Shown: positions 1 through 50,230 of the stretch, piece after piece
Numbering within the stretch: position 1 is the first letter of the stretch
Layout of the letters: each line of letters begins with the position of its first letter
Source of the DNA: Lysobacterales bacterium
GTDB taxonomy: Bacteria > Pseudomonadota > Gammaproteobacteria > Xanthomonadales > Wenzhouxiangellaceae
Length of the DNA stretch: 50,230 nt
NCBI GenBank assembly: GCA_022360675.1
Contig: JAKSCJ010000372.1
Location: 1-50,230 of the forward strand
Direction of reading: 5' to 3'
The notes under the pieces: generated by a model
What the model was told of the DNA's origin: nothing
Database searches by the model: none
The model's input: the letters and a program-made list of their open reading frames with translations, nothing else
Program-made: the position numbers and the translations under genes

Positions 1-165
1 GACGAGCAATACCAAGTCATCGGCAAAGTGTTTTACCTGCATGCACCATCAGGCATTGGGCGCTCGAAACTAGCGAATAATATTGAGACCTGTTTGGGAT
101 GCTCGGGAACGGGGCGAAATTTGAATACGGTAACAAAAGTTTTAGCGATGCTCAGCGATGTATAA
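1..165 (+). CDS. DUF1697 family protein, C-terminal fragment cut by window edge
   Basis: Frame 1 is open from the first base to a TAA at 163-165, giving 54 residues without an N-terminus. The piece has the usual ending of DUF1697 proteins: a hydrophobic strand with YLHAPSGIGRSKL, then a short helix, then GRNLNTVTKVLAML, which matches the conserved RN-x-x-TV-x-K-L-x-M tail. The family has no firmly established biochemical role. The gene is convergent with the GlxA-type regulator, whose stop lies only 2 bases further on, so the two 3' ends nearly touch and no terminator fits between them. The family call rests on the tail alone. Confidence 0.7.
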   Translation, partial: DEQYQVIGKVFYLHAPSGIGRSKLANNIETCLGCSGTGRNLNTVTKVLAMLSDV

Positions 166-167
166 AC

Positions 168-1145
168 TTACCGATTCATGCTTTCAACAGCAAAGCGCTT
201 TCTAAACTCCGTAGGCGTTAATCCCACAATCTTTGCGAAGGTGCGTCTAAAAGCAGTGCTGTCTTGATAGCCCACATTCCAGGCGATGTGATCGACGGTG
301 GTGGTGCTGAGTTCCAGTTGTTCTTTGGCGTTATCGATACGCAGTTGTTGTAGGTATTCGGAGGGTTTATAGCCGGTGGCTTGTTGAAAGCGACGCAAGA
401 AGGTGCGTTCGCTTAAAGTGCTTTGTGCGGCCATTTGGCTCACGCTAATGCTGTCGGAATAGTGACGTTGCAACCAATGTTGGGCTTTGAGTATGGCCTC
501 GTCACCGTGGCGCATAGGGGCTGAAAAGCGACGATAATGGCGCTGTTCTCGCCCCGCGGGATCAACGAGAAAATAACGCGCCACGGCCAGCATTAAACTG
601 GGGCCAGCGAAGCGCTCGATAAGGTTTAAACCTAAATCCATCCAGGCGGTTAAGCCACCGGCGGTCATGATATCGCCGTGGTCGATGAGGATTTTATCGG
701 TGTCGAGCATGACTTCGGGATAACGTTGCTGGAACATTTCAGCCAAGTCCCAGTGGGTGGTGGCACGACGTTGATTTAATAAACCCGTTTCCGCTAAAAC
801 AAACGCCCCCGCACAAACAGAACAAATCAAAGCACCACCTGCGTGTTGCGCTTTAACACCATCAACAAAACTCGCCAAAGCCGGTGTTAAACGAAAGCTT
901 TGTAAGCTGGGCGGTAGTAGCAAGGCGTCGAATGTGCTTTGAGTATCATCCTTAAACAGTAGCTCCTCACCCTGCTCGATCCGCTGTGTAGCGAAGTGCT
1001 GCCGATAACGTTCATCGCGTTGAGCTAAAAAGTTTGCCGTGTAAAACAAATCTTCCAGGCCCGATAGCGCCGCTTCGCGTGCACCAGGGTAGGCGACGAG
1101 CGCAATTTTAATGGATTGGGGCTTGGCAGTTGTGGAATTACTCAT
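168..1145 (-). CDS. GlxA-type AraC family transcriptional regulator (DJ-1/PfpI + AraC HTH)
   Basis: A 325-residue protein with the two-domain plan of GlxA-like regulators. Residues about 11-175 form a DJ-1/PfpI-like amidotransferase fold with an elbow CSVCAGAF (Cys111) followed by the conserved ATTHW; in these regulators the domain is normally a sensor rather than an enzyme. Residues about 215-320 form a double helix-turn-helix of the AraC type, ending in the typical GYQDSTAFRRTF and GLTPTEFRKRF. It is divergent from the cysteine hydrolase gene that starts at 1242, and the roughly 96 bp between them contain a short inverted repeat at 1166-1179. It probably controls that hydrolase unit and itself; the ligand is unknown. 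Family confident, target inferred from arrangement. Confidence 0.9.
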   Translation of the reverse strand: MSNSTTAKPQSIKIALVAYPGAREAALSGLEDLFYTANFLAQRDERYRQHFATQRIEQGEELLFKDDTQSTFDALLLPPSLQSFRLTPALASFVDGVKAQHAGGALICSVCAGAFVLAETGLLNQRRATTHWDLAEMFQQRYPEVMLDTDKILIDHGDIMTAGGLTAWMDLGLNLIERFAGPSLMLAVARYFLVDPAGREQRHYRRFSAPMRHGDEAILKAQHWLQRHYSDSISVSQMAAQSTLSERTFLRRFQQATGYKPSEYLQQLRIDNAKEQLELSTTTVDHIAWNVGYQDSTAFRRTFAKIVGLTPTEFRKRFAVESMNR

Positions 1146-1165
1146 GGCGGAATGAGCCTGAAAAA

Positions 1166-1179
1166 TGTCGAATACGACA
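1166..1179. promoter_or_regulatory. Inverted repeat TGTCG-AATA-CGACA between divergent genes
   Basis: Perfect 5-bp arms with a 4-bp spacer in the shared upstream region of the GlxA-type regulator and the cysteine hydrolase. The position suits an operator, but the arms are short and AraC-family sites are often direct repeats, so this is only a candidate. Confidence 0.3.
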
Positions 1180-1241
1180 ATTCTACGCTAAGGACGCTTT
1201 CAGTACAGTATGGCTCTCCCCCACAGTTTCGAGCATTCAAC

Positions 1242-1799
1242 ATGAGCCAACACGCTTTTATCTTGGTCGATCTGCAAAACGATTACTTTCCCAACGGTCG
1301 CTGGCCTTTAGCGGGCATTAATGAGGCCACCGCCAACGCCCGTAGTGCGCTACAGCAAGCCCGCCAGCGCGGTGATTTAGTGATTCACGTACGCCATGAG
1401 TTTTTGCAGGAAAACCCACCCTTTTTCAGTCCTAATACTGAAGGCGCACAGATTCACGAAAGCCTGCAACCACTGGCTAATGAAACCGTTGTTCTGAAGC
1501 ATTACCCCAACGCATTCCGTGAGACTGCTTTAAAAGCCGTACTGGACGAACACAATATTCAAGCCGTCACCATCGTGGGTGCCATGAGCCATATGTGCAT
1601 CGATGCTACGGCCCGTGCGGCCGCAGATTTTGAATACCAAACCACGGTAATCGCCGATGCCTGCGCCACGCGCGATCTAGAATTCAACGGCCATACCGTG
1701 GCCGCCGCTGATGTGCACGCGGCTTATATGTCGGCTTTGGCTTTTGGCTACGCCCAAGTCATTAACACGCAACAATTCCTTGCCGACGAGGCCGCCTGA
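1242..1799 (+). CDS. Isochorismatase-family cysteine hydrolase
   Basis: A 185-residue single-domain protein of normal length for the isochorismatase-like cysteine hydrolases. The family triad is visible: Asp10 in ILVDLQNDYF, Lys86 in VLKHYPNAF, and Cys119 in GAMSHMCIDATAR, preceded by the conserved cis-peptide region VGAMS. Such enzymes hydrolyse amides or related bonds (nicotinamidase, ureidoacrylate and similar amidases); the substrate cannot be read from the sequence. The open frame extends upstream to 1116, but the ATG at 1242 puts the first beta strand at the N-terminus as in homologues, and the upstream residues overlap the regulator. Its stop overlaps the start of the GST gene by one base (TGATG), indicating translational coupling. 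Confidence 0.88.
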   Translation: MSQHAFILVDLQNDYFPNGRWPLAGINEATANARSALQQARQRGDLVIHVRHEFLQENPPFFSPNTEGAQIHESLQPLANETVVLKHYPNAFRETALKAVLDEHNIQAVTIVGAMSHMCIDATARAAADFEYQTTVIADACATRDLEFNGHTVAAADVHAAYMSALAFGYAQVINTQQFLADEAA

Positions 1800-2476
1800 T
1801 GTCTGAATCACAAACCGCGCTGCTCTACCACGCACCTTTAACCTGTTCATTGGCGGCACGGTTTTGTGCCGCCGAAGCCGGAGTCGATATTCAACTACAG
1901 CCGTTGAATTTGCTCAACAAAACGTTGGTGGGTCATGGTGTGGAAAGCGCACCTTCGTATTTGGATATTCATCCTTTAGGGCAAGTCTCGGCATTACGTA
2001 CCGCCAACGGAGAATTCATCACTGAAACCGCAGTGGTACTGATGTGGTTACAGCATCAATCCAGGCAAACAGACTTTAAACGCGATGTGGATCATACAGA
2101 ATATTTCCAATTACTTCGCTGGTTAAATTTCTGTGCCACCGAATTACACAAGCAGATTTTCCGTATCGTTTTTTATCAAGAAGCCACCGATCCGGTAAAA
2201 GCAAAGATTCGCGATTTAGCACCGCCCCGCTTGGCCCTGCTAGATCAACACTTATCCGATCGACCCTTTTTATTGGGTGATACTTTCTCGGCCGCCGATG
2301 CCTATTTGACTTGGTTTTTTGTGCTATCCGATCGTGCGCAATTAAACCTTGAGCCTTACCAACAGCTGTGTGATTACCGCCAACGAGCCTTGGCGCGGCC
2401 ACTGATTCAGCAGTTAATCGCCGACGACTTAACGATGGATGCAGCGATTGGTCAGAACATTCAGTCGTCTTTATAA
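1799..2476 (+). CDS. Glutathione S-transferase family protein
   Basis: A 225-residue cytosolic GST-like protein. Residues about 8-88 form the thioredoxin-like domain, with LTCSLAAR near the active-site position and the glutathione-binding turn ETAVVLMWL; residues about 95-215 form the all-helical domain with SAADAYLTW. It is coupled to the upstream cysteine hydrolase by a 1-bp overlap and followed after about 120 bp by a truncated haemoglobin gene, so the three may form one transcript serving detoxification or stress defence. A GST role in conjugating or reducing small electrophiles is family knowledge; the true substrate is unknown. Confidence 0.85.
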   Translation: MSESQTALLYHAPLTCSLAARFCAAEAGVDIQLQPLNLLNKTLVGHGVESAPSYLDIHPLGQVSALRTANGEFITETAVVLMWLQHQSRQTDFKRDVDHTEYFQLLRWLNFCATELHKQIFRIVFYQEATDPVKAKIRDLAPPRLALLDQHLSDRPFLLGDTFSAADAYLTWFFVLSDRAQLNLEPYQQLCDYRQRALARPLIQQLIADDLTMDAAIGQNIQSSL

Positions 2477-2596
2477 GGCGGCTCTGGAAACAACATTGAT
2501 GTGGCGCAAGATCGCCACCATCATGATTGCTAAGCTGTTGTTTTCTCTCCCCACCTATGGGCAGTGTCCAACATTGCCCTGCACGAGTGCTTAGCC

Positions 2597-3070
2597 ATGA
2601 CCGAAAGCCAAACCACACCACCGCCTGCTGCCAAGCAAGATTCAGCCATTCCGCCCTACGGCCAAGACGACACCACCTTTCAATCGGCCGGTGGCGTGGA
2701 AGGTATTCGTCATTTAGTGGATCGTTTCTACGACATCATGGGCAGCAAGCCCGAGTATGAAAAAATCCACCGCTGGCACCCCGACGAAACCGAGTCCCGC
2801 GATAAGTTGGCTCGCTTTCTGTGTGGCTGGATGGGCGGACCGCGTTTATTCCGCGAAAAATACGGGCCCATCGCCATTCCTAAAGTCCATGCGCATTTAA
2901 ATATCCAATCGGCCGAGCGCGATCAATGGCTGAACTGCATGTCCGAAGCGCTGGAAACCCAGGACTACCCCGAGTCGCTAAAAGCCTATTTACGCGAGCA
3001 ATTCAAAGTGCCTGCGGGCCGAATTCATACCGTATGCACCCGTATCCACGGCAATGAAGGTGCGGAGTAA
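2597..3070 (+). CDS. Group II truncated haemoglobin (trHbO-like)
   Basis: 157 residues from the ATG at 2597. After a Pro/Gln-rich leader of about 30 residues comes the 2-over-2 globin fold: GGVEGIRHLVDRFYDIM with Tyr45 at the B10 position, a central CGWMGGP, then VHAHLNI with His98 as the likely proximal haem ligand and Trp111 at the G8 position, a hallmark of groups II and III. It probably binds oxygen or NO, or supports peroxide chemistry. The frame continues upstream to a GTG at 2564, an alternative start that would add 11 residues; neither start has a strong ribosome site. It is the last gene of the GST group. Confidence 0.85.
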   Translation: MTESQTTPPPAAKQDSAIPPYGQDDTTFQSAGGVEGIRHLVDRFYDIMGSKPEYEKIHRWHPDETESRDKLARFLCGWMGGPRLFREKYGPIAIPKVHAHLNIQSAERDQWLNCMSEALETQDYPESLKAYLREQFKVPAGRIHTVCTRIHGNEGAE

Positions 3071-3081
3071 AGAATACTTCT

Positions 3082-3101
3082 TATCTACCTTCTGATAGAT
3101 A
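3082..3101. promoter_or_regulatory. TetR-type operator, copy 1 (TATCTA-N8-TAGATA)
   Basis: A perfect inverted repeat with 6-bp arms and an 8-bp spacer, just upstream of the -35 box of the TetR gene. The same arms and the same spacer length recur at 3821-3840 and 3887-3906. A weaker match with only the right arm intact lies at 3133-3152, on the other side of the promoter. Confidence 0.7.
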
Positions 3102-3105
3102 GAGG

Positions 3106-3134
3106 TTGACTTTCCATGCAGGTACCTCTATTAT
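3106..3134 (+). promoter_or_regulatory. Sigma-70 promoter of the TetR gene
   Basis: TTGACT at 3106-3111 and TATTAT at 3129-3134 are separated by 17 bp, close to the sigma-70 consensus. The element sits between operator copy 1 (3082-3101) and a partial operator (3133-3152), so bound repressor would block it: a clear autorepression layout. Confidence 0.6.
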
Positions 3135-3164
3135 TCAACCTATCGATAGATAGACAACCTTTGA

Positions 3165-3749
3165 ATGAACGAACTCAACGCCACCGCACATAAAATTTTG
3201 GATGTGGCCGAACGCCTCACCCAGCTGCACGGCTTTAATGCTTTTAGCTACAAAGCCTTGCAGGATGAGGTGGGTGTCAAAACCTCCACCATCCATTATT
3301 ACTTTCCCACCAAGCAAGACTTAGCTTTGCGTTTGGTGGAGCGGCACGGAGTGCGCTTTGCTGAGTTATTAAAGCAAATCGATGGCACACACACCGAGGC
3401 GATCGGCAGAATCAATGCACTGGCTCAGGTGTATATCGATACCCTAAGCCAAGGTAAATTCTGCATGTGCGGCATGCTGGCCAGCGATCTACTGGCATTG
3501 CCAGAGCAAGCCAACCTGCGCTTACAAGAGTTCTTCCAACAGGTGGAAGCATGGTTAGCTAAAGCACTGGTTCTGGGCCAAGAGCAAGGCCGTATTCACA
3601 GCGGTATCGATATCGAAGGTACGGCATCGTTACTGCTTTCAACACTGGAAGGCGGCATGTTAATCGCTCGTGCTCACGGCTGTAGTGCTTATTTAGAACG
3701 CGTGATGAACACACTTATGCAGCAAATTGGCAAGGCGTATACTGAATAA
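3165..3749 (+). CDS. TetR/AcrR family transcriptional repressor
   Basis: A 194-residue TetR-family protein. Residues about 6-55 hold the conserved helix-turn-helix (ILDVAERLTQLHGF, then YKALQDEVGV and STIHYYFPTKQDLAL); the rest is the helical ligand and dimer domain. It is flanked on both sides by copies of a TATCTA-N8-TAGATA palindrome, in its own promoter and before the SDR gene that follows, which points to autorepression and control of the SDR/hydrolase pair. The start at 3165 fits the family N-terminus, although its ribosome site is weak. The inducing ligand is unknown; the controlled enzymes suggest a carbonyl or ester-like compound. Confidence 0.92.
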   Translation: MNELNATAHKILDVAERLTQLHGFNAFSYKALQDEVGVKTSTIHYYFPTKQDLALRLVERHGVRFAELLKQIDGTHTEAIGRINALAQVYIDTLSQGKFCMCGMLASDLLALPEQANLRLQEFFQQVEAWLAKALVLGQEQGRIHSGIDIEGTASLLLSTLEGGMLIARAHGCSAYLERVMNTLMQQIGKAYTE

Positions 3750-3783
3750 CGGTTGAGCCCAGCCAAGTTATCGACCCTATTAG

Positions 3784-3808
3784 AAAGAGGCGATTACATC
3801 GCCTTTTT
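3784..3808 (+). terminator. Rho-independent terminator after the TetR gene
   Basis: Stem AGGCGAT / ATCGCCT with loop TAC, an A-rich left side and TTTTT on the right. It separates the TetR transcript from the SDR promoter region. Confidence 0.7.
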
Positions 3809-3820
3809 ATTGGCAAGTTT

Positions 3821-3840
3821 TATCTACCTATAAGTAGATA
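3821..3840. promoter_or_regulatory. TetR-type operator, copy 2 (TATCTA-N8-TAGATA)
   Basis: A perfect inverted repeat with arms and spacing identical to copy 1; here the arms extend to 7 bp (TATCTAC / GTAGATA). It lies 107 bp upstream of the SDR start codon and pairs with copy 3, the two copies being offset by 66 bp. Confidence 0.7.
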
Positions 3841-3886
3841 GATTTATAACTCCAGGTGCATACGGCACCTATTTTTTGAAACTAGC

Positions 3887-3906
3887 TATCTATCTATTAG
3901 TAGATA
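3887..3906. promoter_or_regulatory. TetR-type operator, copy 3 (TATCTA-N8-TAGATA)
   Basis: A perfect copy whose arms extend outward to 9 bp (AGCTATCTA / TAGATAGCT, 3884-3909). It ends about 20 bp before the SDR start codon, a position that would block transcription start or clearance. Confidence 0.7.
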
Positions 3907-3927
3907 GCTGCATTATGGAATAATGAA

Positions 3928-4695
3928 ATGACCACTCAATCCACAGCATTACTCATCGGCGGCTCCAAAGGCATGGCTTTTGCCACCGCACAACGTTTAG
4001 CGCAACGCGGTGTCGATTTAATCCTGGTGGCCCGCGACGAGCAGGCATTGCAACAGGCCCGAGATACCATCGTGTCGCAGCATCCAGTACGCGTCAGCAC
4101 GATTAGTGCCGATTTACAAAACTCTGCCGATGTCGATCAAGTGATCAAAACTATTGATGGCTTGGACCATGCCATTACTTACCAGCTCAACGCCGTGGGT
4201 TATTTCAAACCCATTCAGTTTTTAGACCACAAGGCTGAGGATTATCAAATTCAACATCGCTTAAACGAATCGGTGTTTTTTATTACTCAAGCAGTCGCAC
4301 GAAATATGAAAAACCATGGCGGCGGCAGCATTGTGAACATTGGCTCTATGTGGGCTAAGCAAGCCATTAAAGCCACGCCGTCGTCGGCTTATTCCATGGC
4401 CAAAGCTGGCTTACATGCCCTTACCCAACACCTGGCCATGGAACTGGCCGATCATCAGATTCGTGTGAATGCCGTGTCTCCAGCGGTGGTGCAAACCACC
4501 ATCTTCAAAGCCTTTATCGACGAACCGGAAATTCCCCAAGCGCTCAGTGCCTTTAATGGTTTGCATCCCATCGGGCGTATCGGTCAGGTCGATGATGTAG
4601 CTGCCACCATCGATTTCTTACTTTCCGACGAAGCCTCCTGGATTACCGGTGCGGTATGGGATGTGGACGGTGGCGTTATGGCCGGCCGTAACTAA
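3928..4695 (+). CDS. Short-chain dehydrogenase/reductase (SDR)
   Basis: A 255-residue classical SDR. The Rossmann cofactor motif is a variant, GGSKGMA (residues 11-17), in place of TGxxxGxG. The NAxG-like motif is NAVG (88-91), the catalytic pair is Tyr155 and Lys159 in AYSMAK, and a candidate catalytic Ser is in VNIGS just before. Arg36 after the second strand hints at NADP(H). It probably oxidises or reduces a hydroxyl or carbonyl compound. It is preceded by two TetR operators and followed 41 bp later by an exported alpha/beta hydrolase, so the pair is probably one operon controlled by the adjacent TetR protein. Substrate unknown. Confidence 0.88.
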
Positions 4696-4736
4696 TAAAC
4701 AGCATCAATAAACATCAAAACAAAGGAATAACACTC

Positions 4737-5762
4737 ATGGGCAGTATCAATAAAACCATCTTCAGCGCATTGGCCTTTGCCCTTTGGGGCACATTGAACA
4801 GCCCGGCCTTATTGGCCGAGCCTTCCATGCAGCATCAACACACACAAACGATGCAACAAGAACAGCAATACCGAGTTCGCTACGGCACCGAAAAGGTCGG
4901 TGATTTAGATATTTTTTACCGTGAAGCGGGCAACCCGTCGAAGCCTGCGGTGGTATTGCTACATGGATTCCCCACCTCATCCCATATGTACCGAAAGCTA
5001 CTGGCCGAGCTGGGCGACGAGTTTTATTTAATCGCCCCCGATTACCCAGGCTTTGGCGATAGCAGCTTCCCTAGCCCCGATCATTTTGAATACAGCTTCG
5101 ATCATCTGGCCGAGGTGGTGGACCAGTTTTTAATTCAACGCCAAGTCAATCGTTACGTTCTCATGATTCAAGACTACGGCGCACCGGTGGGCTTTCGTGT
5201 GGCCTTAAAACACCCCGAAAAAGTGCAAGGTTTTGTGGTGATGAATGGTAATGCCTACGCCGAGGGTTTATCGCCTGAGGGTTGGGCCCCCATCATGAAA
5301 TACTGGGAAGATAAAGAAAACCCGCAAATTGAAAAAGACATTGCCGCTGCTTTGTTTTCGGATGCAGGCTTGAAATGGCAATACACCCACGGTACTCGCG
5401 AGCCTGAAAATATACTGCCCGACAACTGGAATTTAGATATCTTAAAATTCGCCCGCCCCGGTCAACATCGGGCTCAGTTAGATTTGTTCTACGACTATAA
5501 AAATAACCTACAGCATTATCCCGCATGGCAACAATACCTGCGCGAGACCCAACCACCCATGTTATTGGTCTGGGGCAAAAACGACGCCTTCTTCCCCGTG
5601 AACGGTGCTGAGGCTTATCGCCGCGATGTCAAAGCCATCGATTTTAATCTCTTAGATACAGGTCACTTCGCATTAGAAGAAGAAGGCGATTTCATTGCTG
5701 AAAAAATGCGCCACTTCTTAAGAGGTATCGATCAAGAAAGCAGTAAGATTGCCTCTCGTTAA
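4737..5762 (+). CDS. Exported alpha/beta hydrolase of the epoxide hydrolase/haloalkane dehalogenase type
   Basis: 341 residues with a Sec-type signal peptide (residues 1-27, hydrophobic core about 8-25, likely cleavage after ALLA). The hydrolase fold follows: oxyanion region LLHGFPTSS (74-82), nucleophile elbow IQDYG with Asp146 in place of the usual Ser, acid Asp283 in WGKND, and base His310 in DTGHF. An Asp nucleophile is typical of epoxide hydrolases and haloalkane dehalogenases, which act through an ester intermediate. Those families are usually cytoplasmic, so the signal peptide is notable; the protein probably acts in the periplasm. A strong AAGGA site precedes the ATG. It is second in the SDR unit and ends at a bidirectional terminator. 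Confidence 0.85.
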   Translation: MGSINKTIFSALAFALWGTLNSPALLAEPSMQHQHTQTMQQEQQYRVRYGTEKVGDLDIFYREAGNPSKPAVVLLHGFPTSSHMYRKLLAELGDEFYLIAPDYPGFGDSSFPSPDHFEYSFDHLAEVVDQFLIQRQVNRYVLMIQDYGAPVGFRVALKHPEKVQGFVVMNGNAYAEGLSPEGWAPIMKYWEDKENPQIEKDIAAALFSDAGLKWQYTHGTREPENILPDNWNLDILKFARPGQHRAQLDLFYDYKNNLQHYPAWQQYLRETQPPMLLVWGKNDAFFPVNGAEAYRRDVKAIDFNLLDTGHFALEEEGDFIAEKMRHFLRGIDQESSKIASR

Positions 5763-5782
5763 AGAGTAAACCACCCCATGAC

Positions 5783-5814
5783 AAACCAGGCTTTGAGGGA
5801 TCAAAGCCTGGTTT
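5783..5814. terminator. Bidirectional terminator between convergent genes
   Basis: A perfect 14-bp stem (5783-5796 with 5801-5814) and loop GGGA, with AAA on the left and a T run on the right. It serves the hydrolase on the plus strand; on the minus strand it overlaps the stop codon of the FMN reductase. Confidence 0.85.
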
Positions 5815-6346
5815 TTGATGATGCCTTTAAACCATTCACAGCTTGCTTGATTAACGCTTGTGCCTCGGCACTATGAAATGTTCCTTGCTCCGCATCAAAG
5901 TGGTCATAGAAATTCGGTAACGAAGCAGAACCAACGATATCCATTCCAAAAAAAGGTGCCGAATGTTTCGCTGTGGCTAATACACTGGCAGCGCCACCAG
6001 CACCTGGTGATGTCGATAAAGCCACAACCGGTTTATTTTGGTACACCTTCATACCGATACGTGATGTCCAATCGAATAGGTTTTTATACGCAGCGGTATA
6101 AGAACCATTATGCTCGGCAAACGCGATGATAATGGCATCGGCCGCGCCAATTTTTTGATAAAACGCTTTGGCAGGTTCGGGCTGGCCTAGCAGCTGCTCA
6201 CGATCTTCACTGAACAAAGGCATTTCGTAGTCGTTAATATCGAGTAATTCCACGCGGGCATCGTCAACTAAACCGGCTGCAAAACGAGCGAGTTTTTGGT
6301 TGATCGACTGCGAACTGCTACTGGCGGCAAAGGCTAAAACATTCAT
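5801..6346 (-). CDS. NADPH-dependent FMN reductase family protein
   Basis: 181 residues from the ATG at 6346; the longer frame would need a TTG start three codons earlier. The flavodoxin-like fold begins with a strand and the FMN phosphate loop ASSSSQSIN; a central strand reads DAIIIAFAEHNGSYTAAYKNLFDW, the conserved flavin-ring and dimer region of the NADPH:FMN reductase/azoreductase family, followed by VVALSTSPGAGG. It probably transfers electrons from NAD(P)H to FMN or quinone-like acceptors. It lies downstream of the VOC gene on the same strand and the two may be co-transcribed from the LysR-controlled promoter. Its stop codon falls inside the bidirectional terminator. Confidence 0.87.
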   Translation of the reverse strand: MNVLAFAASSSSQSINQKLARFAAGLVDDARVELLDINDYEMPLFSEDREQLLGQPEPAKAFYQKIGAADAIIIAFAEHNGSYTAAYKNLFDWTSRIGMKVYQNKPVVALSTSPGAGGAASVLATAKHSAPFFGMDIVGSASLPNFYDHFDAEQGTFHSAEAQALIKQAVNGLKASSKTRL

Positions 6347-6401
6347 TATCTTCAACTCACTTTAATAAAGCGCCAATAAATAAAGCGTACATAGGCCACG
6401 A

Positions 6402-6821
6402 TTAAGCATTAGCTTGAAGTGCTTCCAAGCCACGATACTCGATGAACTCAATCACATTGTTATCGGGATCACGAATAAAAAATGAAGTGCCTGTTGCATG
6501 CGCCATAGGGCCACCGCTTAAAGGAATATTCAGTGCAGCTAAGTGGGCAAGCAACGTTTCTTTATCGTCAATTTCCAAAGCCACATGGGTATAACCGCTA
6601 TGTTTGGTTGGTACATCCATCAAGACGTTTTCGCGCCCTTCTTGATTCGCATTAAGAATGAAGTTGATATTGATACCGCAAGGATGCACCACAATGGCCA
6701 CGGGTTCCGGCCCTATGGGGCCACTCACTGCCTTAAAACCCAACTGGGCATAAAAATCCCGCGCCACTGCAAAATTTCGTACTCGTAATCCGATGTGATT
6801 AATTCCCGTAATGGTTTGCAT
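6402..6821 (-). CDS. VOC family protein (glyoxalase/bleomycin resistance/dioxygenase fold)
   Basis: 139 residues with two beta-alpha-beta-beta-beta modules (about 5-55 and 75-130). Candidate metal ligands are His9 (INHIGLRV), His79 (YTHVALEI) and Glu125 (NNVIEFIEYRG), the pattern of metal-dependent VOC enzymes. The start at 6821 was chosen over an upstream start at 6884 because GGAG stands six bases before it and the protein then begins directly with the first strand. It may be a lyase, dioxygenase or resistance protein; the reaction cannot be told. It is divergent from the LysR gene across a strong palindrome and is probably its target. Confidence 0.85.
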   Translation of the reverse strand: MQTITGINHIGLRVRNFAVARDFYAQLGFKAVSGPIGPEPVAIVVHPCGININFILNANQEGRENVLMDVPTKHSGYTHVALEIDDKETLLAHLAALNIPLSGGPMAHATGTSFFIRDPDNNVIEFIEYRGLEALQANA

Positions 6822-6895
6822 GCTGATCTCCGCGCTAAGTGTGGAGATATCATAAATTAGCAACCCACAGGAATTAATATGCAAATTGAAAAGTT

Positions 6896-6918
6896 ATTGT
6901 TTCCATACAGGAAACAAT
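6896..6918. promoter_or_regulatory. Perfect palindrome, probable LysR-family operator
   Basis: Arms ATTGTTTCC and GGAAACAAT (9 bp, perfect) with a 5-bp spacer, 38 bp before the LysR start codon and 75 bp before the divergent VOC start. Length and position fit the recognition site of a LysR-type regulator controlling both directions. Confidence 0.6.
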
Positions 6919-6955
6919 TAATGCATACTGCCATCACCCAAGCAGGAACTAGCGC

Positions 6956-7858
6956 ATGAAGTTCGATGAACATTTATTCGATGGAATGGTAACTTTCGCC
7001 CAGGTGGTCAGTGCAGGCAGTTTCACCCAAGCCGCTGAAATCAGCGGGCATTCCACCTCATATGTCAGTAAAGCCATCAATAAACTGGAATCGCGCTTAG
7101 GGGTACGCTTGCTGAATCGAACCACTCGTTCCATAAGCCTCACACCCGAAGGCGCGCTGTATTACCAGCAATGCCAAAACCTCATCGATAACGCCACCGC
7201 TGCCGAGGCCACGCTCACCGGTCATCAACAAGAACCCCAGGGCACCTTGAGAATCAATTGTCCGGTGAGTTTTGGTTTATCGCGCCTACGCCCTAAGTTG
7301 GCTCAGTTCATGGCGCAATACCCCAAAGTGAATATCGATTTAGATTTAAACGATCGCATGGTTGATCCTATTGCCGAGGGTTGGGATGTGCTCATACGTG
7401 CGTCAAAAACCCTCACCGACTCCAGCCTGATCAGCCGCAAACTCACCAGCGGCCGCGCACTGACCTTGGCCGCTCCGAAATATTTTGAGCAATACGGCCG
7501 ACCAACAACACCTCAAGATCTTATCCATCACCAAACCATTTGCTATCGTTATTTAAAACAACCCGAGATTTGGCCTTATGAACTTAACGATGGCAGCACG
7601 GTAGAAATCAAAACCCGAAACCGATTGTTATCTAACAGCCCACAAATGGAGCTAGCCATGTGTGTCGCCGGTTTGGGTATCATGCGCATGCCATCCTTTA
7701 ACCTTAACGACGAGCTGGAAAGCGGCGCTTTGGTTGAACTCTTTCCAGAACTGCCCAGCCTGGAAATCGGTGTGTATCTGGTCTACCCCAGTCGCAAGCA
7801 CATGAGCTCACGGGTACGTCATTTTATAGATTTCATTGTGGATGAATTGGGCGACTAA
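6956..7858 (+). CDS. LysR family transcriptional regulator
   Basis: A 300-residue LysR-type protein. Residues about 8-66 contain the winged helix (SFTQAAEISGHSTSYVSKAI, then LESRLGVRLLNRTTR); residues about 90-295 form the periplasmic-binding-protein-like effector domain. An AGGA ribosome site precedes the ATG. It is divergent from the VOC and FMN reductase genes, with a perfect palindrome between, so it probably regulates them. A degraded relative of its effector domain lies at 13028-13412, showing a second copy once existed in this neighbourhood. Confidence 0.93.
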   Translation: MKFDEHLFDGMVTFAQVVSAGSFTQAAEISGHSTSYVSKAINKLESRLGVRLLNRTTRSISLTPEGALYYQQCQNLIDNATAAEATLTGHQQEPQGTLRINCPVSFGLSRLRPKLAQFMAQYPKVNIDLDLNDRMVDPIAEGWDVLIRASKTLTDSSLISRKLTSGRALTLAAPKYFEQYGRPTTPQDLIHHQTICYRYLKQPEIWPYELNDGSTVEIKTRNRLLSNSPQMELAMCVAGLGIMRMPSFNLNDELESGALVELFPELPSLEIGVYLVYPSRKHMSSRVRHFIDFIVDELGD

Positions 7859-7878
7859 ATTGAATAATTGAGCATATT

Positions 7879-8223
7879 TTAAGCGGTACTGTTCGTACAA
7901 AAAGTGGCCTTTTCAAAATCCCTAACATTAACGGCTATATTAGAAATATCAGGAAACATTACCGTTAGCTTTTCCACTATCTCTTTTGATAAGTTCGCCT
8001 TTGCCTCCGTCGTTCGGCCCTCCATGATGTCCGAGAACACATGAATAAAGTCCGCTTTCTTATTGCCTACGGTGTAAGTTTTAAAAGGCATTACTCTTAC
8101 CTTAATCTGGCTTTCATTAAATAAGCCAGAAGAATTTGCAACACTATGAACTTGCTCATTAATGCTATCTTCGTTGTGAACGAGTAGAACACTCTCAGAA
8201 CAATGAATTACGAAATGTGGCAT
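7879..8223 (-). CDS. 5-carboxymethyl-2-hydroxymuconate isomerase-like tautomerase (CHMI/HpaF family)
   Basis: 114 residues beginning MPHFVIHCSES. Pro2, which becomes the N-terminal catalytic base after Met removal in the tautomerase superfamily, is present; the length and the opening PHFxIxxS fit the CHMI group rather than the short 4-oxalocrotonate type. The start at 8223 rather than 8289 was chosen because GGGAGAG stands at good spacing before it and because Pro2 would otherwise be buried. CHMI acts in homoprotocatechuate breakdown, but no other genes of that pathway are here, so the substrate is open. It is divergent from the 2-hydroxyacid dehydrogenase unit. Confidence 0.8.
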   Translation of the reverse strand: MPHFVIHCSESVLLVHNEDSINEQVHSVANSSGLFNESQIKVRVMPFKTYTVGNKKADFIHVFSDIMEGRTTEAKANLSKEIVEKLTVMFPDISNIAVNVRDFEKATFCTNSTA

Positions 8224-8614
8224 AAATAACTCTCCCAGGTTGGCGTTACCGTCTTTATGTTGTAAGACATTAATATCCGTTATATCCACTATGTTTTCGG
8301 CTTATCAATGAGCTGCTTCAGCTTGCTTTTAGTGAATATTCGTTTGCTTGGTACTAAGCATCTTTATTCTCACTTATTTTTTAATGCATTTTCTTACTCA
8401 TCAAAAAAGATCGTCTTTATAGAATGTAAAAGTGCCTTTTCAGCACAAAACCGCCGATTGGTGTGATTTATATTAAAAACAAGTGCGAGGGCTAATAGAA
8501 GTGATGTAGACCTTCCGCTGCCGCGGATCAAACTTCTCTCAAATAATGGCACTGATGAGTTGAAAGCGGCGACACACCAGATACATGGAAAAGCCAGATT
8601 CAAAGAGAGTGAGA
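8224..8614. other. Divergent intergenic region, no gene seen
   Basis: 391 bp between the tautomerase (minus) and the hydroxyacid dehydrogenase (plus). It must hold both promoters. I see AT-rich DNA but no convincing palindrome, RNA gene or coding frame; a minus-strand frame here lacks codon character and a ribosome site. Confidence 0.5.
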
Positions 8615-9580
8615 ATGTGCAAATCTACGCACCATCAAACTGAACCATCGATAGTCGTTCTTCTTGAGGCCGAAGGCTTCGAAGACCAGTGGACAACGCA
8701 TTTGTTGAACGAGCACCCTGATGCTGAGATAAGACATTGGCCAGACTGGGGCGACATGACGGAAGGCGATTATTTGATCGCATGGAAGTTACCCCATGGC
8801 ACGTTAGAAAAAGCCACCAACTTGAAGGCAATTTTTTCTGTTGGAGCCGGAGTCGATCAACTACTGGAAGACCCCGGCTTCCCTAAGCATGTGCCACTGG
8901 TTCGTCTAGTTGATCCAACGCTAAACATTGGAATGGCCGAATTTGTATCGATGGGCGTTCTATCGTTTCATCGCAATTTTATCGACTACCTGGAGTATCA
9001 AAAACTAGGCGTATGGAGCCCAATCGCCCAAGTTCAGCCGAACAACCGTGCTATCGGTATCATGGGTCTTGGTCAGTTGGCACAAAGCTGCATCAGCTCG
9101 CTTACTTCTTATGGTTTCAACTTGGCAGCCTGGGGAGCACCCGGAACCGAGCCACTTGAACAAATACCTTGTTATGAAGGTAAGGATGGGTTAGCCGCGT
9201 TTTTAGCACGTACCGAAATCTTGGTAATTATAACGCCGCTAAACAAACATACCCAGAGAATTCTTGACCGAGAGATGTTGAAGAATCTTCCTCGCGGTGC
9301 ATCGATCCTTAATGTTGCGCGCGGGGCCATTCTTTCAGAGCAAGCCGTTTATGAGCTTTTAAATGAAAAGCACATTGATCGGGTGTGGTTGGATGTATTC
9401 GACAAAGAACCACTACCGACCAATCATTGGGCTTGGTCACACCCCAGAGCAATTATCACACCACACATAGCAGCAGCCACACTGCCAGGACCCGCAGCAA
9501 CTATCGTCGCAAAAAACATTACTCGTTTTGAGCAAGGGGCTGCCGTAGAAGGTATCGTTGATCCTGATGAAGTGTTTTAG
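8615..9580 (+). CDS. D-2-hydroxyacid dehydrogenase, glyoxylate/hydroxypyruvate reductase (GhrA-like)
   Basis: 321 residues from the ATG at 8615, which follows a purine-rich AGAGAGTGAGA; an ATG ten codons upstream is possible. The fold is that of the GhrA subgroup: SVGAGVDQLL in the substrate domain, nucleotide motif GIMGLGQLAQ (third Gly replaced by Ala), catalytic Arg in NVARGAIL, Glu in DVFDKEPLP, and His in ITPHIAA. It probably reduces glyoxylate, hydroxypyruvate or another 2-oxoacid with NAD(P)H. It is followed on the same strand by a HAD hydrolase and an aldehyde dehydrogenase, suggesting a small catabolic unit for a sugar-acid-like compound. Confidence 0.88.
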   Translation: MCKSTHHQTEPSIVVLLEAEGFEDQWTTHLLNEHPDAEIRHWPDWGDMTEGDYLIAWKLPHGTLEKATNLKAIFSVGAGVDQLLEDPGFPKHVPLVRLVDPTLNIGMAEFVSMGVLSFHRNFIDYLEYQKLGVWSPIAQVQPNNRAIGIMGLGQLAQSCISSLTSYGFNLAAWGAPGTEPLEQIPCYEGKDGLAAFLARTEILVIITPLNKHTQRILDREMLKNLPRGASILNVARGAILSEQAVYELLNEKHIDRVWLDVFDKEPLPTNHWAWSHPRAIITPHIAAATLPGPAATIVAKNITRFEQGAAVEGIVDPDEVF

Positions 9581-9632
9581 TTGGGATCACACTTTCGAGA
9601 ATCTACTCGCCAAGAACTGCAAGGTAAATAGA

Positions 9633-10346
9633 GTGAATTTTTCAAAATATAAAGCAATGTCGTTTGATTGTTATGGCACCCTGATCGATTGGGAAACGGG
9701 TATTTTGACGCAACTCCAAGCGTGGGCCAAACAGCAAAACCTACAAGTCAGCAATACAAAGCTGATTGAACTATTTGGTCAACACGAGCGAGCCGTTCAA
9801 GCTGAAACGCCTGCGGAGATTTACCCAAAGATCTTAATGAAAGTACATCAACGAATAGCTCGTTCACTACAGTGCCAAAGCACTGAAAACGACGCTATAG
9901 CGTTTGGTCATTCCGTGGGCGACTGGCCAGTCTTTCCTGACACTGTTGAGGCTTTAAAAAAATTATCCCGTCATTACCAACTTTTCATTCTTTCCAATGT
10001 CGATCGCAACACATTCCAGAAAACGAACGAGAAACTCGGTATTGTTTTTGATGGGGTTGTAACCGCGCAAGATGTTGGCTCATACAAGCCCGATCCTAAA
10101 AACTTTATCGCCATAAAACAATGCGTGGCCGATGCGGGAATCGCTGCTGAAGCTTTACTTCATGTGGGTGAAAGCATTTATCATGATGTTATCCCCGGAA
10201 CGGATGCCAATCTCGACACCGCATGGATCGACCGTCAGCTGGATAACCCCAATGCTACCAGGGCCTCTGGAGCCATCGACACAAAGATAAAACCAACCGT
10301 TAAACTCGGCTCAATGGAACATTTGGCAAACATAGCCATCAGTTGA
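9633..10346 (+). CDS. HAD-superfamily hydrolase, haloacid dehalogenase type II-like
   Basis: 237 residues from a GTG at 9633, which follows AAGG at good spacing and gives the typical opening MNFSKYKAMSFDCYGTLIDW; the longer frame overlaps the previous gene. Motif I is Asp12 in FDCYGTL, motif II is ILSNVDR (Ser121), motif III is YKPDP (Lys152), and motif IV is VGESIYHDV with Asp185. True L-2-haloacid dehalogenases carry an SSN-x-x-D motif at the last site, which is absent here, so a phosphatase or other HAD activity is more likely than dehalogenation. It lies between the hydroxyacid dehydrogenase (52 bp) and the aldehyde dehydrogenase (39 bp). Confidence 0.85.
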   Translation: MNFSKYKAMSFDCYGTLIDWETGILTQLQAWAKQQNLQVSNTKLIELFGQHERAVQAETPAEIYPKILMKVHQRIARSLQCQSTENDAIAFGHSVGDWPVFPDTVEALKKLSRHYQLFILSNVDRNTFQKTNEKLGIVFDGVVTAQDVGSYKPDPKNFIAIKQCVADAGIAAEALLHVGESIYHDVIPGTDANLDTAWIDRQLDNPNATRASGAIDTKIKPTVKLGSMEHLANIAIS

Positions 10347-10385
10347 TTATTGATCATAGCGGGTCAACTAGTAAGGTAAATAGTC

Positions 10386-11984
10386 ATGCAACTAACTGGA
10401 AAAAACCACATTGGTTTTCAACTTACCGCCCATAGTAAAAAAGAATTCAAGTGCTTTAGTTCAGTTACTCAAGAAGAACTACCCACACGTTACTTCGAAG
10501 CCAGCAAAGCAGAAGTTGATCAAGCGCTAAAGTTGGCTGAGCGTGGATTCAAAAACTATAAGCAATTGTCGCCAAATGATCGAGCACGTTTACTAGATCA
10601 AATAGCATTAGAAATAGATAACTTAGGTGAAACCCTCATCAAACAAGCCCAGCTTGAAACGGGCCTTCCTGAAAGCAGGCTTGTTGGTGAGCGCAGCAGA
10701 ACTACCGGTCAACTAAGGTTTTTTGCACAACACATCAGGGAAGGATCTTGGGTTGAAGCAACTATTGATACGGCAAACACTGCTCGCCACCCGGTACCAA
10801 AGCCAGATATTCGGAGCCTGTTAGGGCCGATTGGGCCGGTAGTCGTTTTTTCGGCGAGTAATTTTCCGTTGGCCTTCTCAGTAGCCGGTGGCGACACTGC
10901 ATCCGCTTTAGCTGCCGGCAATTCAGTGGTAGTAAAAGCACATGCAGCCCATGCCGGAACCAGCGAACTGGTTGCGCACGCTATTACCGCAGCAATTAAA
11001 AAATGCAATCTTCCGGAAGGAATTTTTAGCCTGATTCATGGCTCATCGTTTGAGCCGGGTGAACAATTGGTGTTACACCCATCAACTCGAGCAGTGGGCT
11101 TTACCGGCTCGCTGTCTGGCGGTCGTGCTTTAATGGATCTAGCACAAAAAAGAGAGCAACCCATTCCCGTATTTGCTGAAATGGGCAGTACTAATCCGGT
11201 ATTTATTCTTGAGCACGCTTTAAAATCGAAACCCCAAGCACTGGCTAAGCAGTTGGCGGGATCGGTAACGCTTGGGGTCGGTCAATTTTGTACTAAACCG
11301 GGCCTAATCATTTTAATGGAATCTCAGGAAGCTCAGGTATTTGAATCCGCTTTTATTGACGAAATTAACGCCATATCGTCTGCGCCTATGCTACACAAAG
11401 GCATTGCTAATAGCTTCGATAACGCCGTCACGAAAACCCTTGCGGTGAGTGGGGTCGCGGAAATATCGCGATCGACCGACAACAGAGATGCACAGCAAGT
11501 CATGGGGCGTCCAATTTTAGCTAAAGTCAGCGCCGAGGCATTCCTCGATACACCGTTATTACATGAAGAGGTTTTCGGGCCTTATTCGCTGGTTGTGACC
11601 TGTAAAACTCAAGCGGATTTTGAGCGAATTGCCAACGCGCTTCAAGGCCAACTAACGGTGACCATTCTAGGGCAAGGCCACGATTTAGCCAATTATCAGT
11701 CATTAATTGAAGTCATTAATGAAAAAGCTGGACGTTTAATTTACAACGGAGTGCCAACCGGCATTGAAGTCTGTAACGCTATGCACCATGGTGGCCCTTA
11801 TCCTGCTGCAAGCGATGCGCGCTTTACATCCGTTGGCTTAAAAGCAATTAAACGATTCGCTAAACCGGTCGCCTACCAGAATTGGCCCGACCATTTGTTG
11901 CCACAAGAACTTCAAAATGCGAATCCTTTAAAAATCTTAAGGCTCGTAGACGACATCTATACTTCAGATTCAATCTCAGATTGA
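10386..11984 (+). CDS. Aldehyde dehydrogenase, 2,5-dioxovalerate (alpha-ketoglutarate semialdehyde) dehydrogenase-like
   Basis: 532 residues, the length of the KGSA dehydrogenase branch of the ALDH superfamily. Catalytic residues are in place: Asn159 (FSASNFPLAF), Glu265 (VFAEMGSTNP) and Cys302 (GQFCTKPG), with the coenzyme loop GFTGSLSGG. The branch oxidises 2,5-dioxopentanoate to 2-oxoglutarate with NAD(P)+, the last step in non-phosphorylating breakdown of pentoses, glucarate or hydroxyproline. No sugar-acid dehydratase is in this window, so the pathway is not established. It follows the HAD gene by 39 bp and precedes an AraC regulator that may control the unit. Confidence 0.87.
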   Translation: MQLTGKNHIGFQLTAHSKKEFKCFSSVTQEELPTRYFEASKAEVDQALKLAERGFKNYKQLSPNDRARLLDQIALEIDNLGETLIKQAQLETGLPESRLVGERSRTTGQLRFFAQHIREGSWVEATIDTANTARHPVPKPDIRSLLGPIGPVVVFSASNFPLAFSVAGGDTASALAAGNSVVVKAHAAHAGTSELVAHAITAAIKKCNLPEGIFSLIHGSSFEPGEQLVLHPSTRAVGFTGSLSGGRALMDLAQKREQPIPVFAEMGSTNPVFILEHALKSKPQALAKQLAGSVTLGVGQFCTKPGLIILMESQEAQVFESAFIDEINAISSAPMLHKGIANSFDNAVTKTLAVSGVAEISRSTDNRDAQQVMGRPILAKVSAEAFLDTPLLHEEVFGPYSLVVTCKTQADFERIANALQGQLTVTILGQGHDLANYQSLIEVINEKAGRLIYNGVPTGIEVCNAMHHGGPYPAASDARFTSVGLKAIKRFAKPVAYQNWPDHLLPQELQNANPLKILRLVDDIYTSDSISD

Positions 11985-12159
11985 GTTAATGAAAGTGTAT
12001 AGATCAATAATTCCAAAATAAAACTGGGCAGTGAGGAAACATTATTGGGTATCCTATAAATCTAGTACGCTTACTTTAGCCTCAATTTATTTTTTGCAGA
12101 TCAAATCGAGTGACATCAACTGTCGGTTGAAATGCCAAAAATAAAGCGGAGAAAAGCAT

Positions 12160-12903
12160 ATGGAAAACGATAGAAAGAGTCACTTAATACAAATGTGTAT
12201 TAAGTCATACTCACGAAAAACCAGAGCTCACTCGCATGGATTTTTTCAGCTCGTTCTACCATTAAGCGATAAAATTGACATCGAAATCAATCAACAAAAA
12301 TACATGGTAGGAATTGGCGACTGCATCATCATTAAACCGAATGAACACCATGCTTTCAGAGCCGATGAACTCGCTCGTTTTGTCGTTGCAGACTTTACCT
12401 CTCTACCCAAAAATATTGCATTTCTCGAGCAGTGTAAGTTTCAAATTACACCATCGCTATTAGCGTTTATTTTATTTATTGAAAAACAGCTGGAGTCACA
12501 TGTCAGTCAAACGGTAGAGGATTCGATAAAAATTCTGTTCTTTAACCTGCTCGAAGATATCAAGCTTTCTACAAAATTAGATCATCGAATTGAAACGGTA
12601 TTATCAATCATCAATGAAGATTTAAAGCACGACTACACCATCGATGAACTGGCAAATCGTGCCTTCTTAGGTAAAAGCCAATTCAAAAAACTGTTTAAAG
12701 AAAATCTCGGGGAAACTGTATTTAGCTATATATCAAAAAAACGATTAGAGAAAGCTAGAGCCTTATTAGCACATACCGATTTACCGGTAAACATTATTGC
12801 AGAGGAAGTTGGTTATAGGAGTCAATCTGCTTTTGGGCGCAAATTTAAAGATTTTTATGGTGCCTCACCTAGATTCTTCGCTAAACAAAAAAACAAACCG
12901 TAA
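12160..12903 (+). CDS. AraC family transcriptional regulator (cupin + HTH)
   Basis: 247 residues. Residues about 15-90 form a small cupin-like sensor with the metal-like pattern RAHSHGFFQLVLP; residues about 145-245 form the AraC double helix-turn-helix (YTIDELANRAFLGKSQFKKLF, then VGYRSQSAFGRKF and GASPRFF). A GGAG site stands before the ATG. It lies 175 bp after the aldehyde dehydrogenase in the same direction and is the natural candidate regulator of that group. Immediately downstream starts the composite pseudogene region. Confidence 0.9.
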   Translation: MENDRKSHLIQMCIKSYSRKTRAHSHGFFQLVLPLSDKIDIEINQQKYMVGIGDCIIIKPNEHHAFRADELARFVVADFTSLPKNIAFLEQCKFQITPSLLAFILFIEKQLESHVSQTVEDSIKILFFNLLEDIKLSTKLDHRIETVLSIINEDLKHDYTIDELANRAFLGKSQFKKLFKENLGETVFSYISKKRLEKARALLAHTDLPVNIIAEEVGYRSQSAFGRKFKDFYGASPRFFAKQKNKP

Positions 12904-12917
12904 AATTTCTTCTTCAG

Positions 12918-13027
12918 CATTCAATTTAAAATACAGAGACGCCTGCATTTCCAAGTTTTCACCAATTGCTAATCGTCAACAAAGCTACGGCGGCTTATTT
13001 CATTTCGTAAGCAGCAAGATTCAATCG
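12918..13027 (+). pseudogene. Remnant of a SnoaL-like gene (3' part)
   Basis: Translation in the relevant frame gives NRQQSYGGLFHFVSSKIQ, which lines up with RYQQSYGGIFHVVNGKIQ near the C-terminus of the intact SnoaL-like protein at 15474-16382. The DNA matches too: AAAGCTACGGCGGC occurs in both, followed by a closely similar stretch ending in AAGATTCAA. Neither the start of the gene nor its usual ending is present; the match breaks off where the LysR-like remnant begins. This is a decayed fragment, not a working gene. Confidence 0.7.
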
Positions 13028-13412
13028 CCCTCCTCCGTAAGCTTTGGCTTATCGTATATTCGACCCAAGCTCGTTCAGTTCATGGCACAGTACCCGAAGA
13101 TCGATGCTGCGCTGGATTTAAACGATCGCATAGTCAAGCCCATTACGGAAGGCTGAGATGTGCCTATCCGCGCATCGAATACATTGACTGATTCCAGCCT
13201 CATTAGTCTTAAACTCGCCAGCAGTCGTGTGCTCACCCTGGCATCGCCTGAATACCTCAAACAGCATGGAACACCTAAAACGCCACACGAATTATTGACC
13301 CATCAAACCATTTGCAATCGAGACTTAAAGCACCCAGAGCTTCGGCATTAGCAACTAAACGATGGCAGCACCGTGGATATTAAACCAACTAGGGCAGTCT
13401 TATCGTAAATTG
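13028..13412 (+). pseudogene. Remnant of a LysR regulator effector domain with two in-frame stops
   Basis: In one frame this stretch reads VSFGLSYIRPKLVQFMAQYP and continues colinearly with the effector domain of the intact LysR protein at 6956-7858 (from VSFGLSRLRPKLAQFMAQYP); by hand about 70 of about 100 residues agree. A TGA at 13154-13156 replaces the Trp codon of EGWDV, and a TAG at 13349-13351 replaces a Tyr codon. The DNA-binding domain is missing. A possible trace of the C-terminus (EFVIDYTNN) follows near 13440. Abutting it upstream is the SnoaL remnant, so two genes were joined by deletion before decay. Confidence 0.85.
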
Positions 13413-13468
13413 TAAACAATAGTTTTAGTACTCTTGAGTTCGTCATCGATTACACAAATAATCAAGCT

Positions 13469-14356
13469 ATGAGTGATGCTAGATATCAAGATATTTACCC
13501 TTCAGCGCCGTTATTAGATAGTGCGCAGTCGGCGCGCGCGCGGGCCGTGGATTTACTCACGCTGGAGTACTTTGAAGCCGAGCCCGATATCATGCCCACC
13601 CAAGTTTTCGATCAGCATCACATTCTGCTCAACCTCAATGAACACGAGCACCGGGTTGAGAACTGGCGTGATGGTGAGCACCGGGATTTCATCTATCGAC
13701 AACACGAAATTATCGTCACACCGGCCGGTGTGGAAAGTGGCTGGCGTTGGCACGCCCATTCTAAAGTAATTGTAGTTACTTTAGATCCTGGTAAGCTCGA
13801 ACGCTTTGCACAAAGCGAGGTAGGCGTCTTACTGGCCGACGAACAATTGGCTTCTTTGGCTCAGTTTTCCGATCCCGATATTTGCCAAGCGGGAACGATG
13901 TTGAAAGACGCTTTAGCCAGCAAAGATATTGGCTCGGAATTATTATTCGAAAGCTTCGCGCGGGTTTTTTTGGTCAAACTGATTCAACGTTACGGTTTAC
14001 GGGAAGAAGCGTATCGTTTTTCAAAGAGCTTTACCGCTAAGCACTACCGTCAGGTGCTAGATTATGTAGCACGGCGCTTTGGCCAAGCCATTCGTGTGGA
14101 AGATCTCGCCCACGAAACCCACTTAAGCCCTTCTCACTTTGCCCAATTGTTTCGCCAAACCATGGGTTTAAGCCCCATGCAGTTTGTTTTGAGTTATCGA
14201 GTGGAGCAAGCCAAACGCAAATTGGCCGTACTCGATATGCCATTAATCGATATTGCCTTGAGCTGTGGCTTTTCCGATCAAGCCCACTTTTCACGCCAGT
14301 TCAAGCACATTGAAGGCATAAGCCCTTCGCAGTTTCGCAAGCAGCTTCAAGTATAA
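13469..14356 (+). CDS. AraC family transcriptional regulator
   Basis: 295 residues. The N-terminal part (about 30-170) is a cupin-like sensor domain with FDQHHILLNL and EIIVTPAGVESGWRW; residues about 190-295 form the AraC helix-turn-helix pair (IRVEDLAHETHLSPSHFAQLF, then CGFSDQAHFSRQF and GISPSQFRK). It is followed in the same direction by a dienelactone-hydrolase-like enzyme and a SnoaL-like protein, which it probably controls. The GC-rich run near 13530 (GGCGCGCGCGCGGGCC) is unusual for the region but lies within good coding sequence. No clear ribosome site precedes the ATG. Confidence 0.9.
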   Translation: MSDARYQDIYPSAPLLDSAQSARARAVDLLTLEYFEAEPDIMPTQVFDQHHILLNLNEHEHRVENWRDGEHRDFIYRQHEIIVTPAGVESGWRWHAHSKVIVVTLDPGKLERFAQSEVGVLLADEQLASLAQFSDPDICQAGTMLKDALASKDIGSELLFESFARVFLVKLIQRYGLREEAYRFSKSFTAKHYRQVLDYVARRFGQAIRVEDLAHETHLSPSHFAQLFRQTMGLSPMQFVLSYRVEQAKRKLAVLDMPLIDIALSCGFSDQAHFSRQFKHIEGISPSQFRKQLQV

Positions 14357-14472
14357 GCACACATCGATTCAGCCACCGTCACTTCGTAGAATCCTGCAAA
14401 AACACCGTGGTTTTGTACAAGAGCAAAGCGCGGCCCATCGCTAAAGTATGACTCAGGCTCCCAACCGAGCGA

Positions 14473-15438
14473 ATGCTAACGATGAAACACTTCATTCTTT
14501 CTCTTTTCGCCACCATGCTACTTCAACCCTCAACGGAGGCTGCTATGAAAACCGATGTTTCGTTCACCAGTGCTCATCAAACTTTAGCGGCACACTTATA
14601 CTTACCCGATAGCTATCAAGAAGGCATTCAACTGCCAGCCGTGGTTGTCACCGGTGCCTGGACCACGGTTAAAGAACAGATGCCCAGCACCTATGCTGAA
14701 GCCTTAGCCGATCGTGGTTATGCGGCTTTAGTGTTTGACTTCCGTGGCTGGGGTCAATCACCCGATGCCATTTCGTTCCTTGAAGACCCTACACGAAAAA
14801 CTGAAGACATTAATGCAGCAGTAAACTACTTAGCCAGTTTGCCCCAAATCGACCCAGCACGTATTGCCGGCTTAGGTGTGTGTGCATCAGCAGGCTATAT
14901 GAGCGACACCGCGCTGCAAAACCCACATATTAAAAGCTTAGCGCTAGTGGCACCCTGGTTACATGATCGCGGTATTGTGAACACAGTGTACGGTGGCGAA
15001 GAAGGTGTAGCCCAGCTCATTGAGTTGAGTCGGCAAGCCCAACTATCAACAACGCCCATGGTGATCGAGGCTGCGAGCTTAAGCAATGAGCAAGCCTTGA
15101 TGTATCAAGCGCCTTATTACACCGAACCCGAGCGCGGATTAATTCCTGAATACGATAATCAATTCAATGTAGCTTCGTGGGAAGCTTGGTTAAGCTACGA
15201 TGCTTTAACAACGGCCGACCAGCTGAAAAAGCCCACATTGCTGGTGCATTCAGAGTCGGCAGCCATTCCCCAAGGGGCAAAAGAATATGCCCACCGCATG
15301 GGTGAAAACGCTAAAACGCTGTGGCTCGATAACGTCACTCAATTCGATTTCTATGATCAGCCCGATATCGTCGATACCGCTGTCGATGCGGTAAACCAAC
15401 ATTTTGTCGAAACCTTAAATCTTAACGGCAAGCACTAA
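14473..15438 (+). CDS. Alpha/beta hydrolase, dienelactone-hydrolase-like with Cys nucleophile
   Basis: 321 residues from the ATG at 14473. The elbow is GLGVCASAGY, placing Cys137 at the nucleophile position as in dienelactone hydrolases; the fold also shows VVVTGAWTTVKEQM near the oxyanion hole and LVFDFRGWGQS. Residues 4-24 look like a short signal peptide. However, a perfect GGAGG stands five bases before an internal ATG at 14545, which would give a 297-residue cytoplasmic protein starting MKTDVSF; both starts may be used and I cannot decide. The SnoaL-like gene follows within 40 bp. Substrate unknown. Confidence 0.85.
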   Translation: MLTMKHFILSLFATMLLQPSTEAAMKTDVSFTSAHQTLAAHLYLPDSYQEGIQLPAVVVTGAWTTVKEQMPSTYAEALADRGYAALVFDFRGWGQSPDAISFLEDPTRKTEDINAAVNYLASLPQIDPARIAGLGVCASAGYMSDTALQNPHIKSLALVAPWLHDRGIVNTVYGGEEGVAQLIELSRQAQLSTTPMVIEAASLSNEQALMYQAPYYTEPERGLIPEYDNQFNVASWEAWLSYDALTTADQLKKPTLLVHSESAAIPQGAKEYAHRMGENAKTLWLDNVTQFDFYDQPDIVDTAVDAVNQHFVETLNLNGKH

Positions 15439-15473
15439 ATATCACCATGAAGTCGATGTTGATCGGAGTAACG

Positions 15474-16382
15474 ATGATGAGCGCAATGAACATCAATACG
15501 CCAAGCACCAGCAATATGCGCGACGAAGCGGCTATTAAAACCCTGGTGGAAAGCGTGGCCATACTGGCCGACAGCGGTCAATTTGAGACCTTAGAACAAC
15601 ACTACGCCGAGGAAATCCATGTAGATTACACCTCCTTGGCCGGCGGCGAGCCTGAACTCAAAAGCCCACAAGCCTTAATAAGCCAGTGGGCAGCCGTATT
15701 ACCGGGTTTTGAGCGTACTCGCCATGCCTTATCGAACATTAAGGTCCAGCTCGAAGATGACCATGCCATTGCCACTGCCGATGTGGTGGCCGATCATTAC
15801 TTAGGCGAACAGCATTGGCAAGTAAGCGGCCATTATCGCTATCGATTCATCAAAGATGCAGGGCACTGGCTAATTAGCGCTGCCCAATTCAATTTAAAAA
15901 ACGAAGTGGGCTCACGCGATATCTTTGCCACAGCCATCGAGAAAGCACAGGTGGAGCCACCTAGCTACCTCAAACGGCAAGTCACCATTCAGACGGTGCA
16001 GCGTTTCCTGAAAGCGCTGGAAGACCACGACATGGACACTTTCAATAGCTTGTGGGCCGACGATGCCATCCAAGATATGCCCTATTCGCCTCCAGGCCAC
16101 CCGACCCGGGTGCTGGGCAAAGCCAATATCGTGGCCTTATACGCACAATGGCCAGAAAATAGTGCCAACGCAAATTTCACCGAACAACTCAAGTTGTACC
16201 CCATGCAAGATCCCGAAACCTTGTTCGTGGAATATCAAGGACGCGTAGATATCGTTCCCACTGGCCGCCGTTACCAGCAAAGCTACGGCGGCATATTTCA
16301 TGTGGTGAATGGCAAGATTCAATTATTCCGCGAGTATTTCGACCCCGCCCCTTTCGCCTGGGCCTTCGATCTGAAGCCATAG
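15474..16382 (+). CDS. SnoaL-like protein with two NTF2-fold domains
   Basis: 302 residues from the ATG at 15474, chosen because GGAG stands about five bases before it; an ATG at 15447 adds nine residues. It holds two NTF2/SnoaL-like cone domains in tandem: about 15-145 (EAAIKTLVESVAILADSGQF, then DHYLGEQHWQVSGHYRYRF) and about 165-295 (VQRFLKALEDHDMDTFNSLW, then QQSYGGIFHVVNGKI and FREYFDP). Such folds act as small isomerases, cyclases or hydratases, or as binding modules. It is downstream of the hydrolase in the same unit and ends at a terminator. A fragment of a relative lies at 12918-13027. Confidence 0.85.
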   Translation: MMSAMNINTPSTSNMRDEAAIKTLVESVAILADSGQFETLEQHYAEEIHVDYTSLAGGEPELKSPQALISQWAAVLPGFERTRHALSNIKVQLEDDHAIATADVVADHYLGEQHWQVSGHYRYRFIKDAGHWLISAAQFNLKNEVGSRDIFATAIEKAQVEPPSYLKRQVTIQTVQRFLKALEDHDMDTFNSLWADDAIQDMPYSPPGHPTRVLGKANIVALYAQWPENSANANFTEQLKLYPMQDPETLFVEYQGRVDIVPTGRRYQQSYGGIFHVVNGKIQLFREYFDPAPFAWAFDLKP

Positions 16383-16400
16383 CCTCCTCGCCTGGCAACA

Positions 16401-16430
16401 CCAGCCGCTAAATACTGCGGCTGGGTTTTC
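16401..16430 (+). terminator. Rho-independent terminator after the SnoaL-like gene
   Basis: Perfect stem CCAGCCGC / GCGGCTGG with loop TAAATACT, followed by GTTTTC. It closes the AraC, hydrolase and SnoaL group. Confidence 0.7.
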
Positions 16431-16443
16431 TGCGTTTGAAATA

Positions 16444-16470
16444 AAAAATTAAAGTTTTACTTTAATTTTT
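16444..16470. promoter_or_regulatory. 12-bp AT-rich perfect palindrome upstream of the DUF2975 operon
   Basis: Arms AAAAATTAAAGT and ACTTTAATTTTT are perfect complements around a TTT loop, 64 bp before the DUF2975 start. It could be an operator for the XRE-type regulator of the same operon or a weak terminator; the lack of GC pairs favours an operator. Confidence 0.45.
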
Positions 16471-16533
16471 ACATCTTTTAGTTGATAATTAGACTAGCTC
16501 ATACACACACTCAGGCCATAAGAATCATCAACG

Positions 16534-17064
16534 ATGAATGACCCACAGCGCAAATTTGCTCGCTTACTCTCCTTTTTCACTCTTTTGGCAGCCATCGCAA
16601 TGCCATTAACAGCCGTAGGAATTTGGTTGTTCTGGGACCATCTAGCGCCAATAGCGGCAGGAAACTTAAGCGAGGAATACAACCTAAGCGGCTTGTCGAC
16701 CGTGGAGCGGTTGGCAGGCTTCAGTATCTCGATGGTTGGCGCCTTGATCCAGGCTTACGGCTATTTGGGCTTACGCCAAACCTTTCGCGAAGCAGCAGTT
16801 GGTCGTGCACTTTCTGAATTATCGATTCGTGGTTTTCGTCGCTTTGCCTGGATCACGCTAATCAGCGTACTGGTAGGCGTGATCCAACGTACGCTTTGGA
16901 TTGTGATCTTCTCAATAAGCGATGCAACCCAAGACGGCCGCATCGATATTCAACTGGGCAGCGGCGAGCTTAAAGCGCTATTCGTCGGTTTGCTATTGGT
17001 CTTTGTCGCCCATGTTTTTGTCGAAGGCAAACGCGCCAAAGACGAAAATGAATCCTTCATCTAA
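16534..17064 (+). CDS. DUF2975 family membrane protein
   Basis: 176 residues with four predicted membrane segments at about 13-35, 62-80, 105-125 and 145-165. The layout and the motif LRQTFREA followed by GFRRFAW (FRRFA being typical) match DUF2975 proteins, which are inner-membrane proteins of unknown role usually encoded next to a very small XRE regulator, exactly as here (14 bp to the next gene). The pair may form a regulatory unit in which the membrane protein influences the regulator, but this has not been shown as far as I know. The palindrome at 16444-16470 is a candidate control site. Confidence 0.85.
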   Translation: MNDPQRKFARLLSFFTLLAAIAMPLTAVGIWLFWDHLAPIAAGNLSEEYNLSGLSTVERLAGFSISMVGALIQAYGYLGLRQTFREAAVGRALSELSIRGFRRFAWITLISVLVGVIQRTLWIVIFSISDATQDGRIDIQLGSGELKALFVGLLLVFVAHVFVEGKRAKDENESFI

Positions 17065-17078
17065 AGCGGGCTTAAGCG

Positions 17079-17291
17079 ATGAAGATTGTCGTCAATCTCG
17101 ATGTCATGCTCGCAAAGCGCAAGATGAAGCTCAAAGAACTGGCACAAGCCATCGGGCTCAGCGAACAAGCCTTATCGACCCTTAAAACCAATAAGGCCAA
17201 AGGCGTTCGCTTCGATACACTAGTGAAAATTTGCGCGATACTCGACTGCCAACCCGGCGACATTCTGGAATTTATAAGGGAGGAATTCTGA
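17079..17291 (+). CDS. Small XRE family regulator (YozG-like)
   Basis: 70 residues, essentially one Cro/C1-type helix-turn-helix: MLAKRKMKLKELAQAIGLSE, then ALSTLKTNKAKGVRFDTLVK and the conserved ending CQPGDILEF. This is the compact regulator regularly found with DUF2975 proteins. Its stop overlaps the start of the lipoprotein gene by one base (TGATG), so the two are translationally coupled. It probably represses its own operon. Confidence 0.92.
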   Translation: MKIVVNLDVMLAKRKMKLKELAQAIGLSEQALSTLKTNKAKGVRFDTLVKICAILDCQPGDILEFIREEF

Positions 17292-17527
17292 TGAACGTAT
17301 CTAAGATATTATTACTCTGCCTACCGATAGCATTGTTTATGAGTGCTTGTACCAAAAAACAAATTTACAACGCCGTACAAGAAAACCGTAAACAGCAGTG
17401 TTATAAAAGCCCCACAGCACACCACTATGATCAATGCATTCGCAACCATAGTGAATCGTACGAGGCTTACCAGCAAAGACGAGTAGGAAAAGAAGACGAA
17501 AAAGATAACAAAGATGATAATAACTAA
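17291..17527 (+). CDS. Small lipoprotein
   Basis: 78 residues. Residues 1-19 are a signal peptide ending in the lipobox LFMSAC, with Cys20 as the lipidation site; the mature part is short, polar and ends in an acid- and lysine-rich tail. Two Cys residues (in QQCYKSP and DQCIRN) could form a disulfide. A strong GGGAGGA site precedes the ATG, which overlaps the previous stop codon. I recognise no family. It is the last gene before the island boundary and is probably in the outer or inner membrane. Confidence 0.75.
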   Translation: MNVSKILLLCLPIALFMSACTKKQIYNAVQENRKQQCYKSPTAHHYDQCIRNHSESYEAYQQRRVGKEDEKDNKDDNN

Positions 17528-17646
17528 GAGCGCCGATAACAAAGCCTAGCAAAAAAGTCTAAAAATAAACACTGCACAAAATAAAACACAGAAAAACCCA
17601 TACAGAAAAGCGCTATTAAAAAACACAAAAAACCAAAACCCCAACG

Positions 17647-17697
17647 AAAAAACGGCCTATAGAGAATGTCGTAAACGACAACACACGCTATAGACCG
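17647..17697 (-). terminator. Probable original terminator of the initiator tRNA, now separated by the island
   Basis: Read on the minus strand: a stem CGGTCTATAG / CTATAGGCCG (one mismatch) encloses a second perfect hairpin TGTCGT-TT-ACGACA, followed by TTTTTT. It stands directly beyond the copy of the tRNA 3' end and points the same way as the tRNA, as expected if it followed the tRNA before an island was inserted. Confidence 0.5.
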
Positions 17698-17706
17698 TCG
17701 ATTCAA

Positions 17707-17720
17707 TTGGTAGCGGGGGC
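17707..17720. repeat. Distal attachment-site repeat (14 bp, copy of the tRNA 3' end)
   Basis: TTGGTAGCGGGGGC is identical to 21393-21406, which covers the last 13 bases of the initiator tRNA, including CCA, plus one base. Such a duplication is the trace of integrase-mediated insertion at a tRNA 3' end. Confidence 0.6.
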
Positions 17721-18007
17721 TGGTTGCCGACGCTGTCTAGCAGCTTATTTCATGCTCATGACACAATGCAGCAAGTCATTGAGTAGTATTGGTTTTATTT
17801 ACTCAGAGACATGTTTTTGAGTATTTCACTGTAATTAATAATACGGAGATCGAAAGCCCGTAAACTACAAAAATTGAGCCTTATAAGCTGTATTCTAATG
17901 TAAGTCTCTTTTCATGAATCTTACATATGAGAGCAGTATTCGGGCAGAGCGTATGGCTATTCCAACAGACCTTCAGAAGAGCTCTACCACATAGATAGTT
18001 CTCAAAA

Positions 18008-18925
18008 TCACATTACAAACTCAGGTGAGCTGCGTCCGCTTATTTGAGATTGAAGCCCTTTTAAGATTTGCGTGATATTCTTCACCAAGAAGTGCTCGAA
18101 CTTTTCCTGCCCCAGTGTTCTTTCAAAGATATTCGAAGGGGTGAATCGCCGCATCTCGTCTTTAAATTGATTTCCAGCCACGATTTCTGGAATTCTGCCA
18201 ATCATAGTGCCGAGCATTACTTCATATCCCTCAATTCCGTAATCGTTAAGCTTTTGCTGCACCAGATCTTCTCGGATTTGAGCACCCTGTTGTTTCAACC
18301 AGGATAAATCCCAAATATCCCTATTGCGAACATAGTTCTGCGTTGCTGGCAACGACACCAGTTTATCAGCCATAACCTCATCCAGAGTCTCAGTCATAAT
18401 CAATGTATCTTCATAACCATCTGGCAGAAAATCGTAGTTTGCACCCATCGGCAATGGTTCTCTCGTATAGGCTGGCACGTTGGCAACTTCAAGTTTGATT
18501 TTTTGTCTGGGGATATCCTTACGCTCAGGTGAAGTTACTACTGCGATTTGCCATTTGTCGATTTTCAAATCGGTATACTTTGGATCTTTCTTAAGCTGGC
18601 TGGGCTCTTTGACAATAACCTCTAGTCCGTACCGACCTCCAATATAAGCCTCTATACATTCCTTCATTTCAGCTAGTTGGGCAGCAGAGAACTCTTTACC
18701 GCCAGCAAAGTCGAGATCCTCACTAAATCGGTTCGCACCATGACACAGCCGTAGCGAAGTCCCTCCCTGGAAAGTAAGATCATTCAACATGCCTTCCTTT
18801 TCCAGACTGAACAAGATGTCGTAATGCAACAATTCTTTTTCTACAACAGGCCTCATATGAGCTACATTGCCATCAGCTAAAGCTCTCGCAACCAGCGCGT
18901 CAAAGTTTTCATTATCAATCTTCAT
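18008..18925 (-). CDS. abiEii: AbiEii/AbiGii family nucleotidyltransferase toxin (type IV TA)
   Basis: 305 residues of the AbiEii nucleotidyltransferase family. The polymerase-beta-like signature is complete: FQGGTSLRL (Gly54-Ser57), then SEDLDF with Asp70 and Asp72, and the later block MADKLVSLPATQNYVRNRDI with WDLSWLKQQ. Toxins of this family inhibit growth by adding nucleotides to RNA; in the studied MenT enzymes the target is tRNA acceptor ends. It overlaps the upstream antitoxin gene by 11 bp, which secures coupled translation. The pair sits inside the island at the initiator tRNA and probably serves phage defence or island maintenance. The length is normal and no key motif is missing, so it should be active. 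Confidence 0.93.
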   Translation of the reverse strand: MKIDNENFDALVARALADGNVAHMRPVVEKELLHYDILFSLEKEGMLNDLTFQGGTSLRLCHGANRFSEDLDFAGGKEFSAAQLAEMKECIEAYIGGRYGLEVIVKEPSQLKKDPKYTDLKIDKWQIAVVTSPERKDIPRQKIKLEVANVPAYTREPLPMGANYDFLPDGYEDTLIMTETLDEVMADKLVSLPATQNYVRNRDIWDLSWLKQQGAQIREDLVQQKLNDYGIEGYEVMLGTMIGRIPEIVAGNQFKDEMRRFTPSNIFERTLGQEKFEHFLVKNITQILKGLQSQISGRSSPEFVM

Positions 18926-19451
18926 TCAGTTCTCTCTCATCTACTAGGTGTAAATTACGCCCTACCCGCTTCAAGTCCCTAAAAGCTGCCTGCTTGCTGG
19001 CCAATCGAAGTGGTCGGCCAACATCCTGAATACTCATCACAATATCCTTAACCGGTCGCTTGGTATGGGTGAATTCAATTACCCCAAAAGGCGTTTTGTA
19101 CTCTCCTTTTCGTCCAGTCGTCATAACGGTAATACGGTCAAGAGGAATTTGAGAAATGGCACCGTACTCGGAAAGTGCCGATTCTAAGCTTACATAGTTA
19201 TACTCACCACGCCTGAGTGATTTGGCGATCAGTTCTAACGTTGAGCTCCCCTGGTTCTGAGCAAGGGCATTGACATAAACACCTTTAATAGCACGCTGCA
19301 GAATACCAACACGAACTAAGCGCTGAACTCCTGCTCTGACAGCCCTCGGACTATCTTCATGAAAAATCTTTTCAAAATCTCTATTGGTAAATACATACCG
19401 GCCTTTCTTATCATAAGCCGCTAGGCGCCGGATAGCTGTCGCCTGATCCAT
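18915..19451 (-). CDS. abiEi: AbiEi family antitoxin / autorepressor (type IV TA)
   Basis: 178 residues. The N-terminal 70 residues form the winged helix of AbiEi (RYVFTNRDFEKIF, RAVRAGVQRLVRVGIL, then IKGVYVNA); the C-terminal domain includes YVSLESALSEYGAISQIP and VMTTGRKGEYKTPFGVIEF, a typical AbiEi block. The protein counters AbiEii without binding it stably (type IV) and represses its own promoter. A GAGG site precedes the ATG. Inverted repeats at 19478-19546 just upstream are the likely operator. Together with abiEii it forms a complete bicistronic cassette. Confidence 0.93.
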   Translation of the reverse strand: MDQATAIRRLAAYDKKGRYVFTNRDFEKIFHEDSPRAVRAGVQRLVRVGILQRAIKGVYVNALAQNQGSSTLELIAKSLRRGEYNYVSLESALSEYGAISQIPLDRITVMTTGRKGEYKTPFGVIEFTHTKRPVKDIVMSIQDVGRPLRLASKQAAFRDLKRVGRNLHLVDERELNED

Positions 19452-19477
19452 ACATTACCTCAATCATGTGCACTTAT

Positions 19478-19546
19478 ATGACATCTTAAAATGTCATTTG
19501 TGTCTACATAATTATATGTCACTCCATCAAGTGTACACAAGTGACA
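19478..19546. promoter_or_regulatory. Two inverted repeats upstream of abiEi, probable autorepression operator
   Basis: ATGACAT-N6-ATGTCAT (19478-19497) and TGTCACT-N16-AGTGACA (19517-19546), the second enclosing the palindrome GTGTACAC (19531-19538). The repeats share the TGTCA/TGACA core. AbiEi proteins are known to bind paired inverted repeats in their own promoters, so this fits both position and form. Confidence 0.6.
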
Positions 19547-20022
19547 CATATTAACGTTCAATGTGCCTATATAAGTAGACGAACTCCCATTAGTTAAATG
19601 GTTCAGCCCTCAAGACCCTTCATAAATCTCTCTTACGCTCCCGGATTGCGCCTATAGCGGGCATCAAACGTGAGCAACTTTGAGCAATGAGGACCGTTCA
19701 GATATATCGTTATCAGTCGATTTCAGTCTATTAAGTCTTTGTATTTTAAATCTTATTCAGATTCATCATTGATAATGTGTCTTACACGTCAAGGTCAGGT
19801 AAATTCATGGCGTAATGGCTTAGTAGCGGTTAAGTACAGCTATGTGATCGTTGTCTGTTCCCACCACACGGTGCTAAACCAGCCGGTTCGTGTTAATGGC
19901 TGTCTGTTCACTGGTATGAACAGAGACGTGATTGGGAAAACCGGCCACGGAACGTCTGGGGACACCTAACCCATTTACCTGAAAATCTCATCTTGTTTGT
20001 GGTATTACGTTGGGGGGAAAGG
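19547..20022. other. Island stretch without a recognised gene
   Basis: About 480 bp. A 76-codon frame at 19739-19969 has no ribosome site and no family signature. The stretch near 19860-19960 is GC-richer with several GG/CC blocks (CCAGCCGG, CCGGCC) and might fold as RNA or be gene debris, but I see nothing firm. Confidence 0.4.
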
Positions 20023-20151
20023 TCAGTTTTTGAAGCTCTTACCACACTTCTTGTAGAAAAGAGGCTCAGCACACAAAGGGCAAACTCGATTTACCTGTGA
20101 AAGTAAGGCTACATTTTGCGCATCAGAATATTTCTTTCTTGGATTACTCAT
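20023..20151 (-). pseudogene. Truncated N-terminal remnant of a CxxC (HNH-like) protein
   Basis: A short minus-strand frame encodes 42 residues, MSNPRKKYSDAQNVALLSQV followed by NRVCPLCAEPLFYKKCGKSF and a stop. CPLC followed by a basic KKxGKS stretch is how several HNH-nuclease-like defence proteins begin, with the rest of the domain following; here the frame ends at once. I infer a truncated gene start left from larger cargo. A real small zinc-binding protein is possible, since a weak AAGG lies next to the ATG. Confidence 0.4.
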
Positions 20152-21393
20152 CCTTGAACCACTTTCATATTATGTAGAATTTCGCCAAAAGTAATAACAG
20201 CTCTATTAAGCGACATACCCAATATTAAGCCGCAGAAATATCTGTGATTACCTATGGCCCACAGCAAATGCCAACTCGATTAATTAAAGCGAAAAATTGC
20301 TCTTTAATATTAAACGTCCGCTTTGGGCCGAAAGCAGGCCACATAGTTTCAAAACCACAATTACTTATCTACATAGGTAATTATGGGTAATATTTCAGGA
20401 AATGTTAAAGCTGTAGCAATAAAAAGCAAAGTTGTATCCATACTTTGTCGCTAGCTATCTCCATTCGAAGTAAGTCCTTCTAAAAAACAAAATATTTTGC
20501 GTCCAAGCGGGCTTTACCGGGTTCGCTATTCGCTCATCCCCCTTGTGGACAAGCCCTCTCAACCCCTGAAGCTTCAGCCATCCTGGCTGTAATCGTACGG
20601 TGCTCCATAAGCCTAATTAGATAAGCTAAGAGGCTATCTCACGTATCGCAATTGCAAAGCTTCGCGCTTTCCTTCGCCTGCTCAGATTCCCTCGCCGTCG
20701 TTCACTCACTTAGCATCGGCTTACAGAAAAGCACCGTCAATTAGCTGCCCTTACGTTTCGCCACAGGGTTAAAAACGCAGATACAACACAGCTTTATTAG
20801 ACACAGAAAAGAGAGGAAAGCATCATAAGAGGTTGAGCAGATATTATCCCTTTAAGCTTATCACTGCTTTTTTATTGGAACGGTAGTAGCGAGTTATAGA
20901 TTTTTTTATTTTATTTGGAAGTACTTTAGTTAAATCAGAACTGCTAGAGTATCCTGTCAGAGACAGATTAAAGAAAGAGCAGAGATTAACTAGATGTGAT
21001 TTGTTCCATACGCGCCTATCACACACTGAGGGCTAGCAACGGCAAGCGATTTTGCAGAATTCAAAGCCTTGGTCTAGAAGACTGTTCGAAAAGAGTTAGC
21101 TAGAGCCTACTCCAGCTTTTTGATGGGTGATAGGCTACAAGGCCAGCAAGCCGAATGAGTTGAGGCTTGATGAGTAATACACCGCTATGATAGGAAGCAG
21201 TGCCATTGATAGAGCTTTGGAGGTATCGAGCTAAGCTTCAAGCAATCAATCCAGCACTCTCAACTCTGCCCAATACACGCTCTCAGAGCTATACATTCTA
21301 TGGCTATAAGACACGCAGCAGCTATGTTGAATATAAGCGTAGAAGCAAAAGAAAGGCACAAAAAAACCGGTCAAAAGGCCGGCTTTTTAAATT
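20152..21393. other. Island stretch without a recognised gene
   Basis: About 1.2 kb. The part 20150-20450 and 20830-21030 is AT-rich; 20490-20790 is richer in GC and pyrimidine-rich on this strand. Frames are short and broken (21200-21415 overlaps the tRNA and has no family features). I see no RNA gene, repeat array or integrase remnant. It probably contains decayed mobile DNA. Confidence 0.45.
21361..21388 (-). terminator. Rho-independent terminator downstream of the initiator tRNA
   Basis: On the minus strand AAAAAGCCGG, loop CCTTTTGA, CCGGTTTTTT. It begins six bases after the tRNA CCA end and would end the tRNA transcript. If the island model holds, this terminator was brought in by the island. 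Confidence 0.65.
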
Positions 21394-21406
21394 TGGTAGC
21401 GGGGGC
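21393..21406. repeat. Proximal attachment-site repeat (14 bp, tRNA 3' end)
   Basis: The same TTGGTAGCGGGGGC as at 17707-17720; here it forms the acceptor 3' strand and CCA of the initiator tRNA, so the tRNA stays intact after insertion. Confidence 0.6.
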
Positions 21407-21470
21407 AGGATTTGAACCTGCGACCTTCGGGTTATGAGCCCGACGAGCTGCCAGACTGCTCCACCCCGCA
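21394..21470 (-). tRNA. tRNA-fMet (initiator, anticodon CAU)
   Basis: 77 nt with the CCA encoded. Features of the bacterial initiator are visible: anticodon stem TCGGG / CCCGA with three consecutive G-C pairs around CTCATAA, a D-arm GAGC / GCTC nearly identical to that of E. coli tRNA-fMet, and no Watson-Crick pair at 1-72 (T1 and T72 here, where E. coli has C1 and A72). T-arm GCAGG-TTCAAAT-CCTGC. The CAU anticodon sits at 21434-21436. It would be read on the minus strand and ends at the terminator at 21361-21388. Confidence 0.95.
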
Positions 21471-21577
21471 ATCGAGCTAGCTATTATAGCGAGCAATTTT
21501 ATAATTGCAAGAAAATCTTCATAAAAAGCTGCTACCCCAAACTAAGCAAACATAGCCAAGCCTTTAATGCTGCGCTT

Positions 21578-22594
21578 TTAACTCGCATTGCGCCGCTTTA
21601 ATTCTTTTTTGCGATCATCTAATAAATCGTCCAGTTCATCGTCATCACCATCATTTTCGTCATCGGCCAAGGCTAAATACTCTTTGGCTTTGGCGAGATC
21701 GTTGAGGCCATCGTGAATCAGGCTTAAGCGATAATAAGCCCAAGCTTTCGATGGTAAACCGCGGTGGCTGCTTAATGTGAGGTAGCGTTCCAGAATGGCG
21801 CGGCCTTCGTCTAACCATTGGCCACTCTCGCTGGCCGCCTTGCCAATTTGATACCAAGCGCCGCGTTGTTGGCGTCGCTCGTCGATATCTTCGATCTCTT
21901 GATGACCCACATGTCGCAAAATGGGCATCGCCTCGTCGTAACGTTCTTCACCCACTAAAAACGTACCCCGCAGATACTGGGCACTGACATCGTCACTTTT
22001 TAAAGTTAAGATCTTGCCGGTTAACTCCATAGCCTTAGCGTCGTCATCGTCGGCTAATGCCAACAAGATGGCAGCTCGTAAACCTTCAACCTCACCAATT
22101 TCTGCCAATTGCTGAGCCAATGCCTCGGCTTTATCGGAAGAACCACCGGCAATGCCTGGCGCATTAATATGGAACAGCATCAAAGCCAATCGTGCCTTAC
22201 TGCTTTGCGGGTCGAGTTCGATACAGCGTTCGAAATATTTCCGAATACGTTTGGCATACGATAATTTCTTGAAAATACTAACCTCCAAAACCCGATTGGA
22301 ATAAATCCTTCCGGCGAGGTAGTAGTCTTCGTACTGATCTTGACGCAGCTCCAATACGGTATCGATGTAGTCTTGTGCTTCATCGAATTGCTCAAGGCTC
22401 CAGTGAGCACGCGCCAAGCGGCGCAACATATCGGCGTTTTCCGATAGTGCTTTCACCTGGGGGGTTAGCAATTCGACCACACGAGTAAATTGCTCCTCAG
22501 CCAGAGCCTGATCTATTTGCTCGATATCGGGCACGTTGGCCCCAGCGATAAGTGGAAACCAAATCATCAAGAGGAAGGCGTAAATCGTCCGCAT
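21578..22594 (-). CDS. Exported TPR-repeat protein
   Basis: 338 residues. A signal peptide covers residues 1-19 (LLMIWFPLIAGA, likely cleavage after AGA or GANV). The mature part is made of helical tetratricopeptide-like repeats: ADMLRRLARAHWSLEQFDEA, DYYLAGRIYSNR, KARLALMLFHINA, SAQYLRGTFLVGEERYDEAM and AWAYYRLSLIHDGLNDLAKA. It ends in a strongly acidic stretch (DDENDGDDDELDD) and a basic tail. Probably a periplasmic scaffold for protein contacts; no enzyme motif is seen. AAGG precedes the ATG. It lies downstream of a large minus-strand gene, separated by 328 bp that hold a perfect inverted repeat. Confidence 0.8.
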   Translation of the reverse strand: MRTIYAFLLMIWFPLIAGANVPDIEQIDQALAEEQFTRVVELLTPQVKALSENADMLRRLARAHWSLEQFDEAQDYIDTVLELRQDQYEDYYLAGRIYSNRVLEVSIFKKLSYAKRIRKYFERCIELDPQSSKARLALMLFHINAPGIAGGSSDKAEALAQQLAEIGEVEGLRAAILLALADDDDAKAMELTGKILTLKSDDVSAQYLRGTFLVGEERYDEAMPILRHVGHQEIEDIDERRQQRGAWYQIGKAASESGQWLDEGRAILERYLTLSSHRGLPSKAWAYYRLSLIHDGLNDLAKAKEYLALADDENDGDDDELDDLLDDRKKELKRRNAS

Positions 22595-22922
22595 TCAAGC
22601 TAACCTTATTATTGTGGATGCACAGTAATGTATGCATAACATTGTTGTGGCCTCATCATAGTAGAAGCCAACTGAATAGAACGTTAATTATTCTCAAATA
22701 ACCGTGAATGGCGGAATTTGCTTTCATTAGCTTGCGCTTGGTACGAGTAAGACACACAGCCAGACCGCACTAGCGCCACTAAAAAATCGATCACCGCTTT
22801 AAATAAATGCAGAGTAAACGAGGCGACGATCAATGGAACGGCAGTACCGTTCCATTGATGATTCAGGTGGGAGCTTATATTACAAATACTTTAGTGAAAC
22901 ATCATGCGTAATCAAGAAAGCA
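22595..22922. other. Intergenic region with a perfect hairpin
   Basis: 328 bp between two minus-strand genes. Apart from the inverted repeat at 22829-22859 I see no gene or RNA; it should hold the promoter of the TPR gene. Confidence 0.5.
22829..22859. repeat. Perfect 13-bp inverted repeat
   Basis: ATCAATGGAACGG / CCGTTCCATTGAT with loop CAGTA. No T run follows on either strand, so it is not an ordinary Rho-independent terminator; it lies 63 bp after the stop of the 831-residue gene. Confidence 0.7.
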
Positions 22923-25418
22923 TTACTGGCGCGCCACACGCCGTTGGGGTACACCCGCTAAGGGCACCATCCACATCGATAAATGCCGTTGTAACATACG
23001 GCTACCGTGGCTCGTTGCCTGGTTATTCGGCAGATACTCTTCCAACTGCTCGCAACGTTGTTGCAGTTGTTCGTACAAGGTGGTTTGCTCACCTAAACCC
23101 AGTTTTTGCACAAACTGCCGACTCACCGCTTCACAATCGACCCGTTGGCTGACACTCCACACCAATGTAGCTAACTGCGACATATCGAATAGCGCCAGAT
23201 TATTGGCACTTTCGTTTTGACGAATTAACTCTAAGAAACCACCCAGATACCACCAGTTTTCCGTTTTTTCCAAGATACGATCCAGGTTATTCAAAATATA
23301 GTGCACATAGTCACGGTGGTAGCTATCTAACGCCATGGAACGCACCATGCACGAGAAGATATCAGCGGCTCGAACATGGGGTAGATGCAAGCTGTTTTTG
23401 AGTAGGTTTTGATACAACGCAAGCGCTTTTTTCGTTTGGCCACTGCTTTCATAGGCCAGGCCAATAATGCGTGTAATGGTGGCATACACCGATAGACTGA
23501 ATGTTTGATCGGCTTGCTTAATGGCTTTGTTGAAGTCTTCCTTTGCTGCTTCGTTATCGCCACGGCTAGTATGCAACAAGCCGCTTACAGCAAAGCAATA
23601 CGCTTTTTCATCGTAACGATCACGGTGATTTAAGCTGAGTTGATAATCTAAAATGGCCTGAGCGGTATGGATAGAACCTTGACGCCATGCGGCCATCATC
23701 ATGTCCAACCACGAACCATCAAAATGCTCGTTACCTGCCGGATGCGATAAGCGCGAACGCCATTTATCTTGGCGCGCACGCCAGTCGGCGTATTCACGAT
23801 TAGCATGGGTTAAAGCACCCAGTTGATAACACAAACTAGCGCGTCGGTACGAGCCACGAGCACTGTTTTCAGCCACCGCAAGGCATTCGCTGGAAGACTG
23901 TAATGCCTCTGCCCACACTAAGGCGGCAGAAACATCTAGGCGCTCGGCATGAAAACCAAGCCAGTAGTCGGCCTCATAGCTAATCGCATAGTCGCCATCG
24001 TGTTGTGGATGCATCACCGCACTGGGGCAACCCACCGAGAAACCAACGCCATGCACATTCATTTGGCACAGGGTGCTTTTTAAAACAGCTGCCGTTAAGC
24101 GTTGATCACGTTGGCTCAGTTGTTCATTGCTGCCAGCACGATCAACCAAACAATCGTATTCGCGTCCAAACACCTGCTCCGACAATTGCGCTAAACGTTC
24201 TTCGCCAATGGGTTTGATATCGCAGGGCTTTTGGTAATAGCTACGCATTTGATACAACGCGGCCCACAATAAAAAATACTCACGCTGTGGCGATAACAAA
24301 GTGTGCGCACAACGTTCAGCTAACAGCACATAGTCTTGGGTATGTTCTAAGTCATCTGGATATTGAAACGATAAACGCGTTAAACAAAGCAACACATTAC
24401 AACGCAATACCGAATGCGCTAAAGATTCCAAAGCGCTGGCACCGTGATCTGCAACTAAGTCGATCCACAGGTGTAAATCTTTTTCTTGCTCACCCTGATG
24501 ACAGGCACACAACATAATGATGCTGTCGAGTAAACCTTGGGTTTCAGCATTGAGTTCTTGGCGGTGATATTTATTTAAAAACTGCGCTTCAGCTAATGCT
24601 TGTTCAAAGGCAAAACAGGCATACCAAGCACAGATCGACTGCATGATTAAAGGTAGCTCATTGGGGCGAATACGTTCCAATGCTTTCTCAGCTTTCAGTT
24701 GCCATTGACGACGTTTTTGCTCGCGCTCTTTTATCAACTGTTGTTGCTGCTCGTTAATAACCGGCGTCCATTTAGACGCATCGATATCGGCGCAATCCAG
24801 CGCTAAATCCAACGACGACAACCAATAAAACAAGGCATCTTTTTCTAGCACGCTACCACTGCGCTGCTGCCGAAACCAACGTCTTGCCTCAGAGCTTTGT
24901 AGCTGCGGAATACCGACCAAAAGCTCGCCGTGTTTGCTATTACACAGCTTTGCCATACGCAGTAATACTTCGCGACTATGTTGATCGAGCTGAGATAAGT
25001 CGGGAATCATCACGGCCACAGGGTGGCAAGCCATGAGCTGTACTAATAGCTCTGCGGCATGTTGATATAAAGAATCACGGACACCCCAGGCATGATTAAG
25101 ATGGCGACTAAAGGTTTCGTGATTGCACTGCGCCTTCACATCCAAAGCAATAGGATGAGAATTCGCATAGGCCTCAGGAACAGGAAAATGAATATAGTGC
25201 AGGAGGTCTTGATGTTGCGCGGTTAAAGCTAACCAATGTTCGGTACCTAAACGGCTTTGAAACCACAAGTACATCATCCGAACACCATACCAAGCCTCCA
25301 TGGAATGGCTGTGTTCATTATGTAGAGTCAACGCTGGGCAGTCTTGACTCAGATGTTGATCCATCAAACGTTGAATTGAAACAACAGGGCTACCGTAAAA
25401 AACGCGCGCCGGAATCAT
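22923..25418 (-). CDS. Large protein resembling a degenerate STAND-type ATPase with TPR-like C-terminal repeats
   Basis: 831 residues from the ATG at 25418, chosen because AAAGGA stands seven bases before it; eight further upstream codons have no ribosome site. The first 200 residues look like a signalling ATPase module: a hydrophobic strand followed by Asp in VAVMIPDLSQLD is Walker-B-like and is followed by helices and GELLVGIPQL, but no GxxxxGK[ST] Walker A is seen. The rest is helical, with TPR-like units such as AYCFAVSGLLHTSRGDNEAA and GLAYESSGQTKKALALYQNL. No signal peptide or DNA-binding C-terminus is visible. MalT-type regulators have a similar middle part but end in a LuxR HTH, absent here. 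Function unknown; probably a cytoplasmic scaffold or signal protein. Confidence 0.75.
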   Translation of the reverse strand: MIPARVFYGSPVVSIQRLMDQHLSQDCPALTLHNEHSHSMEAWYGVRMMYLWFQSRLGTEHWLALTAQHQDLLHYIHFPVPEAYANSHPIALDVKAQCNHETFSRHLNHAWGVRDSLYQHAAELLVQLMACHPVAVMIPDLSQLDQHSREVLLRMAKLCNSKHGELLVGIPQLQSSEARRWFRQQRSGSVLEKDALFYWLSSLDLALDCADIDASKWTPVINEQQQQLIKEREQKRRQWQLKAEKALERIRPNELPLIMQSICAWYACFAFEQALAEAQFLNKYHRQELNAETQGLLDSIIMLCACHQGEQEKDLHLWIDLVADHGASALESLAHSVLRCNVLLCLTRLSFQYPDDLEHTQDYVLLAERCAHTLLSPQREYFLLWAALYQMRSYYQKPCDIKPIGEERLAQLSEQVFGREYDCLVDRAGSNEQLSQRDQRLTAAVLKSTLCQMNVHGVGFSVGCPSAVMHPQHDGDYAISYEADYWLGFHAERLDVSAALVWAEALQSSSECLAVAENSARGSYRRASLCYQLGALTHANREYADWRARQDKWRSRLSHPAGNEHFDGSWLDMMMAAWRQGSIHTAQAILDYQLSLNHRDRYDEKAYCFAVSGLLHTSRGDNEAAKEDFNKAIKQADQTFSLSVYATITRIIGLAYESSGQTKKALALYQNLLKNSLHLPHVRAADIFSCMVRSMALDSYHRDYVHYILNNLDRILEKTENWWYLGGFLELIRQNESANNLALFDMSQLATLVWSVSQRVDCEAVSRQFVQKLGLGEQTTLYEQLQQRCEQLEEYLPNNQATSHGSRMLQRHLSMWMVPLAGVPQRRVARQ

Positions 25419-26027
25419 ATAGTCATCCTTTATCAGACGCATCTATCGTTGTTGCTGAAGCGGATCAATACTCACAGTTGCCCTGTTACTGCGAGTGTTT
25501 TAATCGCTATTTAAAGTCACCTTGTGCCTGTTTGAAATGCTGGTACTTAAGCAAGCTATAGGTGAAACCACACTTGTTTAAGCAAGCATGCTTCAACGAT
25601 AGAAGAATCAGAACTGTTTATCTATGAATTAGTTAATCCCCCAAACATTTTTAATACTTATTATCAAATACTTTTTTTAAGTTGCCCATTTCTTACAATG
25701 CAGCTCAAATGTAACCCAATCTTTGAGTGTACCCACCACCATTTGAGTGCATTTGCAACTTTAATAAAACACAAAGTTAAGCGAATTACAAATAACTCCG
25801 AGTACATTGTTATCAGTATTTACAACCGCATTTAAAATGCCAATGAATGTTGATAAGAAGAAAAAAATTCGTCCAGATAAGCTACAAATTCACTAATCAG
25901 ATTAACAATAAAAATAATTAAAGATAAAAAAGCCAATACTAAAAATTTCCCTATTGCTTAGATCAATCTGTTAGCTGGTTACGGTTTTCAGTGTCACCTG
26001 GTTCAAAAAATGTGAGTAAGCCGCATC
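25419..26027. other. AT-rich intergenic region
   Basis: About 610 bp between the start of the 831-residue gene and the 3' end of the SUMF1 gene. It must hold the promoter of the former. I see no gene, RNA or clear repeat; the stretch 25620-25990 is very AT-rich. Confidence 0.5.
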
Positions 26028-26057
26028 AAAAAAGCCTGGCTTAAACCAGGCTTTTTT
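26028..26057. terminator. Rho-independent terminator of the SUMF1 gene
   Basis: A perfect 12-bp stem AAAAAAGCCTGG / CCAGGCTTTTTT with a 6-base loop. Symmetric A and T runs let it work in both directions; its natural user is the minus-strand gene ending at 26103. Confidence 0.88.
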
Positions 26058-26102
26058 AGTGTGATTACTGCTACAGAGAAACGGCTGTGCTATGGCTCTC
26101 AG

Positions 26103-27923
26103 CTATAAATCGCGAACCACCCGAAAACCAACACGAGCACCGCGCGTATCGGGTGATGCGGTAATGCGGAATGCAGAGCGCGACATAGCAGTGGTACTGG
26201 TCCAATCGCCACCGCGAATCACGCGCGACATGCAACCTTGGTTAATCCATGCGGAGCCGTCGTCGGGAGCGCGCACATAGGTATCGTGCCAGCAATCTTG
26301 CACCCATTCTTTAACGTTACCGTTTAAATCGTGCAAACCGAAGGGATTCGCGGGGAAGGAAGCCACAGGAGCCGGCCCCCAGAATCCATCGTCGTAATCT
26401 TCGAAGGCTTCGTTCCAGCGTCGGCGGGAGCGCGACATATCACGATCGCCGGTCAGGTTTTCCACCACATCGGAAGGATTACCCTCACCCCACCAATACA
26501 CCGACTGCGTACCACCACGCATGGCATATTCGAACTCGGCTTCAGAAGGTAGGCGATAGCGACGCCCGGTCATTTCTGACAACCACTGCACATAGCGGCT
26601 GGCGTCGTTCCACGAAATATGGATCACCGGTTCGTTATCGTCGGCACGCTGCCCCGCATAGGCCTCGCGCCAAGTGGCACGCGCCTTGCTTAAACGGCCG
26701 GAGTCTTCATCATAAACCGTGCTGTCGCCGCCACGTTCGGCCTCGGTACGATATCCAGTGAAGTCGACAAAGCGTTTGAAATCGCCCACGGTGATTTCAG
26801 TGCGCCCCATGGCAAAGCCACGGTTAAAAGTCACTCGATGCTGCGGGCCTTCGTTGGAGATCCGCTCGGCTTCTGAATCCGGCGAACCCATCATGAAGCT
26901 ACCCGCAGGTAACACAATCATGTTGGGGCCTTGGCCGCCGCCATCTTGGAAGTTGTCACTAAACGCCTGGCCAGGCTTAAAACCGCCATACACCCGAGCA
27001 TCTTGCAGGCTTTCGCGCAAACGCTCGACTTGATCGGCATTGCCACCCAGGGCGATAAGTTCGTTCAGCTGGGCTTCGGCATCGGTAAATTCACCCGCAT
27101 CGATAGACTGACCAATACTCACCTGTAACGATTGGGCCCGATCAGCGCCAATTTGCTGAACTTGTTGCCGCGCATTGGCAACCGCATCGGCATCGGAGCC
27201 CGGCAATTGCTCGGCCTGAACGATAATCGCCTCGGCCCCTTCGAAGTCCAGGTCGCCAGCCGTTGTCAGTGCTTGTTCGAGCAATGCTTGTTGCACTTGC
27301 TGTAAACCCGCAGCGGCAGCGGCGTTTTCTGCATCAAGTTCTAGCACTTGGCTGAAGAAGTGGGCGGCACTTTCGTCTGCAGGGGTGATGAATTGATCTT
27401 GCTGCAACGCTGTTTGGCCGGAGGTGAGCAATTGATTGATATTGCGGCGGCGATTAATTTGACCACCGATTTCTGCCACTGAAGGACGCTCGGGCTGTAA
27501 AGTGCCCACGACTTGCAGTAGTTGATTGGCCAAAACTAGGTTACCATCACCCAGCGCTGAACGAGCCTGCGCTTCGACGTTATCTAGTAAGGCATTGAGA
27601 TCGGCTTCAATTTGTTGGCTACCCGGGTTATAAGCCAGGTCTTCCAACAGGTTGTGTAGTTGTTCGTTTTGCGCCGCGTCCGGTAGCGTCACATTTGGTG
27701 TTTCCACCGCCGGCTGTTGAGCCGCTAAATCGGTTGGAAAATCTAAAGAATATTCCTGTTGTTCGGAGACAGTATCGCCCAAACGACGCACACGACGTCC
27801 GTCATCTTCCTCGGAATCATCCTGAGCCCAAACTACTTGTAACGGAGCGGCCAGTAGCAGGCCGGCTGCGATGAGGGGGAACACCCGGGGACTGATCTGC
27901 TTCTTTGGCTTCGATTTTGTCAT
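26103..27923 (-). CDS. Exported protein with C-terminal SUMF1/FGE-type domain
   Basis: 606 residues from the ATG at 27923, which has a GAGGA site; an ATG at 27956 would put 11 charged residues before the signal peptide. Residues about 8-34 are a signal peptide ending VVWAQ. Residues about 60-310 are Gln/Ala-rich helices with internal repetition (LLTSGQTALQQDQF, ALTTAGDLDFEGAEAIIVQA). Residues about 335-606 form the formylglycine-generating-enzyme-like domain: IVLPAGSFMMGS, GPQHRVTFNRGFAMGRTEIT, YRLPSEAEFEYAMRGG, LNGNVKEWVQDCW, and RVIRGGDW near the end. Many bacterial members are not sulfatase activators but binding modules attached to repeat domains. Role unknown; probably periplasmic. It is divergent from rnd. 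Confidence 0.87.
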   Translation of the reverse strand: MTKSKPKKQISPRVFPLIAAGLLLAAPLQVVWAQDDSEEDDGRRVRRLGDTVSEQQEYSLDFPTDLAAQQPAVETPNVTLPDAAQNEQLHNLLEDLAYNPGSQQIEADLNALLDNVEAQARSALGDGNLVLANQLLQVVGTLQPERPSVAEIGGQINRRRNINQLLTSGQTALQQDQFITPADESAAHFFSQVLELDAENAAAAAGLQQVQQALLEQALTTAGDLDFEGAEAIIVQAEQLPGSDADAVANARQQVQQIGADRAQSLQVSIGQSIDAGEFTDAEAQLNELIALGGNADQVERLRESLQDARVYGGFKPGQAFSDNFQDGGGQGPNMIVLPAGSFMMGSPDSEAERISNEGPQHRVTFNRGFAMGRTEITVGDFKRFVDFTGYRTEAERGGDSTVYDEDSGRLSKARATWREAYAGQRADDNEPVIHISWNDASRYVQWLSEMTGRRYRLPSEAEFEYAMRGGTQSVYWWGEGNPSDVVENLTGDRDMSRSRRRWNEAFEDYDDGFWGPAPVASFPANPFGLHDLNGNVKEWVQDCWHDTYVRAPDDGSAWINQGCMSRVIRGGDWTSTTAMSRSAFRITASPDTRGARVGFRVVRDL

Positions 27924-28025
27924 TCTGATATCTTCCTCGCGTACAGCAAAGGTCACGCGTCTGGTGTGCCGTATTGTTGTCTTGCTAGGTAACCAAGGGC
28001 CAACTCAATTAAGAGTATAAAGCTG

Positions 28026-29180
28026 GTGTCAAATCAAGTTATAAACAATCATGACTCTGCACTCAAGCTGGCAGAGCTTGCGTGCGAGTCGCCGGTATGG
28101 ATTCAAAACCCACAGCAATTAGAAGATTGCATTCAACAATGGAAACAATCTTGTCTACTTGCTATCGATACCGAATTCATGCGGGAGCGAACCTATTATC
28201 CACAGCTGGCATTAGTTCAAATTAGTGATGGAAAACAGGTCTGGCTAGTCGATAGTGTTACATTAGGTGATCATCAGAGTCTAGCGCAAATATTGCTTGA
28301 CCCCTCTGTCATCAAAGTTTTGCACAGCCCAAGAGAAGACTTAGAAGTTCTACAGCTCAGTGTTGGCGCGCTTCCCAGCCCTATCTTCGATACCAAAGCG
28401 GCCGCGGCTTTATGTGGCCTTTCATTACAAAGCAGCTACGGATCATTGTTGGCTGACACCTTAAATGTCCATTTAGATAAAGAACAAGCCCGCAGCGATT
28501 GGCTAAAACGCCCGTTGAGCCCAGAGCAAGTCGCCTATGCTTGTAACGATGTCGCCTATTTGCCGATCTTGGCATCTGTGCTTGAACAACAACTGAAAAC
28601 ATTGGAGCGCTGGGAGTGGTTCCAAGCCGATATGGCTCGCTTGGTAGAACTTAGCTTAAATCCCATAAGCCCCGAACTGCTTTACACCACTATTTCAGGC
28701 GCTGGTCGTTTATACGATGTTGAACTGAGCGTGTTACAGGCTTTGTGCCAGTGGCGTGAGATCACCGCACAACAAGCCAATTTGCCTAAAACTTTCATCA
28801 TTAGAAATGACGGGCTGATGAAGTTGGTGGAATGCATGCCAGCAAGCACCGAACGTTTACAGCAACTCAATATTCTCAAGCCTTCGCAAATACGGCGCCA
28901 TGGCAAAGCAATCGTGGACTGTATTCGCGACGCCCAAAGCAAGCCACCGCCACCACCCGTACCACGCTTAGATATCGCCCAGCAGCAAGCCTTAAAAAAA
29001 GCGCAAAAGTTTTTACGCAACAAAGCAGAAGGTTTGCGTTTAGAGCCCAGCGTTCTGGCGAGCCGGAGAGATTTAGAGCGTTGGCTTAAAGATGGTGAGC
29101 AACACATTCCACCTCGCCTACAGGGCTGGCGCTGGGAACTACTAGGTGAAGACTTGGGAGCCATTTTGCATCGGCAATAA
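28026..29180 (+). CDS. rnd: Ribonuclease D
   Basis: 384 residues, close to E. coli RNase D (375). The DEDD exonuclease motifs are present: LLAIDTEFMRERTYYP, VLHSPREDLEVL, and AYACNDVAYL; an HRDC domain follows around residues 220-300. The enzyme is a 3'-to-5' exoribonuclease for maturation of tRNA and other stable RNA 3' ends. The frame begins with GTG at 28026; no in-frame ATG occurs before the first catalytic motif, so GTG is the best start, though its ribosome site is weak. It is divergent from the SUMF1 gene and followed by a terminator. Confidence 0.95.
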   Translation: MSNQVINNHDSALKLAELACESPVWIQNPQQLEDCIQQWKQSCLLAIDTEFMRERTYYPQLALVQISDGKQVWLVDSVTLGDHQSLAQILLDPSVIKVLHSPREDLEVLQLSVGALPSPIFDTKAAAALCGLSLQSSYGSLLADTLNVHLDKEQARSDWLKRPLSPEQVAYACNDVAYLPILASVLEQQLKTLERWEWFQADMARLVELSLNPISPELLYTTISGAGRLYDVELSVLQALCQWREITAQQANLPKTFIIRNDGLMKLVECMPASTERLQQLNILKPSQIRRHGKAIVDCIRDAQSKPPPPPVPRLDIAQQQALKKAQKFLRNKAEGLRLEPSVLASRRDLERWLKDGEQHIPPRLQGWRWELLGEDLGAILHRQ

Positions 29181-29285
29181 TGATGCCTTTGTTTATAACA
29201 CCACGTTTATAACACCACCCAAACATCAAAACAGTTTAATTTAGCAAAAAATAAACAAAACACGACGGTTTTTATAATATATTCC

Positions 29286-29311
29286 AGGCCCGTGAACTTG
29301 CGGGCCTTTAT
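29286..29311 (+). terminator. Rho-independent terminator after rnd
   Basis: Stem AGGCCCG / CGGGCCT with an 8-base loop, followed by TTATTT, about 105 bp after the rnd stop codon. Confidence 0.7.
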
Positions 29312-29359
29312 TTAGTCATTACATCGAATTGTTTTTAATTTTAAAAAAATGGCTAATTT

Positions 29360-30532
29360 ATGCGTAACTCCCTGCTACTCGCCACACTTTCAGCGCTTTC
29401 CATCAATCTGCTTTTATCGACTGAAACTCAAGCTCATGCCAGCACACCATCAACGTGTAAAGCGTTTCCTCACGACAGCATTACACGATGGGCAACTGGT
29501 GAGGAAGGTGTTATCCAACCAGCAAATCCCTTAAGCCAAAAACTTAGCCGCTGGTTGGTCGATTATGAAGAAGCGTTTTCCCAACAAAAACTAAAACGCA
29601 ATGTAGCACTTAAAGCTGAATCAACGCACTGTCGTTTAACGCTGAGCTATTACGATCAAAACGAACAACTCAGCTTACGCTGGCAATGGACAGCCAAAGC
29701 CGGGGCAGACGGCCAGTGGCTGATCGACTTACCCCTCCAAGCCAATACCAACACCTGGAAAACCCAGCGTATCGGCGCCGTCACCTATCATTTTGAAAAC
29801 TCCTTAAACACCACCAGGGCACAGCGCTTTGCAACGAAATACGCAAACATTGCAGAAACGTTCCAACAAGAAGTCGAGGCTATCGATTTTTATATCGTCG
29901 ACGATTACCAGCACTTCTTATCCTTAGTGGGTATCGATTTCTCCGCTAAATATCAAAACAACCGCCGCGACGGTTACGGCATTGTGGCCAATACCATTTT
30001 CTCGGTCATGCAAGACCCCGATTTTTCTCACGACACCGTGCATTACTATGCTGCCAAAGTGCATTCCCAGCGCAACTGGCCTGCAGAAGAAGGTGTCGCT
30101 TACTTATGGGGAAACGCCTATTACACCAATAAGCAAGCTTATGCCGCCGATTACCCGGAAATGATGCAGGCGCTACTGGAACTCGTTGAAGATAAAAAGC
30201 AACAGGGTGAGCCTATTGATTGGTTGCGGTGGTGGCAGGATAACCCCAAAGCTTTTTTCGCCGAGACAACGACGAACGCCCCCAACATGGCCCCCGAAAC
30301 CTCGATTCGCGCCTTAATCAGTGCCATGTTGTGCGAACAGGTTTGGCAGCAACACGGTATTAAAGGGCTTAAACAGCTCATGAATGCCGGTCGTGGTGAA
30401 GCAGCGTTTTTCGCCGCAATTGAATCGACGCTTGGCATCAGCTCGAAGAATTTCAATCAGCGCTTGGATAGCATTATCAATCAATACCGCTCAGCGCTTG
30501 AAAGCGCCATCACTAACAAGACCTTGCATTAA
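29360..30532 (+). CDS. Exported protein with a gluzincin-like HDxxH...EEG motif
   Basis: 390 residues. A signal peptide covers residues 1-26 (likely cleavage TQAHA). About 60-150 look like a beta-rich domain. At 224-228 the sequence HDTVH stands where zinc peptidases of the gluzincin type carry HExxH, and 15 residues later EEGVAYLWG (Glu244) resembles the third zinc ligand region (W-x-x-EG-x-A). The residue that is normally the catalytic Glu is Asp225. The rest is helical. This suggests an M1/M61-like fold, either weakly active or a non-catalytic relative; I do not recognise a named family. The start has no strong ribosome site. Probably periplasmic. Confidence 0.75.
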   Translation: MRNSLLLATLSALSINLLLSTETQAHASTPSTCKAFPHDSITRWATGEEGVIQPANPLSQKLSRWLVDYEEAFSQQKLKRNVALKAESTHCRLTLSYYDQNEQLSLRWQWTAKAGADGQWLIDLPLQANTNTWKTQRIGAVTYHFENSLNTTRAQRFATKYANIAETFQQEVEAIDFYIVDDYQHFLSLVGIDFSAKYQNNRRDGYGIVANTIFSVMQDPDFSHDTVHYYAAKVHSQRNWPAEEGVAYLWGNAYYTNKQAYAADYPEMMQALLELVEDKKQQGEPIDWLRWWQDNPKAFFAETTTNAPNMAPETSIRALISAMLCEQVWQQHGIKGLKQLMNAGRGEAAFFAAIESTLGISSKNFNQRLDSIINQYRSALESAITNKTLH

Positions 30533-30701
30533 ATATTTCGATAAGATGGGAGCGCTTGGGCCATGCGGTTGGCCTTTTGGCGGTTAAACTTTTGGCGGCT
30601 GAACATTCAACCTTGGGTTTCCAGCTGATGGTTTTTCAATCCACCGTTTTCCAACCCCGGCAAAGCAAATGTGTCGTTCCTTATAGAAAGTGAGTTTCTT
30701 G

Positions 30702-31628
30702 ATGCCAACATGCCAACAATCTGCATTCCAACATTTACGGCTGGCTGTGCTGAGCGGTTTCTTACTGGCTTATGCCGGCCAGAGTGCTGCACAGTTTGAA
30801 TTACCCGCCACCGATATTTGGCTGCTGGACCTCACCGAGCGTGACGGCCAAGTTCAGCTGGACGAACGCAATGCGCCCGTGCGCTTAACGCGTCATCCCG
30901 GCTACGACAACCAGCCCAGCTTCAGCCATGACGGGCGTCAGTTATATTTCACCCGAGGTGATGCCGAAGGCTACACCAATATTATGCAGGCCCAGCTCGA
31001 CACACTGGATTTTGCCATCAAGCCTGTGGTGGAAACACCGCTGAGCGAGTTCTCGGCACTGAGTCATTGGAATCCTGCGCTTAACACCATCACTATGGTG
31101 CAGGTGCAAGAAGACGGCGCTCAGTGGTTGGTTAGTTACAATCCCGACAACGGTAATATCACGCGCCGCGATGAAAACGACCAAGTGGGCTACCACAGCT
31201 GGTTCGACAAAGGCAGTGTGGTTTTCACTGTAGCCGACCCCGCTCGCCTAGAGTACTGGCCTGCTCACGCCGAAAATGCTCAGTTGATTGCCGAAGATGC
31301 GGATCGGGGAATGCTCACCGCAGGCGACGGCAAACATCCACCGCAAAAAGTGTGGCTGAGTACCCGCGATGAGAGCGGAACCAGTGTTCACACCTGGGAT
31401 GGTCAACGCTTAAGCTTCGTCACCAAGCTTCCCGATGGCAGCCAAGACTTTGCTCGCGACGACCAAGGCCAGCTTTGGACAGGTGTTGGCAGCAAGCTTT
31501 ATCGCTGGTCTTCCCAACAGGCGCAATGGCGTATGGCTGCTGACTTATCCGCCTATCGCATCCGCAACATCACACGCTTAGCAATTCATCCTGCCAGCCG
31601 TCGACTCGCCCTGGTGGCCGCACCTTAA
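30702..31628 (+). CDS. Exported PD40/TolB-like beta-propeller protein
   Basis: 308 residues from the ATG at 30702; a GTG at 30690 adds four residues. A signal peptide spans residues about 9-30 (LRLAVLSGFLLAYAGQSAAQ). The mature part shows propeller blades: RLTRHPGYDNQPSFSHDGRQ followed by LYFTRGD (a PD40 motif as in TolB), then weaker blades with LEYWPAHAENAQ and RIRNITRLAIHPASRRLALV. Such proteins act as periplasmic binding modules. The protein at the right edge of the window is of the same general type. No enzyme motif. It ends before a strong hairpin at 31650. Confidence 0.78.
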   Translation: MPTCQQSAFQHLRLAVLSGFLLAYAGQSAAQFELPATDIWLLDLTERDGQVQLDERNAPVRLTRHPGYDNQPSFSHDGRQLYFTRGDAEGYTNIMQAQLDTLDFAIKPVVETPLSEFSALSHWNPALNTITMVQVQEDGAQWLVSYNPDNGNITRRDENDQVGYHSWFDKGSVVFTVADPARLEYWPAHAENAQLIAEDADRGMLTAGDGKHPPQKVWLSTRDESGTSVHTWDGQRLSFVTKLPDGSQDFARDDQGQLWTGVGSKLYRWSSQQAQWRMAADLSAYRIRNITRLAIHPASRRLALVAAP

Positions 31629-31649
31629 TTAATGATTAATCGTCATTGT

Positions 31650-31691
31650 TGATCGTCGCTGTTAAGCAGTGACGATCAGCTGACATTTTTT
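31650..31691 (+). terminator. Probable terminator after the PD40 gene
   Basis: Stem TGATCGTCGCTG / CAGTGACGATCA (12 bp with one G-U pair), loop TTAAG, followed after seven bases by TTTTTT. Confidence 0.6.
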
Positions 31692-32701
31692 AAGCTTACA
31701 CTTTCAACCTTGAAGCCGTTCAAGCTCAGTTATTCAATATCGACACTTAACCGCCGGTACGTAAAAAGCCATTAGCTTTAACCGTTCTACTTCGTGTTTT
31801 ACACATTAAATATATAGCGCTCTATCAAAGCAGCTGACATTCTTACTAGCGCCACCCAGGCTTGTACGCTAGCCATAACGTCAATCACCACCATTCAAGC
31901 CAATACGCGAAGTTCACATAAAGACTAAAAGCAAATAAAGACCAGTTACGAACCATCACAAGCACCATGAAACGCTTAATTAGGAGCTGCTTAGAAGCCT
32001 GTTATTCCAATGGGTAATAATGAATTGAAGCTCGCATATTTCTTATGAGCAGGTTTTCGCCATTTGCACGCTCTTTTTGGGCATTTATAAATAGGCCACT
32101 TTTTCAAGTGGCCGTAAAACCCAATTGATGTCGCTTGAAAATTTACTTTGTCCCATTATCAGCAAACGCAAATTGCTTTCATAGATTTTTTATACTCTAA
32201 ACGATACATAAGTTAATACTAACGTCGTGCTTCGAGATTAAACAAGCATCAATAAAAACCACATCAATAATTAGCCTTAAAAAATAATAAAAAATAAATC
32301 GGCGATTATTTATTAGCTTAGAAACGCTTGAACAAGTACCGATTAATGCCGTATAAGCGCTCAACACATAGGCGCTGATATTTCGTTCCGAATGGTCCAA
32401 TATTGCCGATTTTTTATTCTCAACTGAATTTAGAAAATAAAGCTACAAAGCCTTATTAGGTAAAAAAAACGGCCAATGAGGCTTTGTTAGGCGCTTTTTT
32501 CGATCTAAGAACGCTCAATTTACATTTGTTAACAAATATTCTTGAACGCCCGTATAACATTTGTAATAGAGTAAAAATCAAGTATCAGGGATAAGGAAAT
32601 GTTGATACACTGCGTTTGCAGAAAACAGCAATTGGTGCTGGATGCACATAACAACAGTTTTCTATCAACTGCATGGACCTAACTTAGGGAAGGAGCACAC
32701 C
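31692..32701. other. Long intergenic region upstream of the HypX-like gene
   Basis: About 1 kb of AT-rich DNA without a supported gene. It holds a perfect hairpin GGCCACTT-TTTC-AAGTGGCC (32094-32113) without a T run, a palindrome and promoter-like boxes (32524-32569), and a loose inverted repeat CAAAGCCT / AGGCTTTG (32446-32486). A regulatory RNA could hide here but I cannot demonstrate one. Confidence 0.45.
32524..32569 (+). promoter_or_regulatory. Palindrome and promoter-like boxes upstream of the HypX-like gene
   Basis: A perfect 14-bp palindrome ATTTGTTAACAAAT (32524-32537) is followed by TTGAAC (32542-32547), 16 bp, and TAATAG (32564-32569). The palindrome stands just before the -35 box, where an activator could bind. 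The gene starts about 130 bp further. Confidence 0.4.
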
Positions 32702-34456
32702 ATGCGTATATTATTGATCTCTTCTTCTTATAACAGCCTCACTCAACGCGCTCATGTTGAATTAACTGACGCCGGGCATGAGGTATCTATTGAACTGGCC
32801 ATTAGTCCGGAGCACATGATTTCCGCGGTCGAGTTGTTTAAACCCGACTTAATCATTGCACCTATGTTAACTAAAGCCATACCCAAACATATATGGAGTC
32901 GTTACGTTTGTTTAATTGTTCATCCAGGCATTATGGGCGACCGCGGTCCCTCTGCTTTGGATTGGGCCATCATGGAACGCCCTGCCGAATGGGGAGTTAC
33001 CTTACTGCAAGCCGTTGAAGAAATGGATGCAGGTGATATCTGGGCAACCCATACCTTCCCCATGCGTGATGGCAGCAAAGGCAGTATTTATCGCCGTGAG
33101 GTGAGCAATGCAGCCATGGCTTGTATTCATGAAGCCTTGGAGAAATTCCAAGACCCCGCCTTTAAACCTCGTCCGTTAGATTACTCACAGCCCGATGTAT
33201 TAGGTCGCGAGCGTCCGTTAACTACCCAACTAGACCGTTACCTAGATTGGAGTGCGGATACCGAAACCGTGTTACGTCGTATCTGGAGTGCCGATGGATC
33301 ACCGGGTGTGCTAGAGATTTTCGGTCAGGATGCCGTGTATCTCTACGGTGCCCATCGTGAAAGTCAACTACGCGGCGAGCCTGGCCAAATTCTTGGTCAA
33401 CGTGATGGTGCAATCTGTATTGCCACCGGCGACGGTGCGGTATGGATTACCCACGCCAAGCAACGCATCAATGGTCGTAAAGGCATTAAACTGCCCGCCG
33501 CTACCGTCTTGATGGAACACCTGGTTGATGTGCCTTATCTTCCCGTTACCGATAACGGCAATCCCGATCACCAGACTTGGCAGGAAATCCGTTACCACGA
33601 AGCCGATGAAGTGGGTTACTTACACTTCGACTTCTACAACGGTGCCATGGGCACTGAACAATGCCACCGCTTACGCCGCGCCTACACCTATGCCCGTAGC
33701 CGCCCGACGAAAGTGATTGTGTTGTGTGGTGGTGAAGACTTCTGGTCTAACGGTATCCACTTAAACGAAATTGAAGCCGCGCGTATTCCTGCCGAAGAAG
33801 CCTGGGCGAATATTCAAGCCATTAACGATTTGGTGCTGGAAATTCTCTCCACCGACTCGCACTGGGTCATTTCTTCACTAGGAACCAACGCTGGCGCTGG
33901 CGGTGTCACCTTGGCCATGGCGGCCGACGAAGTGATCTGTCGCGAAGGCGTGGTTTTGAATCCGCACTACCGCACCATGGGCGAGCTCTACGGTTCTGAA
34001 TATTGGACCTACTTATGGCCGCGTCGTGTGGGTACGGAAAAAGCGCAAGCACTGTGGCGTGATGCCATGCCGGTTTCAGGCGCTCAAGCTCTGGATATGG
34101 GCATGATTGACCAAGTTGGACCCGCTGCCCTCGGGGAATTCAACACGGCCATTCGTGAGCATGCCAGCACTTTGGCGAAAACCAGCGATTTGCGTCAACG
34201 CCTGGCCAGCAAAGCCCGTCAGCTGCATCAGGATCAAATGACCAAACCGTTGTCTGAGTACCGTCGCGAAGAATTGCAACAAATGTGGCAAAACTTCTTC
34301 GGTGCCGATCGCCAATTCCACAAAGCCCGTTACGACTTTGTGTACAAAGCTAAAGCGCAAGAAACACCGATTCGTTTGGCTTCTCATCGCAGCCCCAATT
34401 ATGAGAACACCCAAACCAGCTCCAATGTGGTTTCACTCGCCCAAGCAAAAGCTTAA
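32702..34456 (+). CDS. hypX: HypX/HoxX-like protein (formyltransferase-like + enoyl-CoA hydratase-like)
   Basis: 584 residues from the ATG at 32702, which follows AAGGAG; an earlier ATG lacks a site. The N-terminal part (about 1-170) resembles folate-dependent formyltransferases with VHPGIMGDRGPSALDW (His74) and AVEEMDAGDIW; the C-terminal part (about 280-500) is a crotonase fold with FWSNGIHLNEIEA, GTNAGAGGVTLAMAADEVIC and YLWPRRVG. This fusion is the HypX/HoxX family, which makes the CO ligand of [NiFe]-hydrogenases from formyl-tetrahydrofolate in aerobic bacteria. No hydrogenase or hyp genes are in the window on either side, so the gene is isolated here and may serve a distant hydrogenase or another formyl-group reaction. 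Confidence 0.88.
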   Translation: MRILLISSSYNSLTQRAHVELTDAGHEVSIELAISPEHMISAVELFKPDLIIAPMLTKAIPKHIWSRYVCLIVHPGIMGDRGPSALDWAIMERPAEWGVTLLQAVEEMDAGDIWATHTFPMRDGSKGSIYRREVSNAAMACIHEALEKFQDPAFKPRPLDYSQPDVLGRERPLTTQLDRYLDWSADTETVLRRIWSADGSPGVLEIFGQDAVYLYGAHRESQLRGEPGQILGQRDGAICIATGDGAVWITHAKQRINGRKGIKLPAATVLMEHLVDVPYLPVTDNGNPDHQTWQEIRYHEADEVGYLHFDFYNGAMGTEQCHRLRRAYTYARSRPTKVIVLCGGEDFWSNGIHLNEIEAARIPAEEAWANIQAINDLVLEILSTDSHWVISSLGTNAGAGGVTLAMAADEVICREGVVLNPHYRTMGELYGSEYWTYLWPRRVGTEKAQALWRDAMPVSGAQALDMGMIDQVGPAALGEFNTAIREHASTLAKTSDLRQRLASKARQLHQDQMTKPLSEYRREELQQMWQNFFGADRQFHKARYDFVYKAKAQETPIRLASHRSPNYENTQTSSNVVSLAQAKA

Positions 34457-34799
34457 GACAGCACAACGCCAATTACTTGGCGCGCCTTTAAGCGAAAAAA
34501 TACCAGCTGCACCAGACCGCCGCCCGCGGTCTGGCGCAATTTGGGTTTACAGAAGATCCAATAAAATTATACTTTTTTTCTAAACTCTATTCCAACATAT
34601 TTCACTTCATACACTTACGCTAGCCAGCCGTTTTCTCTTCTGCTTTCTTCCAGTGCCAAATATCTCCTTATAAATTAGTAGTTCTTTAAACAATCATCTT
34701 GTCATGCCTGTGGAACATACGGTCCCGTACTGATAATCTCACGGTGCCGACATGATGCCGGTTGATATTGTTATGGGACTACTGATTGGGGGAGAACCA
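34457..34799. other. Intergenic region between the HypX-like gene and the lipase-like gene
   Basis: 343 bp holding a GC-rich hairpin (34512-34534), then AT-rich DNA. The promoter of the lipase-like gene should lie here. A second short inverted repeat, ACGGTCCCGT, is seen near 34720. No gene seen. Confidence 0.45.
34512..34534 (+). terminator. Hairpin after the HypX-like gene, possible terminator
   Basis: A perfect 9-bp stem CCAGACCGC / GCGGTCTGG with loop CGCCC, 56 bp after the stop codon. The T run that follows is poor, so termination may be weak or Rho-aided. Confidence 0.5.
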
Positions 34800-35651
34800 A
34801 TGAGAAAACTACTGATCTGCTGCCTGCTGTGGGTAGTAGCAAGTGTGGCTTCGGCCAATACTGGTGTGGCATTCGTCCACGGCACCAGTGAGCAAGATGA
34901 TGCCTTGAACGATTACTGGACCGCTGAGATGGTTAACTCCATTCGCCAGGGATTGCCGAACTCAAATAACTTCCTGGTGGTGAATTGTGACTTCACACAG
35001 TTCATGTGGGAAGCCGATGCGGCAGGTTGCTTAGCCACCGAGCTGACCAACTTTATTAACAGCCGTGGTATTACCGATCTGGTTATTAACACCCACTCTA
35101 ACGGTGGCAATGTAATGCGCTGGATTATGTCTAACCCCACTTGGTATAGCCGCTACCCCAACATCATCAGCAAAATCCGCTGGGTTAACGCCATTGCTGC
35201 TTCCAGCCTGGGTACCCCCCTGGCCGAGCAAGTATTGCAAGGCAATATCTTTGAGCGCGCGCTGGGTTGGTTACTGGGTTACATGAACGATGCCGTGCGC
35301 CAACAGCAACCCAGCTGGATGGCCTTCTACAATGCCAACTGGTTACTGGGCACCTCTGGCCGCCCTGCTCTGCCCAAAGGCTTTTACGCTGTAGTAGGTA
35401 CCGATGTAGAAACCAGCATTTTTGATGGCGACAGCTACTGTGGTGGTTACGGCCAAAACTTAGGCCTGGAAATCACACAAAACTTCTTAGACAACTGCTC
35501 CGATGGCTTCTTAAACTGCGACAGCCAAGCCGGTGCCGGTTCTGTTTGGTTCTTCGACACTCAACGCACGAATGGCGACGAACCTTTAAGCCATAACCAA
35601 AGCCGCCGTCGTTGCTTTGGTTTGGATGTAATCTTGCGGAACGACATCTAA
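34800..35651 (+). CDS. Exported lipase-like serine hydrolase
   Basis: 283 residues from the ATG at 34800, which has a GGGGGAG site and opens directly with a signal peptide (MRKLLICCLLWVVASVASAN, cleavage after ASA). FVHGTS near the mature N-terminus is the oxyanion-hole region of a lipase-like alpha/beta hydrolase and NTHSNGGNVM holds Ser100 at the nucleophile elbow, with Thr in place of the usual first Gly. Several Cys residues (CGG, NFLDNCSDGFLNC) suggest disulfides in an exported protein. The acid and base residues are not obvious; a His in LSHNQSRRR is a candidate base. Eleven bases further begins the DUF4785-like gene, so the two are one operon and probably work together outside the cytoplasm. 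Confidence 0.78.
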   Translation: MRKLLICCLLWVVASVASANTGVAFVHGTSEQDDALNDYWTAEMVNSIRQGLPNSNNFLVVNCDFTQFMWEADAAGCLATELTNFINSRGITDLVINTHSNGGNVMRWIMSNPTWYSRYPNIISKIRWVNAIAASSLGTPLAEQVLQGNIFERALGWLLGYMNDAVRQQQPSWMAFYNANWLLGTSGRPALPKGFYAVVGTDVETSIFDGDSYCGGYGQNLGLEITQNFLDNCSDGFLNCDSQAGAGSVWFFDTQRTNGDEPLSHNQSRRRCFGLDVILRNDI

Positions 35652-35661
35652 GGAGAGTGCC

Positions 35662-36903
35662 ATGAAGGCTAAGAATTTATTCATTCGTGGCAGCGTGTTG
35701 GCTGTTTCTTTAAGTGCTGCTATTGCCGCACAAGCCGCTGATGTGCAGTGGCTGCAAACCGGTCAACAAGACCTGAGTGCCACACAACTGGTGCGCTCTG
35801 CCGATGCCGCACCACTAAGCCCTAACGCTAATCGCAATGTGGAATTAGTTCAGTTCCAATGGCCTTTAGAAGCCGATGCCACACTGGCAAGCGGTGACGA
35901 AGGCAGCGTTAACGAAAGCCGCCAGTACTGGTTAGATGTTGATGCCGTGCAATTAAGCAAAGGCGTTGCCATTAACACCAGCAGCACCGGTGCGGTAATT
36001 CGCGTGAGCCCGATGAACGCTAACAGTCGCGCTACCTTAAAACGTGAAGAGCTAAGCTTAAGCGTGGGTGGCCGTGCGCTAGACGCCAATGCCAGTTTCT
36101 CCACCTTTGCCAACAGCAGCCAGCTGCGTGCCAGCGGCGCACCGTTTGCTGAAGGCACCATTGCGTTTCAACTCAATGGCAATGTTCCTGCCGGTGAAAT
36201 CACTTTGGCATTGAACAACCGTGCTGCTTCCAGCGATCAGTACGTTATTCACGTTTTTGAGCCCAATAGCAAGGCCATTGCTGAAGTACGTACCGCGAAA
36301 AGCGCGCACTTGGTGGGTAGCCCCATTAATGCCAGCTTGAAAGTAGACGGTGCTCAAGGCCAGGTTTCTGGTTTCTTGGTTTCTCCCGATGGCAAAACCA
36401 GCATCGATCTGAGCTTCCAAGCCGGTCGTGATGGTTACAGTGCCAGCGTTAATGCACCGGCCTTTCAAGGCAATGGCTTGTGGGAATTACACACGCACTT
36501 CGACGGTGTGAACAAAGCGGGCCAACGCATCTTGCGTGACACCAAAACCGCAGTCAACATTACTGCTGCCACTGCACGCTTGAATCAACAAGCGCAAATT
36601 CAGCAAAGCTTTGGCAGTGCTCAAGGTCAAGTGGCGTTGAACTTAGGTGTTGATGTGGCTGCTGCGGGTCGTTACCAACTCAGTGGTGTTATCTATGGCA
36701 CCAATAAGAGTGGTCAGCTGCAACCCGTTGCTCTGGCACAAAGCGCAAAATGGTTAGAAGCAGGTACCCAGCAGTTACCGTTAAGCTTTAACGTGAGTGT
36801 GGATGGTATCAGTGCACCCTACGAGGTTCGTGATCTGCGCTTGCAAGATCAAAGCCGCTTAGGTGTGTTGCATCGTCAAGACCGCGCGTTGTTAATTCGC
36901 TAA
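35662..36903 (+). CDS. Exported DUF4785-like protein
   Basis: 413 residues with a signal peptide (about 1-25, cleavage after AAQA). The mature protein is almost all beta strand: an N-terminal domain (about 60-200) with QYWLDVDAVQLSKGVAINTS and SPMNANSRATLKREELSLSV, and a C-terminal Ig-like part (about 200-400) with GFLVSPDGKTSIDLSF, GLWELHTHFDG and YRLR-type strands near the end. The layout and the paired Ig-like domain resemble DUF4785 proteins, which I recall as partners of secreted hydrolases in Gammaproteobacteria; the name is from memory and moderately sure. A strong AAGGAG site stands seven bases before the ATG. No catalytic motif. It ends before a terminator. Confidence 0.7.
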   Translation: MKAKNLFIRGSVLAVSLSAAIAAQAADVQWLQTGQQDLSATQLVRSADAAPLSPNANRNVELVQFQWPLEADATLASGDEGSVNESRQYWLDVDAVQLSKGVAINTSSTGAVIRVSPMNANSRATLKREELSLSVGGRALDANASFSTFANSSQLRASGAPFAEGTIAFQLNGNVPAGEITLALNNRAASSDQYVIHVFEPNSKAIAEVRTAKSAHLVGSPINASLKVDGAQGQVSGFLVSPDGKTSIDLSFQAGRDGYSASVNAPAFQGNGLWELHTHFDGVNKAGQRILRDTKTAVNITAATARLNQQAQIQQSFGSAQGQVALNLGVDVAAAGRYQLSGVIYGTNKSGQLQPVALAQSAKWLEAGTQQLPLSFNVSVDGISAPYEVRDLRLQDQSRLGVLHRQDRALLIR

Positions 36904-36976
36904 GTCGACCGTATCGAAAGCTAAGCAATCTGGGCCTTGGCGCTAAACCAAAGGTCTTGCTTGGTCGTTCGAACAT

Positions 36977-37006
36977 AAAAAGGCCCGCACTTGCGGGCCT
37001 TTTTTA
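36977..37006. terminator. Bidirectional terminator between convergent genes
   Basis: Perfect stem AGGCCCGCA / TGCGGGCCT flanked by AAAA and TTTTTT. It separates the DUF4785-like gene from the convergent dipeptidase. Confidence 0.9.
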
Positions 37007-37047
37007 TTGGTTTCCAACCGGAGCGCTGTTACCGGCTTCGGCAAGGC

Positions 37048-38292
37048 TCAGTGACCTTGCACAGCAAAAGCTTCCACAGCTTTCCATACGCGCATGAAGT
37101 TACCGCCTAAAATCTTTTCGATATCTTCCGTTTTGTAGCCCCGGTGCAGCAGCACCGCCACTAAGCTGGGGTACATAGAAACATCTTTCAGCCCCACCGG
37201 TAAGGAATCGCCCACGCCGTCGAAGTCGGAGCCTAAACCTACGTAGTCAATACCCACCAGTTCCACCACATGGTCGATATGATCGGCCACATCTTCCACG
37301 GTGGCGTATACAAAAGGTGTCTTTTCGCGATAAGTTTTAGTGAAGGCTTCTACCCGTGGATCGTGGGTATCTTGAATACCTGCTTGCTCCATAAAGCCGG
37401 AGCGCGCCTTGGCATAGGTGCCGTGGTTATCGTTAGAGGCTTTACTGATAAAGCTCGAGCCAAAGTTGATCATAATGACCCCGCCGTTTTTCGCTAAGGC
37501 CTGGATCATTTCATCACTCATATTGCGTTCCCAGTCGGGCGTGAAATGACGCACTGAAGAGTGAGAAGCAATCACTGGTGCCTCGCTGATTTCCATGACT
37601 TCCCAAAAGGCATCGTCCGAAATATGCGAGACATCCACCATCATGCCAATGCGGTTCATCGCTGGAATCAGCTTTTGCCCAAACGGACTCAAACCCTGCC
37701 AAGGGCGATGCTGGTCGTAGGATGAATCGGAGATATGGTTCGAGCGCGAATGCGCCAAGGTGATATAGCGAATACCACGTTCATGGAAATGCTCAAGGTT
37801 TTCCACCTTACCCGCAATGGCCGCACCGTTTTCCATACCCATGGCCAGTGCAATTTTACCGCCTTTCATTAAGCGTTCGACTTCGCCACTGGAATGGGGA
37901 ATACCAAAGTGATCAGGATCGCGATACACGATGGCTTCCACCTGATCGATCAAACGATTAGCCAAAGCGTAGGCCGTGCCATCCACCTCGGTATGCCAAG
38001 GTAAGTAAATGGACATAAAAGGTAGATTCAAACCACCTTCTTGGGCTTTTGGTAAATCAAAATTACCGGTAGCGCTTTGGGTGACATCTTGCCAATGATC
38101 GTAAATACGATAGGGAACATCGATATGCGTGTCGGCCACCAAGAAACGGTGGGTAAGCTGTGCGGCTCGATTTAATAACGTGGCATTTTCGTAAGGTAAT
38201 GGCTCATCTTGAGCGATGGCTGCATGACTACTTAATGCCATGGCCAATGCCAGCGTTGTACTCATGCGTTGGGTATAAGCGCGAAGGCCCAT
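37048..38292 (-). CDS. Exported membrane dipeptidase (peptidase family M19)
   Basis: 414 residues with a signal peptide (about 1-27, ending AAIAQ). M19 zinc ligands can be seen: His56 and Asp58 in ADTHIDVPYR, the bridging Glu in AMGMENGAAI, and His residues in LAHSRSNHISDS and MVDVSHISDDAFWEV, followed by ASHSSVRHF and GSDFDGVGD. The family hydrolyses dipeptides, including some with D-residues, and in some cases beta-lactams. It probably acts in the periplasm. An AAGGA site precedes the ATG. The amidohydrolase gene lies upstream on the same strand with a 96-bp gap, so the two may be one unit for peptide or dipeptide use. Confidence 0.93.
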   Translation of the reverse strand: MGLRAYTQRMSTTLALAMALSSHAAIAQDEPLPYENATLLNRAAQLTHRFLVADTHIDVPYRIYDHWQDVTQSATGNFDLPKAQEGGLNLPFMSIYLPWHTEVDGTAYALANRLIDQVEAIVYRDPDHFGIPHSSGEVERLMKGGKIALAMGMENGAAIAGKVENLEHFHERGIRYITLAHSRSNHISDSSYDQHRPWQGLSPFGQKLIPAMNRIGMMVDVSHISDDAFWEVMEISEAPVIASHSSVRHFTPDWERNMSDEMIQALAKNGGVIMINFGSSFISKASNDNHGTYAKARSGFMEQAGIQDTHDPRVEAFTKTYREKTPFVYATVEDVADHIDHVVELVGIDYVGLGSDFDGVGDSLPVGLKDVSMYPSLVAVLLHRGYKTEDIEKILGGNFMRVWKAVEAFAVQGH

Positions 38293-38388
38293 GGTGATTC
38301 CTTATGCCCGAAGACTGCACCTGCTTGGCGAGCGCAGCCATTAGTGCTTTTAAACAAAAACGATTGGAGTTTGGAATGATAACTCGGC

Positions 38389-39729
38389 TTACTTGTAACG
38401 CTTACCGCGCCGAATTACCATATCCACATCTTGTAATAAGGCGATATACCGTAACACATCACCTTTTACTGCGATGATATCGGCCTGCTTACCTTCCTCG
38501 ATCGTGCCTACACGGTCGGCCACACCCATCATACGCGCAGGCCAATAGGTCGCTCCGCGAATCGCTTCTATGGGTGGGATATCCATATGATTCACCCACA
38601 CATCCAGTTCATGCCAGGTGGACTGGCTATGGAATTTCATCGGGATGCCCGAATCGGTGCCCACCATCAATACCACACCCGCATCGCGCAGTTGCTGAAT
38701 CTTGCGTTTTAAAGTCGGCCGGCGTAATGGCGTAATTTGGAAGTAAGGCAAGCGCTCGGGATGCTGAATAGATTGTTGAATATCGGCGATGGTATCGGGC
38801 GCTAAGCCTAAATGCCAAGAGTCGTTATCTAAGGCTTCGGGGTTATCGCGTACGTATTCGTAATTAAATAAACCTTCCACTGTGGGTGTCCAATACAGCG
38901 GGCCAAGGTTCATTTGCGCCGTACGCTCTTTCATCAACGCCATGACATCGGCTGGGTATTCAGGCGCTGTGGCTAAGCCTGTGTGCTCGAAGTTATCAAC
39001 GCCTAAGGTTAAGCCTAAGCGGATCTCTTCAGGACGATGGCTGTGCGCCACCACGGGCAAATCCCGTTGATGCGCTTCATCAATTACCGCCTCCACTTCG
39101 GCGCGGGTCATTTGATCTTGATCCACCAACTTAATGACATCTACACCGGCTTCGTGCAGGCGTTTCACCTTAGCGCGGGCATCATCGGCGCCATCGATAC
39201 CCCAGCGGTAGAGATCAGTGCCGGGATAAGGCTCATGTTGAATGAACGGCCCCGACACATATAAATCGGGGCCAGGAATGCGCCCTTCTTGAATGGCCTT
39301 TTTTACATTGATACTGGCTTCTAAAGGCGCACCCAAATCCCGTGCCGAAGTGACGCCAGCCAGTAATAGCTGATGGGCCGAAGCCGGCATGATCTCACTT
39401 TCAAAGCGCTCCGGATAAGCCTTTTGCCAATGATCGTAATCGGCATGGCCATTGAGCATCAGGTGCACATGCATATCCCAAAGCCCCGGCAGCACGCTCA
39501 TGCCTTCAGTGGAAATTTGCTTGGCGTCGGTGGGAATCTCCAGCTCACCCACTCGCCCCACGGCAATGATGGTTTCACCTTCAATTAAGATGACACTGTC
39601 TTGGATGGGCGCTTGTCCATTGCCATCGATCAGAGTGCCACCCACTAATGCCGTTACCTCGGCATAAACGGGTAAACAGAGCGCCACAGAGGTGGCGGCC
39701 GCCAGAGCTTGTCGCAATATTTTTTTCAT
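38389..39729 (-). CDS. Exported amidohydrolase family protein (imidazolonepropionase/prolidase-like)
   Basis: 446 residues. Two ATG codons are adjacent; the second (39729) is better spaced from GGGGAG. A signal peptide covers about 1-23 (ending VYA). Metal-dependent hydrolase motifs: VLPGLWDMHVHLM (HxH), LLAGVTSARDLG, VIKLVDQDQ at the position of the carboxylated lysine, VVAHSHRPEE, NFEHTG and MVGTDSG for the last Asp, followed by the usual tail GTIEEGKQADIIAV. Related exported enzymes include Xaa-Pro or Xaa-Arg dipeptidases (Sgx9260-type). It lies upstream of the M19 dipeptidase in the same direction, which favours peptide hydrolysis. Confidence 0.9.
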   Translation of the reverse strand: MKKILRQALAAATSVALCLPVYAEVTALVGGTLIDGNGQAPIQDSVILIEGETIIAVGRVGELEIPTDAKQISTEGMSVLPGLWDMHVHLMLNGHADYDHWQKAYPERFESEIMPASAHQLLLAGVTSARDLGAPLEASINVKKAIQEGRIPGPDLYVSGPFIQHEPYPGTDLYRWGIDGADDARAKVKRLHEAGVDVIKLVDQDQMTRAEVEAVIDEAHQRDLPVVAHSHRPEEIRLGLTLGVDNFEHTGLATAPEYPADVMALMKERTAQMNLGPLYWTPTVEGLFNYEYVRDNPEALDNDSWHLGLAPDTIADIQQSIQHPERLPYFQITPLRRPTLKRKIQQLRDAGVVLMVGTDSGIPMKFHSQSTWHELDVWVNHMDIPPIEAIRGATYWPARMMGVADRVGTIEEGKQADIIAVKGDVLRYIALLQDVDMVIRRGKRYK

Positions 39730-40024
39730 CATCTCTCCCCGAATGTTGATATCCGCCGCTTACTCATTTCTCCCAAATGAGCAGCAGCGCTAACCTATTG
39801 AAGCTAAACATTCTTCGCAGCACCACATCATACGCAAGCCCACTGCACGCTGAGCCTGGACACAGGCAATAACCACCAATAGTTAATTCCACAGGATAAA
39901 TGGAGTGATGCCAGACTGTGACATCACCACGATGGCAACCTGACAACTGTACGTTCATTTGAGATGACGCAAGACGAAATATTTCGTATGATCAAGAAAG
40001 GCACAATCTTGCGAGGCTCCATTC

Positions 40025-41200
40025 ATGCTTAGGCATTGTTTACCCAGCCCTCTTCGCATCAGCGCATTAATGCTGATGCTTGCCACCCTGCATAGCATCG
40101 GTGTACCACTACACGCCCAAAAGCTTTCCGTCACTCAAAATACCGCGCTGCACCCCCAAGCCAGCCGCGCCTCTAACGAGCAATGGCAGCAAGCCCAGGC
40201 GCACAGTCAGCAGCGTCGCCAATGGGTCGACACCACATTGGCCACAACGCAAAGCTCCACCGAACAAACATTACAACGCTTAGCATCAGTCGCCAGCGAT
40301 CAGCAACTGAGCCCCATCGAGCGCGATCTCACCCTGCAGCAATACACCATGAGTTTGCGCCAACTACAGCCCGAGCAGGTCAGCCCCGAGGTGCTTCGTT
40401 GGCTAGAGCAATATCAACATCAAAGCTGGCGCACTCACGAAGAATCTCAGCAATTACGGTTACCTGCGGCCAATGTTCAAGCCGCACTGATGGGCACACG
40501 AAATGAATGGCAATTCAATGCCGGCCAAGCTTTGGCCTGGGAATTGATGAATACCCCGCCAACACGCCAACAACTGGCCCGTTACCAACGCGGTGGGCAC
40601 AGCTTTCAGCGGGGTTTGGAATCGCAGTTAAATCACCTAGTGAAGTCGTCGGGCGGCTCCAGCCAAAGCCTGCATCGGCTTGAGCAGCTATGGCAACTTA
40701 GCCGTCAGCAACAAGGGGGGTTAAGTGCTCGGCTTACGGGGCTGCTGGCGCTCACGTTAGATCAGGCCAGTGACGCAACCCAGCTACCGCGTTTTCGTGA
40801 ATGGTTACAAGCAGGCGGCCAACACAGCCACCAAATATTGCGCCAGCACGCAGCCAGTGTATCGGCAAGCACATGGTTTGAACTCAGTTTCTTATTGGCA
40901 AAGCAGCAACACAGCACTTTATTTGCAAACACTTTAGCCGTGGCAATGCCGCGTTGGCACGAGCTCGATATCGATACTCAAAAGCAATATCAACAACAGC
41001 TCTACCAACAACTCAGCAATGCCCAAAACGGCAGTGTGGCGGCTTTACATCTGGCCACAATCACCCGCCCAGAAACCCTATTGGAATGGCAGCAGCAAGC
41101 AGCCGACACCAATGCCAGCACGCTGCTGAAACAGCGTTTAGCGTTAATCGCCCAACAGCAAACTTACGCTAGCCATAGCCTCCCAGGAGTCGTGCGATGA
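40025..41200 (+). CDS. Exported Gln-rich helical protein of unknown function
   Basis: 391 residues with a signal peptide (about 1-31, ending PLHA). The mature protein is helical and strikingly rich in Gln, Ser, Leu and His (QWQQAQAHSQQRRQ, LARYQRGGHSFQRG, HRLEQLWQLSRQQQGG, WQQQAADTNAST). Weak ARM/HEAT-like periodicity can be felt but I do not recognise a family. Its stop codon overlaps the ATG of the M14 carboxypeptidase (ATGA, 41197-41200), so the two are translated together; a helper, inhibitor or localisation role for the peptidase is an inference from that. GAGG stands before the ATG. Confidence 0.75.
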   Translation: MLRHCLPSPLRISALMLMLATLHSIGVPLHAQKLSVTQNTALHPQASRASNEQWQQAQAHSQQRRQWVDTTLATTQSSTEQTLQRLASVASDQQLSPIERDLTLQQYTMSLRQLQPEQVSPEVLRWLEQYQHQSWRTHEESQQLRLPAANVQAALMGTRNEWQFNAGQALAWELMNTPPTRQQLARYQRGGHSFQRGLESQLNHLVKSSGGSSQSLHRLEQLWQLSRQQQGGLSARLTGLLALTLDQASDATQLPRFREWLQAGGQHSHQILRQHAASVSASTWFELSFLLAKQQHSTLFANTLAVAMPRWHELDIDTQKQYQQQLYQQLSNAQNGSVAALHLATITRPETLLEWQQQAADTNASTLLKQRLALIAQQQTYASHSLPGVVR

Positions 41201-43803
41201 TCAGCAAACGCAATCAACATCGGCACCTACTGGGCACCTTGCTTTCAAGCGCGGCATTACTCACATTCACTATGGCATCGCAGGCCCAAATTGTGCCTTG
41301 GACAGAAGCGCCCGGACCGCTGGGTTTAGGTTATCCGGTACCGATTCCCGTAGATACACCGCTGCCTTTTGATGGTTTCCGTAGCTACAACGGATTAACG
41401 ACCCGCCACCAGGACCTGGCGATGACCACACCCTGGGTAACGGGCCACGAAATGGGGCAAACGCGCCAAGGGCGCAATATTTGGCTGTATCAATTGGGCG
41501 ATGACGACACCACCACCATCGATGGCCGGCCAGAGCCCGCTATGCTCATTAATGGCGGTATTCATGCTCGCGAGTGGCAATCGCCAGAGGTCACCACGGG
41601 TCTCATCGAATATCTGGCCACCAGCACCGACGACCCTTTGGTGAATTACCTACGCGATAATGTCAATGGCTTAGTGATTCCGGTGTTGAATATCGATGGT
41701 TTTCTCCAAACCCAGCGCTTCCCCGATCGAAACTATCTAGGCACCAACCCCACCGATCAGCCCGATGGCCAACCAGCGCCCCGCGATGGCCGCATGCGGC
41801 GCAAAAATATGCTGGGCGTCGATGAAGACCTCAACAGCATTGGCGATCACCTTTTCGGCGTCGATCTCAACCGGAACAACCCGCCTTTTTGGTCCACCGC
41901 CGCACCCAATAGCTCATCGTTTAACAACAGCTCGTTGGTTTATCACGGTGCCAGCGCTTTTTCAGAGCCCGAAACCCAGGCACTGCGCGATGCCGCCAGC
42001 CTTGGTCCTGCGGCGCAGCTGCGTATGTTCGTCGATATGCACTCATTTACCAGTGTGTTTTTCTCGGTGCAAACCCAAAACGTACGCCGCAACGCCATTC
42101 AACAACGTTTACTCGGCACCTTAACGGCCCATAATCAAGCTTTGCCCGGTAATCAGTTTTATCGCGATGTGCCCGGCCCTATTGGTAGTGGCATCGGCTT
42201 AACCACCGAGTATTTCGCCGAAACCTATCAAGTACCATCGTGGACCTGGGAAATCGAACCCGATGGCGCCGCCGGTGCGCAATACGGCGGCTTACGCAGT
42301 AATGGCCACGATGGCTTTATCTTGCCCGAGTCGGAAATTCGTCGAGTACGAGAAAACCTAGCGCAATCGCTGGCCACCAGCTTTTACCACATGGCCGGGC
42401 CACCTAGCGTTCGCGCCTTGGAAATTTTCGATGGCGACACCCTCGCCATGGCCGCACGTTGGGACTACCAGGGCAACAACACACGCAGCTTATTCCAACA
42501 ACAAGTTCAACGCTTAGAAGTGGGTAAAAGCTACGATGTCTGGATTAACTTCGACAAACCCATGCGCTGGCGCGATGAGGCTGGCAATGTGGTGCCTTAT
42601 CCGGGCCAAAATCCACAAACCTTGGATATCGATTTAGCACTTACCGCCAACAATAGTTTCTTGGCCTTAGATCGCATGGATGTACAGTGGCTGAATCAGG
42701 CCGGTGGTAGCCCCAATGGTTACCAACATTATCGCGACGACGCCATACGCTTCACCTTCGCCATCAGCGACACCCAACAAAACCGCACCTTATTGCAGCA
42801 AACGCAAAACGCAGGGCGCAATATTCGCTTCCGTATCACCACGCAAGACTTCACCGGTCATCAGCTGGATGCTAACCCAGCCACGGTAGCCACCTTTGAA
42901 TCAGGCCGCTGGCTAGGTTATGAAAACAATCTTAATGTGGCAGGCGATATCGGCGGCACCGATATTCAATTGGTGACAGGCTTCAGTTTAGACACGGTCG
43001 CGCCCGCATTTTTAGTGGAGCAAGGCACCAGTGCCACTTGGTTTGATCCGAGTCGCGATGGTGAAGGGATTATGCTTGAAGTGCATCCCGGTGGGAGTTC
43101 AGGTTTAGCTTGGTTAACCTACGATAACGAAGGCAACGCGCGCTGGTTAGTGGGGATTGGTGAGGTACGTGGTAACCGAATTTTATTCCCCACCTTACAA
43201 GTCACCTCAGGCGGTGTGTTTGGTCCAGATTTCGATCCCGAAGCAGTGGTTCGTAGAGTGGCTGGCAGCGCTGAGCTTTGGTTTAGTGGCTGCGATAGCG
43301 GTTGGTTTAGTGTGCGCGCTTTTGGTGAGTCTGCACGCTATCCACTGGCACGAACATCGCGCACCATGGGTGTCGATTGTCGACCACCTCCCGGCGCTAT
43401 CTCACTACCTCAGGTGGGCCAAAGTGGTTCCTGGCACGACCCGGCACTCGATGGTTCTGGAGTGAATTTACAATGGCTGGTAGACGGACGCTTGGGCTTA
43501 TTGTGGTTTACTTACGATCCACAAGGTCGGCAAGTGTATATCTTTGGCACGGGCACACCGCAAAGTGATGCTGCCGATGCCAGTGTGAACTTCCCTGAGT
43601 TGTTTATTACTCGCGGCGCACGCTTTGGTGCAGCCTTTGATCCTGCCGATGTGGAACGCATTCCCTGGGGCAGCTTAAATCTCAATGTTAATTGCAGCAA
43701 CGGTACTTTAGATTACAACTCGATCTTGCCAGGCTTTGGTAGCGGCCAATTGCAGTTAGAGCGCCTTACTATTCTTGCGGGCTTAAACTGCCAAGATCCA
43801 TAA
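41197..43803 (+). CDS. Exported M14 family zinc carboxypeptidase with C-terminal repeats
   Basis: 868 residues. A signal peptide covers about 1-30 (ending ASQA). Residues about 60-400 form the M14 domain: zinc ligands His123 and Glu126 in GGIHAREWQSPE, VDLNRN, His282 in DMHSF, and the catalytic Glu near 352 in SWTWEIEP. Residues about 405-600 form a linker with beta structure. Residues about 610-868 hold two copies of a roughly 110-residue repeat, each starting (S)W(F/H)DP-x-x-DG-x-G, with W(L/F)TYD and a G-x-x-F-(G)-x-x-FDP motif and a Cys near the end; such repeats are frequent in exported proteins of this bacterial group. Probably degrades peptides outside the cell. It is coupled to the preceding Gln-rich protein. 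Confidence 0.92.
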   Translation: MISKRNQHRHLLGTLLSSAALLTFTMASQAQIVPWTEAPGPLGLGYPVPIPVDTPLPFDGFRSYNGLTTRHQDLAMTTPWVTGHEMGQTRQGRNIWLYQLGDDDTTTIDGRPEPAMLINGGIHAREWQSPEVTTGLIEYLATSTDDPLVNYLRDNVNGLVIPVLNIDGFLQTQRFPDRNYLGTNPTDQPDGQPAPRDGRMRRKNMLGVDEDLNSIGDHLFGVDLNRNNPPFWSTAAPNSSSFNNSSLVYHGASAFSEPETQALRDAASLGPAAQLRMFVDMHSFTSVFFSVQTQNVRRNAIQQRLLGTLTAHNQALPGNQFYRDVPGPIGSGIGLTTEYFAETYQVPSWTWEIEPDGAAGAQYGGLRSNGHDGFILPESEIRRVRENLAQSLATSFYHMAGPPSVRALEIFDGDTLAMAARWDYQGNNTRSLFQQQVQRLEVGKSYDVWINFDKPMRWRDEAGNVVPYPGQNPQTLDIDLALTANNSFLALDRMDVQWLNQAGGSPNGYQHYRDDAIRFTFAISDTQQNRTLLQQTQNAGRNIRFRITTQDFTGHQLDANPATVATFESGRWLGYENNLNVAGDIGGTDIQLVTGFSLDTVAPAFLVEQGTSATWFDPSRDGEGIMLEVHPGGSSGLAWLTYDNEGNARWLVGIGEVRGNRILFPTLQVTSGGVFGPDFDPEAVVRRVAGSAELWFSGCDSGWFSVRAFGESARYPLARTSRTMGVDCRPPPGAISLPQVGQSGSWHDPALDGSGVNLQWLVDGRLGLLWFTYDPQGRQVYIFGTGTPQSDAADASVNFPELFITRGARFGAAFDPADVERIPWGSLNLNVNCSNGTLDYNSILPGFGSGQLQLERLTILAGLNCQDP

Positions 43804-43830
43804 ACATTAGCGACAACTACTATCAATTTA

Positions 43831-43868
43831 AATCCTCGGCTTGCATCGCAGGCCGGGGATTGTTTTTT
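43831..43868 (+). terminator. Rho-independent terminator after the M14 gene
   Basis: Stem AATCCTCGGC / GCCGGGGATT (one G-U pair), 11-base loop, followed by TTTTTT. It lies just before the convergent hydrolase gene. Confidence 0.7.
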
Positions 43869-43888
43869 ATCTCGATGTTCCTGCGTGC

Positions 43889-45139
43889 CTAGCCTTGCAC
43901 CACAAACCAAGGAATGTGGCTTTGATAATACTCACCACCGCCTAAATGTCGTTGTAGAAAAGCGATAATTTCAGCACGGCTACGACGCGCCGCATAAGCA
44001 TTGCCCGCCATAGTGCCACCATTAGCAAAAGTAATTAATGATGACCGATCTTTGGGCATCATCATGGCCTCGGTGTGACCCTGCTCGCATTGTGAATAAG
44101 CAAGCGAAGTACCACAAGTACTGGCAAAACGATGGCCAGCCTGGGGGAACATACGATGATGATAAGCATAGTCAAAGCGTTGTTCACGGAGCCGCTTCAT
44201 CAGTAGATCGGCCATGGTACTGGAAGGCCAGAAGTGATCGTCTTGGCCCGAGATCATTAAGATGGGGGCCTGTAAGTGCTCTACCGGTAACCATGCCGAA
44301 TGCCAACGATTTAGCCGACGTAAGGCTTGGGCATATAAATCACTGCTCACGACAGCATCGCTATGCCACTGCACTCGCCACCAATGGGAAAACTCTTCCC
44401 AAAAGCTCAGCGATAAATAAGGCACCATCTCACCGGCTATGGTCCAAGCCGACTGACCCGAATGCCCCGCTCCCACCCAAGAAACGGCACTGGGCGATTG
44501 CAATATGACCGCATTTACGCCTTCATAGTGCACAGCGGCTAACACCGCAGCCTCGCTGCCACGCCCATAGCCTAAAATGCCCAAGCGTGAACCATCGACC
44601 TGAGGTTGTTGCTTTAACCAATTAAAAGCCCGACCAAAATACTCAATGGGAATCTGTATTAAATGCGGTGGTAGTGGGCTATGTAAAACACGACCTGCAT
44701 CATCACCAAAGTAAAGTAAGTCGAAAACAATAAAGCCACGTTCTGCAACAGCGGTGGCACTGGCGTCATCTAAACCACCACTGGCATCACCTAAATATAA
44801 AACGGCAGGGTATTGGCGATAGTTTTCGTCCAGGGCAGCGCGCCGCGCATGGGGCAACCATAAACGCCCAATAAGGCCATGTTCATGGATATCGTATGAG
44901 CGCACGCCATAACTTATATAGTCATTTCTCATCGGTTTAGCAGGCACAACTTCATGTGCAAGTAAACGTCCAGAACGGATATAGCTTATGGGTTCATCGA
45001 TATATCCATAGGGTAAAAATATTTGCGCTATGTCGTACCAATATCCTTCAATTTCATCGGTTCGATCAACAACTGTAATAAAAATGTAACAAAAAAAAGA
45101 AAATAACCAAGAAGAAATCAACAGCCTAGTTTTCAACAT
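43889..45139 (-). CDS. Membrane-anchored BAAT-type alpha/beta hydrolase lacking the nucleophile
   Basis: 416 residues from the ATG at 45139, which has GAGG at good spacing; the frame opens four codons earlier. Residues about 6-24 are hydrophobic without a clear cleavage site, so a membrane anchor or signal peptide. The rest resembles the acyl-CoA thioester hydrolase/bile-acid transferase group: LWLPHARR..., YPAVLYLGDASGG, VFDLLYFGDD, SRLGILGYGRGSEAAVLAA, PILMISGQDDHFWPS and FPQAGHRF. The acid (Asp300/301) and His336 are present, but the elbow is G-Y-G-R-G: residue 192 is Gly where Ser or Cys is required. It may be inactive, use another residue or act as a binding protein. Convergent with the M14 gene. 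Confidence 0.8.
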   Translation of the reverse strand: MLKTRLLISSWLFSFFCYIFITVVDRTDEIEGYWYDIAQIFLPYGYIDEPISYIRSGRLLAHEVVPAKPMRNDYISYGVRSYDIHEHGLIGRLWLPHARRAALDENYRQYPAVLYLGDASGGLDDASATAVAERGFIVFDLLYFGDDAGRVLHSPLPPHLIQIPIEYFGRAFNWLKQQPQVDGSRLGILGYGRGSEAAVLAAVHYEGVNAVILQSPSAVSWVGAGHSGQSAWTIAGEMVPYLSLSFWEEFSHWWRVQWHSDAVVSSDLYAQALRRLNRWHSAWLPVEHLQAPILMISGQDDHFWPSSTMADLLMKRLREQRFDYAYHHRMFPQAGHRFASTCGTSLAYSQCEQGHTEAMMMPKDRSSLITFANGGTMAGNAYAARRSRAEIIAFLQRHLGGGEYYQSHIPWFVVQG

Positions 45140-45905
45140 GCACAACCTCATCCATCAAGTTGTTACTTGTTTTTAAAGCATTTTTTCAAATTAAAATGAT
45201 TTGCTGGTAAGGCTTTGGGAAAAAATTTTGTATCGTCTCGATCCATATGCCAGTGCCGTCAAAACAGCATTAATTTTTATAGACACTAAGCTATATAGTT
45301 TTAACATCGCTTTCTTTTTTTAGCATATTATATCTAGCTATTGATAAAAACAATAAATTTGATTCAACAAGCTTAAACTGATGTCACATTAAAAAATGAA
45401 CATTCATTTAAAAACACAAAGGGAAACTGATCTGGTTTCATTCATAGCTAAACAGACTTACTTAAATAACACTAAACACCAGTAAATACGCTATTTACAG
45501 CACACAACATCGTATACAGAACAGTTTAATTGAAAATATTTCTTTCATAGCCGTTTGTTATACAGAACTAAATCAACTGAAATTAATTTTATCCCTAGCC
45601 ATACTCGGGCCTGTTTCAACAGAGAAGAAATGACTTCAACTCTGTAGAACAGGGACGTAAAAAAACTGGTGAGGGATAGCAGCTAGTCAACACTAATGTG
45701 ATTTCTGTTTAGCCATTGTATATAACTTTAATAACAATCCTTAAACCAACACTTAGCATCAAGAATCTAAATAATTTTAGTTTGAAGGCAGCGGGGATAA
45801 ATCGGTAAAGCCACGGCTTACCGAATGCTTAGCCTTGGTCGGGTATTGCCCGAATTCAACGCTAATGTCGCACTATTTACGGAGTCAAAAAGGAGTTTTT
45901 GAACG
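45140..45905. other. AT-rich intergenic region with a structured leader at its end
   Basis: About 765 bp between the divergent BAAT-type hydrolase and MauG-like genes. No gene seen; 45180-45600 is very AT-rich. The last 125 bp form a structured leader, listed separately. Confidence 0.55.
45785..45900 (+). promoter_or_regulatory. Structured 5' leader of the MauG-like gene
   Basis: Two hairpins: CGGTAAAGC-CACG-GCTTACCG (45803-45823, one bulged A) and TCGGG-TATTG-CCCGA (45839-45853), followed by an unstructured stretch and the ribosome site AAAAAGGAG. The piece AAAGCCACGG is reminiscent of a c-di-GMP-I riboswitch core but the rest of that fold is missing. The stable folds, just ahead of the gene, suggest RNA-level control or a new element; unproven. 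Confidence 0.35.
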
Positions 45906-48239
45906 ATGGGGTTATCGATAAAACGTTTATTACTCAACGGGGGGGTTCTGGTTTGCGCAGCAGCCTCTGTAGATTTCATGGTCTCGCAAATCAATGCCGA
46001 CAGCGCTCAAAACAGCATTTCGGTGGCGGGTAAATCTTCCACCAGCAACTTACAGACCGCCTACCAGCAATGGTCTGATTCTTATAGCAAAACCAACCCT
46101 ACAGGTCCTGTGGTTAGCCTGCAGTACAACCGCGGCTTATCTGCACAATTTACCGAAGCGAAAGGTATTGCTCAGTTCGATTTCGAACGCAACAAAGTCA
46201 GCGTGCGCATGCAATCGGTGCGCGACCCTGAAGTCAGCCATGTTTGGTTGATCAACAATGTTGAAGGCGATGGCCATTCAGTGATGCCAGAATCTGGCGA
46301 CAACTTCCTGTACGCCGGACAACTCAACATTGAAGAAGACGGTAATGCCTGGCTAGATGCCGAAATCGACCAACTGTCTTCCTTCCCATTAGACATGGTG
46401 GTGATCTCACGTTCTGGCGAAACTCCAGAAAATAACAGCGTGGCGCTAGGAACGGTTTCTTTATTCCAAGAAATGTTCCATTACCCTGAACGTGAAAAGA
46501 GCTGGGCTCGTAACGACTCCACCTTCTCGTTCTTAGGTATTCAAACCGCCCAGGCGACCGCCGGTTTAACACCACCTGGATTCTTCGAAAACTTAGATTC
46601 CGACTTGGTGAATATTGGTCGCGATATCTTCTTCAATGAAACCTTCGACGGTAATGGCCGTACCTGCGGTACTTGCCATAAAGAAGAAGACAACCTGGCC
46701 TTAGGCTTAGACACCATTGCCAAGCTGCCGAACAACGATCCTTTGTTTATTGTTGAACAAGAGTATCGCTTAGATGGCACACCTAATGCTTTGTTTAACG
46801 AATTCCGTTTCGAAAAACCGGCATTGATGCGTAAAGTGGGCTTGATTGTTGAGAACCTAAATGGCTTCCGCGAAGCCGATGGCAGCTTCACCGAGCGCAT
46901 CAATATGCGTTCTCCACAGCACGTACTCAGTATGACCACCAGCCTGGCACCACCGCCTGCTGAAGCCAATAATGACGGCACCTTACCGGTTAGCACCAAC
47001 GATTTGATCTTCGCCGAACGTACCGGTTGGTCAGGCGATGGCACGCCCACCGGTTTCCGTGAAGATTTCTTCCAATCCAATGGTCGTGAACTGGATGGCA
47101 GCCTGCGTGACTTCGCTGTGGGCGCTGTGATTCAGCATTTCCCACTCACCATGGATCGCTCCGCCTTAAGCGTGGACGATAACGGTCAGGCGCGTCAGCC
47201 CGACTTCCGCTTCCCCACCGAGTTTGAACTCGATGCCATGGAAGCCTTCATGTTATCTACCGGTGACCAAGCACCGAAAGATAACCTGGAGTTCATCGGT
47301 TTGGTTGATGAAATTGCCGATCGTGGTCGTTTGAACTTCATGGGCTTTAACGTATTTGACCCAAGCCCCAATGATGGCCGTCCGCCGCTGAACTGTAACT
47401 CTTGTCACTTCAACGGCAGCGCGATGACCAACCCCACCTTCCCGTTCCCGTCAGCAGTTACGCCGAACCACGACTTAGACGATTTAGCGGCTGCAGGTGG
47501 CTTCATTGTTAGCCATAACCGTTCATTCTCGCCCCAAGCCGAGCGTTTAGCTGACCAAGCACCCGATATCATCGTACAAACCGTGGATGATCCCAGCGTT
47601 GCCGGTGATTGCTTCAACTTAGGTTTAGCTGAAGTTCCCTTGCTGCCTAACGATCAACCTGGTGTGATCAGCGCCGGTTGTGACGCGAACCCATTCGATA
47701 ACGGTTTTGCCTTCGGTCTGGATGACGAAAATGCCGATCAACGCATCGTTGCCGATCGCTTCAATGCACCGGCGGTATTCGAAGCCATGGATAACCCGCC
47801 CTTCTTCCACGGTCACCAAATCGATACCATCGAAGGTGCTGTTGCTTTCTATGCAGCGAATCGTCACATGCGTAACGGTGATTTCCTGCCCGCCATCGTG
47901 CCTTTAAACGCGCCACAAATTATTAACGTGGCTCGCTTTATGCGCGTAATGGGCTCTGACTTTAACGCCACATCAGCAATCACCTTGCTGGATAAAGCGC
48001 AAGGCTTTAGCCGCTTCCACATCAGTGCTCGCCGCACCAATGTGCGCTTGGCTGCCTTCGAGGTCGAAGATGCCATTCAACTGCTGCAACCGGTGCACCT
48101 GCATATCACCGATGCACAACCGAAACTGGAACAAGCGCTGCGTATCCTGCGTAGCCCTGTTGGCTTCACCACGCGTAATATCAACCGCGCCCGTGCCCTG
48201 CTACAAGAAGCACAAAACGACATGGTTGTACGTGGTTAA
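45906..48239 (+). CDS. Large exported dihaem MauG/cytochrome c peroxidase-like protein
   Basis: 777 residues. A signal peptide or anchor covers about 8-31. Residues about 60-200 are a beta-rich domain unlike any in classical peroxidases (DFERNKVSVRMQSV, HVWLINNVEGDGHSV). The haem part starts near 225: LTPPGFFENLDSDLVNIGRD, FFNETFDGNGRTCGTCH (CGTCH at 254-258), then a second haem site CNSCH at 497-501 preceded by GRLNFMGFNVF, and PAVFEAMDNPPFFHGHQI, a MauG-family block. The C-terminal 80 residues are helical. Typical MauG and CcpA proteins have 320-400 residues, so this is about twice that. It probably oxidises a periplasmic partner or reduces peroxide. An AAAAAGGAG site and a structured leader precede it. 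Confidence 0.87.
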   Translation: MGLSIKRLLLNGGVLVCAAASVDFMVSQINADSAQNSISVAGKSSTSNLQTAYQQWSDSYSKTNPTGPVVSLQYNRGLSAQFTEAKGIAQFDFERNKVSVRMQSVRDPEVSHVWLINNVEGDGHSVMPESGDNFLYAGQLNIEEDGNAWLDAEIDQLSSFPLDMVVISRSGETPENNSVALGTVSLFQEMFHYPEREKSWARNDSTFSFLGIQTAQATAGLTPPGFFENLDSDLVNIGRDIFFNETFDGNGRTCGTCHKEEDNLALGLDTIAKLPNNDPLFIVEQEYRLDGTPNALFNEFRFEKPALMRKVGLIVENLNGFREADGSFTERINMRSPQHVLSMTTSLAPPPAEANNDGTLPVSTNDLIFAERTGWSGDGTPTGFREDFFQSNGRELDGSLRDFAVGAVIQHFPLTMDRSALSVDDNGQARQPDFRFPTEFELDAMEAFMLSTGDQAPKDNLEFIGLVDEIADRGRLNFMGFNVFDPSPNDGRPPLNCNSCHFNGSAMTNPTFPFPSAVTPNHDLDDLAAAGGFIVSHNRSFSPQAERLADQAPDIIVQTVDDPSVAGDCFNLGLAEVPLLPNDQPGVISAGCDANPFDNGFAFGLDDENADQRIVADRFNAPAVFEAMDNPPFFHGHQIDTIEGAVAFYAANRHMRNGDFLPAIVPLNAPQIINVARFMRVMGSDFNATSAITLLDKAQGFSRFHISARRTNVRLAAFEVEDAIQLLQPVHLHITDAQPKLEQALRILRSPVGFTTRNINRARALLQEAQNDMVVRG

Positions 48240-48606
48240 TCTTTTTAGAAAGAACACTTGTCCCTACAGCGAGTGACTTTCTTTGAAGTTTAAGCAAAGG
48301 CCCCATTTGGGGCCTTTGTTTGTGAAAACACAAGGGTTTTAACGCCAAAACAAGCTTCTTAAATCAAGCAAAGTCCAGCCCTTCATCTAAGAATCAGCAA
48401 TTAGAGTTGGATTGGTGGCAAATGATTATTGGCATTTAAAATCACGATTAATCGTTTTTACTAAATATCAAACCAAAAAAATTAACGTCATATTTTCGTC
48501 AAAGTCTTGCCTTACACTGCCCGGTGGTATGCATAGCTTGTGGTAACTTATCTGGCTACGAGCGAAGCTAACAGCTATATCACTGGGAATCGGCAGGGAA
48601 TCGAGT
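48240..48606. other. Intergenic region between the MauG-like and DUF4375 genes
   Basis: 367 bp with a strong terminator at 48295-48322 and then the presumed promoter region of the DUF4375 gene. No further gene or RNA seen. Confidence 0.6.
48295..48322 (+). terminator. Rho-independent terminator after the MauG-like gene
   Basis: A perfect 10-bp stem CAAAGGCCCC / GGGGCCTTTG with loop ATTT, then TTTG. Confidence 0.85.
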
Positions 48607-49110
48607 ATGAACAACGAGTTATTTTTAGAGCATTACACAGGTCAAAGCACTAACGAGCTGCTGGCTTTAGAAAATAGCCACCGGATCGACTCATTAGTAC
48701 TAGCCTTCGAAGAAGCCTTAGAAGATCGCAAAACCGCCAACCAAGATTTAAGCCCAGTCGAAACCACCGTGTTAGCTATCACCGCATTCATGCGCGAAAT
48801 CGACAACGGTGGATTCAGCCAGTTTTTCTATAATTCGTCGGTGGAATACGCCCCCATGATTGTGGACGCACTAGACGCGGTAGGTGCTGAGCATTGTTCG
48901 CAATTAGCGCAAAGAGCCATCGATGCTCTAAACCTGGAAACTCTACTGCCAGAAGCCATCGAAGAGCGCCTCGACCCAGATGATGACGAACTCGAGAGCT
49001 TACTCAGCGAATTAGATGATATTTACTATGAAGAAAGCGAAGAGTTGGATTTATTGCTATTCGACTTTATTAAAGAAAACGCCAACGCTTGCCATTTAGA
49101 CGCCGCCTGA
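48607..49110 (+). CDS. DUF4375 (DMP19-like) family protein
   Basis: 167 residues. The middle matches DUF4375: ETTVLAITAFMREIDNGGFS followed by QFFYNSSVEYAPMIVDALDAV, where NGGF-x-QFF-x-N is the hallmark, then AIDAL. The second half is very acidic (ERLDPDDDELESLLSELDDI, ESEELD), which recalls proteins that mimic DNA charge such as DMP19; most family members remain uncharacterised. AGGGA stands six bases before the ATG. It has no signal peptide and is convergent with the oxygenase-like gene. Confidence 0.85.
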   Translation: MNNELFLEHYTGQSTNELLALENSHRIDSLVLAFEEALEDRKTANQDLSPVETTVLAITAFMREIDNGGFSQFFYNSSVEYAPMIVDALDAVGAEHCSQLAQRAIDALNLETLLPEAIEERLDPDDDELESLLSELDDIYYEESEELDLLLFDFIKENANACHLDAA

Positions 49111-49145
49111 GTGAGGGTAATACCAAAGCAGTACAAGCAGGATAT

Positions 49146-49517
49146 TTATCGCGTGCTGTGTTGAATCCAACCCACACTAAACACATAGCGCCGCCCGGCT
49201 TCAACCCGGGTCACGGCGTGTTGCGCGATATCGGGGCGAAATAACTTAACGCGTTTGCTGGCAAAAATCACTTGATCACACACAAACTCGCCGCCACGCC
49301 GTGCCGCTTTTAACACCAGATTCAAACGATAATGGTCACCTTGGCTCACGCTATCGACATGCAGAGGTATCGCACTGCCTTCATTAAATCGCAGCAGGTA
49401 CATATCAAAAGCAATGGGCCAGCGGGCCGTGGCTAACAGCATTTTGTCGTAGCCGGTTTGTTGTCGCCCCGCTTGCCAACGTAGCCAAGCACTCGATGAA
49501 TGAGCTTTAGGCATCAT
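49146..49517 (-). CDS. 2-oxoglutarate/Fe(II)-dependent oxygenase-like protein
   Basis: 123 residues with the double-stranded beta-helix core of a 2OG oxygenase: FDMYLLRFNEGSAIPLHVD with the H-x-D metal pair, then HYRLNLVLKAARRGGEFVCD, a distal His in DIAQHAVTRVEAGRRYVFSV and the Arg that would bind 2-oxoglutarate. It is short for the family, with little N-terminal extension, so perhaps a minimal hydroxylase. GGAG stands five bases before the first of two ATG codons. It lies 13 bp downstream of the PD40 protein gene on the same strand and is probably in its operon. Confidence 0.75.
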   Translation of the reverse strand: MMPKAHSSSAWLRWQAGRQQTGYDKMLLATARWPIAFDMYLLRFNEGSAIPLHVDSVSQGDHYRLNLVLKAARRGGEFVCDQVIFASKRVKLFRPDIAQHAVTRVEAGRRYVFSVGWIQHSTR

Positions 49518-49530
49518 TTATTCTCCACAA

Positions 49531-50230
49531 TTAATCTTCGCCGCTGCGTTTTGCTGGATACACGCGATATAAATCGGCAGCGCTGTGGCTCACCACGCTC
49601 ACAAAAAACTGCTGCTGCGCTTCATCAAGCCATAAACCCGAGTGATACAACAAACCCGGAATCTCCGCCAGGGTTTGTGTGCCAAAGCCGGTTTCGCCAT
49701 CAAGGCCACCGGCTTGATCGAAGATCGACCCTAAAGCGCGACGCTGTAATAAAGGTGCCGAGCCCCCCACACGCTCGATAAAATAAACAAACTCGCGTCC
49801 CACCCACCAATTATTCCAGTCCACAGGCGCCAAGCGAGCAACGATCAACTCATCTGCAACCTTTGGATTCCACAACTCAGCAACAGAGCGTCGCCATAAA
49901 CCCGTTTGCTTAGCTCTTACGCTGTAAACATAGCGCCCATCAGGATCAAACTGAGCCGCTTTTGCCTGTACCGCACTTTGCTGTAGGTCTTGGCCATCGG
50001 CCCGAATGCGCCATAAAAACCACGGGCGTTCAGCGTCCTGCTCGTTAATTTGCTGGTGCTCTTGTTTACTAGCGCGCGTACTGCTGAAGTAAATCCATTC
50101 ACCATCAAGGCTCCAGATGGGCGCTTGATCATTGGCGCTACCATCGGTCATCGCTTGTATTTGATCTTGTTGCAAGTCGTAGTGGAACAAACGATACATG
50201 CCATTAACCGGTGCGCTCATCACTAGTTGC
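49531..50230 (-). CDS. PD40 beta-propeller protein, C-terminal part cut by window edge
   Basis: The frame is open to the end of the window (residues QLVMSAPVNGMYRLFHYDL...), so the start is missing and no start codon within the window should be trusted. About 232 residues remain. They show WD40-like PD40 blades: a clear one in DQAPIWSLDGEWIYFSSTRA, a weaker one in AAQFDPDGRYVYSVRAKQTG, and the final LYRVYPAKRS. In Gammaproteobacteria such C-terminal propellers often follow a CadC-type winged helix and a membrane segment, but that part is not visible here. No enzyme motif. The oxygenase-like gene follows 13 bp downstream on the same strand. Confidence 0.8.
   Translation of the reverse strand, partial: QLVMSAPVNGMYRLFHYDLQQDQIQAMTDGSANDQAPIWSLDGEWIYFSSTRASKQEHQQINEQDAERPWFLWRIRADGQDLQQSAVQAKAAQFDPDGRYVYSVRAKQTGLWRRSVAELWNPKVADELIVARLAPVDWNNWWVGREFVYFIERVGGSAPLLQRRALGSIFDQAGGLDGETGFGTQTLAEIPGLLYHSGLWLDEAQQQFFVSVVSHSAADLYRVYPAKRSGED

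Follow-up and report, generated by a model that had tools for sequence, protein, structure and literature searches.

Our analysis of the window, that is, the whole stretch of 50,230 nucleotides, led us to identify four very probable operators of the neighbouring TetR repressor, located at its own promoter and before a gene encoding a short-chain dehydrogenase/reductase (SDR). We consider it highly likely that they form a local, negatively autoregulated TetR-operator circuit. The sequence itself establishes the sites, where they lie with respect to the promoter, their link to this TetR family, and that the genome has no others; from these we infer binding of the repressor, repression and release by an inducer. 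The locus is almost certainly an ordinary self-limiting switch, and probably one of the AltR type.

The first-pass annotation had described three exact copies of TATCTA-N8-TAGATA, and a pattern search of the 50-kb window found them at 3082-3101 (O1, TATCTACCTTCTGATAGATA), 3821-3840 (O3, TATCTACCTATAAGTAGATA) and 3887-3906 (O4, TATCTATCTATTAGTAGATA). It had also placed a near-consensus promoter between the first copy and a partial one, and the promoter scan located it there: a sigma-70-like tetR promoter, TTGACT-N17-TATTAT, on the + strand (3106-3134). O1 lies just 5' of its -35 box and a fourth, degenerate operator (O2, 3133-3153) directly 3' of its -10 box; no strand was assigned to any of the four sites. 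The tetR gene (3165-3749, + strand) encodes a repressor of 194 residues. O3 and O4 follow it, O4 approximately 21 bp 5' of the start codon of the SDR gene (3928-4695, + strand; Pfam), the predicted target. The next gene (4737-5762, + strand; Pfam and PDB relatives) encodes an alpha/beta hydrolase of the haloalkane dehalogenase/epoxide hydrolase type with an apparent signal peptide, and probably belongs to the same operon, a gap of 41 bp separating it from the SDR gene. A GstA-like glutathione S-transferase gene and a bacterial-globin gene (1799-3070) lie directly 5' of tetR, without an operator of the TATCTA-N8-TAGATA type.

Both domains of the repressor scored above the curated Pfam cut-offs (TetR_N, PF00440, 42.5 bits, cut-off 24; TetR_C_13, PF16925, 44.9 bits, cut-off 27). 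An N-terminal helix-turn-helix joined to a C-terminal ligand domain, together with a palindromic operator overlapping its own promoter, agrees with what defines the TetR family. The predicted fold (pLDDT 92) had 3on4, 2g7s and NemR (4yze) as its best structure matches; the modelled resemblance to NemR of Escherichia coli reached a TM of about 0.85 at approximately 21% identity, and NemR is characterized by autoregulation, a reductase target and cysteine-based sensing (PMC13178969). At the DNA level, the half-site CTATC coincides with the CTAT(C) of tetO, which differs in its 5-base spacer, whereas the spacing is that of CTAT-N6-ATAG, recognized by AmtR of Corynebacterium glutamicum (PMC2723105). 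AmtR, however, is a central nitrogen regulator (PMC2723105), and its similarity to the window TetR is confined to the N-terminal, DNA-binding region and does not extend over the full length.

The closest studied system is AltR, encoded in the thiosulfinate-tolerance (alt) cluster of the plant-associated Pantoea ananatis, a TetR repressor of its own promoter. The AltR box, CAATCTAC-N6-GTAGATTG, overlaps the -10 box of that promoter and is needed for repression, further boxes precede other alt-cluster genes, and Cys100 is required for the thiosulfinate response (PMC13178969). The arms and spacing of this box (ATCTAC-N6-GTAGAT) are identical in O3, which precedes the SDR gene, and O1, at the tetR promoter, reads ATCTAC-N6-ATAGAT, one base off. 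The motif was also found, with 0 mismatches, before the genes of two AltR-like proteins on enterobacterial plasmids. The two systems differ in their neighbours, alt genes in one case and the SDR and hydrolase genes in the other, and in the presence of two operators at each promoter in the window. No OsmC, CMD or thioredoxin gene adjoins the window tetR, and control of alt genes (altA-altJ) was not found for it.

In the mechanism that we propose, each tATCTAYC-N4-GRTAGATa copy would be occupied by one repressor dimer. At the tetR promoter, a dimer on O2, behind the -10 box and over the start point, and a second one on O1, 5' of the -35 box, would exclude RNA polymerase, and O4, with O3 5' of it, would bring about the same exclusion before the SDR-hydrolase operon. 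Such steric blocking of RNA polymerase (promoter occlusion) is likely, and it is the most economical reading. In the presence of the inducer the repressor would be released, and tetR and the enzymes would be made together. The inducer would most likely be a thiol-reactive compound or an electrophile that the repressor detects, in the manner of AltR and NemR, through its conserved Cys102 (together with Cys100), and the SDR and the hydrolase would act as detoxification enzymes. The weakest steps are what the enzymes do and what kind of compound the inducer is, and to thiol sensing, taken by itself, we would give an even chance.

The AltR sensor Cys100 probably corresponds to Cys102 of the window protein, which aligns with Cys100 of the AltR-like proteins L106 and L108. 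This idea comes from an alignment to plasmid proteins that are only about 27% identical, with C100-C101 in AltR facing C102-G103 here (C100/C102 in the window protein against C100/C101 in theirs), and that were recognized as AltR-like by cysteines at 100, 101 and 159 and by having OsmC, CMD and thioredoxin genes next to them, not by comparison with the P. ananatis AltR sequence. It is quite conceivable, if somewhat short of an even chance, that the circuit operates as described and responds to a conventional small ligand, such as an aldehyde or other metabolite handled by the SDR, the cysteines being structural. In favour of this, the regulated genes encode generic enzymes, and the family matches include the acrylate-responsive AcuR, at 49.7 bits, far below the cut-off of 247 of the NCBIfam model (NF051457), so that the window protein does not qualify as AcuR by this model. 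AcuR of Rhodobacter sphaeroides is, as here, a TetR repressor encoded by the first gene of its operon with an inverted repeat over its own promoter, but the arms of its operator (TAATAGAC-N6-GTCTATTA) differ from the window motif (PMC3017554). A structural role for the cysteines agrees less well with the invariance of Cys100 and Cys102 in an alignment of 11 proteins (A1), a C-x-C position of which one residue aligns with the AltR sensor, and an ordinary ligand less well with the frequent presence of redox or detoxification enzymes among neighbours throughout the family.

The arrangement of O1 and O2 was compared with that of relatives having a like promoter-operator geometry (L007, L009, L010, L011 and L012). 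The site at 3133-3152 had been annotated as a half-kept copy. It is indeed partial in that register, its core (CAACC-TATC-GATAG, 3136-3149) carrying one mismatch, but it amounts to more than half a site: a 4-bp shift yields a complete, perfect core dyad, CTATC-GATA-GATAG (3140-3153). Since the operator core of the five relatives begins right where the -10 box ends (for L011, under one of two alternative registers), this copy is the positional equivalent of their main operator, O2 beginning one base further from the -10 box. An O1-like site 5' of the -35 box was present in L007, L011 and L012, with O1 and O2 49, 49 and 51 bp apart (the window has 51 bp), so that operators bracket the tetR promoter in four lineages, and L009 and L010 have a single site before tetR.

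Looping or cooperative binding of paired dimers, O1-O2 over 51 bp and O3-O4 over 66 bp, would be suggested by the pairing of the sites, and the maintenance of an O1-O2 distance of 49-51 bp, about five helical turns, in the four lineages would be compatible with it. We nevertheless regard it as improbable. The O1-O2 spacing is already set by the abutment of both sites on promoter elements, and L009 and L010 have just the one site before tetR. As for the SDR side, the 66 bp offset reported between the two copies is right, but it amounts to 6.3 helical turns and is not conserved: relatives have before the SDR gene a single site, 20-30 bp from the start codon and equivalent to O4, and a terminator-like hairpin separates the two copies in the window. 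The proposal of looping or cooperativity between these copies therefore found no support. O3, judging from this comparison, is an addition of the window lineage, with no counterpart seen in relatives.

The region before the SDR gene contains two terminator-like hairpins. The first one, after tetR (3788-3808, AGGCGAT...ATCGCCTTTTT), came from repeat and terminator scans and is given here without strand, as the scan listed it on the - strand and the + strand T-run was read from the sequence; several relatives also have a hairpin and T-run after tetR, as judged by eye. The second one (3854-3878, + strand), a hairpin at 3854-3870 followed by a T-run, lies between O3 and O4. Upstream of the SDR gene, the promoter scan gave no prediction on the + strand. 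The hairpin-O3-hairpin-O4 order (3788-3906) looks as if a terminator-operator module had been doubled, or as if a gene had been lost and left a scar. In a tandem-duplication test for O3, an alignment of 55 columns scored 42 against a shuffle maximum of 39, and was not significant without the operators.

The association of tetR with the SDR gene is retained in most close relatives. The SDR gene follows tetR in L007, L009, L010 and L011, and also in L013, which is cut by a contig end and more divergent; the orthologues adjoining tetR are 67-70% identical in L007, L009 and L010 and 55% in L011. The hydrolase, 75% identical, is found near tetR in L009 and L011. The distribution of the locus (3165-5762) is patchy, as a homologue just 42% identical was present in only 1 of 36 further genomes from the same family and closer ones occurred in distant orders and classes, a pattern that suggests horizontal transfer.

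The motif is better described as tATCTAYC-N4-GRTAGATa, with the core CTAYC-N4-GRTAG, than as TATCTA-N8-TAGATA. Within the window, eight matches to TATCTA-N8-TAGATA were found at up to 2 mismatches, whereas 100 shuffles averaged 0.95 and never exceeded 4, and a matrix built from other genomes only ranked the sites at 3821 (30.9 bits), 3887 (30.3) and 3082 (22.4) as the top three; a further matrix match at 45331 (15.9 bits), between two unrelated genes, was taken as chance. A scan of the 3.91-Mb genome (97.5% complete), which the first-pass annotation had proposed as a means of finding the regulon, gave no exact copy of TATCTA-N8-TAGATA elsewhere, the three at the locus being the whole set. At up to 1 mismatch there were six places in all, three of them outside the locus, against five for a reversed-pattern control; outside the locus the motif is not above chance level, and the 1-mismatch sites there lack the conserved inner YC/GR bases. 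A genome-wide regulon was thus ruled out, and the predicted regulon is purely local. The exact core occurred at only seven places in the genome, among them two in the window tetR promoter (one of them the shifted O2) and another two at the promoter of a tetR paralogue located on a different contig.

At loci of TetR homologues 27-56% identical from Gamma- and Alphaproteobacteria, the same dyad closely precedes tetR and recurs before the following gene; the closer relatives of the regulator (43-56% identical) came from genomes labelled Marinicella, Arenicellales, Glaciecola, Micavibrio, Rickettsiales and other proteobacteria. Allowing up to 2 mismatches to ATCTAYC-N4-GRTAGAT and searching 120 bp before tetR, a site preceded tetR at 21 of 42 homologous loci (0.29 expected from shuffles) and followed it at 21 of 42 (0.24 expected); these loci include related ones and are not independent events, yet they span several classes and protein identities of 27-56%. 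In many distant homologues the motif is missing or its outer arms are different, and for the homologues L103 (Pantoea agglomerans plasmid) and L105 (NAH7) there was no operator within 2 mismatches of it. TetR homologues at L064, L066, L067, L069, L071 and L078 adjoin ChrR-like cupins, proteins of the metallo-beta-lactamase fold and glutathione S-transferases, several of these loci having the same operator before the downstream gene. The recurrence of the dyad in the same two places in several orders and classes of proteobacteria, together with the match to the AltR box, makes it very probable that the motif is the clear binding site of the adjacent TetR that the first-pass annotation had predicted. 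That the copies instead belong to a different regulator, or represent a short mobile repeat with no relation to the window TetR, is very improbable: the first 8 kb do contain three regulator genes, of the AraC, TetR and LysR types, and the arms are short and AT-rich, but the motif is not scattered through the genome, tracks TetR homologues in unrelated neighbourhoods of distant bacteria, and shares its core with the TetR paralogue of the same genome.

This paralogue (L056, contig C441, 4751-5284) is approximately 33% identical to the window TetR, and its promoter contains two core dyads 57 bp apart with different outer arms (AACCTACC, CCCTATC). The differing outer arms may keep the two repressors apart.

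In summary, the observation of the first-pass annotation is real and was in the main well interpreted: the repeats are very probably TetR operators. Our work does not reveal a new kind of regulation; it adds a refined motif, its clade-wide conservation, the position of the fourth site, a local regulon and the link to AltR. Only tentatively do we propose a broader view, in which a large and mostly unstudied TetR_C_13/AltR-like clade would have in common a cysteine sensor and one operator code, in which clade-specific outer arms flank the CTAYC-N4-GRTAG core, and would control, through operators bracketing the promoter, an undescribed SDR-hydrolase detoxification unit in several proteobacteria. 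If so, the outer arms would keep paralogues within one genome apart. Our results link an unnamed enzyme cluster to a possible thiol or electrophile signal. Furthermore, the operator is readable from sequence alone for a whole TetR clade, allowing the prediction of targets and providing repressor-operator pairs ready to test.
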